Assembly (NCBI GenBank): GCA_017560425.1
Contig: JAFZEX010000029.1
Span: 1-61,303, forward strand
Length of the DNA stretch: 61,303 nucleotides
Source of the DNA: Alistipes sp.
GTDB taxonomy: Bacteria; Bacteroidota; Bacteroidia; Bacteroidales; Rikenellaceae
Reading direction: 5' to 3'
Positions within the stretch are counted from its first letter, which is position 1. The number at the start of each line of letters is the position of its first letter. Made by a program: the position numbers and the translations under genes. The notes under the pieces were generated by a model. That model had not been told where the DNA came from. It ran no database searches and saw nothing but the letters and a program-made list of their open reading frames with translations. Shown one piece after another: positions 1 through 61,303 of this stretch.

Positions 1-204
1 CCAAATTAGCGCAGAAATAGGGAGCTTAGAGAGTTTAAGGAGTTTAGGGAGTTTAGGGATGGCGCTATCAGCAGTTATTAGTTAGTCGAGGAATAAGACC
101 AATAGGACCTTTAGGACATTTAGGACATTTGTCCGTGACCATCCTAATGGTCCTAAGGTCTCAAGGTCTCAAGGTCCTCAAAACTACACTTCACTAAGCG
201 CACT
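1..204. other. Gene-free stretch of short purine-rich word repeats
   Basis: No convincing coding frame is seen. The stretch is built from degenerate short words: GAGTTTAGG-like words around 20-60, AGGACATTT-like words around 105-130 and AAGGTCTC-like words around 155-180. Similar purine-rich words (ATGGGA, ATAGGA) recur next to the other palindromic repeat copies at about 9770-9810 and 13709-13795. They look like decayed or replication-slippage sequence; no function can be assigned. Confidence 0.5.
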
Positions 205-332
205 AAATTTGTTGTCAGAGTGGTGTAGCAGTGGCGCTGACATGAAAAAGCTCCGGATGGGCTGTACTCAATGTACTGCTCATTCGGAGCTTTGATTGAG
301 AGGCCGCAGATAGCCCCTTATCACAAGAAATA
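205..332 (+). repeat. Dispersed palindromic element, copy 1
   Basis: This is an element of about 128 bp bounded by imperfect terminal inverted repeats: ATTTGTTGTCAGAG at the left and CCCCTTATCACAAGAAAT at the right. Inside is a 16-bp stem (247-262 with 278-293), perfect if two G-U wobbles are allowed, capped by a loop containing GTAC...GTAC. Four related copies occur in this window, all in the same orientation. The copy abuts copy 2 directly. Confidence 0.75.
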
Positions 333-461
333 ATTTGTTGTTAGAAGGGGTTAGGCTTGGTCTATCGCAAAAGAAGATCCCCTCGGGATAGTACACTAAG
401 TACAGCCCGAGGGGTCTTGCTTTTGGGATGGGCCGAGAATGACCCCTTATCACAACAAATT
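332..461 (+). repeat. Dispersed palindromic element, copy 2
   Basis: The ends are AATTTGTTGTTAGAAGGGG and CCCCTTATCACAACAAAT. The inner stem (374-387 with 406-418) has one bulged T and shares almost no sequence with copy 1, yet it pairs and carries the same GTAC...GTAC loop. The last two bases overlap the stop codon of rluB, so the element sits exactly at the 3' end of that gene. Confidence 0.75.
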
Positions 462-1749
462 ACTCGTATTGGCCGGTCTTAAGACGCATAACCTCATCCT
501 TAGTAAGGAATCGCCAGTCGCCACGCTTAAGATTCTTCTTGGTAAGACCTGCATAGTATACACGGTCGAGCTTCTGCACTGAGTAGCCGAGGTGCTCGAA
601 CATACGACGCACGATACGGTTGCGACCCGAGTGAATCTCAACACCCACGGTACGCTTATCCTCAGAGGCATATGCCACCTCGTCAGCGAAGATGTCGCCA
701 TCCTCGAGAGTGATACCCTCGGTGAGAGTATCCATGTCGGCACGAGTGAGTGGCTTGTCCAGGGTTACCTCGTAGATCTTCTTCTTGCGGTATGAAGGGT
801 GTGTTAGCTGACGTGTGATGTCGCCATCGTTGGTAATGAGCAACAAGCCGAGTGAGTTCTTGTCGAGGCGACCCACAGGGTACACACGCTCGGTGCAAGC
901 ATACTTAACAAGATCCATAACGGTCTTGTCGGCATGAGGATCCTCCAATGATGTAACGTAGCCCTTAGGCTTGTTCAACACGAGGTATACGTGCTTCTCG
1001 CCCTGGAGCTTCTCATCGTTGAAGCGCACCTCGTCGGTAGGCATGATCTTAGTACCGAGCTCGGTAACCACCTGACCATTAACCGTTACTACACCTGCGA
1101 GGATAAACTCATCGGCCTCACGGCGTGAGCAGATACCCGACTGCGAGATAAAGCGGTTAAGACGAATCTCACCTGTCTGCTTGTTAGGATTATACTTAGG
1201 ATATGTGCGTGGCTTGTCGTCACGCTTAGGAGCAAATGTACGCTTCTTGCCATTGTCGGCTGTGCGGCTGCGACCCTCACCAGCATATCCCGACGAGCGA
1301 GATGTGCGGCTATCACGTGTGTCACGTGCTGGACGGCCCTCACGTGAAGGACGACCCTCACGGCTGTCACGTGCTGGGCGTGCATCACGGCCCTCACGAG
1401 TAGGACGGCCTGTGCGACCCTCAGCTGCTGCACCACGGTTAAAACCACCACGTGCTGGACGCTCCGAACGCTCGGTGCGCTCTACACGCTCACTGCGCTC
1501 CTCACGGCGTGGGCGGGCATTAGCCTGCTCATACTCTGGGCGTAGGCGGTTGTCAGAGGTGAAGTGTGGATTGAACGATGCACGGCGATCGTTAGATGTG
1601 CGTGGACGACGCTCCTTAAAGCCATCGTTGTCGGCCTCACGGCGAGGACGAGGGCTACGCTCAACACGCTCTGCGGTTGATGTGCGCTGACGCTTGTCAC
1701 GAGCAAATCGCGAGAGGTTTGCTGTTGAGTCTGTGTTACTGTTTTTCAT
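460..1749 (-). CDS. rluB: 23S rRNA pseudouridine synthase (RluB family) with long basic N-terminal extension
   Basis: A 429-residue enzyme of the RsuA/RluB family, which isomerises a uridine in 23S rRNA. An S4 RNA-binding domain starts near residue 195 and is followed by the pseudouridine synthase domain, with catalytic Asp near residue 296 in GRLDKNSLGLL. The first ~190 residues are a disordered extension rich in Arg, Glu and Ser with repeated REGRPAR/RSER-type words; typical RluB proteins lack most of this. The ATG at 1749 is chosen over an upstream TTG because the -7 element TACCTTTG lies at 1780-1787, about 30 bp upstream. The exact target uridine is inferred from the family. Confidence 0.9.
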   Translation of the reverse strand: MKNSNTDSTANLSRFARDKRQRTSTAERVERSPRPRREADNDGFKERRPRTSNDRRASFNPHFTSDNRLRPEYEQANARPRREERSERVERTERSERPARGGFNRGAAAEGRTGRPTREGRDARPARDSREGRPSREGRPARDTRDSRTSRSSGYAGEGRSRTADNGKKRTFAPKRDDKPRTYPKYNPNKQTGEIRLNRFISQSGICSRREADEFILAGVVTVNGQVVTELGTKIMPTDEVRFNDEKLQGEKHVYLVLNKPKGYVTSLEDPHADKTVMDLVKYACTERVYPVGRLDKNSLGLLLITNDGDITRQLTHPSYRKKKIYEVTLDKPLTRADMDTLTEGITLEDGDIFADEVAYASEDKRTVGVEIHSGRNRIVRRMFEHLGYSVQKLDRVYYAGLTKKNLKRGDWRFLTKDEVMRLKTGQYE

Positions 1750-1779
1750 TGTCGTTGTGTGATTTATAAAAATTCGTCG

Positions 1780-1787
1780 CAAAGGTA
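1780..1787 (-). promoter_or_regulatory. -7 promoter element of rluB
   Basis: Reverse-strand TACCTTTG matches the Bacteroidetes consensus TAnnTTTG, with TTG 19 bp upstream (1807-1809). It is divergent from the MATE gene promoter and decides the rluB start. Confidence 0.7.
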
Positions 1788-1848
1788 ACTATTTTTTCTG
1801 CGATTACAATCTTTTCGCAAAGATTATACCAAAAAGAGTTAATTATAT

Positions 1849-1856
1849 TAACTTTG
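1849..1856 (+). promoter_or_regulatory. -7 promoter element of the MATE gene
   Basis: TAACTTTG matches TAnnTTTG and ends 18 bp before the ATG at 1875. No clear -33 element is seen. Confidence 0.65.
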
Positions 1857-1874
1857 CGCTAAATTTAGATAATT

Positions 1875-3218
1875 ATGAATAGAGATATACTGCGCATAGC
1901 CATACCCAACATCATATCGAACATCACCGTTCCACTTATGGGTATTGCCTCAACGTTCATCGCAGGACGTGTGGCGGGCAGCGACGGCGCAACAACCATC
2001 GGAGCACTATCTATCGGCGTTGCCATATTCAACTTCATATATTGGAACTGCTCGTTTATCCGCATGGGAACAAGCGGACTCACGGCACAGGCATATGGCG
2101 CTGAGCAACACAAGGAGTATACGCTGATGTTGTGGCGTGCCGTGGTTGTGGCATTGGGCGTAGGCTTCTTGGCATTCTCGTTGCAGTGGCCCATAGGCGA
2201 GTTCTCGCTGTGGTTTATGTCGACGGGCGATGGTGGGCAAGATAGCCTCATTGCCGACTACTTCTACACCCGCATATGGGCAGTGCCCGCAGGCATCATG
2301 CTCTTTGCCCTTAATGGCTGGCTCACGGGAATGCAGAATGCCGTGGTGCCGATGGCTGTGGCGATACTCGTAAATGTGCTGCACATTGGCTGTAGCTACC
2401 TCTTCTCTATCGTCGGCACAATGTCTATCGACGGCATAGCTCTCGCCTCGGTGGTTGCGCAGTGGACGGGCGTGGCTGTCACGGTGGTAATCATCACACT
2501 TATGTATCGCAAGCGCCTTGTGAAGGTTACTCTTGGCGAGGTTATCGACCTAAAGGCTATGAAGCAGTTCTTCAACATCAACAGCGACATCATCGTGCGC
2601 ACCTTCTGCCTCGTTGCGGTATACACCTTCTTTACCAAGGCATCGGCAGACATGGGCGACAAGAATATCTTGGCGGTGAACACCATTCTGCTTCAGCTCT
2701 TTACCCTATTCTCGTATATGAACGATGGCTTTGCCTTTGCTGCCGAGGCACTTACGGGCAGGTTTATCGGCGCTCGTGACTCGGGCTCGCTAAGGCGATG
2801 TATCAAGCTATGCATCATCTGGAGCGTGGTTATTGCCGTTCTGTATGTTGGTGCATATGTAGGCTGGTGGCGTGATATATTTACTCTGCTCGTAGACTCT
2901 AATACCTCGAACGTGAGCGAGCTTATTGCCGTTGCCGAGAAGTATATCGGCTGGATTATCGTCATACCTATCGCTTGTGCCCTGCCCTTTGTCATGGACG
3001 GCATCATGGTGGGTGCAACACGTAGCCGCATCATGCGCAACTCGATGATATGGTCGTCGGTAGTATATTTCGTCTTGCTCTACGGCACATCGTGGCTTAT
3101 TGGCAACAACGCTATATGGCTCGCCTTCACCTCGTTTATGTTTATCCGTGGCGTGCTGCAATACTACATGTCGGACCGACTCCGAGACATATACAAGGAG
3201 GCTGACACGGCTAAATAA
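1875..3218 (+). CDS. MATE-family efflux transporter (DinF-like)
   Basis: A 447-residue polytopic inner-membrane protein with about twelve hydrophobic segments. The N-terminus (IAIPNIISNITVPLMG) and the GTSGLTAQAYGA stretch are typical of MATE exporters, which expel cationic drugs or metabolites in exchange for Na+ or H+. Length is usual for the family. The gene is monocistronic, transcribed divergently from rluB and closed by a hairpin terminator at 3224. The substrate cannot be inferred. Confidence 0.88.
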   Translation: MNRDILRIAIPNIISNITVPLMGIASTFIAGRVAGSDGATTIGALSIGVAIFNFIYWNCSFIRMGTSGLTAQAYGAEQHKEYTLMLWRAVVVALGVGFLAFSLQWPIGEFSLWFMSTGDGGQDSLIADYFYTRIWAVPAGIMLFALNGWLTGMQNAVVPMAVAILVNVLHIGCSYLFSIVGTMSIDGIALASVVAQWTGVAVTVVIITLMYRKRLVKVTLGEVIDLKAMKQFFNINSDIIVRTFCLVAVYTFFTKASADMGDKNILAVNTILLQLFTLFSYMNDGFAFAAEALTGRFIGARDSGSLRRCIKLCIIWSVVIAVLYVGAYVGWWRDIFTLLVDSNTSNVSELIAVAEKYIGWIIVIPIACALPFVMDGIMVGATRSRIMRNSMIWSSVVYFVLLYGTSWLIGNNAIWLAFTSFMFIRGVLQYYMSDRLRDIYKEADTAK

Positions 3219-3223
3219 CAACA

Positions 3224-3253
3224 AGAGGGAGCACCACGACGGTTGCTCCCTCT
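3224..3253. terminator. Bidirectional hairpin terminator
   Basis: AGAGGGAGCA pairs with TGCTCCCTCT across a 10-base loop, between the convergent MATE gene and the EIIC-like gene. Confidence 0.8.
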
Positions 3254-3277
3254 GTTATTTAGTGGGTTGGCACTACC

Positions 3278-4318
3278 CTACTTTTTCAGCGCCATGTCGC
3301 CCGCCTTGACCCAGCCGAGGCGCTTCATCACTGAGTGGAACAGAAGACTAAGAACAGCAGGGGCAACAAAGTAAAGACCTATGATTTGGACAAGGAGCAG
3401 CGTATGGTCGGTTGTTGGCGACATGGTATCCCAACAGCCGATAGGGCCAACTAAGCCCGCAGTACCCATACCCGCACCAGCAGCGCTATTTGTCATCTTG
3501 AGCCACATGGTAGATACTGGACCGAGGATTGCGGAGGTAAGCGTTGGGGCAAGCCAAATGATAGGCTTGCGCACGATGTTTCCAATCTGTAGCATCGAGG
3601 TTCCGAGGCCCTGCGACAGAAGGCCACCAAAGCCGTTATCACGATAGCTAATCACGGCAAAGCCAATCATCTGAGCACAGCATCCCGCCGTGGCAGCACC
3701 CGCCGCCAAGCCACTGATGCCGATAGAGATACACAATGCTGCCGAGCTGATAGGTAGCGTCAAGAAGCAGCCCACCATTACCGACACCAACACACCCATT
3801 ACAAAGGGGTTGAGCATCGTTGCACGGTTGATAACCTCGCCGAGCGACATCACCCACTCGTTGATTGGTGCACAGCAATATATGGCGAACATGCCCGCCA
3901 CAACGACTGAGCATAGCGGCGTGATGATGATGTCTACGGGCGTGCGCTTCGACACAAGCGACCCTGCCTCGACACCCACCACCGAGGCGAGGTAAGCACC
4001 TATAGGACCACCAAACTGATAGCCCAGCGCACCCACCGCCACAGCCGATATTGTGACGAGCGGATCACGCTTTAGTCCGAGGGCTATAGCCAAGCCGATA
4101 GAGCCACCAACCACCGCTGGCGACTGCAACAGCTTAGCGATGTCGGCGAGAAGGTCGAGCCCAGGAATTAGCGACAACTGCTTGATTATAAGACCGAGAA
4201 TGAGCGAGCAGAAAAGACCCATAGCCATGTAGCTCAGGGCATCGATGACATAGGTGTTGAACAATCGCTTTGCCAACGGCTGCTTTGTTTTTTGCTCAGT
4301 TTTCTGTGATTTTGCCAT
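3278..4318 (-). CDS. PTS_EIIC_2/PfoR-like integral membrane protein
   Basis: A 346-residue protein with about ten hydrophobic segments rich in Gly and Ala. It resembles the PTS_EIIC_2 (PfoR) family: a short polar N-terminus rich in Lys and Gln, paired GGPIGAYLASVVG and GTAGLVGPIGCWDTM stretches and no EIIA or EIIB domain. Family members are annotated as sugar-PTS IIC components or as putative regulators. No HPr, EI, IIA or IIB gene lies nearby, so a sugar-PTS role is doubtful. The ATG at 4318 follows a -7 element at 4353-4360. Confidence 0.7.
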   Translation of the reverse strand: MAKSQKTEQKTKQPLAKRLFNTYVIDALSYMAMGLFCSLILGLIIKQLSLIPGLDLLADIAKLLQSPAVVGGSIGLAIALGLKRDPLVTISAVAVGALGYQFGGPIGAYLASVVGVEAGSLVSKRTPVDIIITPLCSVVVAGMFAIYCCAPINEWVMSLGEVINRATMLNPFVMGVLVSVMVGCFLTLPISSAALCISIGISGLAAGAATAGCCAQMIGFAVISYRDNGFGGLLSQGLGTSMLQIGNIVRKPIIWLAPTLTSAILGPVSTMWLKMTNSAAGAGMGTAGLVGPIGCWDTMSPTTDHTLLLVQIIGLYFVAPAVLSLLFHSVMKRLGWVKAGDMALKK

Positions 4319-4352
4319 AGGTTGAGTAGTGTTTATTTAGGTTTTGCTAACA

Positions 4353-4360
4353 CAAAATTA
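4353..4360 (-). promoter_or_regulatory. -7 promoter element of the EIIC-like gene
   Basis: Reverse-strand TAATTTTG matches TAnnTTTG and lies 34 bp upstream of the ATG. Confidence 0.6.
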
Positions 4361-4403
4361 TAAATTATTCACGACGTTGTATCGTTGCTTTGCGTTTTTT
4401 TCG

Positions 4404-4411
4404 TATATTTG
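4404..4411 (+). promoter_or_regulatory. -7 promoter element of the BspA-like gene
   Basis: TATATTTG matches TAnnTTTG, about 43 bp upstream of the ATG at 4455. Confidence 0.6.
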
Positions 4412-4454
4412 TTGATATTTAACACACATTGTCCAACGACTAACCAATTACGCT

Positions 4455-6617
4455 ATGATACGCAAACTATTTACTCTTGCTTTGTGCCTTATGGCAACAA
4501 CCATGTGCTTGTTTGCTCAGTGCCCGAGCAACGAGATTTGGTACACTACGACTGATGGCAAACCTTTAGAAGCCAATTCTTATAGAGCTTACTATTCGAA
4601 CACATACCGTAATGGCAAGGGTGTAATTGTGTTTTGGAACGATGTCACAGACATAGATTTCTCATGCTGCGAAACGCTTGAAACAATTACAATTCCCAAC
4701 AATGCACATATAAATATAAATCGCGGTTCATTCTCAGGTTGTCCTAACCTTAAACGCATTAATTGGGGCAAGTGTAAAGATGGCAGAGGTGTTGTCGTTG
4801 ATGGAGAACTTATTTGTGTCACCCCTGGTGGATTAACAAAATATACTATTCCTAATGGCGTAACGAAGATTGGAGATAGTGCGTTCGCTGGTTGCAGTAG
4901 CCTAACAAGTATAACTATTCCCAATAGCGTAACTTCGATTGGATATGAAGCATTCTTTTATTGCAGTAACCTAACAAGTGTATATTATAACGGTGATTTA
5001 TCCGATTGGTGTAATATCGATTTTGATAGCGGCACCTCTAATCCCCTTATCAATGGTACAAAACTATACATCAACAACACAGAGGTTACAAAAGTTACTA
5101 TACCTTCAGATATATCAGAGATTAAAAATTATACATTCTATGGTTGCAGTAGCCTTACGAATGTTACTATTGGCAATGGCGTAACTACGATTGGAGCGGA
5201 GGCATTCAGTGGTTGCAGTAGCCTTACGAATGTTACTATTGGCAATGACGTAACTACGATTGGAAGTAGTGCATTCAGTGGTTGCAGTAGCCTTATGAAT
5301 GTAACTATTGGAGATAGCGTAACGGAGATTGGAGGGTGGACATTCTTTCATTGTAGTAGTCTAACAAACATCACCATTCCCGATAGTGTAATTTCAATTG
5401 GAAAGTATGCATTCTTTGAGTGTAGTAGCCTAACAAGTATCACTATTCCTGATAGCGTAACTTCTATTGGAGCGAAGGCATTCAGTGGTTGCAGTAGCCT
5501 AACAAGCATCACTATCCCCGATAGCGTAACGGAGATTGGAGATCATGCATTTGAGGGTTGCAGTAGCCTAACAAGCATTACTATTCCTGATAGTGTAACT
5601 AGCATTGAATATGGTGCATTCGCTGATTGCAGCAGCCTAACTAGCATTACTATTCCCAATAGCGTAACTAGCATTGAATATAAGGCATTCAAGGGTTGCA
5701 GCAGCCTAACTAGCATTACTATTCCTAATAGCGTAACGGAGATTGAAAGTTCGGCATTCTCAGGTTGCAGCAGTATAACAAGCATCACTATTCCCAAGAG
5801 CGTAACGAAGATTGGAAAAGATGCATTCTCTGGTTGTACAGGCGAACTAATTGTAAATTGTAATATACCATATGATGCGTTCTATGGCTCTAATTTTACA
5901 AAGGTTACAATTGAAGATGGCGTTACTACTATTGGTCGTTTCGCCTTCTATTCTTGCCGTAATTTAACAAATATCACTATCCCTGATAGCGTAACGGAGA
6001 TTGGAAGAGATGCATTCTATGTACCTGATATTGATTCCGTTACAATCAGCATAGTTAGAGGTAACCCATCATATTTAAGAAATTATTTTGGAGCAAATAA
6101 AATTACGGGGTACATAGGTAAGAATGTATCGGCAGATGGTTGCTGCTTAATCAAAGATGGTATACTTATTAAGTTTTGGGATCAAGAGAAAGTTTCGTAT
6201 TCTATTCATAATAGTGTAACTTCGATTGGAAGTAATGCATTCTCTGGTTGTAGTAGCCTAACAAGCATTACTATTCCTAATAGCGTAACTATCATTGGAG
6301 AGGCGGCATTCCTTGATTGCAGCAGCCTAACAAGTATCACTATTCCCGATAGCGTAACTGCGATTGGAGAGGGTGCATTCGCTTATTGCAGCAGCCTAGG
6401 AACCATAACAATTCCCGATAGCGTAACTTCAATTGGAAACAATGCATTTGTGGGTTGCGAGAATCTATATAGAATGACATGTTATGCCAGTGTGCCACCT
6501 ATAATAGACTCGTTTGGTGAATATATGATAATCCGTGTCCCCAAAGAGGCAATCAAAGCATACAAGAAAGACCCTAATTGGAGCAGATACAAGAAGCAGA
6601 TTAAGCCGATTAAATAA
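4455..6617 (+). CDS. BspA-like leucine-rich repeat surface protein
   Basis: A 720-residue secreted protein. A signal peptide covers roughly residues 1-21 (cleavage after LFA). Nearly all the rest is tandem 23-residue LRR_5/BspA repeats of the pattern F-GCSSLTSITIPDSVTSIG. Two non-repeat islands, near residues 175-215 and 525-585, interrupt the solenoid. No Por/T9SS C-terminal domain or LPXTG is seen; the C-terminus (YKKQIKPIK) is short and basic. BspA-type proteins often mediate adhesion to host matrix or other bacteria, but the ligand here is unknown. The 69-bp DNA repeats are highly similar, which favours repeat-number changes. Confidence 0.85.
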   Translation: MIRKLFTLALCLMATTMCLFAQCPSNEIWYTTTDGKPLEANSYRAYYSNTYRNGKGVIVFWNDVTDIDFSCCETLETITIPNNAHININRGSFSGCPNLKRINWGKCKDGRGVVVDGELICVTPGGLTKYTIPNGVTKIGDSAFAGCSSLTSITIPNSVTSIGYEAFFYCSNLTSVYYNGDLSDWCNIDFDSGTSNPLINGTKLYINNTEVTKVTIPSDISEIKNYTFYGCSSLTNVTIGNGVTTIGAEAFSGCSSLTNVTIGNDVTTIGSSAFSGCSSLMNVTIGDSVTEIGGWTFFHCSSLTNITIPDSVISIGKYAFFECSSLTSITIPDSVTSIGAKAFSGCSSLTSITIPDSVTEIGDHAFEGCSSLTSITIPDSVTSIEYGAFADCSSLTSITIPNSVTSIEYKAFKGCSSLTSITIPNSVTEIESSAFSGCSSITSITIPKSVTKIGKDAFSGCTGELIVNCNIPYDAFYGSNFTKVTIEDGVTTIGRFAFYSCRNLTNITIPDSVTEIGRDAFYVPDIDSVTISIVRGNPSYLRNYFGANKITGYIGKNVSADGCCLIKDGILIKFWDQEKVSYSIHNSVTSIGSNAFSGCSSLTSITIPNSVTIIGEAAFLDCSSLTSITIPDSVTAIGEGAFAYCSSLGTITIPDSVTSIGNNAFVGCENLYRMTCYASVPPIIDSFGEYMIIRVPKEAIKAYKKDPNWSRYKKQIKPIK

Positions 6618-6641
6618 GAATAATTGCACATAAGCAACACT

Positions 6642-7880
6642 ATGATAAAATACAAGGAGAAGACCTTAAAAAATGGACTGCGGGTGCTGGTAAATCGTGA
6701 CCGTGCATCGAAGCTCGCAGCGGTGAACATACTATATATGGTGGGAGCACGCAACGAGGAGCCCACAAAAACAGGATTTGCGCACCTATTCGAGCACCTT
6801 ATGTTTCGTGGCACGCACAACGTGCCCGAGTTCGACGTTCCCGTGCAGATGGCATCGGGCGAGAACAACGCCTTCACGAACAACGACTACACCGACTTCT
6901 ACATAACGCTACCCAAGGAGAACCTATCGACAGCGCTATGGCTCGAGAGCGACAGAATGCAGAACCTAAACATATCGGAGGAGGCATACTCGACCGAAAA
7001 ACAAGTCGTTATCGAGGAGTTCAAGCAGCGATTCCTAAATCAGCCGTATGGCGATGAGCAGCTCTTGCTACGCAACCTCGCCTACACCACGCACCCCTAC
7101 CGCTGGTCAACAATAGGTCAGTCGCCCGAGCACATCGAGCGAGCGACACTCGACGACGTGCGTGAGTTTTACAAGCGTCACTACCGCCCATCACGTGCCA
7201 TACTATCAATATCTGCCGACCTACCCGAGGAGGAGATGCTAGCTATGGCAGAGGAGTATTTCGGCGACATCGAGGACCACGGCGGCGAGATACTACCTAT
7301 CCCCCACGAGCCCGCACAAACCGAGGCACGCCGCTTGGAGGTGGAGCGTGACGTGCCCGCAACCGACATAACCATAACCCTACACATGGGCAACCGCCAA
7401 TCCGAGGACTTCTTCTGTGGCGACCTTTCGTCGGACCTCCTTGCAGGTGGCGAGTCATCACGCCTGGTAAACCGACTAATTAAGGAGCGAGGCCTATTCT
7501 CGTCGGTAAACGCCTACATCACTGGTAGTCTCGACGAGGGCTTGTTTGTGATAAAGGGACGACTTATGCCCTCGACCACGGAGGAGGAGGCAGAGCGTGC
7601 ATTGTGGCACGAGCTCGACGAGATAAAGGCGGGCAACATATCGGACTACGAGATGGAGAAGGTCAAGAATAAGTTCGAGGCAAACATGCTCATGGGCGAG
7701 ATAAACATCATGAACAAGGCGCTAAACTTGGGCTTCTACGCCATGACGGGCGACATAACACTAATAAACCGTGAGGCAGAGATATATCGAGCACTCAGAC
7801 GTGAGCAGGTGATGGCATTTGCCGAGCGATGCTTCCGCAAGGAGAATTCATCAACACTAATCTACAGAGCACAACAATGA
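6642..7880 (+). CDS. M16-family zinc metallopeptidase, catalytic-type subunit
   Basis: A 412-residue insulinase-family peptidase. The inverted zinc motif HxxEH is present as HLFEH near residue 50 and the distal Glu is in STEKQVVIEE. No signal peptide is seen, so it is probably cytoplasmic. The ATG at 6642 is preferred to an upstream TTG. Its last codon overlaps the start of the next gene (ATGA), and that gene encodes a second M16 homologue lacking the zinc motif, the usual arrangement for a heterodimeric bacterial peptidase. Confidence 0.88.
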   Translation: MIKYKEKTLKNGLRVLVNRDRASKLAAVNILYMVGARNEEPTKTGFAHLFEHLMFRGTHNVPEFDVPVQMASGENNAFTNNDYTDFYITLPKENLSTALWLESDRMQNLNISEEAYSTEKQVVIEEFKQRFLNQPYGDEQLLLRNLAYTTHPYRWSTIGQSPEHIERATLDDVREFYKRHYRPSRAILSISADLPEEEMLAMAEEYFGDIEDHGGEILPIPHEPAQTEARRLEVERDVPATDITITLHMGNRQSEDFFCGDLSSDLLAGGESSRLVNRLIKERGLFSSVNAYITGSLDEGLFVIKGRLMPSTTEEEAERALWHELDEIKAGNISDYEMEKVKNKFEANMLMGEINIMNKALNLGFYAMTGDITLINREAEIYRALRREQVMAFAERCFRKENSSTLIYRAQQ

Positions 7881-9133
7881 TACGCCAACAACCCGACATA
7901 GTAATTCCTCGTAGCGTGGAGATGCCTCCAGCACGCCTAACACACGCACAGAATGGCGTGAGGATATATACCCTATCGAGCGACGACTTCGAGGTTGTGC
8001 GCTTTACCTTTGTATTCAAGGCGGGTAGCTCGATGCAGACAAAGCCCTTTGCGGCATCGTCGACAGCAAATATGCTCGGCGAGGGAAGCACGTCGCTGAC
8101 GGCACAGGAGATTGCCGAGAGGCTCGACTTCTACGGCTCGTACTTCGACGTGAACATCGACCGTGACTACAGCTACATATCGTTCTGCACGCTTAAAAAG
8201 TTCTTCGAGCCAACGCTCGCCGTGGCACGTGAGATACTACTCCACCCCGCATTCCCCGAGCGAGAGTTCGAGGTATATCGCCAAAAGCGCAAGCAGAGCC
8301 TCATAATCGAGCGCAAGAAGGTGGACATGCAGTCACGAGAGCTCTTTGCTGAGGCACTCTTCGGCAAGGATCACCCCTACGGCATATCAACACCCGAGGA
8401 GGAGTATGACAACCTCTCGACAGAGATTCTGCGTGAGCACTATCAGACGCTATACACCGCCGAGAATGCCTTTGTGGTGTGTAGCGGAAATATCGACAAC
8501 GATGTCTATGCCGAGATTGAGGCGCTGGCATCGGAGCTACACTCGGGAGCAAGCGCATCGGTAGCATTCCCCGAGGCGAAGACAACGCACTACATGGAGC
8601 ACAACGTGGAGTCGGCACTGCAATCGTCAGTGCGTGTGGGTCGTCTGCTCTTCCCTCGCACACACCCCGACTTTGTGGGCATGCAGGTGGTGGCGGCAAT
8701 CCTCGGCGGATACTTCGGCTCACGCCTAATGCAGAACCTACGTGAGGAGCACGGATATACCTATGGCGTGATGGCTGCCATGGTGAACTTCGAGCAGGAG
8801 GGCTACCTCGCCATAGCCACACAGGTGGCACGTGAGAAGCGCAAGGAGGCAATAGCAGAGATATACAACGAGATAGAGCGACTACGCCACGAGCTGATAT
8901 CGGAGGAGGAGTTGCAGATGGTCAAGAATGTGATGATTGGCGAGATACTACGCATCCTCGACGGGCCTTTCGGCATTGCTGACGTAACGATAGAGAACAT
9001 AATGTGTGGCATGGACAACAGCGCCACCGAGCAGAGCGTGCAGCGCATATTCTCGATTACGCCCGAGGAGATCAAACATCTTGCCGAGAAGTACCTAAAA
9101 CGTGACGACCTCGTTGTTGTGGTCGCTGGATAA
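7877..9133 (+). CDS. M16-family peptidase homologue, non-catalytic-type subunit
   Basis: A 418-residue partner of the preceding gene, starting at the ATG inside its stop (ATGA overlap). At the zinc-motif position it reads TANMLGEGSTSL, so HxxEH is missing. It retains the Arg/Tyr substrate-binding region (LREEHGYTYGV). By analogy with mitochondrial-processing-peptidase-like pairs it probably forms one half of the chamber and helps bind peptides. Translational coupling supports a 1:1 complex. Confidence 0.85.
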   Translation: MIRQQPDIVIPRSVEMPPARLTHAQNGVRIYTLSSDDFEVVRFTFVFKAGSSMQTKPFAASSTANMLGEGSTSLTAQEIAERLDFYGSYFDVNIDRDYSYISFCTLKKFFEPTLAVAREILLHPAFPEREFEVYRQKRKQSLIIERKKVDMQSRELFAEALFGKDHPYGISTPEEEYDNLSTEILREHYQTLYTAENAFVVCSGNIDNDVYAEIEALASELHSGASASVAFPEAKTTHYMEHNVESALQSSVRVGRLLFPRTHPDFVGMQVVAAILGGYFGSRLMQNLREEHGYTYGVMAAMVNFEQEGYLAIATQVAREKRKEAIAEIYNEIERLRHELISEEELQMVKNVMIGEILRILDGPFGIADVTIENIMCGMDNSATEQSVQRIFSITPEEIKHLAEKYLKRDDLVVVVAG

Positions 9134-9134
9134 C

Positions 9135-9773
9135 ATGATACGTCAAGAAGTTATAGAGTATATTGAGCGGGAGATTATCCCCCGTTACGACACCTTCGAC
9201 CCAGCACATAGGCGTGACCATGTGACAACAGTCATCGAGGCGAGCGTGCGCTATGCGAAGATATATGGCGTAGACGAGGAGATGGCATATGTCATCGCCG
9301 CCTACCACGACACAGGCTTGGAGTTTGGGCGCGAGAAGCACCACAGCGAGTCGAAGCGCATAATGCTCGAGGATGGCAAATTAAGAGAGTGGTTCAGCCA
9401 GGAGCAGATTGAGATTATGGCAGATGCTGCGGAGGATCATCGTGCATCATCGAAGGGCGAGCCACGCACCATATATGGACGCATCGTTGCCGAGGCAGAC
9501 AGAGTTATCGTTCCCGAGTCGATTATCCGCCGCACCATTCAGTTTACCCTAACACACCACCCCACACTTAGCCGTGAGGAGGGCTACGACCGCCTATTGG
9601 AGCACCTCGGCGAGAAGTACGACTACGGCGGATATCTACGCCTATGGCTACCCGAGTCGGACAACGCCCAGCGCCTCGAAGAACTCCGCCAAATAATAGC
9701 CAATAAACCACTGCTCAGAGAGATATACGAGAGGATATATCAGGAGGAGGTGATGGGTGCAAAGATGGGATAA
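9135..9773 (+). CDS. HD-domain phosphohydrolase
   Basis: A 212-residue HD-superfamily protein. Metal-ligand motifs are visible as RRDHVTTVI near residue 24, YHDTG near residue 55 and an EDH downstream. Such stand-alone HD proteins hydrolyse nucleotides or other phosphate esters; the substrate is unknown. The ATG at 9135 lies 1 bp after the stop of the M16 partner, so it belongs to the same operon. The 3' end runs into purine-rich word repeats. Confidence 0.75.
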   Translation: MIRQEVIEYIEREIIPRYDTFDPAHRRDHVTTVIEASVRYAKIYGVDEEMAYVIAAYHDTGLEFGREKHHSESKRIMLEDGKLREWFSQEQIEIMADAAEDHRASSKGEPRTIYGRIVAEADRVIVPESIIRRTIQFTLTHHPTLSREEGYDRLLEHLGEKYDYGGYLRLWLPESDNAQRLEELRQIIANKPLLREIYERIYQEEVMGAKMG

Positions 9774-9931
9774 ATGGGAGCGCTTCGCTTAATGGGATAG
9801 ATGGGAAGAGCGCAGAGATTATTAGACGATCATAATCGTCCGACATCATCTTAATGGTCTTAGAGGTCCTACAAGACCTATCAAGCAAAGCGCTCCAATG
9901 CCCTGCCCCCGTTAGTCAGCACCACGACCCC

Positions 9932-10059
9932 AATTTGTTGTTAGAAGGGTGCCGAGTGCTACACTCGGCAAAAATCCCGACGATGGGCTGTACTCAAAGT
10001 ACTGCTCATTGTCGGGATTTTTTGTTAGGGGACGCAATCGACCCCTTATCACAACAAAT
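9932..10059 (+). repeat. Dispersed palindromic element, copy 3
   Basis: The ends are AATTTGTTGTTAGAAGGG and CCCCTTATCACAACAAAT. The inner stem (9971-9988 with 10004-10021) is 18 bp with two G-U wobbles, at the same places as in copy 1, and a GTACTCAAAGTAC loop. A T-run follows, so it may terminate the HD operon. Its right end supplies the last codons and the stop of the leftward lipoprotein gene. Confidence 0.75.
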
Positions 10060-11641
10060 CAAAGAATTCGGAAGCTGGCGAACACTGCGACTTATCCAAT
10101 GTAAAGATCTCGCCGTAGTAGATTGGACTCATGTTACCCTCGCTATCCTCGGCAATACCCGCAAAGAGCATTGGAAGGTCGTAGTAGAGAGGCATGAGCT
10201 GTGTTGTGCCGGTTGGTGGGTAGAGAAGCAGATCCTCGAGGAATGCCTCCTCGCTATACTCATACTTCATCCAATCCTCGTACCACCAGAAATATACGCT
10301 ATCGGTAGGCGCAGAGGTCTTCATCTCGACAAGACCCATGCACTGACACTCCTCGGTCAAGTAGGCATACTTAGGGTTGAGTGCAGCAATCTCCTCGGCA
10401 TCGAAGAGCTTAACAAGCTCGATACTCTCGATGGCGATAGCACCCTCCTGGGCTGCTGCCGACGTGAAGTCGTAGCGGAAGAGCTGGGTTGTAGGCAGGT
10501 CGTTCTCAACGCCAAAGGCGAGCACGGTATACTCCGAGCTTGGCATCAAAGGCATAAGCTGCTCGCTCCAGCTACCACGGAACATTGATGGGAGGTAGTC
10601 GTTGATAAGCGCCAACATCTGCTCGTACTCATCCTCGTATGGGGGAATTTGGTTGCGACCAAGGAACACGCAAGCATACTGCTCGGTGTTGTTCGATGGT
10701 GTTACGGTAAGCTGCGCTGTATATGGCGTGATGTCGGTAACCTTAAGATCGATAGTAAGGTCGCTGAGCTTGACGCTCTCGGTAGTGAAGTTATATGCAA
10801 CGGGCACTGAGCAGAGCAGCGGCATCTGACCGTTAGACACAGCAAAAAGCACAACCTGGTAGGTGGTGTTGGGCTCGAGGCGCTGCTCGATGGTTGTCAC
10901 ACCCTTATGGCAGAACTCGCTTGGAGCGATACCCTGGTCGTTGATAAGTGGGTTAAACTCCTTAAATGCTCGGTTACGATAGTAGGCAACATAGTCATCG
11001 GTAAACTCCATGCCATCGTGCACAAAGTAGCGGTCGCTCTCGGGCACGATATAGCTATAATATAGGTTGTTGTAGCCGTTAGGATCAACATTGATAGATA
11101 CCCTATTACCCTCGACCTTGGTTTCTACATCAAACTTAACGTCGATAAGCTCAGGTGTAGTGGTCGTGATAACGACATAGTTTACAGGGGTTGTTGCCTC
11201 GTAGTACTCGCCATCGAAGTTCACGCCATAGCAATATACAACATACTCTGTGTCGGGGTATAGGTTGATAGCGCCATAGTTCTTCACCTCGCCCTTGACA
11301 AGCCAGCCCACAGCCTCGAGGAAATCACGCATAGGCATGTTATACTGCTCGGCAAGCTCGGTGAAGTAGATATAGTCGTCCTCAAGGAGCTCGTCACGAG
11401 TGTCGATGTTGTTCATCAAGAAGTGCTTCTTCTCGGACAAGAATACGATATACTCCATATCCTTATCCTCGGGGGTGATGTCTACACGCAACTGCGTATC
11501 CTGCGCCAAGATGTTCTCGAACAAGAACTCATTATTCTCGTGCGTAGGCTCATCGGGCACTACGGGAGTATCGGGCACGGAGCATGAGGCGAGGTGTGCA
11601 ACGCCCGCAAAAAGCAACAAATTGTATAAAAATCGTTTCAT
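10049..11641 (-). CDS. Lipoprotein with fibronectin-type-like repeats
   Basis: A 530-residue lipoprotein of unknown function. Residues 1-20 form an SPII signal with lipobox LASC, so it should be membrane-anchored. The body contains at least three beta-rich modules with 'YT-Y-V-V' strands (residues ~110-160, ~260-300, ~370-400) reminiscent of fibronectin type III folds. Its final residues (FDLL) and stop are encoded inside the right end of palindromic element copy 3, so the element has probably replaced the original 3' end. It is expressed from a -7 element at 11671. Confidence 0.65.
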   Translation of the reverse strand: MKRFLYNLLLFAGVAHLASCSVPDTPVVPDEPTHENNEFLFENILAQDTQLRVDITPEDKDMEYIVFLSEKKHFLMNNIDTRDELLEDDYIYFTELAEQYNMPMRDFLEAVGWLVKGEVKNYGAINLYPDTEYVVYCYGVNFDGEYYEATTPVNYVVITTTTPELIDVKFDVETKVEGNRVSINVDPNGYNNLYYSYIVPESDRYFVHDGMEFTDDYVAYYRNRAFKEFNPLINDQGIAPSEFCHKGVTTIEQRLEPNTTYQVVLFAVSNGQMPLLCSVPVAYNFTTESVKLSDLTIDLKVTDITPYTAQLTVTPSNNTEQYACVFLGRNQIPPYEDEYEQMLALINDYLPSMFRGSWSEQLMPLMPSSEYTVLAFGVENDLPTTQLFRYDFTSAAAQEGAIAIESIELVKLFDAEEIAALNPKYAYLTEECQCMGLVEMKTSAPTDSVYFWWYEDWMKYEYSEEAFLEDLLLYPPTGTTQLMPLYYDLPMLFAGIAEDSEGNMSPIYYGEIFTLDKSQCSPASEFFDLL

Positions 11642-11670
11642 CTTTTAGAAATTTTATCATTATCTAAGTG

Positions 11671-11678
11671 CAAAGATA
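11671..11678 (-). promoter_or_regulatory. -7 promoter element of the leftward lipoprotein
   Basis: Reverse-strand TATCTTTG matches TAnnTTTG, 29 bp upstream of the ATG. It is divergent from the RSH promoter. Confidence 0.65.
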
Positions 11679-11710
11679 GAAAAATTTGAGAGAGTTTGCT
11701 AAATTTTTAT

Positions 11711-11718
11711 TAAATTTG
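11711..11718 (+). promoter_or_regulatory. -7 promoter element of the RSH gene
   Basis: TAAATTTG matches TAnnTTTG, 29 bp upstream of the ATG at 11748. Confidence 0.65.
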
Positions 11719-11747
11719 CGGTAATTCCCAAATTAAGAGAAACCGCC

Positions 11748-13619
11748 ATGAAGGAGATTTACGAAGCCCGCATACAACAGAGCGTGGATCAGTTGTTCGA
11801 CTACATCAGAGCACACTCAACCCCCGAAGAGGTAGACCGCATATATCGTGCATACGAATTTGCACACGAGGCACACCGTGAGCAGAAGCGCAAGAGCGGT
11901 GAGCCATATATCATACACCCTATTGCCGTAGCCTCGATTGTTGCCCGTGAGCTGGAGCTTGGCGACAACCCCGTAATCTCGGCATTCCTGCACGACGTGG
12001 TGGAGGATACCGACTACACCGTGGAGGATATTCGTGAGCGCTTTGGCGACGACGTGGCATTCTTGGTGGATACCGTGACCAAGCGCAAGAAGAAGAGCTA
12101 TGAGCACTCGAAGCAGGTGGACAACTACCGTCAGATACTCGAGTCGGTGCACTACGATATTCGTGCATTGCTCATAAAGCTCGCCGACCGATTGCACAAC
12201 ATGCGCACACTCGACAGCATGCGTGCAGACAAGCAGATGAAGATTGCCGGCGAGACCGACTACTTCTACGCTCCACTTGCCAACCGCCTTGGACTATACC
12301 ATATCAAGACCGAGCTGGAGAACCTATCATTCCGCTATCGCTGTCCTCGTGACTATGCCGACGTGGAGCGCATGCTTAGCGAGGAGCGCACCATCGACCG
12401 ACCACGCCTTGAGCGTTTCACGGCGAAGATAAGCGAGATACTCGCCAAGGCTGGCATCGAGGCACGCACCGAAATACGCTATCGCAAACCATATAGCATA
12501 TGGCGCAAGATGCAGGCAAAAGGCTCTGATATTAAGCATGTTGATGGCAAGCTATATATTCGCATAATATATCCTAACAACGCTGAGTATAGCGAGAAGG
12601 CAATGAGCCTATGCATATACTCGGTGCTCACCGACATCTTCAAGGAGAAGCCAGGAAGCGTTGCCAACTACATCGACGCACCTAAAGAGAATGGCTACCA
12701 AAGTTTCCATGTGAAGCTGCTCGCCGAGCAGGGACGATGGGAGGAGGTACACATCTCCTCTGAGCGCATGGTGCGCAACTCACGCCTCGGCTGTGCCGCA
12801 GAGTGCAGCGAGGAGAATGTCAAGGCATGGCTCGAGAAGTTTAAGTCGATACTCCAAGATGTGGCATCCGACAAACAAGGCATGGAGTTTATGGACGGCG
12901 TGACGCTCACGTTCTACAACGACGACATCATGGTCTTCACGCCCAAGGGTCGTGGCGTGATTCTGCCTAAGGGAGCTACAGCCCTTGACTTTGCGTTTGA
13001 GATCCATAGCCAGGTTGGCGAGAAGGCTGTTTATGCACGCATCAACGGCAAGCTATCGTCGCTACGCACGGTGCTGCATCGTGGTGATTGTGTGGAGATT
13101 GGCACTGCCGACGACGCTAAGCCCGAGGCGGACTGGATAGATCATGTATCTACATATCGAGCTAAGCGCTACTTGCGTGGATATTTTGCAAATCTGCCAC
13201 GCTTAGAGCATGAGCGTTGCGAGAAGTGTAACCCACTGCCCGGCGACGAGGTTATAGGCTTCAAGGGCAACGACGGAGGCATCACACTACACAAGCGTGA
13301 CTGCCCCGTGGCTATACGCCTCGCCTCGCAGCATGGCGACTCGATTCTATCGCAGAGCTTCCCCGAGAATGAGGCATTCCTCTACCCTGTACGCATACGC
13401 ATCAAGGGCATCGACCGCTACCACCTCATGAGCGATCTAATAACCTGTATCACAGATAAGTTACACCTCACTATGTCGGCGCTATCAACCGAGAATATCG
13501 ACCGCATTGCAGTGTGCACTATCGACTTCTCGGTGCACTCGCTCCACGAGCTGCAACAAGCCATCGACAACATCTCTCGCATCGACGGCATCGACGAGGT
13601 TATGCGCATAAATTTTTAG
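11748..13619 (+). CDS. RelA/SpoT-homologue (p)ppGpp enzyme, hydrolase-competent, synthetase altered
   Basis: A 623-residue RSH protein, about 100 residues shorter than classic SpoT. The N-terminal HD hydrolase keeps its ligands: His57, HD 82-83, ED 86-87 and Asp147 in KLADRLHN. The synthetase domain is recognisable (YSIWRKMQ, KENGYQSFH), but the usual Asp before the IR dipeptide is Gly267 (Asp sits one place earlier), and the EIQIRT motif reads EVHISS. TGS (about 390-450) and C-terminal ACT (about 545-623) domains follow. I infer a (p)ppGpp hydrolase with weak or no synthesis. Confidence 0.85.
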   Translation: MKEIYEARIQQSVDQLFDYIRAHSTPEEVDRIYRAYEFAHEAHREQKRKSGEPYIIHPIAVASIVARELELGDNPVISAFLHDVVEDTDYTVEDIRERFGDDVAFLVDTVTKRKKKSYEHSKQVDNYRQILESVHYDIRALLIKLADRLHNMRTLDSMRADKQMKIAGETDYFYAPLANRLGLYHIKTELENLSFRYRCPRDYADVERMLSEERTIDRPRLERFTAKISEILAKAGIEARTEIRYRKPYSIWRKMQAKGSDIKHVDGKLYIRIIYPNNAEYSEKAMSLCIYSVLTDIFKEKPGSVANYIDAPKENGYQSFHVKLLAEQGRWEEVHISSERMVRNSRLGCAAECSEENVKAWLEKFKSILQDVASDKQGMEFMDGVTLTFYNDDIMVFTPKGRGVILPKGATALDFAFEIHSQVGEKAVYARINGKLSSLRTVLHRGDCVEIGTADDAKPEADWIDHVSTYRAKRYLRGYFANLPRLEHERCEKCNPLPGDEVIGFKGNDGGITLHKRDCPVAIRLASQHGDSILSQSFPENEAFLYPVRIRIKGIDRYHLMSDLITCITDKLHLTMSALSTENIDRIAVCTIDFSVHSLHELQQAIDNISRIDGIDEVMRINF

Positions 13620-13652
13620 CGTAACGAAAAGATAAAGAGATAGTTGCAAAGG

Positions 13653-13699
13653 ACAAAACGGCGGTTGGAACAAAGAGTAATACCCAACCGTCGTTTTGT
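13653..13699 (+). terminator. Terminator after the RSH gene
   Basis: A 16-bp stem, ACAAAACGGCGGTTGG with CCAACCGTCGTTTTGT, is followed by TTTTT. Confidence 0.85.
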
Positions 13700-13876
13700 T
13701 TTTTATGGGCGGGTAGATGGGGCGAATGGAAAAAATAGGGAGAATAGGAAAGATAGGATAAATGGGACGAATGAGATAAATGGGAAATTACCCATCAAGC
13801 GCAGCGTTACCCATCACCCCCATCAAGCTTTAGCGCCCCCATCGATCCCAGTCCCTGCCCACCTCAATCAGCACAC
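13700..13876. other. Gene-free purine-rich word repeats
   Basis: There is no coding frame of interest. The first half is a run of degenerate ATGGGA/ATAGGA words; the second is C-rich (ACCCATCA words). It abuts palindromic element copies 4 and 5, the same association seen at 1-204 and 9774-9931. Confidence 0.5.
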
Positions 13877-14005
13877 TATTTCTTGTCAGAAGGGGTCAGA
13901 TTTGGTGCCAAGTCGAAATTGACACGGATGGGGGGTGTACTTGGCGTACATCCCCATTCGGGGCAATGAGCTTGGTGCCGAAGATTGCGACTTATCACAG
14001 CAAAT
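13877..14005 (+). repeat. Dispersed palindromic element, copy 4
   Basis: It has the same end design (TTTCTTGTCAGAAGGGG to CTTATCACAGCAAAT). It is a near-identical tandem duplicate of copy 5, differing by one extra G in the inner G-run and by small changes near the right end. Confidence 0.75.
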
Positions 14006-14132
14006 ATTTGTTGTTAGAAGGGTGTATATTTGGTGCCAAGTCGAAATTGACACGGATGGGGGTGTACTTGGCGTACATCCCCATTCGGGGCAATGAGCTT
14101 GGTGCCGAAGATATGCCCTTATCACAACAAAT
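14006..14132 (+). repeat. Dispersed palindromic element, copy 5
   Basis: It has canonical ends. The inner stem is 15 bp (14053-14067 with 14073-14087), including two G-U wobbles and a 5-base loop. It lies immediately upstream of the promoter of the PPIase operon. Confidence 0.75.
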
Positions 14133-14175
14133 ACAATAATCTTCGTAGAAGATTCGTTTATCCATAGAAAAAGTG

Positions 14176-14183
14176 TATCTTTG
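14176..14183 (+). promoter_or_regulatory. -7 promoter element of the PPIase-SurA-OstA operon
   Basis: TATCTTTG matches TAnnTTTG but ends only 4 bp before the first ATG (14188) and 10 bp before the second (14194), implying a very short or absent leader. Confidence 0.6.
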
Positions 14184-14187
14184 CAAG

Positions 14188-15141
14188 ATGAATATGAAAA
14201 GAGCAATATATATTTTCTCGCTTATGGCTGCAATGGTGGCTGTGGCGTGTAGTAGTGGCGACTCGATTATTGGTCGCAACAAAAATAGCAAGGTGGTAGC
14301 AACGGTTGATGATAACGAGCTGATACTCGAAGATATACTTCGAGATATGCCCGAGGGATTGACCGGTGCCGACAGCATGACCTTTGCAAAGATGTATATC
14401 GACAACTGGGTGCTCAACCACCTAAAGTTGGCTCGTGCCGAGAAGGTGCTAAAAACACAAGAGGAGGTAAATCGCCTGGTGGAGGGCTATCGTCAGTCGT
14501 TAATCATGCGACAGCTCGACCAATATTATCTCGACGAGGAGCTCGACACCGAGATTACCGACGAGCAGATAAAGACACACTACAAACTCTACTCACAGCA
14601 GTTTACCATCGACCACGACAAGGTGAAGGGCATTGTGGTGCGTGTATCGAAGGATTTCCGCAACTCGTCGTCGCTGCGTGAGGCACTTGGCGAGGCATCG
14701 AAGAATGGCACACAGGAGATTAGCGCCATGGCAGAGAAGCACGACTTGCAGATTAGCGACCTTACGAGCGAGTGGGTGACATTCTCCGACTTTTTGAGCT
14801 ACCTGCCTACGGAGCGTACACGCAACTACGACAAACTGCTAACCAAGGGCAAGGTACAGTCGATGAAGGCTGACGACGTGACCTTCTACTTCACCATCAC
14901 CGACATCGTGGAGAAGGGCAGCAAGGCACCTATCGAGTCGGTTACTGAGGATATTCGTCGAATGATATATGCCGAGCGTCGAGGCCTTATCATCAAGCGC
15001 TACGAGGAGGAGCTAAAGCGTGAGGCCATGGAGCAGGAGCGCATAGAGATTGACAATGCCGAGATGATGCACGCCCTGGAGAGTCGTCCTAAGATCACCA
15101 CGGAGAGCATTGAGCTGGAAGATGTGCAGGAGAACATCTAA
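14188..15141 (+). CDS. Lipoprotein with SurA-like/PPIase-type N-terminal region
   Basis: A 317-residue lipoprotein with lipobox VAVAC near residue 20. It has the helical chaperone architecture of SurA/PpiC-type proteins (DNELILEDILRDMPEGLTGADS, then a long helical region), but no clear rotamase signature is visible. It precedes a two-rotamase SurA homologue and an OstA-like protein, a layout common in Bacteroidetes and linked to outer-membrane protein or LPS assembly. The start is ATG 14188 or 14194; the promoter nearly touches both. An upstream GTG at 14173 is excluded because it lies upstream of the promoter's end. Confidence 0.75.
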   Translation: MNMKRAIYIFSLMAAMVAVACSSGDSIIGRNKNSKVVATVDDNELILEDILRDMPEGLTGADSMTFAKMYIDNWVLNHLKLARAEKVLKTQEEVNRLVEGYRQSLIMRQLDQYYLDEELDTEITDEQIKTHYKLYSQQFTIDHDKVKGIVVRVSKDFRNSSSLREALGEASKNGTQEISAMAEKHDLQISDLTSEWVTFSDFLSYLPTERTRNYDKLLTKGKVQSMKADDVTFYFTITDIVEKGSKAPIESVTEDIRRMIYAERRGLIIKRYEEELKREAMEQERIEIDNAEMMHALESRPKITTESIELEDVQENI

Positions 15142-15212
15142 CGCTCAAACTAAAGAATAGCAGAAAAAAGATTGAACATTTAGATAAACCTCAATACAAA
15201 ATAGTTTGCACT

Positions 15213-16637
15213 ATGATTCGTAAGATTGCACTACTCATAGCCTTTGCGGCACTCACGCTAACATCGACAGAGAGTGTGGTGGCACAGCGCCGCCAGGTGA
15301 TGCTCGACAAGGTTGTTGCTGTGGTTGGTGGCTCGTCGATACTCTACTCCGAGGTGGAGGAGTATGCCGAGGCGCTTGTGGCACAATACCAGCAGATGGG
15401 CTACACATCGGAGCGTGACCCTATGCACGAGGCCCTGGAGGCACTACTTCAGCAGAAGCTACTCTACAACCAAGCCCTTTTGGACTCGGTGGAGATTAGC
15501 CAAAACGACGTAACAAACCGCATCGAGAGCTACCTTCAGTCGCTCATCGAGGAGGCTGGCGGAATACAGGCCATCGAGACACGTGAGCACATGCCTATCT
15601 TCAACTACCGTGAGATGCTACGAGCACGCTACGAGGAGCAGGCATATGCACAGGCATTGCAGCAGCAGATAATGAGCAAGGTATCAATCGTGCCTGGCGA
15701 GGTGGAGCGCTTCTACCGCAACATCGACAAGGATAGCCTTCCGATCATCGGCGAGCAGTATGTATATGCGCAGATTACCAAGTTCCCTGCATCGATGAAG
15801 GAGGCTAAGCAGCGTACCAAGGAGCGTCTGTTGGATATGCGCCAGCGTGTGGTTACGGGCGAGGCAAAGTTCTCGTTGCTTGCCCGCATGTACTCGGTAG
15901 ATGGCTCAGCAATGTATGGTGGCGAGATGCAGCCAGCGCCAGCGTCGGTATATGTACGTCCCTTTGCTGAGGCGTTGGAGAAACTTAAGCCTGGTCAGGT
16001 ATCGGAGATTGTGGAGACAGAGTTCGGCTTCCACATCATCGAGCTTATCGATAAGAAGGGCGAGCTATACCACTGCCGCCACATCCTTCTACGCCCAACA
16101 TACACCCACGAGGAACTTATGCAGCCAGCTCGACAGCTCGACAGCATAGCACGCCTCATACGCCTTGACTCGTTGTCGTTTGAAGATGCGGCACTACGCT
16201 TCTCGGACGATGCCTCGTCGAAGATGAATGGTGGTATTGTGTCGAACCACGACATACTCACACGTCAGGGCGTATACGACGGTGCACGCCTCACAGCAAC
16301 ACGCTTCCTCAGAGAGGACTTCGGCATGGACGGCGGCAAGGCTTTGGAGGACTATGCAGCGCTCATGCGCCTAAAGGTTGGCGAGGTATCGAACTCGTTC
16401 CAAACAACCGACTACATGGGTAATCAGATGAGCAAGATTGTGAAGCTCGTAGAGATCATACCACCCCACACCGCATCGCTCAAGGACGACTATGTACGCC
16501 TTGAGGAGATGGCGCTAAATCAGAAGCGTGAGAGATACTTCATGGAGTGGCTAAACAAGAAGATTGAGTCGATGTACATCTATATCGACCCCGAATTCCG
16601 CACGTGGGAGTTTGAGAATAAAAAGTGGATTAAGTAA
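15213..16637 (+). CDS. SurA-like periplasmic chaperone with two parvulin domains
   Basis: A 474-residue periplasmic protein with a signal peptide (residues 1-25, ending VVAQ). The SurA N-terminal domain (LDKVVAVVGGSSILYSEVEE) is followed by two parvulin-type rotamase domains, one ending in FGFHIIELIDKKGE (about residue 275) and a second starting at HCRHILLRP. It probably escorts unfolded outer-membrane proteins through the periplasm. It lies between the related lipoprotein and the OstA-like gene in one operon. Confidence 0.88.
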   Translation: MIRKIALLIAFAALTLTSTESVVAQRRQVMLDKVVAVVGGSSILYSEVEEYAEALVAQYQQMGYTSERDPMHEALEALLQQKLLYNQALLDSVEISQNDVTNRIESYLQSLIEEAGGIQAIETREHMPIFNYREMLRARYEEQAYAQALQQQIMSKVSIVPGEVERFYRNIDKDSLPIIGEQYVYAQITKFPASMKEAKQRTKERLLDMRQRVVTGEAKFSLLARMYSVDGSAMYGGEMQPAPASVYVRPFAEALEKLKPGQVSEIVETEFGFHIIELIDKKGELYHCRHILLRPTYTHEELMQPARQLDSIARLIRLDSLSFEDAALRFSDDASSKMNGGIVSNHDILTRQGVYDGARLTATRFLREDFGMDGGKALEDYAALMRLKVGEVSNSFQTTDYMGNQMSKIVKLVEIIPPHTASLKDDYVRLEEMALNQKRERYFMEWLNKKIESMYIYIDPEFRTWEFENKKWIK

Positions 16638-16646
16638 CCTCAAAAG

Positions 16647-19367
16647 ATGCGTCGTAAGAATTTAACAACACTCATCGTAATGATGCTTGTGGCAGGAGCA
16701 TTCCTCTATGCCGCAAGCGGAATGATGTTTGTGCGATACTCATATAACCCCGAAGCGCAAACTACCGAGACCCAAGCACCAACACCGAGCAGCCTGCCAA
16801 ATAGCGCTCCTGACAAGCGAATGGTGGATATGACTGCCGATGATAGCTACCTTATCGAGAAGGGCGACTCGACGATATTTATCCTTGTGGGCAACTTCGC
16901 AGCGCACCACAATGGCGCTGTGATTGTGGCAGATAGTGCTGTGCGCTACTCCAATCAGAGCTTCGTATGCTTTGGCAACGTGCTCATCAATCAAAACTCG
17001 ACATACATCTATGGCGAGCGTGCCGAGTATAACCGCAACAGCAACACAGCGAGAGTATTCTCGAAGCTCGTAAAGGTTATCGACGACGATGCTGTGATGT
17101 ACACCTACCAATGTAAGTTCAACACAGCCAAGTCGTTGGGCGAGTTTGGCGGTGGCTGCTACGTGAAGAAGAAGGACAACATCCTGGAGGCAGAGAAGGG
17201 CTTCTACAACACCAAGACCCACGAGCTCAAGGCAATCAACCGTGTGCAGATGCGCAACAATGACTATGAGGTGCTTAGCGACTCGGTGATCTTCAACACC
17301 AAGACCGAGGATGCTCAGTACTTCACAAACACCCATATTTGGAACAAGAACGACGAGTATCTAAACACCCAGGCGGGAACATATACCAAGAAGAAGGATC
17401 TACACCATCTAACACGTAGATCGTATCTCCTTCAGCCCGAGCGTGAGATATGGAGCGACACAATAATGTACTACCGCAACGATGGTCACATCATCGCTCG
17501 TGGCAACATTCAGATGGACGACAGCACTCAGAAAATTCTCGGCTTTGCCGACTATGCCGAGTGGTGGGATAAGCCAGGCAACGCCCTCTTCACACGTCGC
17601 CCATCGATGATTAACTACGACCCCGACCTCACCGACTCTATCTACCTATCGGCAGATACGCTATGGCTTTACACCATTGCTGTGAAGCCCCCTAAGGTAG
17701 AGCGACCAGCGAGCGACGAGAAGCCAAACACAGATGCCAAACCTGACAACGCAAAGGGTGCTGGCAACGAGAGAACAAGTGGCGAGCAGAAGGTAGATGG
17801 CAAGAATAGCGCAGAGAGCGCTATGCGCAAGGAGGCAAACAAGAACAAAAACGAGGAGAAAAACAAGAACAAGGATAAGAGCGCTAAGCGTAATGAGCCA
17901 CCTTCACGTGGTGGTGCGACAGAGCACGAGCGCAAGGGTGAGAAGCGTGAAGAGAGGCCCGAGAACAGAGAGCAGAAGCTAGCGCCACGAGGTGGCGAGA
18001 GGCAGAGCAACATAGATAGCCTCAGCGTCCCACAAAGAGATAGCATTGTTATAGATACGCTACCCGCAGCCGACAGCAACGTGGTGGTAAGCGAGGTGGT
18101 AGACACGACAAAGTATACTGCCAAGCAGCTACGCCGACGTGCTAAGCAGCAGCGCAAGGCAGAGCGTGAGGCAGTGAAGGCCCGTGAGCGCATGGTGCGT
18201 GACTCCCTCGACTCGCTCGAGCAGATTAAACTCGACTCGGTGCAGCACATACGTGACTCGTTGCTCAAGATGAAGATAGACACCATCATCGCCGAGCGCA
18301 TCGAGCGTAGCTCACGTCTTGCCGACGAGGAGAAGGAGCGCATGGAGCGCCTAAGAATAAAGGCTGAGCTACGTCGTCGCCAGAAGATTGACAAGGCGAA
18401 GGCTCGTGCCAAAAGACGTGGCAAGACATATACGGGCGAGGACTACGATCCTAACGACACAGCGTTCATGAACATCGCAAAGCCTACACGTCCAACACGT
18501 GATGACTCGTCACGCAGGGGCAACAACCCCGACGAGGGTGGCTCGGAGGCGGGCGACTCGACACTACGTGACACACTGCCCGTGGAGGTGGCATTCCCCG
18601 AGGATAGCACCTACAAGATGATTAAGGCGTATCGCAACGTGAAGATGTTTAGGGCGCAATCGCAGATGTCGTGCGACTCGCTAACATCGCTAAACACCGA
18701 CTCGATTATACGCATGTATAAGAACCCTGTGATGTGGAACGAGAACAACCAAATTCTCTCGGACTCGGCAATGATACACACCGAGCGCCAGCGAATTAAG
18801 AGAGCATACTTCTACGGCTCGCCAATCATGGGTATCGAGATCGACACAGCCTACTACAACCAGGTTAAGGGTAAGGAGATTGTCACCTTCTTTGAGAATG
18901 GTCAGGTGTATCGCAACGACGTGAATGGCAATGCACGGACGATATACTATCTTCAGGAGGAGGATGCCGACGATATTACTGCATTGATGTATATCGAGAG
19001 CTCGTCGATAACCTTCTACCTTGACGATGGCACGATAGACAAGATTTCGTACAAGCAGAATCCCGAGTATGTGCTCTACCCCATGGATATGGTTCCCGAG
19101 AGCCAGGAGCGCAAGTTGCAGGGATTTGAGTGGTATGCCGAGAAGCGCCCTACACGCAGCTCGATATGCAACCGACGCATACAGCGAAGCAACCGTGAGC
19201 GTGCAGCAGCCATTCGCAAGCCTACATTCCCAATCATGGAGCGCATCGACTATGACCGTCGCCGATTGGTTGAAAACAAGTCGTGGAAGGACCGCAAGGA
19301 CAAGCTTAAGAGCGATGTTGTCGAGTGGCGCAACTCACGAGAGTCATACAAAAAACGTAAACGATAG
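16647..19367 (+). CDS. OstA/LptA-like envelope protein with long charged insertion
   Basis: A 906-residue protein with an N-terminal signal anchor (residues 8-25). Residues ~60-360 form OstA_2/LptA-type beta repeats (for example SDSVIFNTKTEDAQYF and ARGNIQMDDST) as in lipopolysaccharide-transport jellyroll proteins; another such segment is at ~670-830. Between them lies a Lys/Arg/Glu-rich low-complexity and coiled-coil stretch (about 370-640), unusual in LptA or LptD. No C-terminal LptD barrel is evident. A role in LPS or outer-membrane biogenesis is inferred from fold and from the SurA neighbour. Confidence 0.75.
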   Translation: MRRKNLTTLIVMMLVAGAFLYAASGMMFVRYSYNPEAQTTETQAPTPSSLPNSAPDKRMVDMTADDSYLIEKGDSTIFILVGNFAAHHNGAVIVADSAVRYSNQSFVCFGNVLINQNSTYIYGERAEYNRNSNTARVFSKLVKVIDDDAVMYTYQCKFNTAKSLGEFGGGCYVKKKDNILEAEKGFYNTKTHELKAINRVQMRNNDYEVLSDSVIFNTKTEDAQYFTNTHIWNKNDEYLNTQAGTYTKKKDLHHLTRRSYLLQPEREIWSDTIMYYRNDGHIIARGNIQMDDSTQKILGFADYAEWWDKPGNALFTRRPSMINYDPDLTDSIYLSADTLWLYTIAVKPPKVERPASDEKPNTDAKPDNAKGAGNERTSGEQKVDGKNSAESAMRKEANKNKNEEKNKNKDKSAKRNEPPSRGGATEHERKGEKREERPENREQKLAPRGGERQSNIDSLSVPQRDSIVIDTLPAADSNVVVSEVVDTTKYTAKQLRRRAKQQRKAEREAVKARERMVRDSLDSLEQIKLDSVQHIRDSLLKMKIDTIIAERIERSSRLADEEKERMERLRIKAELRRRQKIDKAKARAKRRGKTYTGEDYDPNDTAFMNIAKPTRPTRDDSSRRGNNPDEGGSEAGDSTLRDTLPVEVAFPEDSTYKMIKAYRNVKMFRAQSQMSCDSLTSLNTDSIIRMYKNPVMWNENNQILSDSAMIHTERQRIKRAYFYGSPIMGIEIDTAYYNQVKGKEIVTFFENGQVYRNDVNGNARTIYYLQEEDADDITALMYIESSSITFYLDDGTIDKISYKQNPEYVLYPMDMVPESQERKLQGFEWYAEKRPTRSSICNRRIQRSNRERAAAIRKPTFPIMERIDYDRRRLVENKSWKDRKDKLKSDVVEWRNSRESYKKRKR

Positions 19368-19369
19368 AT

Positions 19370-20665
19370 ATGAGCAAGCAGCAGATTATAGGAGTGTTCT
19401 TCGCAACACTACTCATGCTTCCCGCAACACTTAATGCCCAGGAGCCTACGCCATACGAGGGCTACCGCACACGACTTATCGCCTACCCTACGGCCACAGA
19501 TGCCCACAACCGAGGCATGGAGCGCCAGCGATATATGCAACCCATCACCGCATGGGAAGAGGGCGACGACGGCACGCTTAAGGGCAAGTTCACCTTCCCC
19601 TTCTCGTGGCTCGAGCGCCAGGTGTTCTTGCGTGTGGAGGGTGCTGAGCAGCCCTACGAGGTATACGTAAATGGCAAGCTGGCAGGTGGCTCAACAAATG
19701 GCTTTGCCGCCGCCGAGTACAACATCACGAAGATATCGCACGAGGATAACAATAACGTTGAGTTGCGCCTCTTGGGCAATGGCAAAACGGCAAAGATAGA
19801 GTGCTTCGAGCGCTCGGAGGAGAGCCCTCGAGTATATATCATCTCGCAGCCTCGTGTGCGTGTGCGTGATATAACATGGAGCACAGAGCTTGGTGGCATG
19901 GGCATCGTGAACAGCAACTTCGAGGTTGTAATGCGCAACGAGACCATGGGCGACAAGACCTCTACACTCTACTACGAGGTATATCTCAACGACACCATTC
20001 GCCTTGATGGTGGCAAGCGTGAGGTGTGGCTCGGCATGTACCAAACCGACACCATGCGCTTTGGCGTTGCAGTACCCGACTCAATGCTTTGGAGCAAGGG
20101 CAAGGGCAACCATGTACGCCTGATGCTTAAGAACCGCATCGAGGGTCGTGACGTAGAGTTTTACGAATTCCCTGTGGCTCTGCGTGAGCTTAAGTTCGAG
20201 AATAACATCTTCTACGTAAACAACACCGACGAGGAGGTTAAGTGGCATGACATGTCGCCAAACTCGACCGTAGAGGATGTTAGACGCATGGTGGAGAGTG
20301 GCAACCTATGCATTCGCTTTACTGCGGGCTGCGTAAGCGAGGAGGTACTGAACTACTGCGACGAGGTGGGCGCATATGTTGCAGTTACAGCACCTATCAA
20401 CTCGTCATCGTCAGGCTCGTCACGCAAGCGTGGTGGCAACCCCTCGAACGACCCCAAGTGGCGCAAGGAGTATGTAGACCGCACGATGCAGATGTACTAC
20501 ACGACACGTCGTCACCCATCGATTATCGCCTACTTCCTTGCCGACGATAGTGCCAATGGCATTGCCCTCTACGAGAGCTACCTTGCCCTAAAGTCGGTCG
20601 GTTGCGACCGCCCCGTCATCTACCTTGACGGCGGAAAGGAGTGGAACAGCGACTACCACAAATAA
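19370..20665 (+). CDS. GH2-like protein without an evident acid/base Glu
   Basis: A 431-residue secreted protein with signal peptide (cleavage after LNAQ, residue ~24). It follows the glycoside hydrolase family 2 plan: a jelly-roll sugar-binding domain (VFLRVEGAEQPYEVYVNGKLAG), an immunoglobulin-like domain, then a truncated barrel with RRHPSIIAYFLADDSANG where active GH2 enzymes have a 'GNE' stretch. The Asn-Glu pair is replaced and the barrel is short, so catalysis is doubtful. It starts 2 bp after the OstA-like gene, so it is the last gene of that operon. A carbohydrate-binding or envelope-scaffold role is possible. Confidence 0.65.
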   Translation: MSKQQIIGVFFATLLMLPATLNAQEPTPYEGYRTRLIAYPTATDAHNRGMERQRYMQPITAWEEGDDGTLKGKFTFPFSWLERQVFLRVEGAEQPYEVYVNGKLAGGSTNGFAAAEYNITKISHEDNNNVELRLLGNGKTAKIECFERSEESPRVYIISQPRVRVRDITWSTELGGMGIVNSNFEVVMRNETMGDKTSTLYYEVYLNDTIRLDGGKREVWLGMYQTDTMRFGVAVPDSMLWSKGKGNHVRLMLKNRIEGRDVEFYEFPVALRELKFENNIFYVNNTDEEVKWHDMSPNSTVEDVRRMVESGNLCIRFTAGCVSEEVLNYCDEVGAYVAVTAPINSSSSGSSRKRGGNPSNDPKWRKEYVDRTMQMYYTTRRHPSIIAYFLADDSANGIALYESYLALKSVGCDRPVIYLDGGKEWNSDYHK

Positions 20666-20667
20666 CA

Positions 20668-20695
20668 AATATGCCAACCATGCGGTTGGCATATT
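20668..20695. terminator. Bidirectional terminator
   Basis: AATATGCCAACC pairs with GGTTGGCATATT around a 4-base loop, followed by a T-rich run. It lies between two convergent operons. Confidence 0.85.
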
Positions 20696-20715
20696 TTATT
20701 TCTAAGCAAATCTAT

Positions 20716-21267
20716 TTAGGGAATCCAGAGGATCTCTTCAACTTTTAGCCTCTCGGTCAATACTCGTCCAAGGGTATACAAATAATCCGAAAGGCGGTTG
20801 AGATAACGGGTAGCGCCACTATCTACAGGATGCTCGACAGAAGCACGGAGCGCAGCACGCTCAGCACGACGACATACGGTGCGGCAGACATGGCACAACG
20901 AGCAGGCACGATGACCACCAGGGATAGTAAACTTAGTGATAGGCTTTAGCTCCGCCTGGAAGCCATCGATAAGCTCCTCAAGCTCGGTGATATGCTCCTC
21001 GGCGATTGGGGTAACCTTGCCCTCGCCACCCTCGCCCACAGCCAAGAGTGCTGCGACGGTCATAAGCCTACACTCGATGGTCTGCAACTGAGGCACAAGG
21101 TTCTCGGTGCGCTCATCATCAACAAGCTTATCGGCAAGCAAGGCGATGAATGCCGTGAGCTCATCGACAGAGCCATAAGCCTCGACTCGTAAGTCGTACT
21201 TAGCAACACGCTCGCCGCCAATAAGTGCAGTTGTGCCGCCATCACCCGTCTTAGTATATATCTTCAT
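20716..21267 (-). CDS. ATP:cob(I)alamin adenosyltransferase (PduO type)
   Basis: A 183-residue enzyme that makes adenosylcobalamin from cob(I)alamin and ATP. The PduO-type signature is clear: IYTKTGDGGTT at the N-terminus, AYGSVDELTAFI, and RRAERA with RYLNRLSDYLYTLGR at the C-terminus. Its ATG overlaps the stop of the upstream gene by 4 bp. It is the last gene of a three-gene leftward operon. Confidence 0.93.
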   Translation of the reverse strand: MKIYTKTGDGGTTALIGGERVAKYDLRVEAYGSVDELTAFIALLADKLVDDERTENLVPQLQTIECRLMTVAALLAVGEGGEGKVTPIAEEHITELEELIDGFQAELKPITKFTIPGGHRACSLCHVCRTVCRRAERAALRASVEHPVDSGATRYLNRLSDYLYTLGRVLTERLKVEEILWIP

Positions 21268-21776
21268 AGACGAAAACGTTGTTTTGGTAGGTGATTATTA
21301 AATATTAGTAGGTAGCCACGATTATCGACACTTGTCGATGGGTGCTCCTCGATGATTTGGCTACACACAGCCCAGCGCTCTGCATTGTTGTACGGGCGCA
21401 TGATACATAGCGTGATACCCTGCTCACGAGCATAATCAGCATACTCCATAAGCTGCTCAAAGGTTGTTGCCATGGTGGCAATAAGCATCTGACATGGTTG
21501 CAACGTATCAATGCTCCACGACGTATAATCGCAGTGTGCAACAAGGTTTTGGAGCTCCGTAGCACGGCGCTTAGGAACATCAAGACGAAGAAGTGCATCA
21601 CGCAAGTCGGTACGCTCGGTGTTTAGCTTTGAGGACATGAAGACATGGCGCACAATGGAGTAGACATAGGGCGAGTGCACGCCGTGACCACGGAAATAGC
21701 GGGCACGGCAGAGATAACCGCCTATATGCTTAATGCCATATAGTCGCTGTCTTAGTGTTCGTCCCGAGCGCTTCAT
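21264..21776 (-). CDS. Small conserved protein with GHGVHSP motif
   Basis: A 170-residue protein without signal peptide or membrane segment. The N-terminal GHGVHSPYVYSIV stretch resembles the start of a group of Bacteroidetes SAM-dependent methyltransferases, but this protein is too short for the full fold and no GxGxG SAM loop is visible. It is coupled on both sides: 3 bp after the flavoprotein gene and overlapping the adenosyltransferase gene by 4 bp. Function unknown. Confidence 0.55.
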   Translation of the reverse strand: MKRSGRTLRQRLYGIKHIGGYLCRARYFRGHGVHSPYVYSIVRHVFMSSKLNTERTDLRDALLRLDVPKRRATELQNLVAHCDYTSWSIDTLQPCQMLIATMATTFEQLMEYADYAREQGITLCIMRPYNNAERWAVCSQIIEEHPSTSVDNRGYLLIFNNHLPKQRFRL

Positions 21777-21779
21777 ACC

Positions 21780-23027
21780 CTACTTCTTGAGCTGTCCCGC
21801 AAGGCGACCTGTTGAGAAGGCTATCTGCATGTTGTAGCCACCGGTGTTAGCGTCGATATCCAAGACCTCGCCAGCGAAGTACAAGCCCTTGACCTTCATT
21901 GACTCCATGGTATATTTGTTTACCTCGTCGCAGCTAACGCCACCGGCTGTTACAATAGCATACTGGAATGGAGCGTAGTCGGTAATAGGGAATGCCATGC
22001 CCTTAAGAATCTTTACAAGGCGCTGCTTCTCGGTGTCGGTAAGCTTTCCTACATATGTCTTTGAGTGGAAATCAACCTCCTTAGCCAAGGGCACCACCAT
22101 CTGCTTAGGTACGAGCTTGCGCAGAAGCTCAGAGAAGAACTCCGAAGGCTGCATCTCGGCAATCTCACGGTTGATACGTGCGAGGAGGGTCTCCTCGTCG
22201 AGGGCTGGCTTAAGGTCTACAATAAGCTTCACACGCTTCTCGTCGATGATGGCATCAACAACATCACGGCTGAGGCGCAATGCCACAGCACCCTCGATGC
22301 CACGCTCCGAGAAGCCGAGCTCGCCAAACTCCTCCTGAACAAGTTCGTTATCGATATAGAGCTTAGCACCTACGTTCTTGAGGAGCAAGCCATTGAGATA
22401 CTCACGCTGTGGGTGCGACGTAACAAGTGGCGTTAGTGATGGGCGCACAGGCTCGATAGAGTGACCCACCGATGCAGCGAAGTCGTAGCCATCGCCCGTA
22501 GAGCCCGTAGATGGGTAGCTCACACCACCCGTAGCCACGATAACATACTCGCACTCCTCTCTACGCTCGAAGCCTCGAGCATTGCGATAGCGAACACCTG
22601 TTATCTTGCCCGCCATAGTCTCGATACCCGTAACCTGAGTCTTGTAGACGATTTTGACGCCCTTATCCTCGCAGAACTCGACAAGGGCATTGGCGATATC
22701 CCACGCCTTGCCACTCTTAGGGAATACACGCTCGCCACGCTCAGTCTCGAGCTTCACGCCCTGACGCTCGAAGAAGCGCACAGTAGAACGGTTGTTAAAC
22801 TCGCCAAATGCCACCGAGAAGAACTCCTGGTTGGTGCGTACCTTCTCCAAGAACTCCTCGACAGGACGTGCGTTGGTAAGGTTACAACGCCCCTTACCCG
22901 TAATTCGTATCTTGCGACCCGCCTTCTCCATCTTCTCCATAAGAAGAACAGACTTACCACTCATTGCAGCTGTTCCTGCTGCCATAAGTCCTGCGGCACC
23001 TGCGCCAATAACAATAACGTCGTACAT
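21780..23027 (-). CDS. HI0933/YhiN-family FAD-dependent oxidoreductase
   Basis: A 415-residue flavoprotein. A dinucleotide-binding motif VIVIGAGAAGLMAAG opens the protein, followed by the family stretch GRKIRITGKGRCNLTNA (residues ~38-54), an ATGGVSYPSTGSTGDGY segment and the C-terminal TAGGVSCDEVN...GLYFAGEVLD. Length fits the family. The substrate is not known. It is first in an operon with the small protein and the cobalamin adenosyltransferase. Confidence 0.9.
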   Translation of the reverse strand: MYDVIVIGAGAAGLMAAGTAAMSGKSVLLMEKMEKAGRKIRITGKGRCNLTNARPVEEFLEKVRTNQEFFSVAFGEFNNRSTVRFFERQGVKLETERGERVFPKSGKAWDIANALVEFCEDKGVKIVYKTQVTGIETMAGKITGVRYRNARGFERREECEYVIVATGGVSYPSTGSTGDGYDFAASVGHSIEPVRPSLTPLVTSHPQREYLNGLLLKNVGAKLYIDNELVQEEFGELGFSERGIEGAVALRLSRDVVDAIIDEKRVKLIVDLKPALDEETLLARINREIAEMQPSEFFSELLRKLVPKQMVVPLAKEVDFHSKTYVGKLTDTEKQRLVKILKGMAFPITDYAPFQYAIVTAGGVSCDEVNKYTMESMKVKGLYFAGEVLDIDANTGGYNMQIAFSTGRLAGQLKK

Positions 23028-23062
23028 ATATGTGTGCTTTACCTAAGATTTAGTTTAACGTA

Positions 23063-23070
23063 CAAATATA
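23063..23070 (-). promoter_or_regulatory. -7 promoter element of the flavoprotein operon
   Basis: Reverse-strand TATATTTG matches TAnnTTTG, 35 bp upstream of the ATG and directly beyond the terminator of the preceding leftward operon. Confidence 0.6.
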
Positions 23071-23071
23071 C

Positions 23072-23111
23072 AAATAAATGCCAAAACAAACAACTGCTTT
23101 GGCATTTATTT
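23072..23111 (-). terminator. Terminator of the lipoprotein/barrel operon
   Basis: A 14-bp perfect stem, AAATAAATGCCAAA with TTTGGCATTTATTT, around a 12-base loop, followed on the reverse strand by a T-rich sequence. Confidence 0.8.
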
Positions 23112-23132
23112 CATATTTAGCTATCAGCTACC

Positions 23133-23906
23133 CTACTCGTAGAGTGTCCAGTACTCGCCGTAACACTCGATATTCACACGTCGAGGGTCGAAGAATATCT
23201 CGGCCGAAATGTTATCTGTCGAGCCATAGATCTCGTCGATACACTCGATATCTACCTCGCCACCGATTAGTCCGTAATACTCGCTAATATGCAAGTCCTG
23301 CTTTATGTCGATAGTTAGATGAAGAGGGCTCTTTGCGCTCTCCTCGGGATCTACCACCTCAATGATACCTGCATACCACGCCTCAACGCCAGGGAACGGA
23401 GTGGTCGCCTCGTCCACAAGCTCGTAGTTAAACTCGAGGAATGCCTCGCCCGTCTGCGCCTCGTTGTAGTACTTCATCTCGGCAACGAGCTTGCCACAAG
23501 TACATGGACGAATAGTCAGCTCATAGTAGTTACCTCCCGAGCGCTTAACAACCCACTCGCCATCGCCAAAGGCTGAATTATTGGTCGTAACAGTCCACGC
23601 AACCTTAGTATTATAGTTTGTTAGCTTAGTTATCGAGTAGCCATAATCTTGTTCCGTAACGGTAGCGCCCAAGAAGTAGAGAGCAAGGTAGTTGTTGAAG
23701 GTCGCCTCGTCCTCAATTTTCACAAGTTCAGCGATATGGATAGCCTCCTCGACAGCATCGCTAACAATGTTGATATGAGTCTTTGAAGCGTGCCACAATG
23801 CCTTGGCAAACTGCTCGGTTGAGCGTGAGTCGGCATCGTCGATAACACACGACACACTCGATAGTGCCACCGACAAAACTATTGCGATATATAATAACTT
23901 TCTCAT
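23133..23906 (-). CDS. Lipoprotein of unknown function
   Basis: A 257-residue lipoprotein with lipobox LSSVSC near residue 20. The rest is predicted beta-rich, with a helical stretch around residues 30-70. No family is recognised. It is the last gene of a three-gene leftward operon with two outer-membrane barrel proteins, 12 bp downstream of the second. Confidence 0.6.
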   Translation of the reverse strand: MRKLLYIAIVLSVALSSVSCVIDDADSRSTEQFAKALWHASKTHINIVSDAVEEAIHIAELVKIEDEATFNNYLALYFLGATVTEQDYGYSITKLTNYNTKVAWTVTTNNSAFGDGEWVVKRSGGNYYELTIRPCTCGKLVAEMKYYNEAQTGEAFLEFNYELVDEATTPFPGVEAWYAGIIEVVDPEESAKSPLHLTIDIKQDLHISEYYGLIGGEVDIECIDEIYGSTDNISAEIFFDPRRVNIECYGEYWTLYE

Positions 23907-23918
23907 AGTCCAAAAACG

Positions 23919-24650
23919 TTAAAATCTACAACCTACACCTGTGCGCACTGTACCACTTGCACCAGCGCCCCACTCCAAGAAATAGTAGAACTTACGACCC
24001 GCCGTAAGGCCCACAAACGTAGCATCGTACATCGGGAATACCATGCCGTCGTTATAGTCAAAGATAGAGGTAACACCAACGCCCAACGACGAGTACATCA
24101 TCACATTACGGCGGTGCAACCAGTCGAAACGCATATTGAAGAGGAGCGATGCCGCAACCCTACTCTCACGATACAACAAGTCATCTGTTATCTTATGGCG
24201 AATGCCACGTGTTCTAAAGCCCACAGCACCCTTAGCGCCAAGCGACAGCCACTTCTTCACACGGCAGCCATAATCAAGCGTGAGGCTTGTAACAACATAC
24301 TCCTCGGTGCGATAGTAGCGATGACCGGCAAGCTGATCGCTGAGTGACTCATACTGCGTATAGTCGGGGCAGATGTCGATATCTACATACAAGAGGTCGA
24401 GCATAGCCATGAGCATGAGGCCAGGAAGACCACCACCAACCTGCAACGAATTGTTACACTCCAATGAAGGAACTTTTAGATCGTACTTCGCCGTGTTCTC
24501 CACCATCTGATTTTCGACATATGACGTGTAATTTTCAGCTGCATATGTCGATACGTTTTCCATCAACTCGTTGGTGGTAACAACCTCCTGTGCCGAGAGA
24601 GTAGCCACTGCCATCGGCACTACAACTAAGAATATTAGTAAACGTTTCAT
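23919..24650 (-). CDS. Outer-membrane beta-barrel-like protein
   Basis: A 243-residue secreted protein (signal peptide ending ATLSAQ). The second half alternates polar and aromatic residues in strand-length stretches and ends in Phe (VGCRF), as outer-membrane barrels do. ATG 24650 is used; an upstream in-frame GTG at 24659 is less likely. It is a paralogue-like neighbour of the next barrel gene in the same operon. Function unknown. Confidence 0.6.
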   Translation of the reverse strand: MKRLLIFLVVVPMAVATLSAQEVVTTNELMENVSTYAAENYTSYVENQMVENTAKYDLKVPSLECNNSLQVGGGLPGLMLMAMLDLLYVDIDICPDYTQYESLSDQLAGHRYYRTEEYVVTSLTLDYGCRVKKWLSLGAKGAVGFRTRGIRHKITDDLLYRESRVAASLLFNMRFDWLHRRNVMMYSSLGVGVTSIFDYNDGMVFPMYDATFVGLTAGRKFYYFLEWGAGASGTVRTGVGCRF

Positions 24651-24660
24651 AACCAACACA

Positions 24661-25374
24661 TTATTTATTCTTAAATCTATATCCCATACCTACGCTTATG
24701 ATACCACGCTGGCCAACGCCCACATCGACATAGCCAAAGAGGTTGCGACCGACGCTTATACCCAAGAACGTAAGATCGTGGGCAACGACCGCCTCATAAT
24801 AGTTTTGCTTAGGCTCCTCTGCACGGGCGAAGTTGATACCTAAGCCCACACCCGAATAGAGCTGCACAACACCCTTTCTTAGCCATGCGAAGCGCACAAG
24901 GGGCATAAGCGTGAAGCTGTCGTAGTTGTAGTAGCCAAGAATCTTATGAACGTGATACTCTTCGATGCGTGAGAAGCCACCTGTCCAAACAAACGCACCA
25001 CCTACATACAACCAATCCTTAATCCAATAGCCACCCTCGGCACTAAGCGAGAACCAACGGGGCACACGCACCTGATCGTCAGGGCCGAGCTGGTCGGCAT
25101 AGCAGCTTGGATCCCACCAATGGTTGTAGGGATAGCGTGATGGCGTGAGGGGATAGAGGGCAGTACCCAACCTTATCTCCGTAGTACCACCAACGAGGGG
25201 CTTACCCAACTGCCTTGCACGAATATCGCTATTGGCATGGGGCGTAAACTGCACCTTATAACTTCCGAGCGAGTCGCAGAAGCTAAACGATATTTGAGCC
25301 TCGGCACTCGAGGGCAACACCATAATAAATATAAGTGCTACACAGAGATTTCTAAACAATGTCTTAAGTGTCAT
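24661..25374 (-). CDS. Outer-membrane beta-barrel-like protein
   Basis: A 237-residue secreted protein with signal peptide (LPSSAEAQ). The barrel-like C-terminal half has Gly/aromatic strands such as FVWTGGFSRIEEYHVHKILGYY and ends in GMGYRFKNK. It is first gene of the three-gene operon and is driven by a -7 element at 25396. Confidence 0.6.
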   Translation of the reverse strand: MTLKTLFRNLCVALIFIMVLPSSAEAQISFSFCDSLGSYKVQFTPHANSDIRARQLGKPLVGGTTEIRLGTALYPLTPSRYPYNHWWDPSCYADQLGPDDQVRVPRWFSLSAEGGYWIKDWLYVGGAFVWTGGFSRIEEYHVHKILGYYNYDSFTLMPLVRFAWLRKGVVQLYSGVGLGINFARAEEPKQNYYEAVVAHDLTFLGISVGRNLFGYVDVGVGQRGIISVGMGYRFKNK

Positions 25375-25395
25375 AGTTTGTTCTGTTTCTTAATG

Positions 25396-25403
25396 CAAAG
25401 TTA
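25396..25403 (-). promoter_or_regulatory. -7 promoter element of the barrel/lipoprotein operon
   Basis: Reverse-strand TAACTTTG matches TAnnTTTG, 21 bp upstream of the ATG at 25374. Confidence 0.6.
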
Positions 25404-25581
25404 CAACACACAAGGCGTAAACTCCAAATTTTTGAGGCTCGAATTTTTCCGCAAGCCACCATCTAAATCACTGATAATCAGTGTATTAAAAATTACGATT
25501 TTGCCAATTTTTCAACCCATTGATTATCAGACAGTTAGATAATCGGCGATGTACATAGTTGATTTTCAACGGTTTAACCCA

Positions 25582-26427
25582 CTACACACCCTTAGCAACT
25601 TCCAAATCGGCAAGGCGCTGATCGAGCTCAATCTTGTCGATGATAGTCTTTACCACATGGTCGATTTCGGAGCCTTCTGAATAGTCGGCAGGGCAAACAT
25701 GGTTCACTCGATTGTCACGAATAAGCTCGTTGAGCAGCGTGCGCTGACCCTGCTCCTCGGGATTAAACACAGCGATAGAGTGACCACCGAAATTCTTCAC
25801 AAGGCGCATACATGGAATGTCGGTTCCTCCGTCGCCAAAGTATATCATTCGAGAAAAAGGCACAGGACGCTTATTCTCCTCCATGAAGCGGTTTACCTCC
25901 TTGGTATCGAATACCGACTCCACACCCTTATTAATCTTGAAGATAAACTGCGTTTTGTTAGTATAGTTCACCGCCACAGCGGGCCAATAGGCAATGCCAT
26001 CGACATTGTAGAGGAACGAGCAAGCGTAGATATTCTTGAACTCGTGGGCGATAGCCGTGCCCTCGATAATCTCCTTAAGACCAGACGAATTTACATAGTG
26101 CAGAATGTTGATGCCACGCTCAGCGCCATAGTCGTTGATGCGCTTAAACCACTCGACAACACCACGATAGAACTGCACATTGCGGCCCGACTCACGGAAT
26201 GCCTCACGCCTGAGCGACAAGCCTTTAGACTGCGCTGCCTGAAGCATGCGAGCCATATATGTTAGCACCTGGTCAGCATCCTGCTCTTCGGCCAAGGTGT
26301 TAGCCTCGTGCCAAAACTCCATGTTGCTCTTGCCCACAGCGGGGATAAAGTCGTACTCCTGCATATTGCCTGGAGCGAGCGTGCCGTCGAAATCGTAGAT
26401 AAGTGCTACGGTAATCCTCTCTTTCAT
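25582..26427 (-). CDS. HAD-superfamily phosphatase
   Basis: A 281-residue HAD hydrolase. Motif I is IYDFDGTLAPG at the N-terminus, and motif IV is FGDGGTDIPC near residue 204, so nucleophile and metal ligands are present. A large cap lies between (residues ~25-120). ATG 26427 is chosen over an upstream TTG, which lies inside the -7 element. The substrate is unknown; it may act on a small phosphorylated metabolite. Monocistronic and divergent from the nitroreductase. Confidence 0.82.
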   Translation of the reverse strand: MKERITVALIYDFDGTLAPGNMQEYDFIPAVGKSNMEFWHEANTLAEEQDADQVLTYMARMLQAAQSKGLSLRREAFRESGRNVQFYRGVVEWFKRINDYGAERGINILHYVNSSGLKEIIEGTAIAHEFKNIYACSFLYNVDGIAYWPAVAVNYTNKTQFIFKINKGVESVFDTKEVNRFMEENKRPVPFSRMIYFGDGGTDIPCMRLVKNFGGHSIAVFNPEEQGQRTLLNELIRDNRVNHVCPADYSEGSEIDHVVKTIIDKIELDQRLADLEVAKGV

Positions 26428-26451
26428 CGTTTTTATTTTATATATATGGTT

Positions 26452-26479
26452 CAAAATTAAGAAAAAATCACTATTTTTG
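26452..26479. promoter_or_regulatory. Divergent -7 elements of the HAD and nitroreductase genes
   Basis: Reverse-strand TAATTTTG (26452-26459) and forward TATTTTTG (26472-26479) both match TAnnTTTG and are 12 bp apart. They set the start sites at 26427 and 26517. Confidence 0.65.
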
Positions 26480-26516
26480 CAATAGTTAGATGCAAATTAT
26501 TAAAAATAAGATAACT

Positions 26517-27050
26517 ATGGAATTCAAAGAAGTAATACGCAAGCGTCGCTCTACACGCCGATACACCGGCAAACCCGTGGAGCGCGAGAAGCTACAGTCA
26601 GCAATGGAGTTAGCACTCCTCGCACCATCATCAAAAAACACACGTTCTACACGCCTTATGGCGGTTACTAACCTCGAGAAGGTGCATGCCCTCGGTCGTC
26701 TACGTGATTGGGGCTCATCGCTTTTGGAGGAGGCTGGAGCTGCAATCATCATTCTTGGCGATAAGGAGGCAAGCCCTATGTGGGAGATTAACGCAGCGCT
26801 CATGGCAAACACCCTACAGCTTGCACTCGTAGACGAGGGCTTGGCATCGTGCTGGGTACATGTGGGCGAGTACCGCACATTGCAGGACGATCCCGAGAGC
26901 CAGCGCAGCGAGGACTATGTGAAAGAGATTGTACCCGAGATACCAGCAGAGTACCGTGTGCTTGCCGTGATATCGATCGGCTACGCCGACTACACACCAA
27001 AGCCACTACCAGAGTACGAGGGTCCCGAACGAATACTTTTTGCTGAGTAA
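26517..27050 (+). CDS. Nitroreductase-family FMN oxidoreductase
   Basis: A 177-residue flavoprotein. The N-terminal [19 protein letters not shown] and [10 protein letters not shown] stretches are the FMN-binding signature of the nitroreductase family, and the C-terminal [13 protein letters not shown] fits. Typically a homodimer that uses NAD(P)H to reduce quinones or nitro compounds. ATG 26517 is preferred to 26490 because the promoter leaves almost no leader for the latter. The stop overlaps the next start by one base (TAATG), so translation is coupled to rdgB. Confidence 0.87.
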
Positions 27051-27634
27051 TGAAGATAGTTTTTGCAACAAACAATGCCCACAAGCTATCGGAGGTGAGC
27101 GCCTTGCTTGGCGATAGGTTCGAGCTTGTCACACTTCGTGAGGTGGGCATCACCGAAGATATTCCCGAGACGGGAGCTACTCTCGACGAGAATGCCTCGA
27201 TAAAGGCACGCTACGTCTATGAGCGTACGGGGCTTAACTGCTTTGCCGACGACACAGGCTTGGAGGTTGAAGCACTTGATGGCGCTCCAGGCGTGCACTC
27301 AGCACGCTATGCCACCGACGGCCACGACTTTGCAGCCAACAACCGCAAATTGCTTCGTGAGCTCGAGGGCAAAGTAAACCGCAAGGCACGCTTCCGCACC
27401 GTGATCTCGCTTATCGTAGATGGCATAGAACGTCAGGTGGAGGGCATCGTCGAGGGCGAGATAACAACATCGGAGTCGGGCGCTGAGGGCTTTGGCTACG
27501 ACCCACTCTTCATGCCCGAGGGCTACGACCGCACATTTGCCGAGATGTCGGCAGAGGAGAAGAATGCCATATCGCACCGTGGTCGTGCAGTTGCTAAACT
27601 CGTAGAGATGCTACACGACATCGAACTCGAGTAG
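27050..27634 (+). CDS. rdgB: XTP/dITP diphosphatase
   Basis: A 194-residue RdgB/HAM1 enzyme that cleaves non-canonical purine nucleotides (dITP, XTP) to monophosphates, preventing their incorporation into DNA. The N-terminal [36 protein letters not shown] and C-terminal [10 protein letters not shown] motifs are all present. Start overlaps the nitroreductase stop. A strong terminator follows. Confidence 0.93.
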
Positions 27635-27643
27635 CACAAAAAG

Positions 27644-27680
27644 AAAAAAGTAAGGTACTGCGATAGTACCTTACTTTTTT
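27644..27680. terminator. Bidirectional terminator
   Basis: A 16-bp stem, AAAAAAGTAAGGTACT with AGTACCTTACTTTTTT, around 5 bases, between rdgB and the convergent aldolase gene. Confidence 0.9.
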
Positions 27681-27684
27681 TTGT

Positions 27685-28713
27685 TTATCCGAGTATTTCA
27701 CACAGTCTATCGACATCTTCGTCGGTTGTTGCCCAGCTTGTGACAAAGCGCACGACACTCTCACTCTCGCCACGAGGACCCCAATAGTCGAACGAAACAC
27801 TCTCGTGTAGGCGGTCGATAACCTCGTTAGGCAGACGAAAGAACTGCTGATTTGTTGGCGACTCGATAACCACCTCGTAGCCTGCGCTGCGCATAGCCTC
27901 ACGCACACGCACGGCAAGACGCACGGCATGCTCGCCAATGCGCTCATACAACCCATCACGAAACAGCGCACCAAACTGCACGCCAAGCAAGCGACCCTTA
28001 GCCAAGAGTGCGCCATGCTGCTTGACAAGCGGAAAGAGATTGGTAAGCAAGCTTCGATTAGCCACAACAAGCGCCTCGCCAAAGAGCGTACCACACTTAG
28101 TACCACCAATATAGAACACATCGGCAAGGCGTGCGATATCCTTAAGCGTAAAGTCAGCGCCCTCAGCCTTAAGACCATAAGCCATGCGAGCACCGTCGAT
28201 ATATAGCGGAATATTATGTTTATGACACGTTGCGCTCAGCGCCTCAAGTTCCTTAAGCGAATAGAGCGTGCCGAACTCCGTCGGTTGCGAAACGTAGAGC
28301 ATACCTGGCGCCACCATATGCTGATATGTAGCATCGGCATAGAACTCACGAATATACCTATCGACATCCTCTGCCGATAGCTTGCCATCGCAGTGTGGCA
28401 GCGTGAGCACCTTATGTCCCGATGCCTCGATAGCGCCCGACTCGTGCACAGCAACATGTCCGCTCTCGGTAGCAAGAACACCCTCATGGCGACGCAATAT
28501 GCCATCAATTGCCACAGCATTGGTCTGTGTGCCACCCACCAAGAACATAACCTCAGCCTCGGGCGCTGAGCACGCCTCACGCACCAAGCGACGAGCCTCG
28601 GCACAATAGTCGTCGTTGCCATAGCCCACCGTGAGCTCCATGTTTGTTGCAACGAGCGCCTCGAGCACCTCACGATGTGCGCCCGCCATATAGTCAGAAT
28701 CGAATCGTATCAT
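27685..28713 (-). CDS. Low-specificity threonine aldolase/beta-eliminating lyase
   Basis: A 342-residue fold-type I PLP enzyme. It begins FDSDYMAGAHREVLEAL with a YGNDDYC region, has the GGTQTNA and YIDGARMAYGL motifs and the PLP lysine in GGTKCGTLFG (about residue 200). It probably cleaves L-allo-threonine or L-threonine to glycine and acetaldehyde. ATG 28713 is supported by the -7 element at 28741, which covers the upstream TTG. Confidence 0.88.
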   Translation of the reverse strand: MIRFDSDYMAGAHREVLEALVATNMELTVGYGNDDYCAEARRLVREACSAPEAEVMFLVGGTQTNAVAIDGILRRHEGVLATESGHVAVHESGAIEASGHKVLTLPHCDGKLSAEDVDRYIREFYADATYQHMVAPGMLYVSQPTEFGTLYSLKELEALSATCHKHNIPLYIDGARMAYGLKAEGADFTLKDIARLADVFYIGGTKCGTLFGEALVVANRSLLTNLFPLVKQHGALLAKGRLLGVQFGALFRDGLYERIGEHAVRLAVRVREAMRSAGYEVVIESPTNQQFFRLPNEVIDRLHESVSFDYWGPRGESESVVRFVTSWATTDEDVDRLCEILG

Positions 28714-28740
28714 AACATCGGCATTAAATAACCTAATATA

Positions 28741-28748
28741 CAAAGATA
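28741..28748 (-). promoter_or_regulatory. -7 promoter element of the aldolase gene
   Basis: Reverse-strand TATCTTTG matches TAnnTTTG, 27 bp upstream of the ATG. Confidence 0.65.
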
Positions 28749-28815
28749 CGACTTATTTTCGTTTGGGCAAATCCTCAACCAACATTTCGCACTACCCCAC
28801 CAAACAAAAAGAAGA

Positions 28816-28841
28816 GGGAGCTACCCTTTCGGATAGCTCCC
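28816..28841 (-). terminator. Terminator of the BACON-like lipoprotein gene
   Basis: GGGAGCTA pairs with TAGCTCCC; on the reverse strand it is followed by TCTTCTTTTTG. Confidence 0.75.
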
Positions 28842-28864
28842 AACGCTATTGTTTTCAATAATTT

Positions 28865-30184
28865 TTATTTTACAAACATCGCCTTCTTCTCAACCTTAAC
28901 GAGTGAAGCCTTCTTGCTTGTAGCACGTGTCTCAGGGTCGTAGAACACAGGAGCGCCCTTGTAAGTTACGATATGCTCTGAGCCGTCGATAACAGCTGTA
29001 AGGGTCATGCCCTCAGATGTAACAACCAAAACTGCGTCGTCATACTTAGCCTCTGCCACGTATGCAGTACCTGCTGCGTTGATTGCATAGTAGTTAGAGT
29101 ACTCGTTACCGATAGTCCAAGCAGCAGTTGAGTCGTAAGCATCGAACTCATAAGTACCATTAGGAACAGTTACATAACCATCAACGATAGAAGGCTCTAT
29201 GTCAGTGTAGATATCCAACTCGTAGTACTTACCACCTGGTAGAGCATAACCCTCATCGTCGAAGCCAAGATCAGAGAGATAGATACTCATGTTATATGAA
29301 ATGCCTGACCAATCACCGTAGTACATACCCTCAAAAGATGCAGCCTCCATCTCAGCACCCTCGATAGGAGCACCAAGATATAGGCTAGGAGCACCAGCGT
29401 ATGTAACGGTGTGTGTCTGACCATTTACTACAGCAGTAAGAGTCATGCCCGATGCAGTTACAACAAGTGTTGCGCTGTCGTAGCCACCATAACCAGTATA
29501 GTCATCACCAGCCTCATTAACAGCCATATACATTGAGTACTCGTTGTTAGCGATAGTCCACTCAGCATATGATGGATTAAGCTCGAAGGTGTAAGTACCA
29601 GCAGGGATAGTCACATAGCCCTCAGCATCAACAGTAGGCTCTACTGTATAAAGATCCAAGAAGTAGTAGAAACCACCAGCGTATGGATAACCATCCTCAG
29701 ATAGACCATAGTTAGTGAGGCAGAAGTAGAAGTTGTGAGAATCAGAGTAATCAGTGCCATAGTACTCACCAACCAACATCTCAGCCTCACGCTCAACACC
29801 CTCAACAGGTGCTGGAGCATCGTTAGCCTCGCACTCCTGCTTAACAGCAACCTCAAACGATGCCTTGCCATAAGCAACAACAACCTTAGTCTCACGAACA
29901 GCCTCGGTAGTATTTGCAGCAACCTCGAATGTTACAGTCTCGCCAGCAGTAAGGTTAGTAACCCACTGAGCATCGCAAGTAGCAGTAAGGGTTGTGCCCT
30001 CTACAGCATTCTCAAGAGTGTAGGTAATAACACCCTCGCCACCCTCGTGCGAGAAGACCATAGTAGCATTAGATGTGCGTGACAACACAGGCTCGTCTGG
30101 CCCAGGAGTAGGAGTAGGCAAAAAATTCTCACAAGCAGCAAATACCAATGGCAATGCAAGCAAAAGATAGAAAACTTTCTTCAT
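28865..30184 (-). CDS. Lipoprotein with BACON-like domain and internal duplication
   Basis: A 439-residue lipoprotein with lipobox VFAAC near residue 18. Residues ~38-118 look like a BACON/Ig-like domain (GGEGVITYTLENAVEGTTL, CDAQWVTNL). Then come two tandem copies of a ~140-residue beta-rich module (roughly 130-270 and 275-415), sharing words such as VTIPAGTYTFE/VTVPNGTYEFD and SGMTLTAVVNGQ/EGMTLTAVIDGS. Function unknown; BACON proteins often bind glycans or mucin. Monocistronic. Confidence 0.7.
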   Translation of the reverse strand: MKKVFYLLLALPLVFAACENFLPTPTPGPDEPVLSRTSNATMVFSHEGGEGVITYTLENAVEGTTLTATCDAQWVTNLTAGETVTFEVAANTTEAVRETKVVVAYGKASFEVAVKQECEANDAPAPVEGVEREAEMLVGEYYGTDYSDSHNFYFCLTNYGLSEDGYPYAGGFYYFLDLYTVEPTVDAEGYVTIPAGTYTFELNPSYAEWTIANNEYSMYMAVNEAGDDYTGYGGYDSATLVVTASGMTLTAVVNGQTHTVTYAGAPSLYLGAPIEGAEMEAASFEGMYYGDWSGISYNMSIYLSDLGFDDEGYALPGGKYYELDIYTDIEPSIVDGYVTVPNGTYEFDAYDSTAAWTIGNEYSNYYAINAAGTAYVAEAKYDDAVLVVTSEGMTLTAVIDGSEHIVTYKGAPVFYDPETRATSKKASLVKVEKKAMFVK

Positions 30185-30228
30185 AGTAATAATGTTTTTA
30201 GGTTTTGGATATTATCATTTTAATAATA

Positions 30229-30236
30229 CAAAGATA
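30229..30236 (-). promoter_or_regulatory. -7 promoter element of the BACON-like lipoprotein gene
   Basis: Reverse-strand TATCTTTG matches TAnnTTTG, 44 bp upstream of the ATG. Confidence 0.65.
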
Positions 30237-30355
30237 AGTAAAAAGAAGCAAAATTGTAACATTTTTACAAAAAATTCACTCATCACACCCCTCAACACAT
30301 AGATAAGCAGCATGATTTTTTATATATTGCCTATTGCATTTATAAAATAATTTCT

Positions 30356-30363
30356 TATATTTG
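30356..30363 (+). promoter_or_regulatory. -7 promoter element of the DUF2795 gene
   Basis: TATATTTG matches TAnnTTTG, 65 bp upstream of the ATG. The leader carries the hairpin AAACGGC/GCCGTTT at 30371-30390. Confidence 0.65.
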
Positions 30364-30428
30364 CACACCAAAACGGCGAAATTGCCGTTTACAAAGCAGA
30401 AATCATAAACAAATAAAACTATAACACT

Positions 30429-30650
30429 ATGTATTGGACACTAGAGCTTGCATCAAAACTTGAGGATGCACCATGGCCAGCAACAAAGGAGGAGCTTATC
30501 GACTACGCCGTTCGCTCAGGCGCACCTCTCGAAGTTTTGGAGAACCTACAGGAGATCGAGGACGAGGGCGACATCTACGAGTCAATCGAGGACATCTGGC
30601 CCGACTACCCTTCAAAGGATGATTTCTTCTTTAACGAGGAGGAGTACTAA
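30429..30650 (+). CDS. DUF2795 small acidic protein
   Basis: A 73-residue acidic protein beginning MYWTLELASKLEDAPWPATKEELIDYA, which is the DUF2795 pattern (helical, 'PATK-EL-DYA-R-GAP-EVLENL'). It is widely conserved in Bacteroidetes and has no known activity. It has its own promoter, a 65-nt leader with a hairpin, and its own terminator. High apparent conservation suggests a housekeeping role. Confidence 0.82.
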   Translation: MYWTLELASKLEDAPWPATKEELIDYAVRSGAPLEVLENLQEIEDEGDIYESIEDIWPDYPSKDDFFFNEEEY

Positions 30651-30680
30651 CAGAAATTTATCGGTAACATACTGATAATC

Positions 30681-30718
30681 AAAAAGGGAAACAAGAAAAC
30701 AGACTTGTTTCTCTTTTT
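30681..30718 (+). terminator. Terminator of the DUF2795 gene
   Basis: A 15-bp stem, AAAAAGGGAAACAAG with CTTGTTTCTCTTTTT (one G-U), around 8 bases, followed by T-run. Confidence 0.85.
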
Positions 30719-30757
30719 TTTGTTATCCATGCAAAGGCAACTTAACAAGCAAAAAAA

Positions 30758-30783
30758 ATCTGCTGGCACTTACGCCAGCAGAT
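30758..30783 (-). terminator. Terminator of the SH3 lipoprotein gene
   Basis: ATCTGCTGGC pairs with GCCAGCAGAT around 6 bases; on the reverse strand it is followed by eight T residues. Confidence 0.85.
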
Positions 30784-30808
30784 CTATTAAATTGGATATC
30801 AGAGAGCC

Positions 30809-31555
30809 TTACTGTCTTTCGTATGCCGTACCACCAATATTCAAAGTTCTACCATTAACAGTACAAGCGATAGTTTTGCCACCTACAGGCTTGAGGAATA
30901 GCTTATTGCCTGAGAGATACCAAGAGCCATTAGTATCGCCACCCTGATAGCAAGTATACTCAAACTTTCCGCTGCTCTTGATGGTATATACAGCAGTATG
31001 ATGACTATGATAGCAACCCCACTCGCCAACAACTGCAGAGGCGCTAATATATACAGGCTCAGTAGGTGTTGATTGAACATAAGCACTATAAACGTAGCCC
31101 TCAACACCATTTACACGCACCTTGCTCCAGTTGCCCTCAACGCCGAGTAGCTCTGCGCCATCAGGACCATTGCGCAACGTACAAACGATTGTAGACTTTG
31201 ACGAAGGTGTTGCACGCACATTAAGATAGCCATCGTAAGAGTTTGAATAGACCATAACAACCTCAGGGGCATTGATTGCTGCCTGCATCTCTTCATACGC
31301 ACCCAAAACTCTCATGATTTGCGTCTCATGCTTCAAAACAGCCACATCAAGCTCCTCGAGCTGCTCAGCGTTGAGCGACTGCTGCCACTCATCGTAAGCA
31401 GTAGCAGTAGCTACTGCACCATCATAATCACCAGCACTCACAGCCTTTTCAATCTTTACGATGTGCGCCAAAACAAGATCCTCAATAGTCTTAGCCTCAT
31501 TACCGCAGCCTACAACAAACATTGCGACTGCCAAAATAGTAAATAGTTTCTTCAT
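30809..31555 (-). CDS. SH3-domain lipoprotein
   Basis: A 248-residue lipoprotein with lipobox FVVGC near residue 17. A helical segment (residues ~22-95) precedes a bacterial SH3 domain (SYDGYLNVRATPSSKSTIVCTLRNG to NGVEGYVYSAYV, about 105-160) and a beta-rich C-terminal domain similar in style to lipocalin-like DUFs (VVGEWGCYHSHHTAVYTIKSSGKF). SH3b domains usually bind peptidoglycan; target unknown here. Confidence 0.72.
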   Translation of the reverse strand: MKKLFTILAVAMFVVGCGNEAKTIEDLVLAHIVKIEKAVSAGDYDGAVATATAYDEWQQSLNAEQLEELDVAVLKHETQIMRVLGAYEEMQAAINAPEVVMVYSNSYDGYLNVRATPSSKSTIVCTLRNGPDGAELLGVEGNWSKVRVNGVEGYVYSAYVQSTPTEPVYISASAVVGEWGCYHSHHTAVYTIKSSGKFEYTCYQGGDTNGSWYLSGNKLFLKPVGGKTIACTVNGRTLNIGGTAYERQ

Positions 31556-31596
31556 AGTTAGTTATATTTTTAGATTATATTTTTCATTTAGCAACA

Positions 31597-31604
31597 CAAA
31601 ATTA
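31597..31604 (-). promoter_or_regulatory. -7 promoter element of the SH3 lipoprotein gene
   Basis: Reverse-strand TAATTTTG matches TAnnTTTG, 41 bp upstream of the ATG. Confidence 0.6.
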
Positions 31605-31960
31605 CACATTTTTCGCACAAATGCAAACAATCAAGCAGACAAAAGCGCAATGATTACTTATGTTTATATAGCCTGTCAAGATGGTCAAACAATCCAAACT
31701 ATGGATGTAAAACGAACAGAATTTCAGTACAAGAAATCACACAAAATCCCCCTTACACACGCCCAAATTATGGCAAAAACACTTGTAATTTTACGCCCAA
31801 AATCCCGACATTACAAAGCGAATAACCAATTTCGCATTTTGACCAATTTTCAACAATTCACCCACCTTAAAAACAGCCTATAAAACCAATAAAAAACACG
31901 AGTTATATATAAAGATTACAACGAGCGGGGCAAAAGGATAAATAAATATTTATTAGAAAA
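31605..31960. other. AT-rich gene-free stretch upstream of the polysaccharide operon
   Basis: No credible gene is seen on either strand. The stretch is AT-rich and contains no strong hairpin. It separates the SH3 lipoprotein promoter from the polysaccharide promoter and may hold regulator sites that cannot be recognised by eye. Confidence 0.4.
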
Positions 31961-31992
31961 TTTGCACAAAACATAATTTTTACCTACCTTTG
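31961..31992 (+). promoter_or_regulatory. Promoter of the polysaccharide operon
   Basis: TTTG at 31961-31964 and TACCTTTG at 31985-31992 are separated by 20 bp, a good match to the Bacteroidetes -33/-7 promoter. No invertible repeats flank it, so it does not look like a phase-variable capsule promoter. Confidence 0.75.
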
Positions 31993-31996
31993 CAGA

Positions 31997-32147
31997 TGAC
32001 CGAGAGTGTAGGTATTCACATTTTCGGCTGGGGTTGCAGATTTTTGTTCCGGATCGGAAGCAATGCTGCGTGTTGGACAAGCCAACCCAACCCTGTGTGC
32101 CACGTTGTTGGAGCGAGCTATCGCCCGACGACGGGGGAATAGAGAGT
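31997..32147 (+). promoter_or_regulatory. Structured leader of the polysaccharide operon
   Basis: About 150 nt of GC-rich untranslated leader with small hairpins (TTCCG/CGGAA near 32048-32060, TTGG/CCAA near 32077-32090). It precedes an UpxY-like NusG paralogue, so it may be where that factor is recruited to prevent early termination. This is inference from the gene order. Confidence 0.45.
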
Positions 32148-32702
32148 ATGCCTATGCACGAACAGAGCTCGACAGCGATCACAAACACCACAAGCTGGTA
32201 CGCCCTAAAGGTTTTCTACAACCGAGTAGCAAAGATTGAAACACTACTAAAGGGGCGAAATATCGAGAGTTACATACCCATGCAAAGCGTTGAGCAGGTG
32301 GTAGCAGGACGCAAGGTGCGCCGCCGCAAGCCAGCGATATCGTCGCTGATGTTCATGCGCTGCAGCGAGGCAGAGGCGATGGAACTACAGAAGGAGCTAA
32401 TGGGCGAAGTGATGGTATATCGCAACCGTGGCGAGCGTCAGCCAGCAGCGATACCCGACAGCGAGATGCAGATGTTCATTCGTGTGACATCGATCGACGA
32501 CCTCGGCCTGGAGTACCTCGGCGAGGCAAACGAGGAGTGGGCAACAGGCGACAGGGTGCGAGTGACGGGTGGCATATTTCAGGGTGCCGAGGGTTACATC
32601 AAGCGCATCAAGGGCAACCACCGCTTAGTAGTAGCCATCGAAGGCGTAATAGCAGTCGCCACCTCCTACATCCCCACCTGCTTCCTCGAAAAAGTGGAAT
32701 AA
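32148..32702 (+). CDS. UpxY-like NusG-family transcription antiterminator
   Basis: A 184-residue NusG N-terminal-domain protein: SWYALKVFYNRVAKIE at the start, a basic VRRRKPAISSLMFM segment, and a C-terminal KOW-like domain (GDRVRVTGGIFQGAEGYIKRIKG). This is the pattern of UpxY-type regulators, which let RNA polymerase transcribe long polysaccharide operons. The start is ATG 32148 or 32154; earlier in-frame codons lie in the leader. No UpxZ-like partner gene follows. It is the first gene of the operon. Confidence 0.85.
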   Translation: MPMHEQSSTAITNTTSWYALKVFYNRVAKIETLLKGRNIESYIPMQSVEQVVAGRKVRRRKPAISSLMFMRCSEAEAMELQKELMGEVMVYRNRGERQPAAIPDSEMQMFIRVTSIDDLGLEYLGEANEEWATGDRVRVTGGIFQGAEGYIKRIKGNHRLVVAIEGVIAVATSYIPTCFLEKVE

Positions 32703-32728
32703 TTAGACACAAACAAAAAATCACTCAT

Positions 32729-33886
32729 ATGCTACAACACATTCTTATAGCTTTTTTCGCATCGCTATTTGCAGTGATGTGGATACATCCACTCGTAGTT
32801 AGAATCGCTATAGAAAAAAACATTGTTGATAATCCAGATGCCAGAAAACTGCAACGCATTCCCATTCCCGTCTTGGGTGGTTGTGCTGTATTGTTTGGCA
32901 TCTTGCTTGGCATAGGCTTTACCAGTGCACACTGTGGCTGTCCATCACTATTTATCATCATCACAGCGATGACAATTATGCTCTACACTGGTACGATGGA
33001 CGACATTCTCTCTCTATCGCCACGTCTACGCTTTATAATCGAGATTATGGTTGTAGCTCTACTTATAATGGCCAATAAGCAATCTATCGACAACTTCTAT
33101 GGTCTTTGGGGGTTGAGTACAATTCCTCAGTGGATTGCGTTTCCGCTTACCATATTCGCTGCTGTGGGTATTATCAATGCGATAAATCTCATCGACGGCG
33201 TAGATGGTCTTTCGTCAGGCTATGGCGTAATGGCAAGTATTGCTTTTGCCGCACTATTCTCATTGGCTGGAGATGTTTCAATGCTAACATTGGCTGTTGT
33301 CACAGCAGGATCTCTTATTCCATTCTTCTTCCACAATGTATTTGGCAAAACCTCAAAGATGTTTATCGGTGATGGAGGCACACTAGTGCTTGGCGTGGTG
33401 TTCTCGTCGTTCGTAATCAATACCCTAGCAGATGGTTCAGTTGTGGGCAAGTTTACAGAGAATGGGTTCGGACTTATTCCATTTACACTTGCTGTGTTAT
33501 CTATCCCCGTGTTCGATACCCTAAGAGTAATGCTAGCACGTATTGCTCGTCGAACTTCTCCATTTAGCCCCGACAAGACCCATCTCCACCACCTATTTAT
33601 CGAGTTGGGATTTTCGCATGCAGGCACAACAGTATCGATACTTACGCTCAACTCGTTGATTATTCTTCTGCACCTTCTAAGCTGGAGACTCGGTTGCTCT
33701 GTAGATGTGCAGCTATACATTGTAATCGGCGCAAGCCTTCTCTCTACCACAGGCTTCTACTATAGCACAAAGGCGATGTCTGATAACAACCTTTTCAAGC
33801 GCATGGTAAAAGCCATAGGCCGCGCCTCACGCATCGAGCGCAAGGGATTCTTCCTTACAATGCAGAAGTTAATGGATAAAATTTAA
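32729..33886 (+). CDS. WecA/MraY-like undecaprenyl-phosphate sugar-1-phosphate transferase
   Basis: A 385-residue polytopic protein of the glycosyltransferase 4 (WecA/TagO/MraY) family. Conserved motifs: DNPDARKLQRIPIPVLGG, GTMDDILSLSPRLRF, NLIDGVDGLSSG, FIGDGGTLVLG and DKTHLHHLFIELG. It should start the repeat unit by loading a sugar phosphate, likely HexNAc-1-P, on undecaprenyl phosphate. The start at 32729 is just after the regulator; an extended frame overlapping the regulator is not coding. Confidence 0.9.
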   Translation: MLQHILIAFFASLFAVMWIHPLVVRIAIEKNIVDNPDARKLQRIPIPVLGGCAVLFGILLGIGFTSAHCGCPSLFIIITAMTIMLYTGTMDDILSLSPRLRFIIEIMVVALLIMANKQSIDNFYGLWGLSTIPQWIAFPLTIFAAVGIINAINLIDGVDGLSSGYGVMASIAFAALFSLAGDVSMLTLAVVTAGSLIPFFFHNVFGKTSKMFIGDGGTLVLGVVFSSFVINTLADGSVVGKFTENGFGLIPFTLAVLSIPVFDTLRVMLARIARRTSPFSPDKTHLHHLFIELGFSHAGTTVSILTLNSLIILLHLLSWRLGCSVDVQLYIVIGASLLSTTGFYYSTKAMSDNNLFKRMVKAIGRASRIERKGFFLTMQKLMDKI

Positions 33887-33894
33887 ACGAGGAT

Positions 33895-34956
33895 ATGAAG
33901 CATATTTTAGTTACCGGTGCTGCGGGATTTATTGGGTCGCAGCTTGTTACACGACTATTTAGCGAGGTTAGCGGTGCAACAATCGTGGGTCTTGACAGCG
34001 TAAACGACTACTACGATGTTCGCATCAAGGAGTATCGCCTTGAGCAGCTCGACAAATTGGCTAAGGAGTCATCGTCAAACAAGTGGATATTTATCAAGGG
34101 CAACCTTGCCGACAAGGCACTCATCGACTCGCTCTTCGCTGAGTACGATTTCGATGTTGTGGTAAACCTTGCAGCACAGGCTGGCGTGCGCTACTCTATT
34201 ACCAACCCCGAGGCTTATATCGAGAGCAACATCATCGGCTTCTACAACATTCTCGAGGCATGCCGCCACAGCTATGATGGTGGCAAGAGAGGCGTTGAGC
34301 ACCTTGTATACGCATCTTCAAGCTCGGTATATGGAAGCAACAAGAAGGTGCCATACTCAACAGATGACAAGGTGGATAACCCCGTATCGCTATATGCTGC
34401 TACGAAGAAGTCGAACGAGCTTATGGCACACGCCTACTCGAAGCTCTACAACATTCCTTCAACAGGTCTACGCTTCTTCACCGTATATGGCCCTGCAGGT
34501 CGTCCCGACATGGCATACTTCGGATTTACCGACAAGCTACGCAAGGGCGAGACAATCAAGATCTTCAACTTCGGCAACTGCATGCGTGACTTTACATACG
34601 TAGATGACATTGTCGAGGGTGTATATCGTGTGATGTGCAAAGCCCCCGAGCGCAAGCAGGGCGAAGACGGACTACCCGAGCCACCATATGCAGTCTACAA
34701 CATCGGTAACTCGGAGCCTGAGAACCTCCTCAACTTTGTGGACATCCTTCAGCAGGAGCTTATACGTGCCGAGGTACTCCCTGCCGACTACGACTTCGAG
34801 GCACACAAGGAGCTTGTGGCAATGCAGCCTGGCGACGTACCAACAACGTACGCCGACACCACAGCCCTCGAGCGTGACTTCGGCTTTAAGCCACACACGC
34901 CACTACGTGAGGGCTTGCGTCGCTTTGCCGAGTGGTACAAGGAGTTTTACGGATAA
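33895..34956 (+). CDS. NAD-dependent UDP-uronate 4-epimerase-like enzyme
   Basis: A 353-residue extended SDR enzyme. NAD motif TGAAGFIGS, the Ser-Ser-Ser-Val-Tyr-Gly stretch and catalytic YAATK (near residue 168) are present. The NDYYDVRIKEYRLEQL stretch and overall pattern match UDP-glucuronate 4-epimerases that interconvert UDP-GlcA and UDP-GalA. The adjacent UDP-glucose dehydrogenase supports this substrate. Confidence 0.85.
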   Translation: MKHILVTGAAGFIGSQLVTRLFSEVSGATIVGLDSVNDYYDVRIKEYRLEQLDKLAKESSSNKWIFIKGNLADKALIDSLFAEYDFDVVVNLAAQAGVRYSITNPEAYIESNIIGFYNILEACRHSYDGGKRGVEHLVYASSSSVYGSNKKVPYSTDDKVDNPVSLYAATKKSNELMAHAYSKLYNIPSTGLRFFTVYGPAGRPDMAYFGFTDKLRKGETIKIFNFGNCMRDFTYVDDIVEGVYRVMCKAPERKQGEDGLPEPPYAVYNIGNSEPENLLNFVDILQQELIRAEVLPADYDFEAHKELVAMQPGDVPTTYADTTALERDFGFKPHTPLREGLRRFAEWYKEFYG

Positions 34957-34987
34957 TAGATGATAATAATTTAAGACACTATACACT

Positions 34988-36289
34988 ATGAAAATTGCAG
35001 TAGCAGGAACAGGATATGTAGGTTTGTCAATCGCTACCCTACTCGCACAGCACAACGAGGTTGTTGCTGTGGATGTTATCCCAGAAAAGGTGGAGCTTAT
35101 CAACAACAAGAAGTCGCCCATTCAGGACGATTATATCGAGAAGTATCTTGCAGAGAAGCCACTAAACCTTCGTGCAACACTTGATGGTCGTGAGGCATAT
35201 CGTGATGCTGAGATTGTTATTATCGCAGCGCCAACAAACTACGACCCTGTAAAGAACTACTTCGACACACACCACATCGAGGATGTTATCGACCTCGTTC
35301 TCGAGGTAAATCCCGAGGCTGTGATGATCATCAAGTCTACAATCCCTGTGGGCTACTGTCGTTCACTCTATGTGAAGTATGCAGCAAAGGGCGTTAAGCG
35401 CTTCAACCTTATCTTTGCACCTGAGTTCTTGCGCGAGAGCAAGGCCCTCGAGGATAACCTCTTCCCTTCACGCATCATTGTGGGCTACCCTAAGCATATC
35501 GACAACATGGAGTTCGACGAGGAGAATAAGGCCATCGCCGCTATTGCCGACCTCCCTAAGCTCGAGGCTACTGCCAAGCGCTTTGCTGAGCTCTTGCAGG
35601 AGGGTGCTATCAAGGAGGATATCCCTGTATTATATATGGGTATGAAGGAGGCTGAGGCTGTTAAGCTCTTCGCAAACACCTATCTTGCACTCCGTGTTAG
35701 CTACTTCAACGAGCTCGACACATACGCTGAGATGAAGGGTCTCGACTCGCAGGCTATCATCGAGGGCGTGGGCCTCGATCCACGTATCGGCACACACTAC
35801 AACAACCCATCATTCGGCTATGGTGGCTACTGCCTGCCTAAGGACACTAAGCAGCTCTTGGCAAACTATGCTGACGTGCCTCAGAATATGATGTCAGCAA
35901 TTGTTGAGAGTAACCGCACACGTAAGGACTATATCGCCGACCAGGTGTTGCAGAAGGCGGGCTACTACACTGCGTCAAGTGCATGGGATCAGGCTAAGGA
36001 ACAGGAGGTTATAGTTGGTGTATACCGCTTGACCATGAAGTCTAACTCGGATAATTTCCGCCAGTCATCAATCCAGGGCGTAATGAAGCGCATCAAGGCT
36101 AAGGGCGCAAAGATTATCATCTACGAACCAACCTTGGAGAATGGCACTATGTTCTTCGGCTCAGAGGTTGTTGGCGACCTTGCCGAGTTCAAGCGCCGCT
36201 CACAGGCCATCATCGCCAACCGCTACGACGCCGTCCTCGACGACGTCCAGGAGAAGGTCTACACACGCGATATTTTTAGAAGAGACTAA
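34988..36289 (+). CDS. ugd: UDP-glucose 6-dehydrogenase
   Basis: A 433-residue nucleotide-sugar dehydrogenase. The N-terminal [15 protein letters not shown] motif binds NAD; catalytic Cys is in [15 protein letters not shown] (about residue 285), and KSTIPVGY and [11 protein letters not shown] stretches match the Ugd branch rather than UDP-ManNAc dehydrogenase. It should supply UDP-glucuronic acid to the epimerase upstream. GC-rich codon use matches the core genome; the next gene is clearly AT-rich. Confidence 0.88.
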
Positions 36290-36301
36290 ATCGCTCAGAC
36301 A

Positions 36302-37549
36302 ATGGGTAAATTAGCACAACGAATATCAACCATTGCAAAAAACAAAGAGGCCAAAACAGTAGCCGGCAACTTCATGTGGTTATCACTTCTACAGGTTGCA
36401 GGATATGCTTTTCCATTAATAACAATGCCATATCTTGCAAAAGTAATTGGTGTTGAAGGTTTTGGTAAAATTGCTTTTGCTGCGGCTATTATGATATGGA
36501 TCCAAACAATTACTGATTGGGGATTTAATCTTATAGCAACTCGTGATGTTGCTCGAAATCGAGACAACCATCAAAAAGTATCAGAGATATTTTCAAATGT
36601 TCTTTGGGCGAGATGCCTATTAATGGTTGTATCATTTATTATTCTACTGTTACTTATTGCAGTTATACCAAAATTTAGAGAGGATTGGGCCGTAATATTA
36701 GTTACGTTCTTAATGATTCCAGGACACATTCTTTTCCCAGAATGGTTTTTTCAGGCTATTGAGCGCATGAAATATATCACAATCTTGAATGTTTTAATGA
36801 AACTTATTTTCACTATTGCGGTATTCATTTTCATTAAAAGACCGGAAGATTATATCCTACAACCATTATTTACTTCTTTGGGATTTACAACAAGTGGATT
36901 AATAGCGCTATATTACATTATAGGTAAATGGGGCATTAAGTTATATAAACCCCAATGGAGAGCAATTATGCAAACAATAAAAGGATCGACTGATGTATTT
37001 ATTAACAACTTAATGCCCAATTTATATAATAGTTTTTCTACAATGTTATTAGGTTTATGGGGCGGAGGTAGTGCTGTAGGCATCTTGGATGGTGGTAATA
37101 GGTTTGTTAATTTTGGAAATCAATTACAGACATCGATTAATAGAGCCTTCTACCCATTCCTATCAAGAAAAATAGAGAAACATAAGACATACATAATCAT
37201 CAATATTGGCACATCTATTCTAATGTGTTTGTTCTTGTTTTTCACGGCTCCTCTATTGGTTAAATATTTACTATCGGCTGAATTTGTAGATTCTATTCCT
37301 GTAATAAGAATTCGTGCTATATCGATGATTTTCTATGCAATCGCTTCAGCATATGGCGCAAATTACTTAATTATTAAGCATAAAGAAGCCCTACTCAGAA
37401 AAATCACAATGTGTTGCTCTCTTGCTGGATTTGCAATAGCATGGCCTTTAGTATATTATTTTAGTTATATAGGAGCATCTCTAACTGTAACTATTTCACT
37501 TGCATTACTTGCATGTGGGTCATATATTGCTGCAAGAAGAATTCAATAA
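36302..37549 (+). CDS. Wzx-type polysaccharide flippase
   Basis: A 415-residue membrane protein with about twelve hydrophobic segments, of the polysaccharide-transporter family (VGVEGFGKIAFAAAIMIWIQTITDWGFNL near residue 50). It should flip undecaprenyl-linked repeat units across the inner membrane. It is the first gene of an AT-rich block that runs to about 46557. Confidence 0.88.
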   Translation: MGKLAQRISTIAKNKEAKTVAGNFMWLSLLQVAGYAFPLITMPYLAKVIGVEGFGKIAFAAAIMIWIQTITDWGFNLIATRDVARNRDNHQKVSEIFSNVLWARCLLMVVSFIILLLLIAVIPKFREDWAVILVTFLMIPGHILFPEWFFQAIERMKYITILNVLMKLIFTIAVFIFIKRPEDYILQPLFTSLGFTTSGLIALYYIIGKWGIKLYKPQWRAIMQTIKGSTDVFINNLMPNLYNSFSTMLLGLWGGGSAVGILDGGNRFVNFGNQLQTSINRAFYPFLSRKIEKHKTYIIINIGTSILMCLFLFFTAPLLVKYLLSAEFVDSIPVIRIRAISMIFYAIASAYGANYLIIKHKEALLRKITMCCSLAGFAIAWPLVYYFSYIGASLTVTISLALLACGSYIAARRIQ

Positions 37550-37566
37550 AAAATAATTAGAATATT

Positions 37567-38685
37567 ATGTTCAAGAAAGTCCTTAGATTAGCATTAAACC
37601 TAAAGATTGCTTACTACTATCAAAAATACTACAAATCTCTACTTAAGAGGAATAACATCGAGAATACAAAGGTTGAAACCGAAGACAAATGGATAGAAAA
37701 ATGGTCGGTTCTTGGCAAAGCTAACCCTATCTATTATAGACTATTTTCACACTATATCGGCAACAATATAAATATTATTCCTGAAGATATATGCAGGAAT
37801 ATTATTGAACCTATTCTAGACCCATTAAGACACGTCCCATACTACTCAGATAAAAACATGTTTGATAAAATGTTCAAATCAGGAACACTACCTCAAACAG
37901 TATTAAGAAAGATGAGGGGATTCTATTACGACAAAGACTACCAAAGAGTTTCCATAAACAACACTAATGAACTTTACGAATGGCTAAATCAAATACAAAT
38001 TAACAAAATTGTAGTAAAGCCATCGGTTGATACAGGTTCGGGTGTTGGCGTTAGATTATTCGAGCGACGAGATGACAAATGGTTTGACATGGGTTCAGGA
38101 GCAGAGCTCAGCATTGACATTATAAATAAAGAGTATAAAGATGATATCATCATTCAAGAGTGCATAGAACAATCTGACGATATTGCATATTACAATCCTT
38201 CTTCCGTAAACACATTACGTCTAACATTATATCGTTCTGTAAAAAGTGATGAATGTCACATACCGAGCGCAATCATTCGAATTGGGAAAAACGGAGCACT
38301 TATAGACAATGCCCACGCAGGTGGAGGTTATGTTGGTATCAAATCAGACGGAACTCTATGCAACAAAGTACTCAATCAATATGGAGATGCTATTACAGAG
38401 TTCAATGGCATTGACTTTACCAAAGAGCATAAGATTAAAAATTGGGATAAAGTTGTAGATTTTGCTAAGTATATAGGAACTAACATTCCGCATCATAGGC
38501 TGCTTGCTCTTGATATTATGATAGATAAGAATGGTACACCTCGACTTATCGAATTCAATTGTGTTGCATATTCTATGTGGCTCTTCCAATTTACGATGGG
38601 TCCAGCTCTTGGTGAATATACAGATGAGATTATTGAATATTGCGCCCAAAATAGAAATAAAGCATCAAGAACATTAACATTGTAG
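37567..38685 (+). CDS. Sugar-transfer-associated ATP-grasp enzyme, first copy
   Basis: A 372-residue ATP-grasp protein of the ATPgrasp_ST type found in polysaccharide loci. ATP-binding lysine is in IVVKPSVDTGSGVGV (Lys151), then IIQECIEQSDD, the family stretch LIDNAHAGGGYVG, and metal ligands in LIEFNCVAYS. ATP-grasp enzymes form carboxylate-amine bonds; a role in amidating a sugar carboxyl is inferred from the neighbouring opine-type dehydrogenase and UDP-uronate genes. Confidence 0.78.
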   Translation: MFKKVLRLALNLKIAYYYQKYYKSLLKRNNIENTKVETEDKWIEKWSVLGKANPIYYRLFSHYIGNNINIIPEDICRNIIEPILDPLRHVPYYSDKNMFDKMFKSGTLPQTVLRKMRGFYYDKDYQRVSINNTNELYEWLNQIQINKIVVKPSVDTGSGVGVRLFERRDDKWFDMGSGAELSIDIINKEYKDDIIIQECIEQSDDIAYYNPSSVNTLRLTLYRSVKSDECHIPSAIIRIGKNGALIDNAHAGGGYVGIKSDGTLCNKVLNQYGDAITEFNGIDFTKEHKIKNWDKVVDFAKYIGTNIPHHRLLALDIMIDKNGTPRLIEFNCVAYSMWLFQFTMGPALGEYTDEIIEYCAQNRNKASRTLTL

Positions 38686-38689
38686 GATT

Positions 38690-39676
38690 ATGAAAACTAT
38701 CGGGTTTATTATCAGCCACAAGAATGGAGAGAAGCGTAGAGCGATATTGCCTAACGACATAAAGACTAATGTTCGTAACCCTCATCAGTTATATTTTGAA
38801 ACTGGATATGGACTTTCAATAAATGTTGCAGACGAAGAGTATGAAAAAGTTGGTTGCCACATTGTCACTCGTGAGGAGGCTCTCGCATGCGATATTGTCG
38901 CAGATGTCAAGCTAGGAGATGCAGAATATCTCGATGAAATAGCTCCCAACAAAATACTTTTCGGCTGGGCTCATGCTGTGCAGAATATTCCATTTACAAG
39001 CAACATCCTCAAGAACAACCATACCGTGATCGCTTGGGAGGACATTTTTGAGAATGGTCGCTATATATTCTATCGCAATCGCGAGGTAGCTGGCGAAGCT
39101 GCAATTATGCATGCCTACCGTTTCTGTGGCAAAATGCCATACGACACAAAGGTTGCGATTTTGGGTAATGGTCAAACAGCTAAGGGTGCATTAAGAGTAC
39201 TCCATGGTCTAGGTGCTGAGGTTGATGTTTATAACAGACGTCTTGAAAAACTATTCCGAGAGCGAATGTATGAGTACGATGTTTTGGTAAATTGCGTTAT
39301 GTGGGATACCAACCGTACTGACCGCATCATTTATAAGGAGGATCTCAAAAAGATGAAACCAGGCACAATGATTATTGATGTGAGCTGTGACCCATATCTC
39401 GAAATCGAGACCTCACACCCTACTCCTATTGATGACCCTGTGTATGTTGTCGATGGTGTAATTCACTACACTGTAGATAACACACCAGGTATGTTTCCAA
39501 TCACTATTACAAAAGTGTTGAGCGAGGGTATTTCTCGCTACATCGACTATTTGATCGAGGGAGATATCAACACATACCCAGAGAATCTGCGTACTGCCGT
39601 GGTCATAGAGAATGGGCACATCCGTGACGAAAGAATTACCAACTTCCGAATGGCACGCAATGAATTTTGCAAATAA
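38690..39676 (+). CDS. N5-(carboxyethyl)ornithine synthase-like dehydrogenase
   Basis: A 328-residue protein of the alanine dehydrogenase/PNT fold. N-terminal IGFIISHKNGEKRRAILPNDI and central Rossmann motif VAILGNGQTAKGALRVLHGLGAEVDV (split here by the motif ends) fit N5-(carboxyethyl)ornithine synthase, which reductively joins pyruvate to the side-chain amine of ornithine or lysine with NADPH. It lies 4 bp after one ATP-grasp gene and just before another, suggesting its amino acid product is attached to the glycan. Confidence 0.75.
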   Translation: MKTIGFIISHKNGEKRRAILPNDIKTNVRNPHQLYFETGYGLSINVADEEYEKVGCHIVTREEALACDIVADVKLGDAEYLDEIAPNKILFGWAHAVQNIPFTSNILKNNHTVIAWEDIFENGRYIFYRNREVAGEAAIMHAYRFCGKMPYDTKVAILGNGQTAKGALRVLHGLGAEVDVYNRRLEKLFRERMYEYDVLVNCVMWDTNRTDRIIYKEDLKKMKPGTMIIDVSCDPYLEIETSHPTPIDDPVYVVDGVIHYTVDNTPGMFPITITKVLSEGISRYIDYLIEGDINTYPENLRTAVVIENGHIRDERITNFRMARNEFCK

Positions 39677-39687
39677 ATAAAGTATGT

Positions 39688-40758
39688 ATGTTAAATAGTA
39701 TTAAAAAATTCATAACAAGGTCTTCTCTTTTTAGGCTTTATATAGAGCAAAAGATAAGAAACTCTGAAACACAAAGGTTTTTAGCGGAAGTAGTCCCTCC
39801 TTCAAATATCGAGTTACTAGGAAATAAATCATTTGATATGCTGGTTTTAGACTACAAAAAAGCGCTAAAAAAACATCGTGTAACTTGGTCTGAATATTTT
39901 TATCAGTATGAGTATTGGAAACTTTCTGAGGAAAAGAGAAATAGTTTTGTATCACGCTCTAATATGCAAAAATTATATCGTACTTTAGTACATGAAAATG
40001 TGCGAGAATTGATGCATAATAAAGAGAAATTTTTACAAACTTTTAATAGTTATATTTATCGTCGCTGGATTTGTTTATCCGAAGGAGATACTTCCAAGAA
40101 AGAAAATCTAAGAAATCTACTTGAGTTGGGGGATTGTATTATAAAACCGATATCAGGGTCGTTGGGTAGTGGTATCCGCAAAATCTCAATGAAAGATATT
40201 GAAGATATTGACATTTTATACAAAGAATTATGTAAAGAAAAAGTCTTAGTAGAAGAATGTCTTAAAGCAACAGATGAAATTCAATCGTTTAATCCTGATT
40301 CGCTCAATACCATTCGAGTCGTAACAATTTCTAAAAAACCAAAGGCAACTGTATTTGGCGCATTTATCCGTATGGGACGCAAAGGTGCCGTGGTAGATAA
40401 CGCTCATGCTGGGGGTATATTTGCTCAAATAAATGTCGAGACTGGAATAATTGAGAGCTGTGGCATAACCACAGATGGTAAAAGATATGAAGCTCACCCC
40501 GACACCCAAAAACAAATCCTTGGGTTTAAGATTCCTCAATGGGAAGAGATAAAAAAGAGTTGTCTGAAAGCTGCACTTTCTGTTGATAACTTGTATTTTG
40601 CAGGTTGGGATATATGCATTAGAACGGATGGAAAAATTGAGTTTATTGAAGGTAATCATGCGCCAGATTTCGATGTAATGCAAAGTCCTCTTAAAATTGG
40701 CGTTAAAGAGAAACTAAATAAAATTACTACAGAATATTTCAATTACGAATTAAAGTAA
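39688..40758 (+). CDS. Sugar-transfer-associated ATP-grasp enzyme, second copy
   Basis: A 356-residue paralogue of the ATP-grasp enzyme two genes upstream. It shares CIIKPISGSLGSGIRK (ATP lysine), VLVEECLKATDEIQSFNPDSLNTIRVV, GAVVDNAHAGGIFAQ and FIEGNHAPDFD. Start ATG 39688 follows the stop of the dehydrogenase by 11 bp; an in-frame TTG at 39667 would overlap it. Probably a second amide-forming or transfer step. Confidence 0.76.
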   Translation: MLNSIKKFITRSSLFRLYIEQKIRNSETQRFLAEVVPPSNIELLGNKSFDMLVLDYKKALKKHRVTWSEYFYQYEYWKLSEEKRNSFVSRSNMQKLYRTLVHENVRELMHNKEKFLQTFNSYIYRRWICLSEGDTSKKENLRNLLELGDCIIKPISGSLGSGIRKISMKDIEDIDILYKELCKEKVLVEECLKATDEIQSFNPDSLNTIRVVTISKKPKATVFGAFIRMGRKGAVVDNAHAGGIFAQINVETGIIESCGITTDGKRYEAHPDTQKQILGFKIPQWEEIKKSCLKAALSVDNLYFAGWDICIRTDGKIEFIEGNHAPDFDVMQSPLKIGVKEKLNKITTEYFNYELK

Positions 40759-40789
40759 TTAATATTAGAATAGAAAATAATACGTTAGT

Positions 40790-41671
40790 ATGAATTTGTA
40801 TACACGAATTATCATAAAGGTTGTTAAGGAGTTACGCTTTCTATTCACCGACAAACTCTATCTTAAGATTTTATACTACCTCTACATGGGCAAACGTCTG
40901 GATTTAAAAAATCCTAAGACGATGAACGAGAAAATGCAATGGTTAAAATTGTATGATCGAAAGCCTGAATACAAACAGATGGTAGATAAAATCCAGGCAA
41001 AAGAGTATTATAGCAAGATGATTGGCGAAGAATATATAGTGCCAACATTAGGGATTTGGGAAAAATTCGAAGATATTGATTTTGATACTCTGCCAAATAA
41101 GTTTGTTTTGAAAACAAATCACAGTGGAGGCAATACGGGCGTCATAGTCTGTAAAGACAAAAGCACATTTAATAAAGAGAATGCAAGACGTCGAATCGAA
41201 AAATCATTAAAATCAGACATATACAAGGGTTTTGGTGAATGGCCATATAAAGACATGAAGAAACGCATCTTCGCTGAGGAGTTAATTGGAAACGAAGGTG
41301 AAGAACTTGTTGATTACAAATTCTATTGTTTTGATGGCTATGTAGATGCTGTACTAATCTGCATGGACCGCCAAATTGGAGATCCTAAGTTCTACTTCTT
41401 TGACAAGGAGTGGAACCTTAAACGATATAATAAGCGAGGTAAGATGGCACCAGAGGGTTTTACACTTCCTAAACCTGAGAATATGGATAAGATGTTTGAA
41501 TTGGCATCTCAAATATCTAAGGGCATCCCCCACCTACGTGTCGATCTCTATAATGTAAATGGCAAAATATACTATGGAGAGTCAACATTCTTTACGGCAG
41601 CAGGCTTCGACGCAAATCGACTACCAGAAGCTGACTTGTACTTCGGATCACTGATTAAGTTACCTAACTAG
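40790..41671 (+). CDS. TupA-like ATP-grasp enzyme
   Basis: A 293-residue protein of the TupA-like ATPgrasp family: LDLKNPKTMNEKMQWLKLYDR near residue 35, FVLKTNHSGGNTGVIVC (ATP site), FAEELIG and a C-terminal HLRVDLYNVNGKIYYGESTFF. TupA is needed for teichuronopeptide, a glucuronate polymer carrying amino acids, in alkaliphilic Bacillus. Three ATP-grasp genes in a uronate locus is notable. Confidence 0.82.
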   Translation: MNLYTRIIIKVVKELRFLFTDKLYLKILYYLYMGKRLDLKNPKTMNEKMQWLKLYDRKPEYKQMVDKIQAKEYYSKMIGEEYIVPTLGIWEKFEDIDFDTLPNKFVLKTNHSGGNTGVIVCKDKSTFNKENARRRIEKSLKSDIYKGFGEWPYKDMKKRIFAEELIGNEGEELVDYKFYCFDGYVDAVLICMDRQIGDPKFYFFDKEWNLKRYNKRGKMAPEGFTLPKPENMDKMFELASQISKGIPHLRVDLYNVNGKIYYGESTFFTAAGFDANRLPEADLYFGSLIKLPN

Positions 41672-41673
41672 AT

Positions 41674-42789
41674 ATGCCAGAAATAGACATAACAACATTG
41701 CTACAAAAAGAGGCCACACAAAATCAATATATATTTAATTTTGTGTGGATGAATCTTGTATTTATTGTTGCATATTTCAATCGAAATCGAAAAGCTCCAA
41801 TATTTTTTACATGGATGCTTATCTTGATTTTCGTATTGTATGCATTTTGGGATACGGATTACTTCTCGTTTCGATATATATTTCACACGTCACTTGAAGG
41901 ATTCCGAGACCCCTTTTATTACTATATAAGTTTGATATCATTCAACTCGTATACCATATTTAGACTTTTAATCTGGGGCACAGGACTTTTATTGTTTCAT
42001 AAAACAGCCAAACGTTTCAACTTAAGGTCAAATTACACTGCATATATTTTTGTCATTTTCTTTCTTTTGACATTCTCGTATGCTCGAGTATCGCTTGGTA
42101 TGGCGCTGTACTTCTACGGACTTAGCTATCTACTCAAGCCAAACCAACAAAATCAGTTCGGCAGCTTTGTTTGGGGACTGATATTTATAGGTTGTTCATA
42201 TTGGGGTCATCGAAGCATGTTGGCTCTTATTTTACTTACTCCAATAGCATTTATTAACCTAAATAAGAGGAATTTAATTACAATTTTGGTGATAGGAACA
42301 TTGGCTAGTGGTTTGGCTGCCACCCTACTATCCGACATTATCACTGGAACATTAAAACTAGACACCGATTTTGGTGGCGCAGGAGAAGCCGCAGAGCAAT
42401 ATGCAAACATTGAAGTAGAAATAGAATATAACTGGAAGTTTACATTGATGCGATATCTACGTTTTGCTTCATTTTATATTGCTATTGCATACGCCGTGTG
42501 GAAAAGCGTTTTCACTAAATATAATAAAGTGATATCAAATGAAATAAAAAGGTTAATACTAATAAGCCTGTGCATTATGATCTTTGCCGTTAGTTTCATG
42601 GTGCTCCCTAGTTGGGGTGCTGAGATTATCGGTTACAGATACTTGTATATGCTTGGAATCCCCGTCTGCTTAATTCTATCATACTTTGGCTCAAAAAACA
42701 TAGCCAGTCCCAGGACAATACAGATGCTACTCATACTAGCCTTCCTATATTCTGAAGGATTTATTTTTGGCAAAATACTTAGTTTCTAA
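41674..42789 (+). CDS. EpsG-family (Wzy-type) polysaccharide polymerase
   Basis: A 371-residue polytopic membrane protein with about ten hydrophobic segments and the EpsG look: NRNRKAPIFFTWMLILIF, YARVSLGMALYFYGLSYLL and SYWGHRSMLALILL. It probably polymerises repeat units in the periplasm. It starts 2 bp after the TupA-like gene. Confidence 0.8.
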   Translation: MPEIDITTLLQKEATQNQYIFNFVWMNLVFIVAYFNRNRKAPIFFTWMLILIFVLYAFWDTDYFSFRYIFHTSLEGFRDPFYYYISLISFNSYTIFRLLIWGTGLLLFHKTAKRFNLRSNYTAYIFVIFFLLTFSYARVSLGMALYFYGLSYLLKPNQQNQFGSFVWGLIFIGCSYWGHRSMLALILLTPIAFINLNKRNLITILVIGTLASGLAATLLSDIITGTLKLDTDFGGAGEAAEQYANIEVEIEYNWKFTLMRYLRFASFYIAIAYAVWKSVFTKYNKVISNEIKRLILISLCIMIFAVSFMVLPSWGAEIIGYRYLYMLGIPVCLILSYFGSKNIASPRTIQMLLILAFLYSEGFIFGKILSF

Positions 42790-42810
42790 ACACAAATAAT
42801 AACTGTTTTC

Positions 42811-43266
42811 ATGGCTTCTTTATTCAAATACATGTCGTTTAAAAGACTATCTCGCATCTTTTTCATGTGGTTGTCTAACGCCTTACCATTGCAAGGTCAC
42901 CAGCGATACAAGCTCGTCAAATGGGGGGGGGTAAATGTAAAAGGGCCATGCTATATTTATAAGGATGTATACTTTGATTCAGTGGCACCAGATCTTATTA
43001 CCATAGAAAAAGGAGTTACAATTACGCAAGGTACAACTATACTTACACATTTCCTTGATTCAAATCAAAAAGGAAGACATTACAGACTTGGGAATGTTCA
43101 TATTGAAGAGGGTGCATTTATTGGTTGCAATACCATAATATGTAATAGCATCACAATTGGAAAAGGAGCAATTGTAGGAGCAGGTAGTGTGGTAACAAAG
43201 AGTATTCCACCATATCAAGTTTGGGGAGGAAACCCCGCCCACTACATTAAGGACAGAGCACATTAA
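42811..43266 (+). CDS. Hexapeptide-repeat O-acetyltransferase with G9 tract
   Basis: A 151-residue left-handed beta-helix acyltransferase of the maltose/WcaF type (GAFIGCNTIICNSITIGKGAIVGAGSVV, here split: GAFIGCNTIICNS, ITIGKGAIVGAGSVV), ending WGGNPAHYIKDR. It should O-acetylate the glycan or a precursor. Codons 38-41 lie on a run of nine G (42923-42931): with eight G the next codon is a stop, with ten G a stop follows about eleven codons later. The tract makes it a candidate for on/off switching by slippage. Confidence 0.85.
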   Translation: MASLFKYMSFKRLSRIFFMWLSNALPLQGHQRYKLVKWGGVNVKGPCYIYKDVYFDSVAPDLITIEKGVTITQGTTILTHFLDSNQKGRHYRLGNVHIEEGAFIGCNTIICNSITIGKGAIVGAGSVVTKSIPPYQVWGGNPAHYIKDRAH

Positions 43267-43277
43267 AGTATAAGCAA

Positions 43278-44339
43278 ATGAAAAGCATCGCAATATTTAT
43301 TCCATCTCTTTTACCTGGTGGAGCAGAGAAACAAGCAACAATACTAGCAACAATACTTGATAAAAAACATAAGGTTGAGATATACCTCCTTCATGGAGAG
43401 AGTTCTATTGCTCCACAAAATCAGGAACTATTAACCAACTCAAATGTTAGTATTACTCGCTTACAAGGTAATATTTTCTCAAAGATATATAAATTTAGGA
43501 AGTTATTAAAAGAGAAAAATACAGATATACTTCTTAACTACTTAACAAGTTGCAACGTAATAGGAGCGATTATCGGTCGTCTGGCTGGAGTTAAGCTAAT
43601 ATATGGAGGCATAAGAAATGCTCGAATTGAAACCTCCAAGATGATTATTGATAAAATAGCTCACAATTTTATCTCAACAGGCACCATCTACAACTGTTAC
43701 TCTGGTGCAGAATATTTCACCTCTAAGGGCTTCAACGAGAAAAAGAATATCGTTATTCCAAATGGGTTCCCAAATATCGCCGAGCCTATCGTGCGAGATG
43801 ATAGAGAGGTTAAACATATCGTAACAACAGGACGCTTTGTACCTCAGAAGGATTACCACACGATGATACAAGTAATAGCCAAACTTAAGGAGTCACGCAC
43901 AGATTTCGTGATGGACATCATAGGCTATGGTGTAGAGGAGGAGAATATTCGCTCATGGATTGCACAGTATGGTGTAGAGGATATAACGAACATCTTCATT
44001 AAACCTGACAATGTTCAGGAAATTGTCAGGAATGCAGACATATATCTATCAACGAGCATCTTTGAGGGAACAAGCAATAGCATCATGGAGGCTCTAAATT
44101 GGAGTCTACCTGTTGTGGCTACAGATGTAGGAGACAATAAACATCTTGTTGAAGATGGCAGAAATGGCAACATACATTCATTTGGCGATGCCGAAGGCAT
44201 GGCGAATTCACTATTGAAATTATTAGATAGCGTAGAACTAAGAAATAATTTTGGCGCATATAGTCACAAGCTTCTTAAAAACAATTTCTCTTTAGATGTT
44301 TTTGAGGAGCGATACACAAAAGTTGTAAGTCAACAATAA
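43278..44339 (+). CDS. Family 4 glycosyltransferase
   Basis: A 353-residue GT-B glycosyltransferase. N-terminal IFIPSLLPGGAEKQA and C-terminal ADIYLSTSIFEGTSNSIMEALNWSLPVVATDVG (glutamates of the E-x7-E motif) are typical GT4. It has a GRFVPQKDYHTM segment for nucleotide sugar binding. It adds one sugar of the repeat unit; donor and acceptor are unknown. Confidence 0.88.
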   Translation: MKSIAIFIPSLLPGGAEKQATILATILDKKHKVEIYLLHGESSIAPQNQELLTNSNVSITRLQGNIFSKIYKFRKLLKEKNTDILLNYLTSCNVIGAIIGRLAGVKLIYGGIRNARIETSKMIIDKIAHNFISTGTIYNCYSGAEYFTSKGFNEKKNIVIPNGFPNIAEPIVRDDREVKHIVTTGRFVPQKDYHTMIQVIAKLKESRTDFVMDIIGYGVEEENIRSWIAQYGVEDITNIFIKPDNVQEIVRNADIYLSTSIFEGTSNSIMEALNWSLPVVATDVGDNKHLVEDGRNGNIHSFGDAEGMANSLLKLLDSVELRNNFGAYSHKLLKNNFSLDVFEERYTKVVSQQ

Positions 44340-44360
44340 ACCTACACCCATTCTAACGTT

Positions 44361-45461
44361 ATGAAAATTGTACTTATAGGAGGACAAAGCATTCCTGGTA
44401 TTGGCGGCATAGAGTCATATGTCCTTAATATGGCAAAATCTCTAACTAAGCAAGGTGACCAGGTGACAATTATATGCTGTGATCGCAAATCATATACAGA
44501 TACCGTTAGTGGCATTGAAATTGAACATATAGCGTGTCCAAAGTCAAACACGATTGCACTACCTTTATTGTTTATAAAAGCACTCCGATACATCATTAAA
44601 AATAGAAAACATATAGATGTAATTAATTATCAATCTATTTTTTTCGCTTTCATATCGGGTTGGATTGTAAGGTTATGCCATTGTAAAGTGTGCTATACAA
44701 TACATAGTCTTGCCGAAGACAATCCAAAGCACAGCAAATTCATGAAAATATTAATGACTGCGACTGCATTTATTTCTATTTATTGCTGTGGGAAAAACAT
44801 CATTACAGTGAGCAACTCCAAGGCACAAGAGATTAAATCTCGATATGGTAAGACGTGTAGAGTAATACCATGTGGCGTAAATATGCCAACAGAGTTTACA
44901 GAGACTAATATTATAGATAAATTTGGTATAAACAGAGGCTACTACTACCTAACAATTGGAAGAATGGATCCAATAAAAAATCTTGATATACTTATTCAAG
45001 CATATATCAAGAGAAACAACCCTAGATTTCAATTAGTACTTGCAGGTGATTACACCAACAGCCATGGAGCTTACCTTAGAGATCTTGCCAAGGATAACAA
45101 TAATATTATATTTGTTGGATCTGTGATGGGGAATGATAAAGAGACATTATTGAAAAACTCATTCGCTAATTGCTTATTATCGTCATCAGAAGGCATGCCA
45201 CTATCACTATTGGAAGCTATGTCATATGGTAAACCTTGTATTGTTAGTGATATTCCTGCTATTAGAGAAGTACTACAAGATGATTGGGGGTTGTGGTGTA
45301 AAGTTCACGACATAGAATCTGCCAGCAATCAAATGAAAATTGCAGAAGATAACTATAAGGACATAACAGACAAGAGCACTCATATGGCAACACACATTGC
45401 CAACCACCACACATGGGACATGATTGCTTCAAGATACAAATTATATATTCAAAATATATGA
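44361..45461 (+). CDS. Family 4 glycosyltransferase
   Basis: A 366-residue GT-B glycosyltransferase: IGGQSIPGIGGIESYVLNM at the N-terminus, GRMDPIKNLDILIQAY and SSEGMPLSLLEAMSYGKPCIVSDI at the C-terminus. A second GT for the repeat unit. The next gene starts 1 bp after its stop. Confidence 0.88.
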   Translation: MKIVLIGGQSIPGIGGIESYVLNMAKSLTKQGDQVTIICCDRKSYTDTVSGIEIEHIACPKSNTIALPLLFIKALRYIIKNRKHIDVINYQSIFFAFISGWIVRLCHCKVCYTIHSLAEDNPKHSKFMKILMTATAFISIYCCGKNIITVSNSKAQEIKSRYGKTCRVIPCGVNMPTEFTETNIIDKFGINRGYYYLTIGRMDPIKNLDILIQAYIKRNNPRFQLVLAGDYTNSHGAYLRDLAKDNNNIIFVGSVMGNDKETLLKNSFANCLLSSSEGMPLSLLEAMSYGKPCIVSDIPAIREVLQDDWGLWCKVHDIESASNQMKIAEDNYKDITDKSTHMATHIANHHTWDMIASRYKLYIQNI

Positions 45462-45462
45462 T

Positions 45463-46557
45463 ATGATGATGGTGCAATTTATAAATTTATTGCATATTGC
45501 ACTTGGACATAGGAGTGAGTTTTCGCAAGCTCTGTCAAATAACGAATGGCAGAGGCTTTTTCTTATTGCCAAGAAACAAGCCCTTCTTGGCATTACATTT
45601 TATGCAATAGAACACTTACCAGCCGAACAACGTCCACCTCGTCAGTTACTACTACAATGGGGAATGCATGCCGAACGAATTAAAGAACGTAATATTTTTC
45701 TAAATTCAAAGGCTATCGAGATCTCGCAGAAGTTTCTTGATGATGGATTTCGCAACATAATACTTAAGGGACAGGGTATTGCCAAATATTATGAAATAAG
45801 TAATCTTGGAGCATATAGAACACCAGGTGATATAGATATTTGGTTTGAGGGTAGTCGCAAAGAGATAGCGAGATATGTACGCGGTAATAATCATGACTGC
45901 AAAGTGGTGTATCATCATGTTGATTTTCCTAAAATTGATACTATCGACATTGAAGTTCACTTTACACCATCATGGATGAATAACTTCTTTTCAAATCGCA
46001 AATTACAAAAATTCTTCAATAGTCATAGAGACGAGCTATTTAGTAGATGTGTAACGCCGATTGAGAATATACCGACACCAAGCCTTGCATTTAATCGCAT
46101 CTACATATTAATTCACATATATAGACACCTATTTCATGAAGGCATAGGGTTACGACAGTTGATGGATTACTATTTTGTACTACGTCAAGGGTTTACCCAA
46201 GATGAAAAAAAAGAGGTTGTCAAGATATTACAATCGTTGAAAATGTGTCGTTTCACTGGAGCAATCATGTGGATACTCCAGAAAGTATTTGGCATGGAAG
46301 ACAAGTATCTTCTTACTGCGCCAATAGAAAACGACGGTCGTTTTATACTTGACGAGATTATGAAATCTGGCAATCTAGGGCTTCATGACAAGCGCATAAT
46401 ACGTGGTAGAAATGAGTCAAGCTTATCTCATGGCATACGCAAAGTAAAGCGAAACTTTAAATTCGTGTGGAATTACCCATCTGAAGTATTATGGAGTCCA
46501 CTATTTAAGATATGGCATCTATTTTGGCGTTTTAAATACAATAAACACCTAAGTTAA
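45463..46557 (+). CDS. Nucleotidyltransferase-fold protein (NTP_transf_5 type)
   Basis: A 364-residue protein of the nucleotidyltransferase superfamily. The metal-binding acids are in [12 protein letters not shown] (near residue 120) preceded by [12 protein letters not shown]. Such proteins recur in polysaccharide loci of Bacteroidetes; the nucleotide and acceptor are unknown. Three consecutive ATGs (45463, 45466, 45469) could start translation. Last gene of the AT-rich block. Confidence 0.75.
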
Positions 46558-46567
46558 GCATATAATT

Positions 46568-47443
46568 ATGAAAGGCATAATTTTGGCGGGGGGTAATGGC
46601 ACGAGGCTGTATCCGATAACTAAGGGTATCAGCAAGCAGCTGTTGCCAGTATATGATAAGCCGATGATATACTATCCTATCTCGGTGCTTATGCTTGCGG
46701 GCATTCGTGAGATACTAATCATCTCTACGCCGCACGACCTACCAGGCTTTCGTCGTCTGTTGGGCGACGGTAGCGACTATGGCGTAAGGTTTGAGTATGC
46801 CGAGCAGCCATCGCCAGACGGTCTTGCTCAGGCGTTTATCATTGGCAAGGAGTTCATTGGTGATGACTCGGTATGTCTTGTGCTTGGCGACAACATCTTC
46901 TATGGCCAGGGCTTCACGGGCATGTTGCAGAGGGCTGTGGAGGTTGCCGAGAAGGATAAGAAGGCTACCATCTTTGGTTATCAGGTGCAGGATCCTAAGC
47001 GCTTTGGCGTGGCAGAGATAGATGGCGAGGGCAACGTGTTGAGCATCGAGGAGAAGCCCGCAGATCCCAAGTCGGACTACGCCGTGGTAGGACTATACTT
47101 CTACCCCAACAAGGTTGTGGATGTTGCCAAGAGCGTCAAGCCCTCGGCACGTGGTGAGCTGGAGATTACGGCGGTAAATGAGGCTTTCCGCCGTGATGGC
47201 GAGCTAAAGCTTCAGGTGCTTGGCCGTGGCTTCGCATGGCTCGACACCGGCACCCACGAGTCGTTGTTCGACGCATCGCGCTTCATCGAGGTTATCGAGA
47301 CACGCCAGGGTGTGCAAGTAGCTTGCCTCGAGGAGATTGCATGGCGCAAGGGCTGGATTACGAGCGACGATCTTCTTCGCCTGGCTGAGCCCATGAAGAA
47401 CAACAGCTACGGCGAGTATATGATTAAACTTGCAAAGAGGTAG
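46568..47443 (+). CDS. rfbA: Glucose-1-phosphate thymidylyltransferase
   Basis: A 291-residue enzyme making dTDP-glucose from dTTP and glucose-1-phosphate. Signature [35 protein letters not shown] (split: [14 protein letters not shown] and [16 protein letters not shown]), [11 protein letters not shown] and [12 protein letters not shown]. First step of dTDP-L-rhamnose synthesis; followed by rfbC, rfbD, rfbB. Codon use returns to the GC-rich core pattern. Confidence 0.95.
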
Positions 47444-47444
47444 T

Positions 47445-48008
47445 ATGGCAGTTATAAAGACCGCTATCGAGGGTGTTTTCATTATCGAGCCCACGGTGTA
47501 TGGCGACGAGAGAGGCTACTTTTTCGAGAGCTACAACGAGGAGCGCTTCCGCAGCGAAACGGGCATAGACGTTCACTTCGTGCAGGACAACGAGAGCAAA
47601 TCCAAGCGTGGCGTGTTGCGTGGCTTTCACTTTCAGCGCCCACCGCACGCTCAGGCTAAGTTGGTGCGTGTTGTTAGTGGCACTGTTGTGGATGTAGCCG
47701 TAGATATTCGCACGGGAAGCCCTACCTATGGCAAGTATGTTGCCGTGGAGCTATCGGAGGATAACCACCGCCAGCTCTTTCTACCCCGAGGTATGGCACA
47801 CGGCTTTGTGGTGAAGAGCGACGAGGCTATCTTTCAGTATAAGTGCGACAACTACTACCACCCCGAGAGCGAGGGTGGCATCGCATGGAACGACCCCACG
47901 ATAGCCATGGATTGGGGCGTGGCTGAGGCAGACATAACTCTCTCGGACAAAGATAGGCACAACCCCACTCTCGAGGAGCTTGGCGAGATATTCGAGTATG
48001 GCAAATAG
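47445..48008 (+). CDS. rfbC: dTDP-4-dehydrorhamnose 3,5-epimerase
   Basis: A 187-residue cupin-fold epimerase. IEPTVYGDERGYFFESYNE, GVLRGFHFQRPPHAQ and FLPRGMAHGFVVKSDEA (catalytic His region) are diagnostic. Start ATG 47445 is 1 bp after the rfbA stop; upstream in-frame codons lie within rfbA. Confidence 0.95.
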   Translation: MAVIKTAIEGVFIIEPTVYGDERGYFFESYNEERFRSETGIDVHFVQDNESKSKRGVLRGFHFQRPPHAQAKLVRVVSGTVVDVAVDIRTGSPTYGKYVAVELSEDNHRQLFLPRGMAHGFVVKSDEAIFQYKCDNYYHPESEGGIAWNDPTIAMDWGVAEADITLSDKDRHNPTLEELGEIFEYGK

Positions 48009-48897
48009 AATTTTGGTAACGGGCGCCAATGGTCAGTTGGGCAGCGAGCTACGCCACACGGCACGCAGTAGCGCCGATAGCTACATCTTTAGCGATGTGG
48101 TTATGACTGAGGGTGTTGAGACTGCGTATCTCGACATCACCGACCTAAGTGCCGTTCGCACATTTGTTGCCGAGAACAACATAAACATCATCATCAACTG
48201 CGCCGCCTACACCAACGTAGATAGGGCTGAGGAGGATATGGAGGGTGCCTCGCTCCTCAACGCCACGGCTCCTGAGAACCTTGCCAAGGTGATGAAGGAG
48301 GCAAACGGCCTTTTGGTGCACATATCTACCGACTATGTCTTTGGTGGCAACGTGCAGAACACACCTTACAAGGAGGAGTGCACCACAGCGCCCACAAGCG
48401 TATACGGCACAACAAAGCTACGTGGCGAGAGGGCTATTATGAGTGTCGGCTGCCGCCACATCATTATCCGCACAGCATGGCTCTACTCCGCCTATGGCAA
48501 CAACTTTCTAAAGACTATGCTGCGCCTAACATCTGAGCGTGAGAGGATTAGCGTCGTGAACGATCAGATAGGCACGCCCACATATGCTGGCGACCTTGCA
48601 GCTGCAATCATCGCCATTATCGAGGGTGGCAAGGCTGAGCTAAACGAGGGCATATACCACTTCTCGAACGAGGGCGTTTGTAGCTGGTACGACTTTTCTC
48701 GTGAGATTGCCCGTGTGGCAGGTAACACACGTTGCGAGATATGCCCATGCCTTAGCTCGGAGTACCCGAGCAAGGTCACTCGTCCCGCCTACTCGGTGTT
48801 GGACAAGGGCAAGATAAAGCGCACGTTTAACGTGGCAGTACCCTATTGGACAGAGTCTGTGGCACGCTGCATCAACAAACTTATGAGCGACAGGTAA
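47998..48897 (+). CDS. rfbD: dTDP-4-dehydrorhamnose reductase
   Basis: A 299-residue SDR enzyme giving dTDP-L-rhamnose. NRILVTGANGQLGSELR at the start, STDYVFGG and the YGTTKLRGE catalytic motif. The start overlaps the rfbC stop by 11 bp (ATG 47998, stop ending 48008), so it is translationally coupled. Confidence 0.94.
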   Translation: MANRILVTGANGQLGSELRHTARSSADSYIFSDVVMTEGVETAYLDITDLSAVRTFVAENNINIIINCAAYTNVDRAEEDMEGASLLNATAPENLAKVMKEANGLLVHISTDYVFGGNVQNTPYKEECTTAPTSVYGTTKLRGERAIMSVGCRHIIIRTAWLYSAYGNNFLKTMLRLTSERERISVVNDQIGTPTYAGDLAAAIIAIIEGGKAELNEGIYHFSNEGVCSWYDFSREIARVAGNTRCEICPCLSSEYPSKVTRPAYSVLDKGKIKRTFNVAVPYWTESVARCINKLMSDR

Positions 48898-48898
48898 T

Positions 48899-49963
48899 AT
48901 GAAGAATATAGTTATCACCGGCGGTGCGGGATTTATCGGCTCGCATGTTGTGCGATTGTTCGTGAACAAATATCCCGACTACCGCATCATCAACCTCGAT
49001 AAGCTGACCTATGCGGGCAACCTCGCCAACCTAAAGGACATAGAAGATAAGCCCAACTACAAGTTCGTGAAGATGGACATCTGCGACTTCGAGGCGTTCT
49101 ATCAGCTTATGCAAGAGGAGCATATCGACGGCATCATCCACCTCGCTGCTGAGAGCCACGTGGACCGCTCGATTAAAGACCCTTTCACCTTTGCACGCAC
49201 AAACGTGATGGGCACGTTGTCGCTGTTGCAGGCGGCAAAGCTATATTGGGAGAGCCTTCCCGAGGGCTACGAGGGCAAGCGCTTCTACCACATATCTACC
49301 GACGAGGTCTATGGCTCGTTAGAGCTAAACGACGAGCTATTTACCGAGCAAACACCCTACTCGCCACATAGTCCCTACTCGGCATCTAAGGCGTCGAGCG
49401 ACCACTTTGTGCGTGCCTTCCACGACACCTATGGCATGCCCACAATTGTAACGAACTGCTCAAATAACTATGGTCCATACCAGTTTCCCGAGAAGCTGAT
49501 ACCACTATTTATCAACAACATACGTCACCGCAAACCTCTGCCCGTATATGGCAAGGGCGAGAATGTTCGTGACTGGCTATATGTCGAGGACCACGCACGT
49601 GCTATCGACCTCATCTTCCACAAGGGCAAGGTTGCTGAGACATATAATATCGGCGGCTTCAACGAGTGGAAGAATATCGACCTTATCAAGGTTATGATCA
49701 AGACCGTGGACCGCATCTTGGGCAATGCTGAGGGTCACTCTTTGGACCTTATCACCTATGTTACCGACCGTCCTGGCCACGATGCACGCTATGCCATCGA
49801 CTCCACTAAGCTACAACGAGAGCTCGGCTGGGAGCCATCGCTACAATTCGAAGAGGGCATCGAGAAGACCGTGCGTTGGTACTTAGATAACGAGGCGTGG
49901 CTCGACAACGTCACCTCGGGCGACTACCAGAGATACTACGACGAGATGTACACGGGCAGATAA
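48899..49963 (+). CDS. rfbB: dTDP-glucose 4,6-dehydratase
   Basis: A 354-residue SDR dehydratase. ITGGAGFIGSHVVRLF, ISTDEVYGSLELN, YSASKASSDHFVRAF and YGPYQFPEKLIPLFI are diagnostic. It makes the 4-keto-6-deoxy intermediate of the rhamnose pathway. Last gene of the polysaccharide operon, followed by a strong terminator. Confidence 0.95.
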   Translation: MKNIVITGGAGFIGSHVVRLFVNKYPDYRIINLDKLTYAGNLANLKDIEDKPNYKFVKMDICDFEAFYQLMQEEHIDGIIHLAAESHVDRSIKDPFTFARTNVMGTLSLLQAAKLYWESLPEGYEGKRFYHISTDEVYGSLELNDELFTEQTPYSPHSPYSASKASSDHFVRAFHDTYGMPTIVTNCSNNYGPYQFPEKLIPLFINNIRHRKPLPVYGKGENVRDWLYVEDHARAIDLIFHKGKVAETYNIGGFNEWKNIDLIKVMIKTVDRILGNAEGHSLDLITYVTDRPGHDARYAIDSTKLQRELGWEPSLQFEEGIEKTVRWYLDNEAWLDNVTSGDYQRYYDEMYTGR

Positions 49964-49987
49964 CCCCATACACTACTCATAATACCA

Positions 49988-50019
49988 CAGCCCCCAAGAG
50001 TCAAAACTCCTGGGGGCTG
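49988..50019. terminator. Terminator of the polysaccharide operon
   Basis: CAGCCCCCAAGAG pairs with CTCCTGGGGGCTG (one mismatch) around 6 bases, followed by TTATATT. Works for both convergent units. Confidence 0.9.
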
Positions 50020-50041
50020 TTATATTATCGCATACGACACG

Positions 50042-51361
50042 CTACTTGCGATAGGCGATATCGCACTCGGTGATGCGTATAGGCAAACCATCTGAATTAT
50101 ATTCTACCCTCTGCACGACATTACCCACAGAATCGTATTTAAACAGATAGGATGATGCCTCCACCTTTATAAGCACTAAGTTTCCTTTGGAGTCATAGGT
50201 ACAAGTTGTAGACGACTGAACTCCAGTTTCATTAGCTTCGACAATTCTACTATGGGAGTCATATTTGAGGTATACTTCCTCTAGCCAAGCACAATCTTCA
50301 TCTAATGGCCAGTGTCTATAATAAGTCATATTTCCTGCCGCATCATACGAGTATTTACAAGCCATTTGCCAGCAAGGCCTTGATGCATTGTATGTGTAAT
50401 ATTCAACCACACGACCTCGTTTATTATATTTAGATACTGAAACATCTTGATATACTGAACAGTTTATGTATTGCTCAAATAACAAATCATGCTTTTGACC
50501 TTCAGATAAATGCACACAGATACCTTTGCTAACATAGTCGCCAAAGTATGAGCAAGAATTAATTACCCTACCCAAATTATCATAATTAGTAATTCTGATT
50601 ATATCTGAGCCATGAAATACAGTGCTAGATACCAAATTACCTTTACTATTGTATTTATATCTATACACTGTCTTATCATCTAAGTTCTGTTGTATTGTGT
50701 GAGATACCAAACGATCTTTATGGTCATATTCACAGCTTTCTACCCATCGATTATTCCAATTAATTGACAATATCAAATTACCTCGGCTGTCGTACTCATG
50801 AATGATAGTATCAGTACCTATAAATTTAACATTGTCACCACGCTCATTAAATTCATAGAACTCATCATTGCCACTCTTGCATTTATAATATTTGCCATTC
50901 TCTTCCTTAATTTCATAGGTACATATTGTAATACTATCAACATCTCCATACATACCGAATTGCTTAGATATCAAGTAAATATAATTTGTATTGGATTGAA
51001 TATCCGGAAGTAATCCAATGGGATAGCCATATCCCTTTCGTTCAGGCGCAGACCTCTTCTTGCGTCGTGGTTTGCTCTTATCAGGCTCTTGCTCAAAGGC
51101 TGCCTTAAGCTCTTCGTACTCCTTATTAGACAGGGGCACTACACAACCAAGGTTAATTGTATCTTGCTCCTCAATATTTGCGGATTCTTCTGCTACTGCT
51201 TGCGTTTCCAACTCAGCTTGCTCAGATTGTTCAGCCACCTCCAACTCGGAGCATTCTACAGATGAAGCATCCTCAACGGCCGCTTGCTCTCTATTGACAC
51301 ACGATGCAAAGAGTATAGTAATAACTAAGAGTAAAGAATTAAAACGATAGATGTTTGTCAT
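50042..51361 (-). CDS. Lipoprotein with YD/RHS-like repeats
   Basis: A 439-residue lipoprotein with lipobox LFASC near residue 21. Residues ~30-70 are Glu/Ala-rich and disordered, then a basic segment (KPRRKKRSAPERK), then from about 170 to the end tandem repeats of the YD type such as YEYDSRGNLILS-like and YKYNSKGNLVSSTV units. YD repeats form beta-shells in Rhs toxins, but this short protein lacks an Rhs core or toxin tip. Function unknown. AT-rich codon use relative to rfbB suggests accessory origin. Confidence 0.68.
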   Translation of the reverse strand: MTNIYRFNSLLLVITILFASCVNREQAAVEDASSVECSELEVAEQSEQAELETQAVAEESANIEEQDTINLGCVVPLSNKEYEELKAAFEQEPDKSKPRRKKRSAPERKGYGYPIGLLPDIQSNTNYIYLISKQFGMYGDVDSITICTYEIKEENGKYYKCKSGNDEFYEFNERGDNVKFIGTDTIIHEYDSRGNLILSINWNNRWVESCEYDHKDRLVSHTIQQNLDDKTVYRYKYNSKGNLVSSTVFHGSDIIRITNYDNLGRVINSCSYFGDYVSKGICVHLSEGQKHDLLFEQYINCSVYQDVSVSKYNKRGRVVEYYTYNASRPCWQMACKYSYDAAGNMTYYRHWPLDEDCAWLEEVYLKYDSHSRIVEANETGVQSSTTCTYDSKGNLVLIKVEASSYLFKYDSVGNVVQRVEYNSDGLPIRITECDIAYRK

Positions 51362-51391
51362 AACTAAATTGCTTTAGAAGTAAACTATATA

Positions 51392-51399
51392 CAAATATA
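51392..51399 (-). promoter_or_regulatory. -7 promoter element of the YD-repeat lipoprotein gene
   Basis: Reverse-strand TATATTTG matches TAnnTTTG, 30 bp upstream of the ATG. Confidence 0.6.
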
Positions 51400-51456
51400 G
51401 CAAAATTAAATAACATGCACGGGGTAAACAACAAAAAAGACCCGTGGCTAACACAA

Positions 51457-51492
51457 AAAAGTCCGTCTTGCGCCATTGCAAGACGGACTTTT
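51457..51492 (-). terminator. Terminator of the secreted-protein gene
   Basis: A perfect 15-bp stem, AAAAGTCCGTCTTGC with GCAAGACGGACTTTT, around 6 bases; T-run on the reverse strand. Confidence 0.9.
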
Positions 51493-51508
51493 GGTATTAT
51501 GCGGCAAT

Positions 51509-52453
51509 CTACTTCGATACTCTCGAGATTGATGTAATGCCGTACTTATTTGGGTTGGAGCTACCACCAAGGATTGACACCAAGGCGTCGTAGTATACGC
51601 TACCGTGGATATTGTGCTCTACAATCCACGCCTGATGCTTGGTATCGTAGTACAACACGCCGACGTGCGTTCCGTAGTTGCCCGTGCCCTGCTTTCGTGC
51701 CGAGTAGAAGAACTGCAACATATATGGGCTTGTCGAGTAATACATATTAACCACGTAGTACTTTCCGGGTACAAGCTTAGATATGTCGAGGTGCGCCTTA
51801 ACATAGTCCGCTGCCTGACGATGCATATGCAGCACGGTGGCGTATCTCTTATCTGCGCTAACCTTCGAAAGATCAGGAATCTTCACGCCCTTATAGCCAT
51901 TCACCACCGAGGGGAATTGTGCCAAAATCTGGTAGGCATGACCATTTGAGTAGTATCCCGCTCTCGACAAACGGCCATTGACATGCGCCGCACACTGCGA
52001 CGTATATTTACCATAGCGATTTCTACCAGCACCCCTAACAATCACTCTCTCGAAACGCTTGTTAGGAACTGCGGTGGTAACCTCTTCTACGGGCTCCTCA
52101 ACAACCTCCTCGACAGCCTCGGTCGATTCGTCTGAGACATCTTCAGCCTTGGTAATGGGTTTAGGCTTTGGAATGTATATCGAATCAATCTTTGGCTTAT
52201 CACCTGTAAGATTAAGGTAGACAACCACATATGCGTCCTTAGGCGCAATAACAGCCTCAGCGCCACGGTTTTGCAGTGTCGAGTCTGCCTTTATCGCTGC
52301 TGCCAACTCACCATTTTCTGATGACTCCACCACCGTAGCACCTTGCTCACTGCGCTCTGTCTGCACCTCCTGCGCAGAGGCAGTAGTAACCATGTTACCG
52401 CCCACAATGAGCATAGCCACAAAAGCGGAAACAACCATCAATATTCTCTTCAT
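51509..52453 (-). CDS. Secreted protein with possible NlpC/P60- or CHAP-like C-terminus
   Basis: A 314-residue secreted protein (signal peptide ending TTASAQ, residue ~28). A Pro/Glu/Val-rich linker (residues ~95-130) leads to a globular C-terminal domain. That domain has a Cys in YTSQCAAHVNGRLSRAG, a His in NYGTHVGVLYYD and a VEHNIHGSVYY stretch, the order of Cys-His residues in papain-like cell-wall amidases. No family match is claimed; a peptidoglycan- or protein-cleaving role is a guess. Monocistronic. Confidence 0.55.
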   Translation of the reverse strand: MKRILMVVSAFVAMLIVGGNMVTTASAQEVQTERSEQGATVVESSENGELAAAIKADSTLQNRGAEAVIAPKDAYVVVYLNLTGDKPKIDSIYIPKPKPITKAEDVSDESTEAVEEVVEEPVEEVTTAVPNKRFERVIVRGAGRNRYGKYTSQCAAHVNGRLSRAGYYSNGHAYQILAQFPSVVNGYKGVKIPDLSKVSADKRYATVLHMHRQAADYVKAHLDISKLVPGKYYVVNMYYSTSPYMLQFFYSARKQGTGNYGTHVGVLYYDTKHQAWIVEHNIHGSVYYDALVSILGGSSNPNKYGITSISRVSK

Positions 52454-52525
52454 CTCTTCATTAATTTAAGTTTTTTAGCAAAAGCCCCTTCACCCCCGAA
52501 GCGACTCCCTGTCACATAATAAATA

Positions 52526-52533
52526 CAAATATA
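52526..52533 (-). promoter_or_regulatory. -7 promoter element of the secreted-protein gene
   Basis: Reverse-strand TATATTTG matches TAnnTTTG, about 72 bp upstream of the ATG. Confidence 0.6.
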
Positions 52534-52555
52534 TAAATTTATTTTATATTAAACA

Positions 52556-52583
52556 AATAAGAGAGGCCTAAACCTCTCTTATT
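52556..52583 (-). terminator. Hairpin terminator left of the structured region
   Basis: AATAAGAGAGG pairs with CCTCTCTTATT around 6 bases; the reverse strand continues TTGTTTAATATAAAA. It would end leftward transcripts coming from the structured region or the ADP-ribosylglycohydrolase-like gene. Confidence 0.7.
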
Positions 52584-52988
52584 CGTGATGCTATCTGGAT
52601 TAAGTACCACTACTTTTAGTGCTTATAACACGAGATGACCATGTCATGATGCTATCGGGATTGAGGCACAGCTGCGCATAGTGCCTCCAACACGGGGTGA
52701 CCCTCGGCATAATATGCTCAAACATAGCCGTGTTACACGGCTTACTTTGCATTGTGGCTATGCACACATGAGTAAACTCATCACGCATACACACAAAACA
52801 AAAGCCACTCTTTCGAGTAGCTATATTTGAGCATCTTCTGCTCTTGTGGTGCCACCGGGAAACATTTTTACAGCCGTAATGTTTTGTGTATCAATATGGT
52901 TTATAATATACCAAAGTCGATACTCACGAATTGCACACGGCTATATTTCATCGTTTTGCACTACTCTAATAAAACTTTGCTCACTACA
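52584..52988. other. Gene-free structured region with two diverged tandem units
   Basis: Two ~64-bp units (about 52581-52644 and 52645-52708) share the boxes TGATGCTATC-GGATT and AACACG-G-TGACC, while the hairpin between them differs: AAG-CACTA/TAGTGCTT in the first, GAGGCAC/GTGCCTC in the second. Further right are many small hairpins (GCCGTGT/ACACGGC, ATGAGT/ACTCAT, GAGCA-TGCTC, GGTGCCACC). No coding frame is credible. A leftward terminator bounds it, so a reverse-strand noncoding RNA is plausible. Confidence 0.5.
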
Positions 52989-54053
52989 TTATTCATGAGC
53001 AATAAGTTCCCAATGATGCTCTACAGAGTACATAGCACATTCTAGTGCTACATCATTCAAATCATATTGCTTAGATTCATCCGATTCTTGATAGTTTACT
53101 ATTCTAAATGTTCCATCTTTTTGCACTTGAAACTGAAAACGAGATAGTAGGACAAAATTCCTATACACATAAATCCAGCCATCGTCAAGATAGAATCCAA
53201 ATCTATTATCCCAATCCGTATAGAAAGCTTTAGTGATTCTACGCTTTAGTTCAGGAGTTATGACCTTATCCAATAATGGACAGATAGCATTGTGCCAAAT
53301 GTGTCTTTCCACATTCGTTCGAGCATTATTTTTCGGGAAAAAGGTTCGTCTTACTCCCGCCAACTTGTATAGTCTGTTATCAATGAAATCCAAACATTCA
53401 ATAAAACGACCGCCTTCATACTGTTTCTTGATAAAGTAATGCTCGCAACCATACATAGCATCTGCAAGAGCTGCTGTGAGAATACAGTTCAGAGTCAGAT
53501 TACCAGGCTTTTTTACTGCGTTATGAATTGCACTACCGAAATCAAAAGCGTCATAAAATGATATCCAGGCACGAACCAAATAGCTTAACACACCATTGCC
53601 CGTCTTTCGGTATTCGTCTTTTGTAAATGACCTAAATGTTCCACAAAACTCTATTTGAGCTGCTTCTTTTTTAGTTGAACCTGTTCGTAGTAGATAGATT
53701 AAGTTTGCTAAAAAGTGCGATGCATAGACTTCCTCCTTTTCATCCAATAAGCAATATGTGCTTATCGCCTGAGAGATATCATCGCCATCATATACCCAAC
53801 CTATAACTATTGAATGCAGTAAGTCATACTCTGCATTGGCTCTCGCATCACCTATACCGAAGCAACATTGATGCATTTGCAAAAACTCTTCTCTCGATAC
53901 ATTCGGATTCTCCAAGAGGGTCTTTGCCGTAAATAGCAGCACATCCGAATACACGGATTTTTGCGCCACATCTGAAAATAGTTGTGGGTAGAACTTGCTG
54001 CGGTCTCTATTCCATGTCCAGGCTGCTAAATCACCTATAAACGCACCAATCAT
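52989..54053 (-). CDS. ADP-ribosylglycohydrolase-like protein with altered metal ligands
   Basis: A 354-residue protein resembling the ADP-ribosylglycohydrolase (DraG/ARH) family: GAFIGDLAAWTWN at the N-terminus, SVYSDVLLFTAKTLLE where active enzymes have a 'TDDT' stretch, GIGDARANAEY, and KPGNLTLNCILTAALADAMYG where they have a 'GGDTDTxAAIAGAxxGAxYG' stretch. The metal-binding Asp pairs are mostly replaced, so hydrolysis is doubtful; it may bind ADP-ribosylated targets. It lies 18 bp after the GIY-YIG gene and is probably co-transcribed. Confidence 0.65.
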   Translation of the reverse strand: MIGAFIGDLAAWTWNRDRSKFYPQLFSDVAQKSVYSDVLLFTAKTLLENPNVSREEFLQMHQCCFGIGDARANAEYDLLHSIVIGWVYDGDDISQAISTYCLLDEKEEVYASHFLANLIYLLRTGSTKKEAAQIEFCGTFRSFTKDEYRKTGNGVLSYLVRAWISFYDAFDFGSAIHNAVKKPGNLTLNCILTAALADAMYGCEHYFIKKQYEGGRFIECLDFIDNRLYKLAGVRRTFFPKNNARTNVERHIWHNAICPLLDKVITPELKRRITKAFYTDWDNRFGFYLDDGWIYVYRNFVLLSRFQFQVQKDGTFRIVNYQESDESKQYDLNDVALECAMYSVEHHWELIAHE

Positions 54054-54071
54054 AGCGATACATCATGAACT

Positions 54072-54713
54072 TTATTCATCCATAACATATGTCTCATCAT
54101 AAATATCTTGCAAGTTCCTATTCTCACACAACCAATATCGGGTAGGCTGTATTGAATGAGTGATGCCGAGGATCTGTTTGGTAGCGTGAGTCAATGAGCA
54201 TTCTACACCCTGAAACATAATTCGCCTATCACCACATACTATAGCACTGATTGATGGATCATTAGCATAAATCAACTTTGTACCCTCTGGAATACCCATC
54301 TCTTTATAGTTCAATGGTGGTCGTCTGATTGATTTACTCTTATCAATAGCTACTTTGTCATCCAGAGTTAGGTCATTCTCTATTTCATTACTTATCTCTT
54401 GGGTGATATCTTTTCTATTAAACAACTCCAATATAGCGATAGCTTGGCGTGGGGATATTGAAAAAAACTCTCTATTTGCATTGACTCGGTTAGGAGCAAA
54501 CGCAGTGTGAAGGGCATTTTCAATTTTTACACAATCCGAAGAACTAACCTCACAAGCGTAGGCACATTCAAACGGCACAGGTACTCCGGTGCTGTACAAC
54601 TCTTTCATCCTTGCATCGACACTATCACGAGTTGTCATACCAATCTTAACAAGCCCCGGCATTGCAGAATTGGTCAAAACATACACGATACCTTTATTTT
54701 GGGGAGACTTCAT
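54072..54713 (-). CDS. GIY-YIG (T5orf172-type) protein with RAMA-like C-terminal domain
   Basis: A 213-residue protein. Residues ~8-85 form a GIY-YIG nuclease-like domain of the T5orf172/MUG113 type (GIVYVLTNSAMPGLVKIGMT, then KIENALHTAF and NREFF). Residues ~140-210 (GIPEGTKLIYANDPSISAIV, then RRIMFQGVECSLTHATKQILG) resemble the RAMA domain that accompanies modification methylases and nucleases. Such fusions occur in restriction or anti-mobile-element settings. The promoter is weak (TAACTTTA at 54771-54778). Confidence 0.72.
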   Translation of the reverse strand: MKSPQNKGIVYVLTNSAMPGLVKIGMTTRDSVDARMKELYSTGVPVPFECAYACEVSSSDCVKIENALHTAFAPNRVNANREFFSISPRQAIAILELFNRKDITQEISNEIENDLTLDDKVAIDKSKSIRRPPLNYKEMGIPEGTKLIYANDPSISAIVCGDRRIMFQGVECSLTHATKQILGITHSIQPTRYWLCENRNLQDIYDETYVMDE

Positions 54714-54803
54714 ATTAGTTTAGTTTATCATTTGAGAAAATGCCTAATCACAAATAGCCCTTATCAGTCGTAAAGTTACATAAAATTTCGCTATTATCAT
54801 AGT

Positions 54804-55049
54804 TCAAATAGCAAGTTTTTGCAAAGGCATCTTACCAGGCAGCGTAACATACGACACCAGCCCGTCACCACGATACTGCTGCAAGGTGCGCTTTGTTATT
54901 CGTAACGCCTTGCAGACCTCCTCGCCTGATAAGTAGTGCTCTCCATTCAGCACGGGACGGCAGAGCCCTCGAATCTGCTCGATGCCGGCATCGACCTTCG
55001 CAAGGTCGCCGAGTACATCCCTTAAATTTTCGTTAAATACCAAGTTCAT
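54804..55049 (-). CDS. Small helix-turn-helix protein
   Basis: An 81-residue protein with a helix-turn-helix of the MerR/excisionase style: YLSGEEVCKALRITKRTLQQYRGDGLVSYVTLPGK. The usual C-terminal wing after LPGK is replaced by a short MPLQKLAI tail, so the protein may be slightly truncated. It starts 1 bp after the broken HTH gene upstream. Tandem HTH pairs of this type are common in Bacteroidales integrative elements near excision or regulatory genes. Confidence 0.7.
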   Translation of the reverse strand: MNLVFNENLRDVLGDLAKVDAGIEQIRGLCRPVLNGEHYLSGEEVCKALRITKRTLQQYRGDGLVSYVTLPGKMPLQKLAI

Positions 55050-55050
55050 A

Positions 55051-55329
55051 CTATTTGCTTTTTATTGTGTTGTTTTTAATAAGTTTCTCCACCTCGGCAC
55101 GGCGGTAGTAAATCTTGCGCCCAATTGTCGAAAATCCTAATACGCCACGCTCACGATAACCCTGCAACTGGCGTTTTGAGAGTCCGAGAATCTCCGCCAA
55201 TTAGCCATTTTCCACCCACTCCGAATTGATGCTGCACTCCTCTGCAATAGTGCGAATATCTGCCACTGTCTTCTTCACAGAGTTGAGCAACTGCTCATAC
55301 TCCGCTTTTTCAATTGCTACATATTCCAT
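55051..55329 (-). pseudogene. Helix-turn-helix gene interrupted by an in-frame TAA
   Basis: Read from ATG 55329 to TAG 55051, the frame is open for 92 codons except a TAA at 55203-55201 (codon 43). The product would read MEYVAIEKAEYEQLLNSV at the N-terminus and, after the stop, LAEILGLSKRQLQGYRERGV and IGRKIYYRRAEVEKLI, the usual HTH-wing arrangement. Removing the stop restores a normal small HTH protein. Reinitiation after the stop cannot be excluded (TTG follows immediately). Confidence 0.7.
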
Positions 55330-56143
55330 AATTCATCGTTTTTGATTTAAGAGTAGGTGGCTTTTCGTGGAAAGGTTTACGGATTTTACCGATTTGTTCT
55401 GTTTATGTAAAAAATGTGGCCTATGAAGTTTAAGCCACATTCCCGATTTGCTATATCACGCTGCATTCTTCCAAAGCTAATAGCGGGTGTATTCTGCAAT
55501 TTTCCAAAACAAAATACCCGATATTTTTACATTTTTCCAAGATTCTTTGTTTGGAGACTTTTAGTATGGAGCACTTCGCACTATGATAAAAAGTGCTTCA
55601 ATCGTGCGGAATCTATCAAAAATTCACACATTCTGCACGATTGCGAGCATATTGATTTATACACTTCTCCGATTTCCCGCAAAATTTTAATTGGGCAAAA
55701 CCTCCATTTCCCGCAAATTTTACACGAAGTTTATGCGGCATCCTATCAAATATAGTTTTCCCGAAGCAAGTATTCACGAGCTATACGGCACATTAATTTG
55801 GAGTAAAATACACCATTTCTTCACAAATCGACAGATTCATCAGTTTTGCACGCAAAATCGTTTCACTTCCATTTGACTTATTGCACTGATGGAATGTGCG
55901 TTACACACTAATCCGCTGTATACTTTCCAAAGAGGGTCAGATCATTACGGGCAACCCTTATTTTTATAAAAGCATCTACTGAATTACGGAGATTTGCTTA
56001 AATATCAATCACCTCACAAGTTGGCAATAAATATTATGTACATAAATTATGTTTCACATCTCCCCCCCCCTCCAAATATTAAAATCATTTCAGCAAAAAA
56101 TACTTATCTTTGCATTATACTAACCTTCTCTAATTATAATTGT
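55330..56143. other. AT-rich gene-free stretch with inverted repeats
   Basis: About 800 bp with no credible gene. It holds a hairpin AATGTGGC/GCCACATT (55413-55441), a GCACTT/AAGTGC pair (55571-55596) and a 14-bp inverted repeat CAATCGTGCGGAAT/ATTCTGCACGATTG (55599-55643, 13 pairs plus one G-U), and a C9 run at 56062-56070. Directly repeated TTTCCCGCAAA words occur near 55673 and 55710. It may be a regulatory region, a noncoding RNA, or a decayed mobile-element end. Confidence 0.45.
56105..56112 (+). promoter_or_regulatory. -7 promoter element of the FRG gene
   Basis: TATCTTTG matches TAnnTTTG, 31 bp upstream of the ATG at 56144; a C9 run lies about 35 bp further upstream. Confidence 0.65.
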
Positions 56144-57091
56144 ATGGCAACACTTCCATCTTATCACAGTTTTGAAGAAAAATACGAAATGTTTAAAACT
56201 CATAGTATAATTCGGACTAAACAGGAGTTAGACACTTGTATTGAGAGGCTTAAAGCACTAAAAGATAAACGTAAAGAATCTTATTTATTCAGAGGAGTAA
56301 ATGATGCTAGATACAAACTATATACATCATCACAGCGATTATGGATACAGAGAGACCTTAGCAAAAATAATATAGACTACCATCATCGCATATTAAGCAT
56401 GCTAGATTTCTGTAAGCGTGATAATAGCATCTTAAGCAATTACTTAAAACGGTTGGGAATTACCACTAATGATTGGCTTTATTTGTCTTTTTTGCAACAT
56501 TATGGAGCTGCATCCCCATTACTTGATTTTTCCAAAGAATTTCAAACGGCATTATTCTTCGCTTGTGACAATATCAACTTATATACAAATGATGAATTAG
56601 GAGATTATGTATCTATTTACTATTATAAGAAAGTAGATGTTGCGCATTATATAACTCCCTCGATTATTTCATTGGCTAGAAAACACGCACAAAACAGAAG
56701 TAAATTCCAACCACAAGATTTTTGGAGTAGTTTATCTTATGATAAAATTATGAGTGAAAAATCCAGTATAATAGTATCTGCATATTCACATGAGTCAAAA
56801 GTGAAAAATAACAATGGAGATGTTATCACCATATATACAGTCGCAAACTTAAATTCAACAGCCCAAGATGGAGAGTTTGTATGTAATGCAACTCCAGACA
56901 TCCCATTGGAGGAATTATGGAATATTAATGGTGTGAAATACATACATTGTGTTGATATTCACAAAAGTTTAATAGAATATATAATAAAACATTATTTAGG
57001 AGGGAATATCGAAATCTCAAAGAAACGGTATTATCCATCAGAAAGAGATATTGCCGACGATGCTCAATGGATGATGCTATCCAATATCTAA
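56144..57091 (+). CDS. FRG-domain protein
   Basis: A 315-residue protein with the FRG domain: YLFRGVNDARYKLYTSSQRLW (residues ~47-67), LSFLQHYGAASPLLDFSKEFQ (around 110-130), TALFFACD, and near the end NSTAQDGEF. The FRG domain has a conserved Arg-Gly/Asp-Phe pattern and is found in phage-defence and toxin-like proteins; its activity is not settled. The start at 56144 is chosen because the promoter sits 31 bp upstream; a longer frame starting at 55994 would cross the promoter and the C9 run. Confidence 0.8.
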   Translation: MATLPSYHSFEEKYEMFKTHSIIRTKQELDTCIERLKALKDKRKESYLFRGVNDARYKLYTSSQRLWIQRDLSKNNIDYHHRILSMLDFCKRDNSILSNYLKRLGITTNDWLYLSFLQHYGAASPLLDFSKEFQTALFFACDNINLYTNDELGDYVSIYYYKKVDVAHYITPSIISLARKHAQNRSKFQPQDFWSSLSYDKIMSEKSSIIVSAYSHESKVKNNNGDVITIYTVANLNSTAQDGEFVCNATPDIPLEELWNINGVKYIHCVDIHKSLIEYIIKHYLGGNIEISKKRYYPSERDIADDAQWMMLSNI

Positions 57092-57124
57092 TGTAGATGA
57101 TTAAGAAATAGTTTTATTTAAAAA

Positions 57125-57151
57125 TGCACGGCCTAATTTATAGACCGTGCA
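57125..57151. terminator. Bidirectional terminator between FRG and the ATPase-nuclease gene
   Basis: TGCACGG pairs with CCGTGCA around 13 bases. Confidence 0.7.
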
Positions 57152-57168
57152 AATCTATTTATACGACT

Positions 57169-59109
57169 TTAATTGAGTAGTTGTGTCGTTATCGCATTTG
57201 GGCCAGCTTGTGATTGCTTAGACAGAATTTGCAACCTCTCTTTCAGATATCTCATTTTATTACCCCATTCCACCTCTAATATATCGGACCATTTTCTAAC
57301 ATAAATCTTTATTTTGCCATCCTTTACATTATGGCATAGACCACGATCTTTCTCTCCATGATTTTTTGCAGAATCGATCTTGTCGGCAATGTGTTGATCA
57401 TAATCCTTGCCTATGAGATAAAATTCCCAATATTGGTTTTCTCCATTGCACATACTTTCGGCTTTTATACGCTCCATATAGCCCTCGATTTGATCATACT
57501 CTGCCTTCTTTAGAGTTTTGGAAGCCCTTTTAATTTCTACGATTATATTACGCTGCCTACACTCACCACACCATTCGCTTTTTGTTAAAAACAAATCAAC
57601 CTCACCTGTCGGACTCGTAGACAATTCAGGATCATCAATTCCCAGTATTTCCCTAGCATACGATAATAAAACATTTTTCAACGAGCCTTCAGTTGAACTA
57701 AAAAGTCTAAATTGCTCGCCAAATATCCAAAAATTTTCGTCAAGTATTTTTTGGATATGTTTTACTTCCAATGTTTCTTTCTCATATTCAGATATCAGAA
57801 GTTTAAGTTTATCAATTACCTCAAGACGATGATCTACCTCTTTGATTGTCTTAATGATATTCGATAAAGATGTCCTATTTAGTATATCTAATAAATCCTT
57901 TTTCTCATCCTCCGTCAATTCTTGCATTTGCTCCAATATAACTTGGATGATATTACTGTCTTGGGTAGAAAGAAGGCCAGCAAAAGTGGAGCATATAAAC
58001 TTCTTGTCAGAGGCACTCTTACCGGTAAATAGTGAGGGTGTAATTGTATAAACTGTTTTAATTAGCTCTTCATACGCTTCTGCATCATATATACCGTAAT
58101 CCTCTAATATTGGAATTATATTACTATCCTGCAAGTCCTGGTACAATTGATTTGACTGAGCTTTAAGATATGGTTTTCTTATATCTACTAATCTTGTTCT
58201 CAAGTAATTTATGATCTGATTTCGCGTCCGTCTTGCATGTTTAACATCAAACTCTAGTTCTGGGTTATCGCTACCTTCTTCCATAATAATGTCAGAACTA
58301 TTTGAAAACAATGAAGAAGAAATATATACAGAATGCCAAAAATCATCTCCCTTTTTATTTAGTCCAGTATTCCGTTTTGCGATCTCCCGTCCAGTTCCAT
58401 CGATAAAATAAAACTTTGAAAATTCTGATGGTTTCTGATTCCAAACAATAATTCTTGCATAAAAATCACTTTCAAATCTGCCTCTAATTTCGTCAGATAG
58501 ATCGGCATAATGAATTTCAATAGATTCTTTGATCAAAGAGCCTGCATCTAATAGTGTGTCATTTATGTAAATCTTGAAATTATTATTTTCAAGTAATAGC
58601 CATCCAAATTCAAGCAGAATACTTAATGGTAAATCGCAAGATAAAAGAGTATCCGAGAAAGCTGTTGTAATATTAATAAAACAAACTTCAGTACCATTGA
58701 TCTCTCTATCACTATTATTCTTTTGTATCTCGGTATTATGGTTTAAAATCAATTGTTTGGATTTACTAAACACGCACAATTGTTCAGCGATCCATATAAA
58801 CGCATATCTACCTCTACCATAGTGACCTTTTGGGAATGTGTGATCAGCTCTTGGTTGCTTTACAGAAGACATGAAGTTGTTAGTTGTTGCATCATCATCA
58901 AAATCCCAACCATCGCCATTATCAGTCAATTTAACATTGCATGCCATGCCAATCCCTTCTGCCGGGATATCAAAACTCAATTTAACTTCTGTCGCATTTG
59001 CATCAAAAGAATTCCAAATATATTCAAAAAGACAATCGAGAGGCTTGTTCTTATATGAGGATAATTCCGTCCTAATAGATTGGGCGTTAATTTTAAGGTT
59101 AGTGCTCAT
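57169..59109 (-). CDS. GHKL/MORC-like ATPase fused to a Shedu-like nuclease domain
   Basis: A 646-residue fusion. The N-terminus is a Bergerat-fold ATPase: EYIWNSFDANAT (29-40, with the N-box Glu29 and Asn33), DNGDG (63-67) and KGHYGRGRYAF (94-104). A helical middle leads to a C-terminal domain like Shedu (DUF4263): DENFWIFGEQFRL (~457-469), then GEVDLFL (Asp505) and IIVEIKRASK (Glu525, Lys527), the PD-(D/E)xK pattern. It probably uses ATP binding to gate DNA cleavage. It starts 12 bp after hipA, so it belongs to the hipBA operon. MutL/MORC homologues in restriction systems are known; this association with HipBA is not known to me. Confidence 0.78.
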   Translation of the reverse strand: MSTNLKINAQSIRTELSSYKNKPLDCLFEYIWNSFDANATEVKLSFDIPAEGIGMACNVKLTDNGDGWDFDDDATTNNFMSSVKQPRADHTFPKGHYGRGRYAFIWIAEQLCVFSKSKQLILNHNTEIQKNNSDREINGTEVCFINITTAFSDTLLSCDLPLSILLEFGWLLLENNNFKIYINDTLLDAGSLIKESIEIHYADLSDEIRGRFESDFYARIIVWNQKPSEFSKFYFIDGTGREIAKRNTGLNKKGDDFWHSVYISSSLFSNSSDIIMEEGSDNPELEFDVKHARRTRNQIINYLRTRLVDIRKPYLKAQSNQLYQDLQDSNIIPILEDYGIYDAEAYEELIKTVYTITPSLFTGKSASDKKFICSTFAGLLSTQDSNIIQVILEQMQELTEDEKKDLLDILNRTSLSNIIKTIKEVDHRLEVIDKLKLLISEYEKETLEVKHIQKILDENFWIFGEQFRLFSSTEGSLKNVLLSYAREILGIDDPELSTSPTGEVDLFLTKSEWCGECRQRNIIVEIKRASKTLKKAEYDQIEGYMERIKAESMCNGENQYWEFYLIGKDYDQHIADKIDSAKNHGEKDRGLCHNVKDGKIKIYVRKWSDILEVEWGNKMRYLKERLQILSKQSQAGPNAITTQLLN

Positions 59110-59121
59110 GGTTTATAGGTT

Positions 59122-60402
59122 TTATATATGTAGAAGCATATTATCTTTGATATCATCAATCAGGCTTTGTGGCACATCACTCGCTTTTGCCATTGTTGAC
59201 CATTGTGAAGCAATCTCGCACACCTCATCGATTATTAGCGAGGCATTCTTTATGTTGTTTTTTGCGCCACATTCGAGAAGGTCTTTTCGAGTAATGTCGT
59301 CAAATTTTCCATTGATAGACATCTGGTGAGTTGCAGTCCAACCGCCATTAGGATTATATGAATATCCCATATCATAGGCTGGTGAGAGTCGCCAAACACC
59401 ATCTTCCCCCATCAAGAAGGATATATTTTTTGTATGATCATCTTGATTTCGCACAATCACATTAAAAACCATTCTGCGGAACATCTCCTGCGCTTGCGAA
59501 TAAGGCAGTTTGAGAGCTCGCATTACATTGAATGCTTGTTCATATGAGTATGCACGATGCAGGCGGTAGTCGTAATGTGCAATACCACACAGCGTCTGCA
59601 TATGAACCTTTTTGCCATTCTCACGGTCGAAACGTTTAGTAAGGAAATGTGCTCTACCATTCTCCTCTATAAGTGAGCATTCAGACATATCTATTCCACA
59701 AGCCTTAACCAACTTATAGAACGAGTACTCCAAACGACCATAATTCTCAGTCTCACGGAATCCAGTTGTTGCCGAGACGCCATCTAATTTAATAATGTAG
59801 TAATCAAAACCATCAGGCACATCAGTTTGCCCGGAGCGAACCTCGCCAGTCGTTTTATTGTACGCTATTATAGCCTTTGCTCTTTGACCTCCGGCAGATG
59901 TTCCCAATTGGAGGATTTCTGCAATGGCAGCTTTTTTGTCGTCGTTGATATTGACGCCAAAATTCTCTTTATTCAATAAAGCCTCTCGTGCAACTTCAAC
60001 CAGTGAGTCAATGGCAATCTTTGAGTCCAGGTTGTAATCAACATCTATTGCAGGCTCAAATTCTAATGCTCCCATACAGCGTTTTCCTAAGAAACATAGA
60101 GTCTCCACGATGTTACTACTTGTACGCCCCGTTAGAGTAAGCCACCTATCAAATAAGGCACGACCATAGGTGTCAGGCAATGAATCAGCAAGTAGTCCCG
60201 GAAGTCCCTTAAAGGTCTCTCGCCCAATGTCTCCAAACGAGTAGGTTCGACCGGACTGTACTGGCATCATCAGAGGGGACGGTTCCAGCCCTTGCCCTAT
60301 AAAATCTTTGTTGTACTCAAATTGTACAATGTCATAACGACTATCCCAACGGAATACACCTATCGGGTTGCCAAACATTTTTACTATCGCAACATCTACC
60401 AT
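59122..60402 (-). CDS. hipA: HipA-family serine/threonine kinase toxin
   Basis: A 426-residue HipA kinase. The N-terminal domain (FGNPIGVFRWDSRYDIVQFEY), the Gly-rich ATP loop LGTSAGGQRAKAII (residues ~168-181), catalytic NQDDHTKNISFLM (near residue 318) and metal-binding LSPAYDM are all intact, so kinase activity is expected. E. coli HipA phosphorylates glutamyl-tRNA synthetase; the target here is unknown. Its start overlaps hipB by 7 bp and its stop is 12 bp before the ATPase-nuclease gene. Confidence 0.93.
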   Translation of the reverse strand: MVDVAIVKMFGNPIGVFRWDSRYDIVQFEYNKDFIGQGLEPSPLMMPVQSGRTYSFGDIGRETFKGLPGLLADSLPDTYGRALFDRWLTLTGRTSSNIVETLCFLGKRCMGALEFEPAIDVDYNLDSKIAIDSLVEVAREALLNKENFGVNINDDKKAAIAEILQLGTSAGGQRAKAIIAYNKTTGEVRSGQTDVPDGFDYYIIKLDGVSATTGFRETENYGRLEYSFYKLVKACGIDMSECSLIEENGRAHFLTKRFDRENGKKVHMQTLCGIAHYDYRLHRAYSYEQAFNVMRALKLPYSQAQEMFRRMVFNVIVRNQDDHTKNISFLMGEDGVWRLSPAYDMGYSYNPNGGWTATHQMSINGKFDDITRKDLLECGAKNNIKNASLIIDEVCEIASQWSTMAKASDVPQSLIDDIKDNMLLHI

Positions 60403-60743
60403 TCTGATTCCTCCTTTTTGTTAGCATTCATTTTACCTACGGCTCGCTTGCGTGTTGCCTTTTTGGCTGAGTTTACTAACTTGTAATATTCACTTGGGCT
60501 TAACGACTCTTCATCAACCATCGACTGGAATATATCCAATTTGCCTAATACTCGCAGCACTCGTAATAACGAATCAAATGACTTTATCTCCCCGCTCTCT
60601 ATCTTTTTCACGGAAGATAGTGATATATTGGCAGATATAGCAAGGCTCTCCTGTGTGATATTTTGTTTCAGACGAGTACCCTTAATCTTGGCACCAAGTT
60701 TGGCGAGGATTGTCGCATCTGACAACATATAAATATTCTCCAT
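60396..60743 (-). CDS. hipB: HipB-like XRE-family antitoxin
   Basis: A 115-residue DNA-binding protein with an XRE helix-turn-helix: TRLKQNITQESLAISANISL and SSVKKIESGEIKSFDSLLRVL. The Lys/Arg-rich C-terminal tail (ATRKRAVGKMNANKKEESEW) is longer than the minimal HTH. It likely represses the operon through the AACTATTA sites over its promoter and binds HipA. Start is ATG 60743 (a second Met is at codon 6). Confidence 0.88.
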   Translation of the reverse strand: MENIYMLSDATILAKLGAKIKGTRLKQNITQESLAISANISLSSVKKIESGEIKSFDSLLRVLRVLGKLDIFQSMVDEESLSPSEYYKLVNSAKKATRKRAVGKMNANKKEESEW

Positions 60744-60758
60744 ACGGCTTTATTTAGA

Positions 60759-60806
60759 ACTATTACAGTGCAAATATAGTTATAATAGTTTAATTTGCAA
60801 CTATTA
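60759..60806 (-). promoter_or_regulatory. hipBA promoter with repeated AACTATTA operator sites
   Basis: The reverse-strand -7 element TATATTTG is at 60771-60778 with TTG 19 bp upstream (60798-60800). Three copies of AACTATTA surround it: 60759-60766, 60783-60790 (inverted, TAATAGTT) and 60799-60806. Spacing 16 and 8 bp makes paired half-sites over the promoter, as expected for HipB autoregulation. Confidence 0.65.
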
Positions 60807-60848
60807 TGCAGCAATAATTTATAAGGTCGGCAACTTCAAGTTTCAGTT

Positions 60849-60857
60849 GGGGGGGGG
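60849..60857. other. G9 homopolymer tract upstream of hipB
   Basis: Nine consecutive G, about 105 bp upstream of the hipB ATG and 70 bp upstream of its -7 element. Confidence 0.9.
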
Positions 60858-60877
60858 TGAAATAAGGCGAAAGAATT

Positions 60878-60979
60878 TGATAAACGGTGATAACCGATGA
60901 TAAATCCATCTTATCAATTATGGCTCAAAAACGGCCAACCTTTTAATCATCGTTTGTTATTTGTTATCATTGGTAATCA
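60878..60979. repeat. 10-bp-spaced TGATAA-like iterons in two inverted clusters
   Basis: Forward TGATAA begins at 60878, 60888 and 60898, exactly 10 bp apart. A reverse cluster has TAATCA or TTATCA at 60944, 60964 and 60974 with a weaker TTGTTA at 60954, again on a 10-bp period. Such phased sites in inverted clusters suggest binding of a protein on one helical face, as for recombinase arm sites or replication iterons. Confidence 0.6.
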
Positions 60980-60980
60980 T

Positions 60981-61303
60981 TTTCTACTTGCCGATGCAGA
61001 AAGTAAACCCCTCTGATAATCAGATAGTTACGGAGTTGTGGGTAAAATAAGGGAATCAATTGAGCCTTGCAATTGTGACTAATGGCGACTTCTTGCTTTT
61101 GCCACTCGGTGCCCTAATTCTGACACAAAGATAGTAATTTTTCATAGAAAATACGAGTTAATTTATAGATAAATAATAACATAGCCCCAAAGACCATTTC
61201 GCTTGTGTTCGATATGGCTTTTGGGGATTGAGAATGTCCACTTTCTATTGTAGAATGTTAAGTTGTATACAGATAGAATACAACTTATTTGGGAATGCAG
61301 AGC
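60981..61303. other. Gene-free right end with an orphan leftward promoter
   Basis: No credible gene. CTGATAATCAG (palindrome) lies near 61014. A reverse-strand TATCTTTG (61126-61133) matches the -7 element but reads into gene-free sequence. TTAAGTTGTATAC/ATACAACTT at ~61259-61285 is a small inverted repeat. The stretch may continue into features beyond the window. Confidence 0.4.

What the first reader, a model, noticed from the sequence alone, without database searches (positions are those of the whole stretch)
57169..60743. HipBA toxin-antitoxin operon carrying a GHKL ATPase-Shedu nuclease fusion
hipB, hipA and a 646-residue ATPase-nuclease follow one another with 7-bp overlap and 12-bp spacing, so they form one transcript. 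HipA keeps its kinase residues; the third protein keeps the GHKL motifs (Glu29, Asn33, DNGDG) and a Shedu-like PD-(D/E)xK site (Asp505, Glu525, Lys527). MORC/MutL-like ATPases in restriction systems and Shedu nucleases in phage defence are known, but I do not know of this three-gene unit. It could be a defence system in which HipA phosphorylation controls the nuclease, or vice versa.
Basis: partly seen in the sequence, partly recalled or inferred. Interest (0 to 1): 0.82.

Follow-up and report, generated by a model that had tools for sequence, protein, structure and literature searches.

The report
Defence nuclease riding in toxin-antitoxin operon
A known kind of predicted anti-phage ATPase-nuclease gene has been slotted between a bacterial toxin gene and that toxin operon's transcription terminator, and related species carry other genes (some of them defence genes) or nothing in such slots, which suggests that toxin-antitoxin operons can serve as exchangeable docking sites for defence genes.

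Summary
hipB, hipA and a 646-aa gene lie head to tail on the minus strand (7-bp overlap, 12-bp spacer). The third protein is a GHKL ATPase joined to a PD-(D/E)xK nuclease with intact motifs. That fusion is not new: it is the paraMORC3 type described in 2008, and a protein of the same architecture, VcSduA, was shown in 2025 to protect against phage. hipBA and the fusion are not a conserved unit: 2 of 268 genomes of the family carry it, and 1 of 80 homologue loci from a broad genome collection has hipA nearby. The nearest relatives sit in restriction-modification operons.

What is unusual is how the gene sits. In a related species hipBA is followed directly by a terminator-like hairpin. In the window the same element follows the nuclease gene, so the gene was slotted between toxin and terminator. 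In the same genus a second toxin-antitoxin operon (AbiE) shows the same design at one chromosomal site: empty, with a distant member of the nuclease family, or with a phosphoesterase/STAND gene. AbiE-nuclease pairs occur in two further genomes. Best reading: an independent defence nuclease carried as exchangeable cargo of a toxin-antitoxin operon, probably co-regulated by HipB. Phage defence, co-transcription and HipB control are inferred, not shown.

The parts
60396..60743 (-). hipB: 115-aa Cro/C1-type HTH antitoxin and likely autorepressor
   Evidence: Pfam HTH_3 7.8e-7, NCBIfam couple_hipB 1.1e-9, below its cut-off
59122..60402 (-). hipA: 426-aa HipA-family kinase toxin
   Evidence: HipA_C 1.4e-50 and Couple_hipA 2.7e-14; NQDDHTKN and SPAYDM align with NEDMHLKN and SPAYDL of solved HipT 8ezr
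57169..59109 (-). 646-aa GHKL ATPase / PD-(D/E)xK nuclease, paraMORC3 type
58708..59031 (-). GHKL ATPase domain (residues 27-134): E29, N33, DNGDG 63-67, glycine-rich lid G95/G98/G100
   Evidence: HATPase_c_3 1.3e-11; invariant columns; family profile matches MLH1/PMS1/MutL structures, best 1.4e-8
57478..57768 (-). nuclease motif region (residues 448-544): E448, W461-IFGE465, D505, E525-x-K527, Q540
   Evidence: invariant or nearly invariant columns; HSDR_N_2 in 49 of 73 members; in-register, weak match to Shedu L214
59110..59121 (-). 12-bp spacer between hipA stop and nuclease start, no terminator found in it
60783..60806 (-). palindrome TAATAGTT-N8-AACTATTA upstream of hipB, candidate HipB operator (with a half site TAATAGTT at 60758-60765)
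   Evidence: alignment of 4 loci; function inferred
57125..57151 (-). intrinsic-terminator-like hairpin after the nuclease gene; its counterpart lies directly after hipA in G094
   Evidence: local score 46; 0 of 5000 mononucleotide shuffles reach it

Best explanation
The third gene is an independent paraMORC3-type defence nuclease (GHKL ATPase plus Shedu-like PD-(D/E)xK nuclease) carried as exchangeable cargo at the end of a mobile hipBA operon. It was inserted between the hipA stop codon and the operon's terminator, so it is probably transcribed from the hipB promoter under HipB/HipA autoregulation and is kept in the genome partly because the toxin-antitoxin pair resists loss. The ATPase probably closes as an ATP-driven dimer clamp on DNA and licenses the C-terminal nuclease to cut phage or other foreign DNA. 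Shown here by sequence comparison: gene order, motifs, position before the terminator-like hairpin, recent transfer between species, and the same slot design in AbiE operons of the same genus. Inferred: insertion rather than loss, co-transcription, HipB control, phage defence, clamp mechanism, stabilisation.
For: (1) Empty-site comparison: in G094 hipA (89% identical) is followed at once by ATAGATTTGCAC plus a hairpin and T-run; in the window the same element follows the nuclease gene. G026 and G094 share homologous DNA on both sides (78% upstream through hipA, 71% at the next gene downstream), yet G094 has nothing after hipA and G026 has the nuclease plus a 346-aa gene. (2) Mobility: hipBA plus nuclease is about 95% identical between G000 and G026, with tracts of 0/500 and 5/1400 differences, while matches for the first 14 kb of the window in G026, G030 and G094 are mostly 66-78%. 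(3) Parallel case: AbiE operon at one chromosomal site, empty in G094 and G063/G051, with a family member in G057, with a 1019-aa Metallophos/nSTAND gene in G025; flank homology resumes at the terminator-like hairpin. (4) AbiEii-nuclease pairs in two further genomes: L026, L144. (5) Tree: the window gene nests in a clade of 8 (support 1.0); besides it and L018, 5 of the 6 members lie beside restriction-modification genes (contexts), so its partner changed. (6) Operator-like palindrome conserved in 4 loci but for outer bases. (7) VcSduA, same architecture, loses phage protection when the ATPase Glu or nuclease Lys is mutated (PMC12137116, passages seen).
Against: No expression, toxicity or phage data exist for this locus. 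Co-transcription rests on spacing and on the absence of a terminator between hipA and the nuclease gene; the promoter scan found no excess over shuffles (16 sites against a mean of 16.6) and a weak terminator-like site lies inside hipA at 59814-59833. Only two species carry hipBA plus nuclease. VcSduA itself was not compared by sequence. Insertion rather than loss is inferred from parsimony. The genomes are draft assemblies and the window's hipBA lies 560 bp from its contig end. The G025 hairpin folds weakly and lies about 633 bp after the cargo gene. Several slot genes (280-aa, 204-aa, 295-aa, 346-aa) match no Pfam or PADLOC family, and 11 of 16 readable hipA loci and 5 of 12 readable AbiE loci have no close third gene.
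Confidence: 0.6

Rival explanations
1. Dedicated three-gene defence system: HipA phosphorylates the ATPase-nuclease (or the nuclease triggers HipA), so the unit works only as a whole.
For: Tight spacing and an unbroken block in two species; all three genes under purifying selection.
Against: None of 14 other readable hipA loci is followed by the nuclease and those genomes have no homologue at E <= 0.001; 79 of 80 homologue loci show no hipA in the fetched flanks; relatives are paired with restriction-modification, AbiE, BREX or other genes.
Confidence: 0.07
2. Ordinary defence-island clustering: the gene landed next to hipBA by chance and the order has no regulatory or stabilising meaning.
For: The window end also holds FRG (PDC-S15) and T5orf172 (PDC-S57) candidate defence genes; that defence genes cluster is established knowledge.
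Against: The terminator-like hairpin stays behind the cargo in both hipBA and AbiE, 12-bp spacing, and different genes occur in one AbiE slot.
Confidence: 0.2
3. Orphan restriction subunit: the protein acts with a restriction-modification system elsewhere in the genome, as its nearest relatives may do with the hsd or mod genes beside them.
For: 5 of the 6 other members of its clade lie beside type I or type III restriction-modification genes; NCBIfam BbrUII/HgiDII restriction enzyme family matches residues 298-573 at 2.8e-8, far below its cut-off.
Against: 52 of 85 homologue loci examined have no close upstream same-strand gene at all (downstream genes not counted); VcSduA, of the same architecture, is described as independent of its neighbour system (PMC12137116).
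Confidence: 0.13

Closest known systems
paraMORC3 family (Iyer, Abhiman, Aravind 2008, PMC2292703; parts 1-2 of 4 read)
   Same: N-terminal GHKL ATPase, C-terminal RE-fold nuclease with E-D-ExK (here E448/E465, D505, E525-x-K527); sporadic spread; in restriction-modification operons or standing alone
   Different: The two parts read mention no toxin-antitoxin operon context
VcSduA, GHKL-type Shedu of V. cholerae (PMC12137116, passages seen)
   Same: GHKL plus PD-(D/E)xK fusion with catalytic Glu near position 27-29 and nuclease Lys in the C-terminal domain
   Different: Carried on an island variant; the main text does not contain the word HipA; direct sequence comparison not made here
Shedu SduA (DUF4263/SduA_C)
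   Same: Motif order WIFG, D, ExK is in register with a Shedu protein from the same genus (hhalign E 0.0023, probability 12.7%)
   Different: Window protein does not reach the SduA_C profile; 1 of 73 relatives does
Type I-embedded systems such as TgvAB (PMC12409362, passages seen)
   Same: Defence genes embedded in the operon of another defence system
   Different: There the carrier is a restriction-modification operon; here a toxin-antitoxin operon
HipBST tripartite toxin-antitoxin (PMC10627512, search listing with start of abstract only)
   Same: Three-gene hip locus
   Different: HipS is recalled to be part of the antitoxin mechanism; here the third gene is an unrelated ATPase-nuclease

Membership tests
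paraMORC3 | N-terminal GHKL ATPase with intact ATP-binding motifs | tested here: met
   HATPase_c_3 in 73 of 73 members; E29, N33, D63, G65, G67, G95, G98 invariant
paraMORC3 | C-terminal RE-fold domain with E-D-ExK | tested here: met
   E448 and E465, D505, E525-x-K527 conserved; HSDR_N_2 in 49 of 73 at E <= 0.01, below cut-off in the window protein itself; fold not modelled
paraMORC3 | S5-fold middle domain | not testable with these tools
Shedu (DUF4263/SduA_C) | match to the SduA_C profile | tested here: not met
   not among the Pfam families listed for the window protein at E <= 1; PADLOC SduA E 0.037 outside the catalytic part; 1 of 73 relatives at 7.4e-4
Shedu (DUF4263/SduA_C) | shared catalytic motif order | tested here: inconclusive
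   in-register hhalign match to L214, E 0.0023, probability 12.7%; other comparisons: second Shedu L215 0.18, HSDR_N protein 0.024 out of register, HipA 0.82
hipBA type II toxin-antitoxin | HTH antitoxin gene overlapping upstream of a HipA kinase gene with catalytic motifs | tested here: met
hipBA type II toxin-antitoxin | operator of the half-site-N8-half-site type upstream (E. coli TATCC-N8-GGATA, recalled) | tested here: inconclusive
   TAATAGTT-N8-AACTATTA in G000 and G026, one outer base changed in G030 and in G094; no binding test
hipBA type II toxin-antitoxin | toxicity of HipA neutralised by HipB | not testable with these tools
   needs an experiment
BbrUII/HgiDII restriction enzyme family | NCBIfam NF050001 score over cut-off | tested here: not met
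   32.8 bits against cut-off 550

The most novel reading that the evidence does not exclude
Toxin-antitoxin operons (HipBA and AbiE, perhaps more) contain a swappable slot between toxin gene and terminator into which single defence genes (paraMORC3 nuclease, AbiH, Metallophos/nSTAND) are exchanged by recombination in the conserved toxin 3' end and the downstream flank; the antitoxin's autorepression then makes the cargo inducible when the antitoxin is lost during infection, and the toxin-antitoxin pair makes the cargo addictive.
Probability: 0.3. Interest if true: 0.75.

Novelty: new variant of a known kind. Interest (0 to 1): 0.52.

Why it matters
Defence genes are known to cluster and to be embedded in restriction-modification operons. 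If toxin-antitoxin operons are also docking sites, genes behind toxins become a discovery handle for new defence genes (several slot genes here have no known family). It would also give a testable way in which a stress-released repressor switches on a nuclease only when needed. The individual proteins are of known kinds.

Tried and rejected
Rejected: HipA-nuclease obligate unit (lack of recurrence). Rejected: strict label Shedu for the protein (profile not met). Viral contigs: 4 pattern matches, none a relative. Phage records: 2, both Pasteurella phages, 71% and 69% of the query covered. Plasmids: 37 records with a match, 2 with at least 80% of the query in one place; the neighbourhoods of 6 of the 37 were read and none shows hipA (also by tblastn), though the plasmid gene table is incomplete. 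The first solved-structure search gave only a spurious oxidoreductase match; the family profile found MutL/MLH1-type and HSP90-type structures for the ATPase half (60 of 161 matches shown) and the C-terminal profile no nuclease structure (2 matches, best E 0.064). A gene at window 16647-19367 was uninformative for chromosome identity, so the first 14 kb were used. The profile searches of order and phylum (393 and 395 genomes) report 235 and 171 genomes, but most matches listed cover the ATPase domain alone, so those tallies are not used as prevalence of the fusion; 12 of the longest matches were read for context, none with hipA.

Rows dropped before counts: from the neighbour list L028, L095 and window (each stands for a locus or a near-identical unit kept under another id: L003, L014, L018) and L078, L081 (same lengths and neighbours as L076), which leaves 85 loci. 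From alignment A2: L060, L078 and L081 as near-duplicates judged by lengths and neighbours (not by alignment), and L037, L064, L067, L088 and L091 as shorter than 625 aa, which leaves 72 of 80 plus the window. L022 gives no restriction-modification context; its contig is 6.7 kb. The hipA locus of G070 is cut inside hipA and is not counted as readable; the AbiE locus of G172 is cut at the stop.

Literature: absence claims rest on 10 searches of an open-licence library, of which only the listed papers (3 to 15 per search, often fewer than the hits) were seen as titles and starts of abstracts; passages or parts were read in three papers. Gu et al. 2025 on Shedu types is not held.
Full report
Observation. 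HipB is an HTH_3 protein. HipA matches HipA_C over the full model (1.4e-50) and Couple_hipA, and its NQDDHTKN and SPAYDM motifs align with NEDMHLKN and SPAYDL of the solved HipT kinase 8ezr. The third protein has HATPase_c_3 at residues 27-134 (1.3e-11).

Nature of the third protein. In an alignment of 73 sequences (A2) E29, N33, D63, G65, G67, G95, G98, G100 and E525, K527, Q540 are invariant and D505 is at least 90% conserved. Pfam HSDR_N_2, a PD-(D/E)xK family, matches 49 of 73 members at E <= 0.01 and the window protein at 0.0049, below the curated cut-off; SduA_C matches 1 of 73. A profile of the whole family finds MLH1 and PMS1 (1.4e-8, 2.2e-8) in the structure database; the 60 matches shown of 161 lie in the ATPase half. 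A profile of the C-terminal part (42 sequences, A3) finds nothing significant there. SduA_C occurs in 2 of 200 genomes of the family; the C-terminal profile aligns in register with one of these, L214, so that WIFG, D and ExK fall together (hhalign E 0.0023, probability only 12.7%). The other comparisons gave 0.18 (the second Shedu protein, L215), 0.024 (an HSDR_N protein, out of register) and 0.82 (HipA). So the architecture is paraMORC3 as described by Iyer et al. 2008 (E-D-ExK), and it resembles VcSduA, a GHKL-DUF4263 protein whose phage protection is lost in E27A and K557A mutants (PMC12137116, passages). The fusion is therefore already known.

Is it a conserved unit with hipBA? No. In 268 genomes of the family a homologue is found in 5: full-length in G000, G026, G195 and G057, partial in G206. 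Of the four with full-length copies, only G000 and G026 have a hipA relative at all (G206 was not in that search). Conversely hipA relatives occur in 52 of 268 genomes. I fetched 15 further hipA loci. Of these, 14 can be read past hipA and none is followed by the nuclease; none of the genomes concerned has a homologue of it at E <= 0.001.

Who are its relatives' neighbours? Of 85 loci examined (after dropping duplicates), 33 have one or two upstream same-strand genes of at least 80 aa within 130 bp, 52 genes in all; 35 of the 52 were scanned with Pfam. They include type I genes (hsdM/hsdS: L019, L020, L021, L024, L025; hsdR-like: L037, L043, L053, L071), type III genes (L023, L048), another N6_N4 methylase (L038), BREX brxL (L034), AIPR plus an AspBHI-type enzyme (L041), and AbiEii toxin genes (L014, L026); some are unrelated to defence (L063 NUDIX, L065 MFS, L070 sulfatase, L093 glycosyltransferase). 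L019 and L021 were assigned by similarity to L020. In the tree (82 sequences) the window gene lies in a clade of 8 with support 1.0: itself, L018, five members beside restriction-modification genes (L019, L020, L021, L023, L024) and L022, whose context is unclear. The likely history is recruitment from a restriction-modification setting into a hipBA operon. Of the AbiE-linked members, L026 stands apart; L095 (=L014) and L144 fall in one clade of six with four members not paired with AbiE as far as seen, so AbiE was joined two or three times.

How it got there. In G094 hipBA (hipA 89% identical) is followed directly by ATAGATTTGCAC and a hairpin with a T-run. In the window hipA is followed by 12 bp and the nuclease gene, and the same ATAGATTTGCAC-hairpin-T element follows the nuclease stop (local alignment score 46; 0 of 5000 mononucleotide shuffles reach it, best of 2000 further shuffles 36). 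The window's hairpin is at 57125-57151. G026 and G094 share homologous DNA on both sides of the slot (78% over 2382 bp through hipA, 71% over 390 bp downstream), so the same site is empty in one and filled in the other. G030 (hipA 96% identical) is also empty; its homology to the window ends 33 bp before the hipA stop, which points to exchange within the toxin's 3' end. Between G000 and G026 the unit is about 95% identical with tracts of 0/500 (59504-60003) and 5/1400 (57704-59103) differences and a more divergent nuclease 3' end (43/500 at 57204-57703). The matches found for the first 14 kb of the window in G026, G030 and G094 are mostly 66-78% identical, with a few short stretches at 80-91%. 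This is recent transfer with mosaic recombination. GC is 0.346 for the nuclease gene, 0.428 for hipA and 0.455 for the window.

A second slot of the same design. In G057 the homologue (27-30% identical to the window's) follows an AbiE pair by 115 bp. AbiEii is a Pfam match; the 223-aa gene before it matched no family at E <= 0.001 and is called AbiEi by position. AbiEii occurs in 48 of 268 genomes, and I fetched 12 more AbiE loci from among its better-scoring rows. Of 13 loci with G057, 7 have a same-strand gene within 165 bp: nuclease (G057), AbiH (G056, 11 bp), a 1019-aa Metallophos/nSTAND protein (G025, 133 bp; PADLOC candidate PDC-S60), a 280-aa protein (G038, and cut in G169) and a 204-aa protein (G229, G147). 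Five have none: G063 and G051 (identical over 4560 bp), G094, and G065 and G030, whose contigs end 609 and 328 bp after the stop. One is cut at the stop (G172). The 280- and 204-aa proteins match no family. Four of the sites share the same downstream flank (G094, G063/G051, G057, G025; 82-91% identical over 619-804 bp in the comparisons that involve a filled site). The flank homology restarts at a terminator-like hairpin, 78 bp after the AbiEii stop in the empty G094 and about 25 bp after the nuclease stop in G057. In G025 about 633 bp, with a 114-aa ORF, lie between the 1019-aa gene and the resumed flank, and its hairpin folds weakly (-7.4 kcal/mol against about -14 in the other three). Two further AbiEii-nuclease pairs lie outside the family: L026 (a Saccharibacteria record, with a DUF6088 gene before AbiEii) and L144 (G326, same order; AbiEii overlapping the nuclease by 4 bp, the gene before it without a Pfam match).

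The hipBA slot varies too, but less clearly. Of 16 readable hipA loci (14 fetched, window and G026), 5 have a same-strand gene of at least 200 aa within 130 bp: window and G026 (nuclease; G026 adds a 346-aa gene with no Pfam or PADLOC match), G002 (295-aa, no match, then AbiH 2.7e-50), a distant hipA of G132 (253-aa phosphoesterase) and G211 (224-aa, cut).

Mechanism. A palindrome TAATAGTT-N8-AACTATTA at 60783-60806 lies upstream of hipB; it is the same in G000 and G026 and has one outer base changed in G030 and in G094. E. coli HipB operators have the same half-site-N8-half-site layout (recalled, no call). The scan found no terminator between hipA and the nuclease gene, one weak terminator-like site inside hipA, and no promoter excess over shuffles. 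The simplest reading is one autoregulated transcript in which the nuclease is expressed when HipB repression is relieved. That the nuclease cuts phage DNA after ATP-driven dimerisation is inferred from VcSduA and from GHKL biology. No regulation or phosphorylation between HipA and the nuclease is indicated by any result here.

Novelty. The parts are known. Ten searches of an open-licence library, seen as listings, showed no report of a paraMORC3 gene in a toxin-antitoxin operon or of a defence-gene slot between a toxin gene and its terminator; that library lacks most subscription papers. Restriction-modification operons with embedded defence genes are known (PMC12409362, passages). I rate it a new variant of a known kind.

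Noticed in passing
window 55994-57091 (+): FRG-domain protein (Pfam 3.4e-14) matching PADLOC candidate PDC-S15 at 2.3e-67, convergent with the nuclease gene.
   Followed up: no
window 54072-54713 (-): T5orf172/GIY-YIG-like protein matching PADLOC candidate PDC-S57 at 2e-77; a second candidate defence gene at the same contig end.
   Followed up: no
window 57204-57703: This part of the nuclease gene differs at 43 of 500 sites between G000 and G026 while the preceding 1.4 kb differs at 5: a recombination break near residue 469, inside the nuclease part, after W461-E465 and before D505.
   Followed up: partly
L013 1033-1392, L127 10072-10332, L210 7208-7552: Short proteins beginning MRRSKFRRP/MRKSKFRRP lie beside the hipBA cassette (G026, G094) and in an AbiE slot (G025); a related ORF at L013 589-900 suggests more than one copy in G026. 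No Pfam match for the L013 copy. They could mark a mobile unit.
   Followed up: partly
L013 5471-6511: 346-aa protein following the nuclease in G026, no Pfam or PADLOC match; a second cargo gene of unknown kind.
   Followed up: partly
L203 287-1129, L211 3859-4473, L133 7360-8247: Unannotated proteins in the slots behind AbiEii or HipA, no Pfam or PADLOC match; candidates for unknown defence genes.
   Followed up: partly
L012 4461-6419: A homologue of the nuclease lies among tail genes of Pasteurella phage Pmp14 (24.7% identity over 71% of the query), so at least one phage carries it.
   Followed up: no
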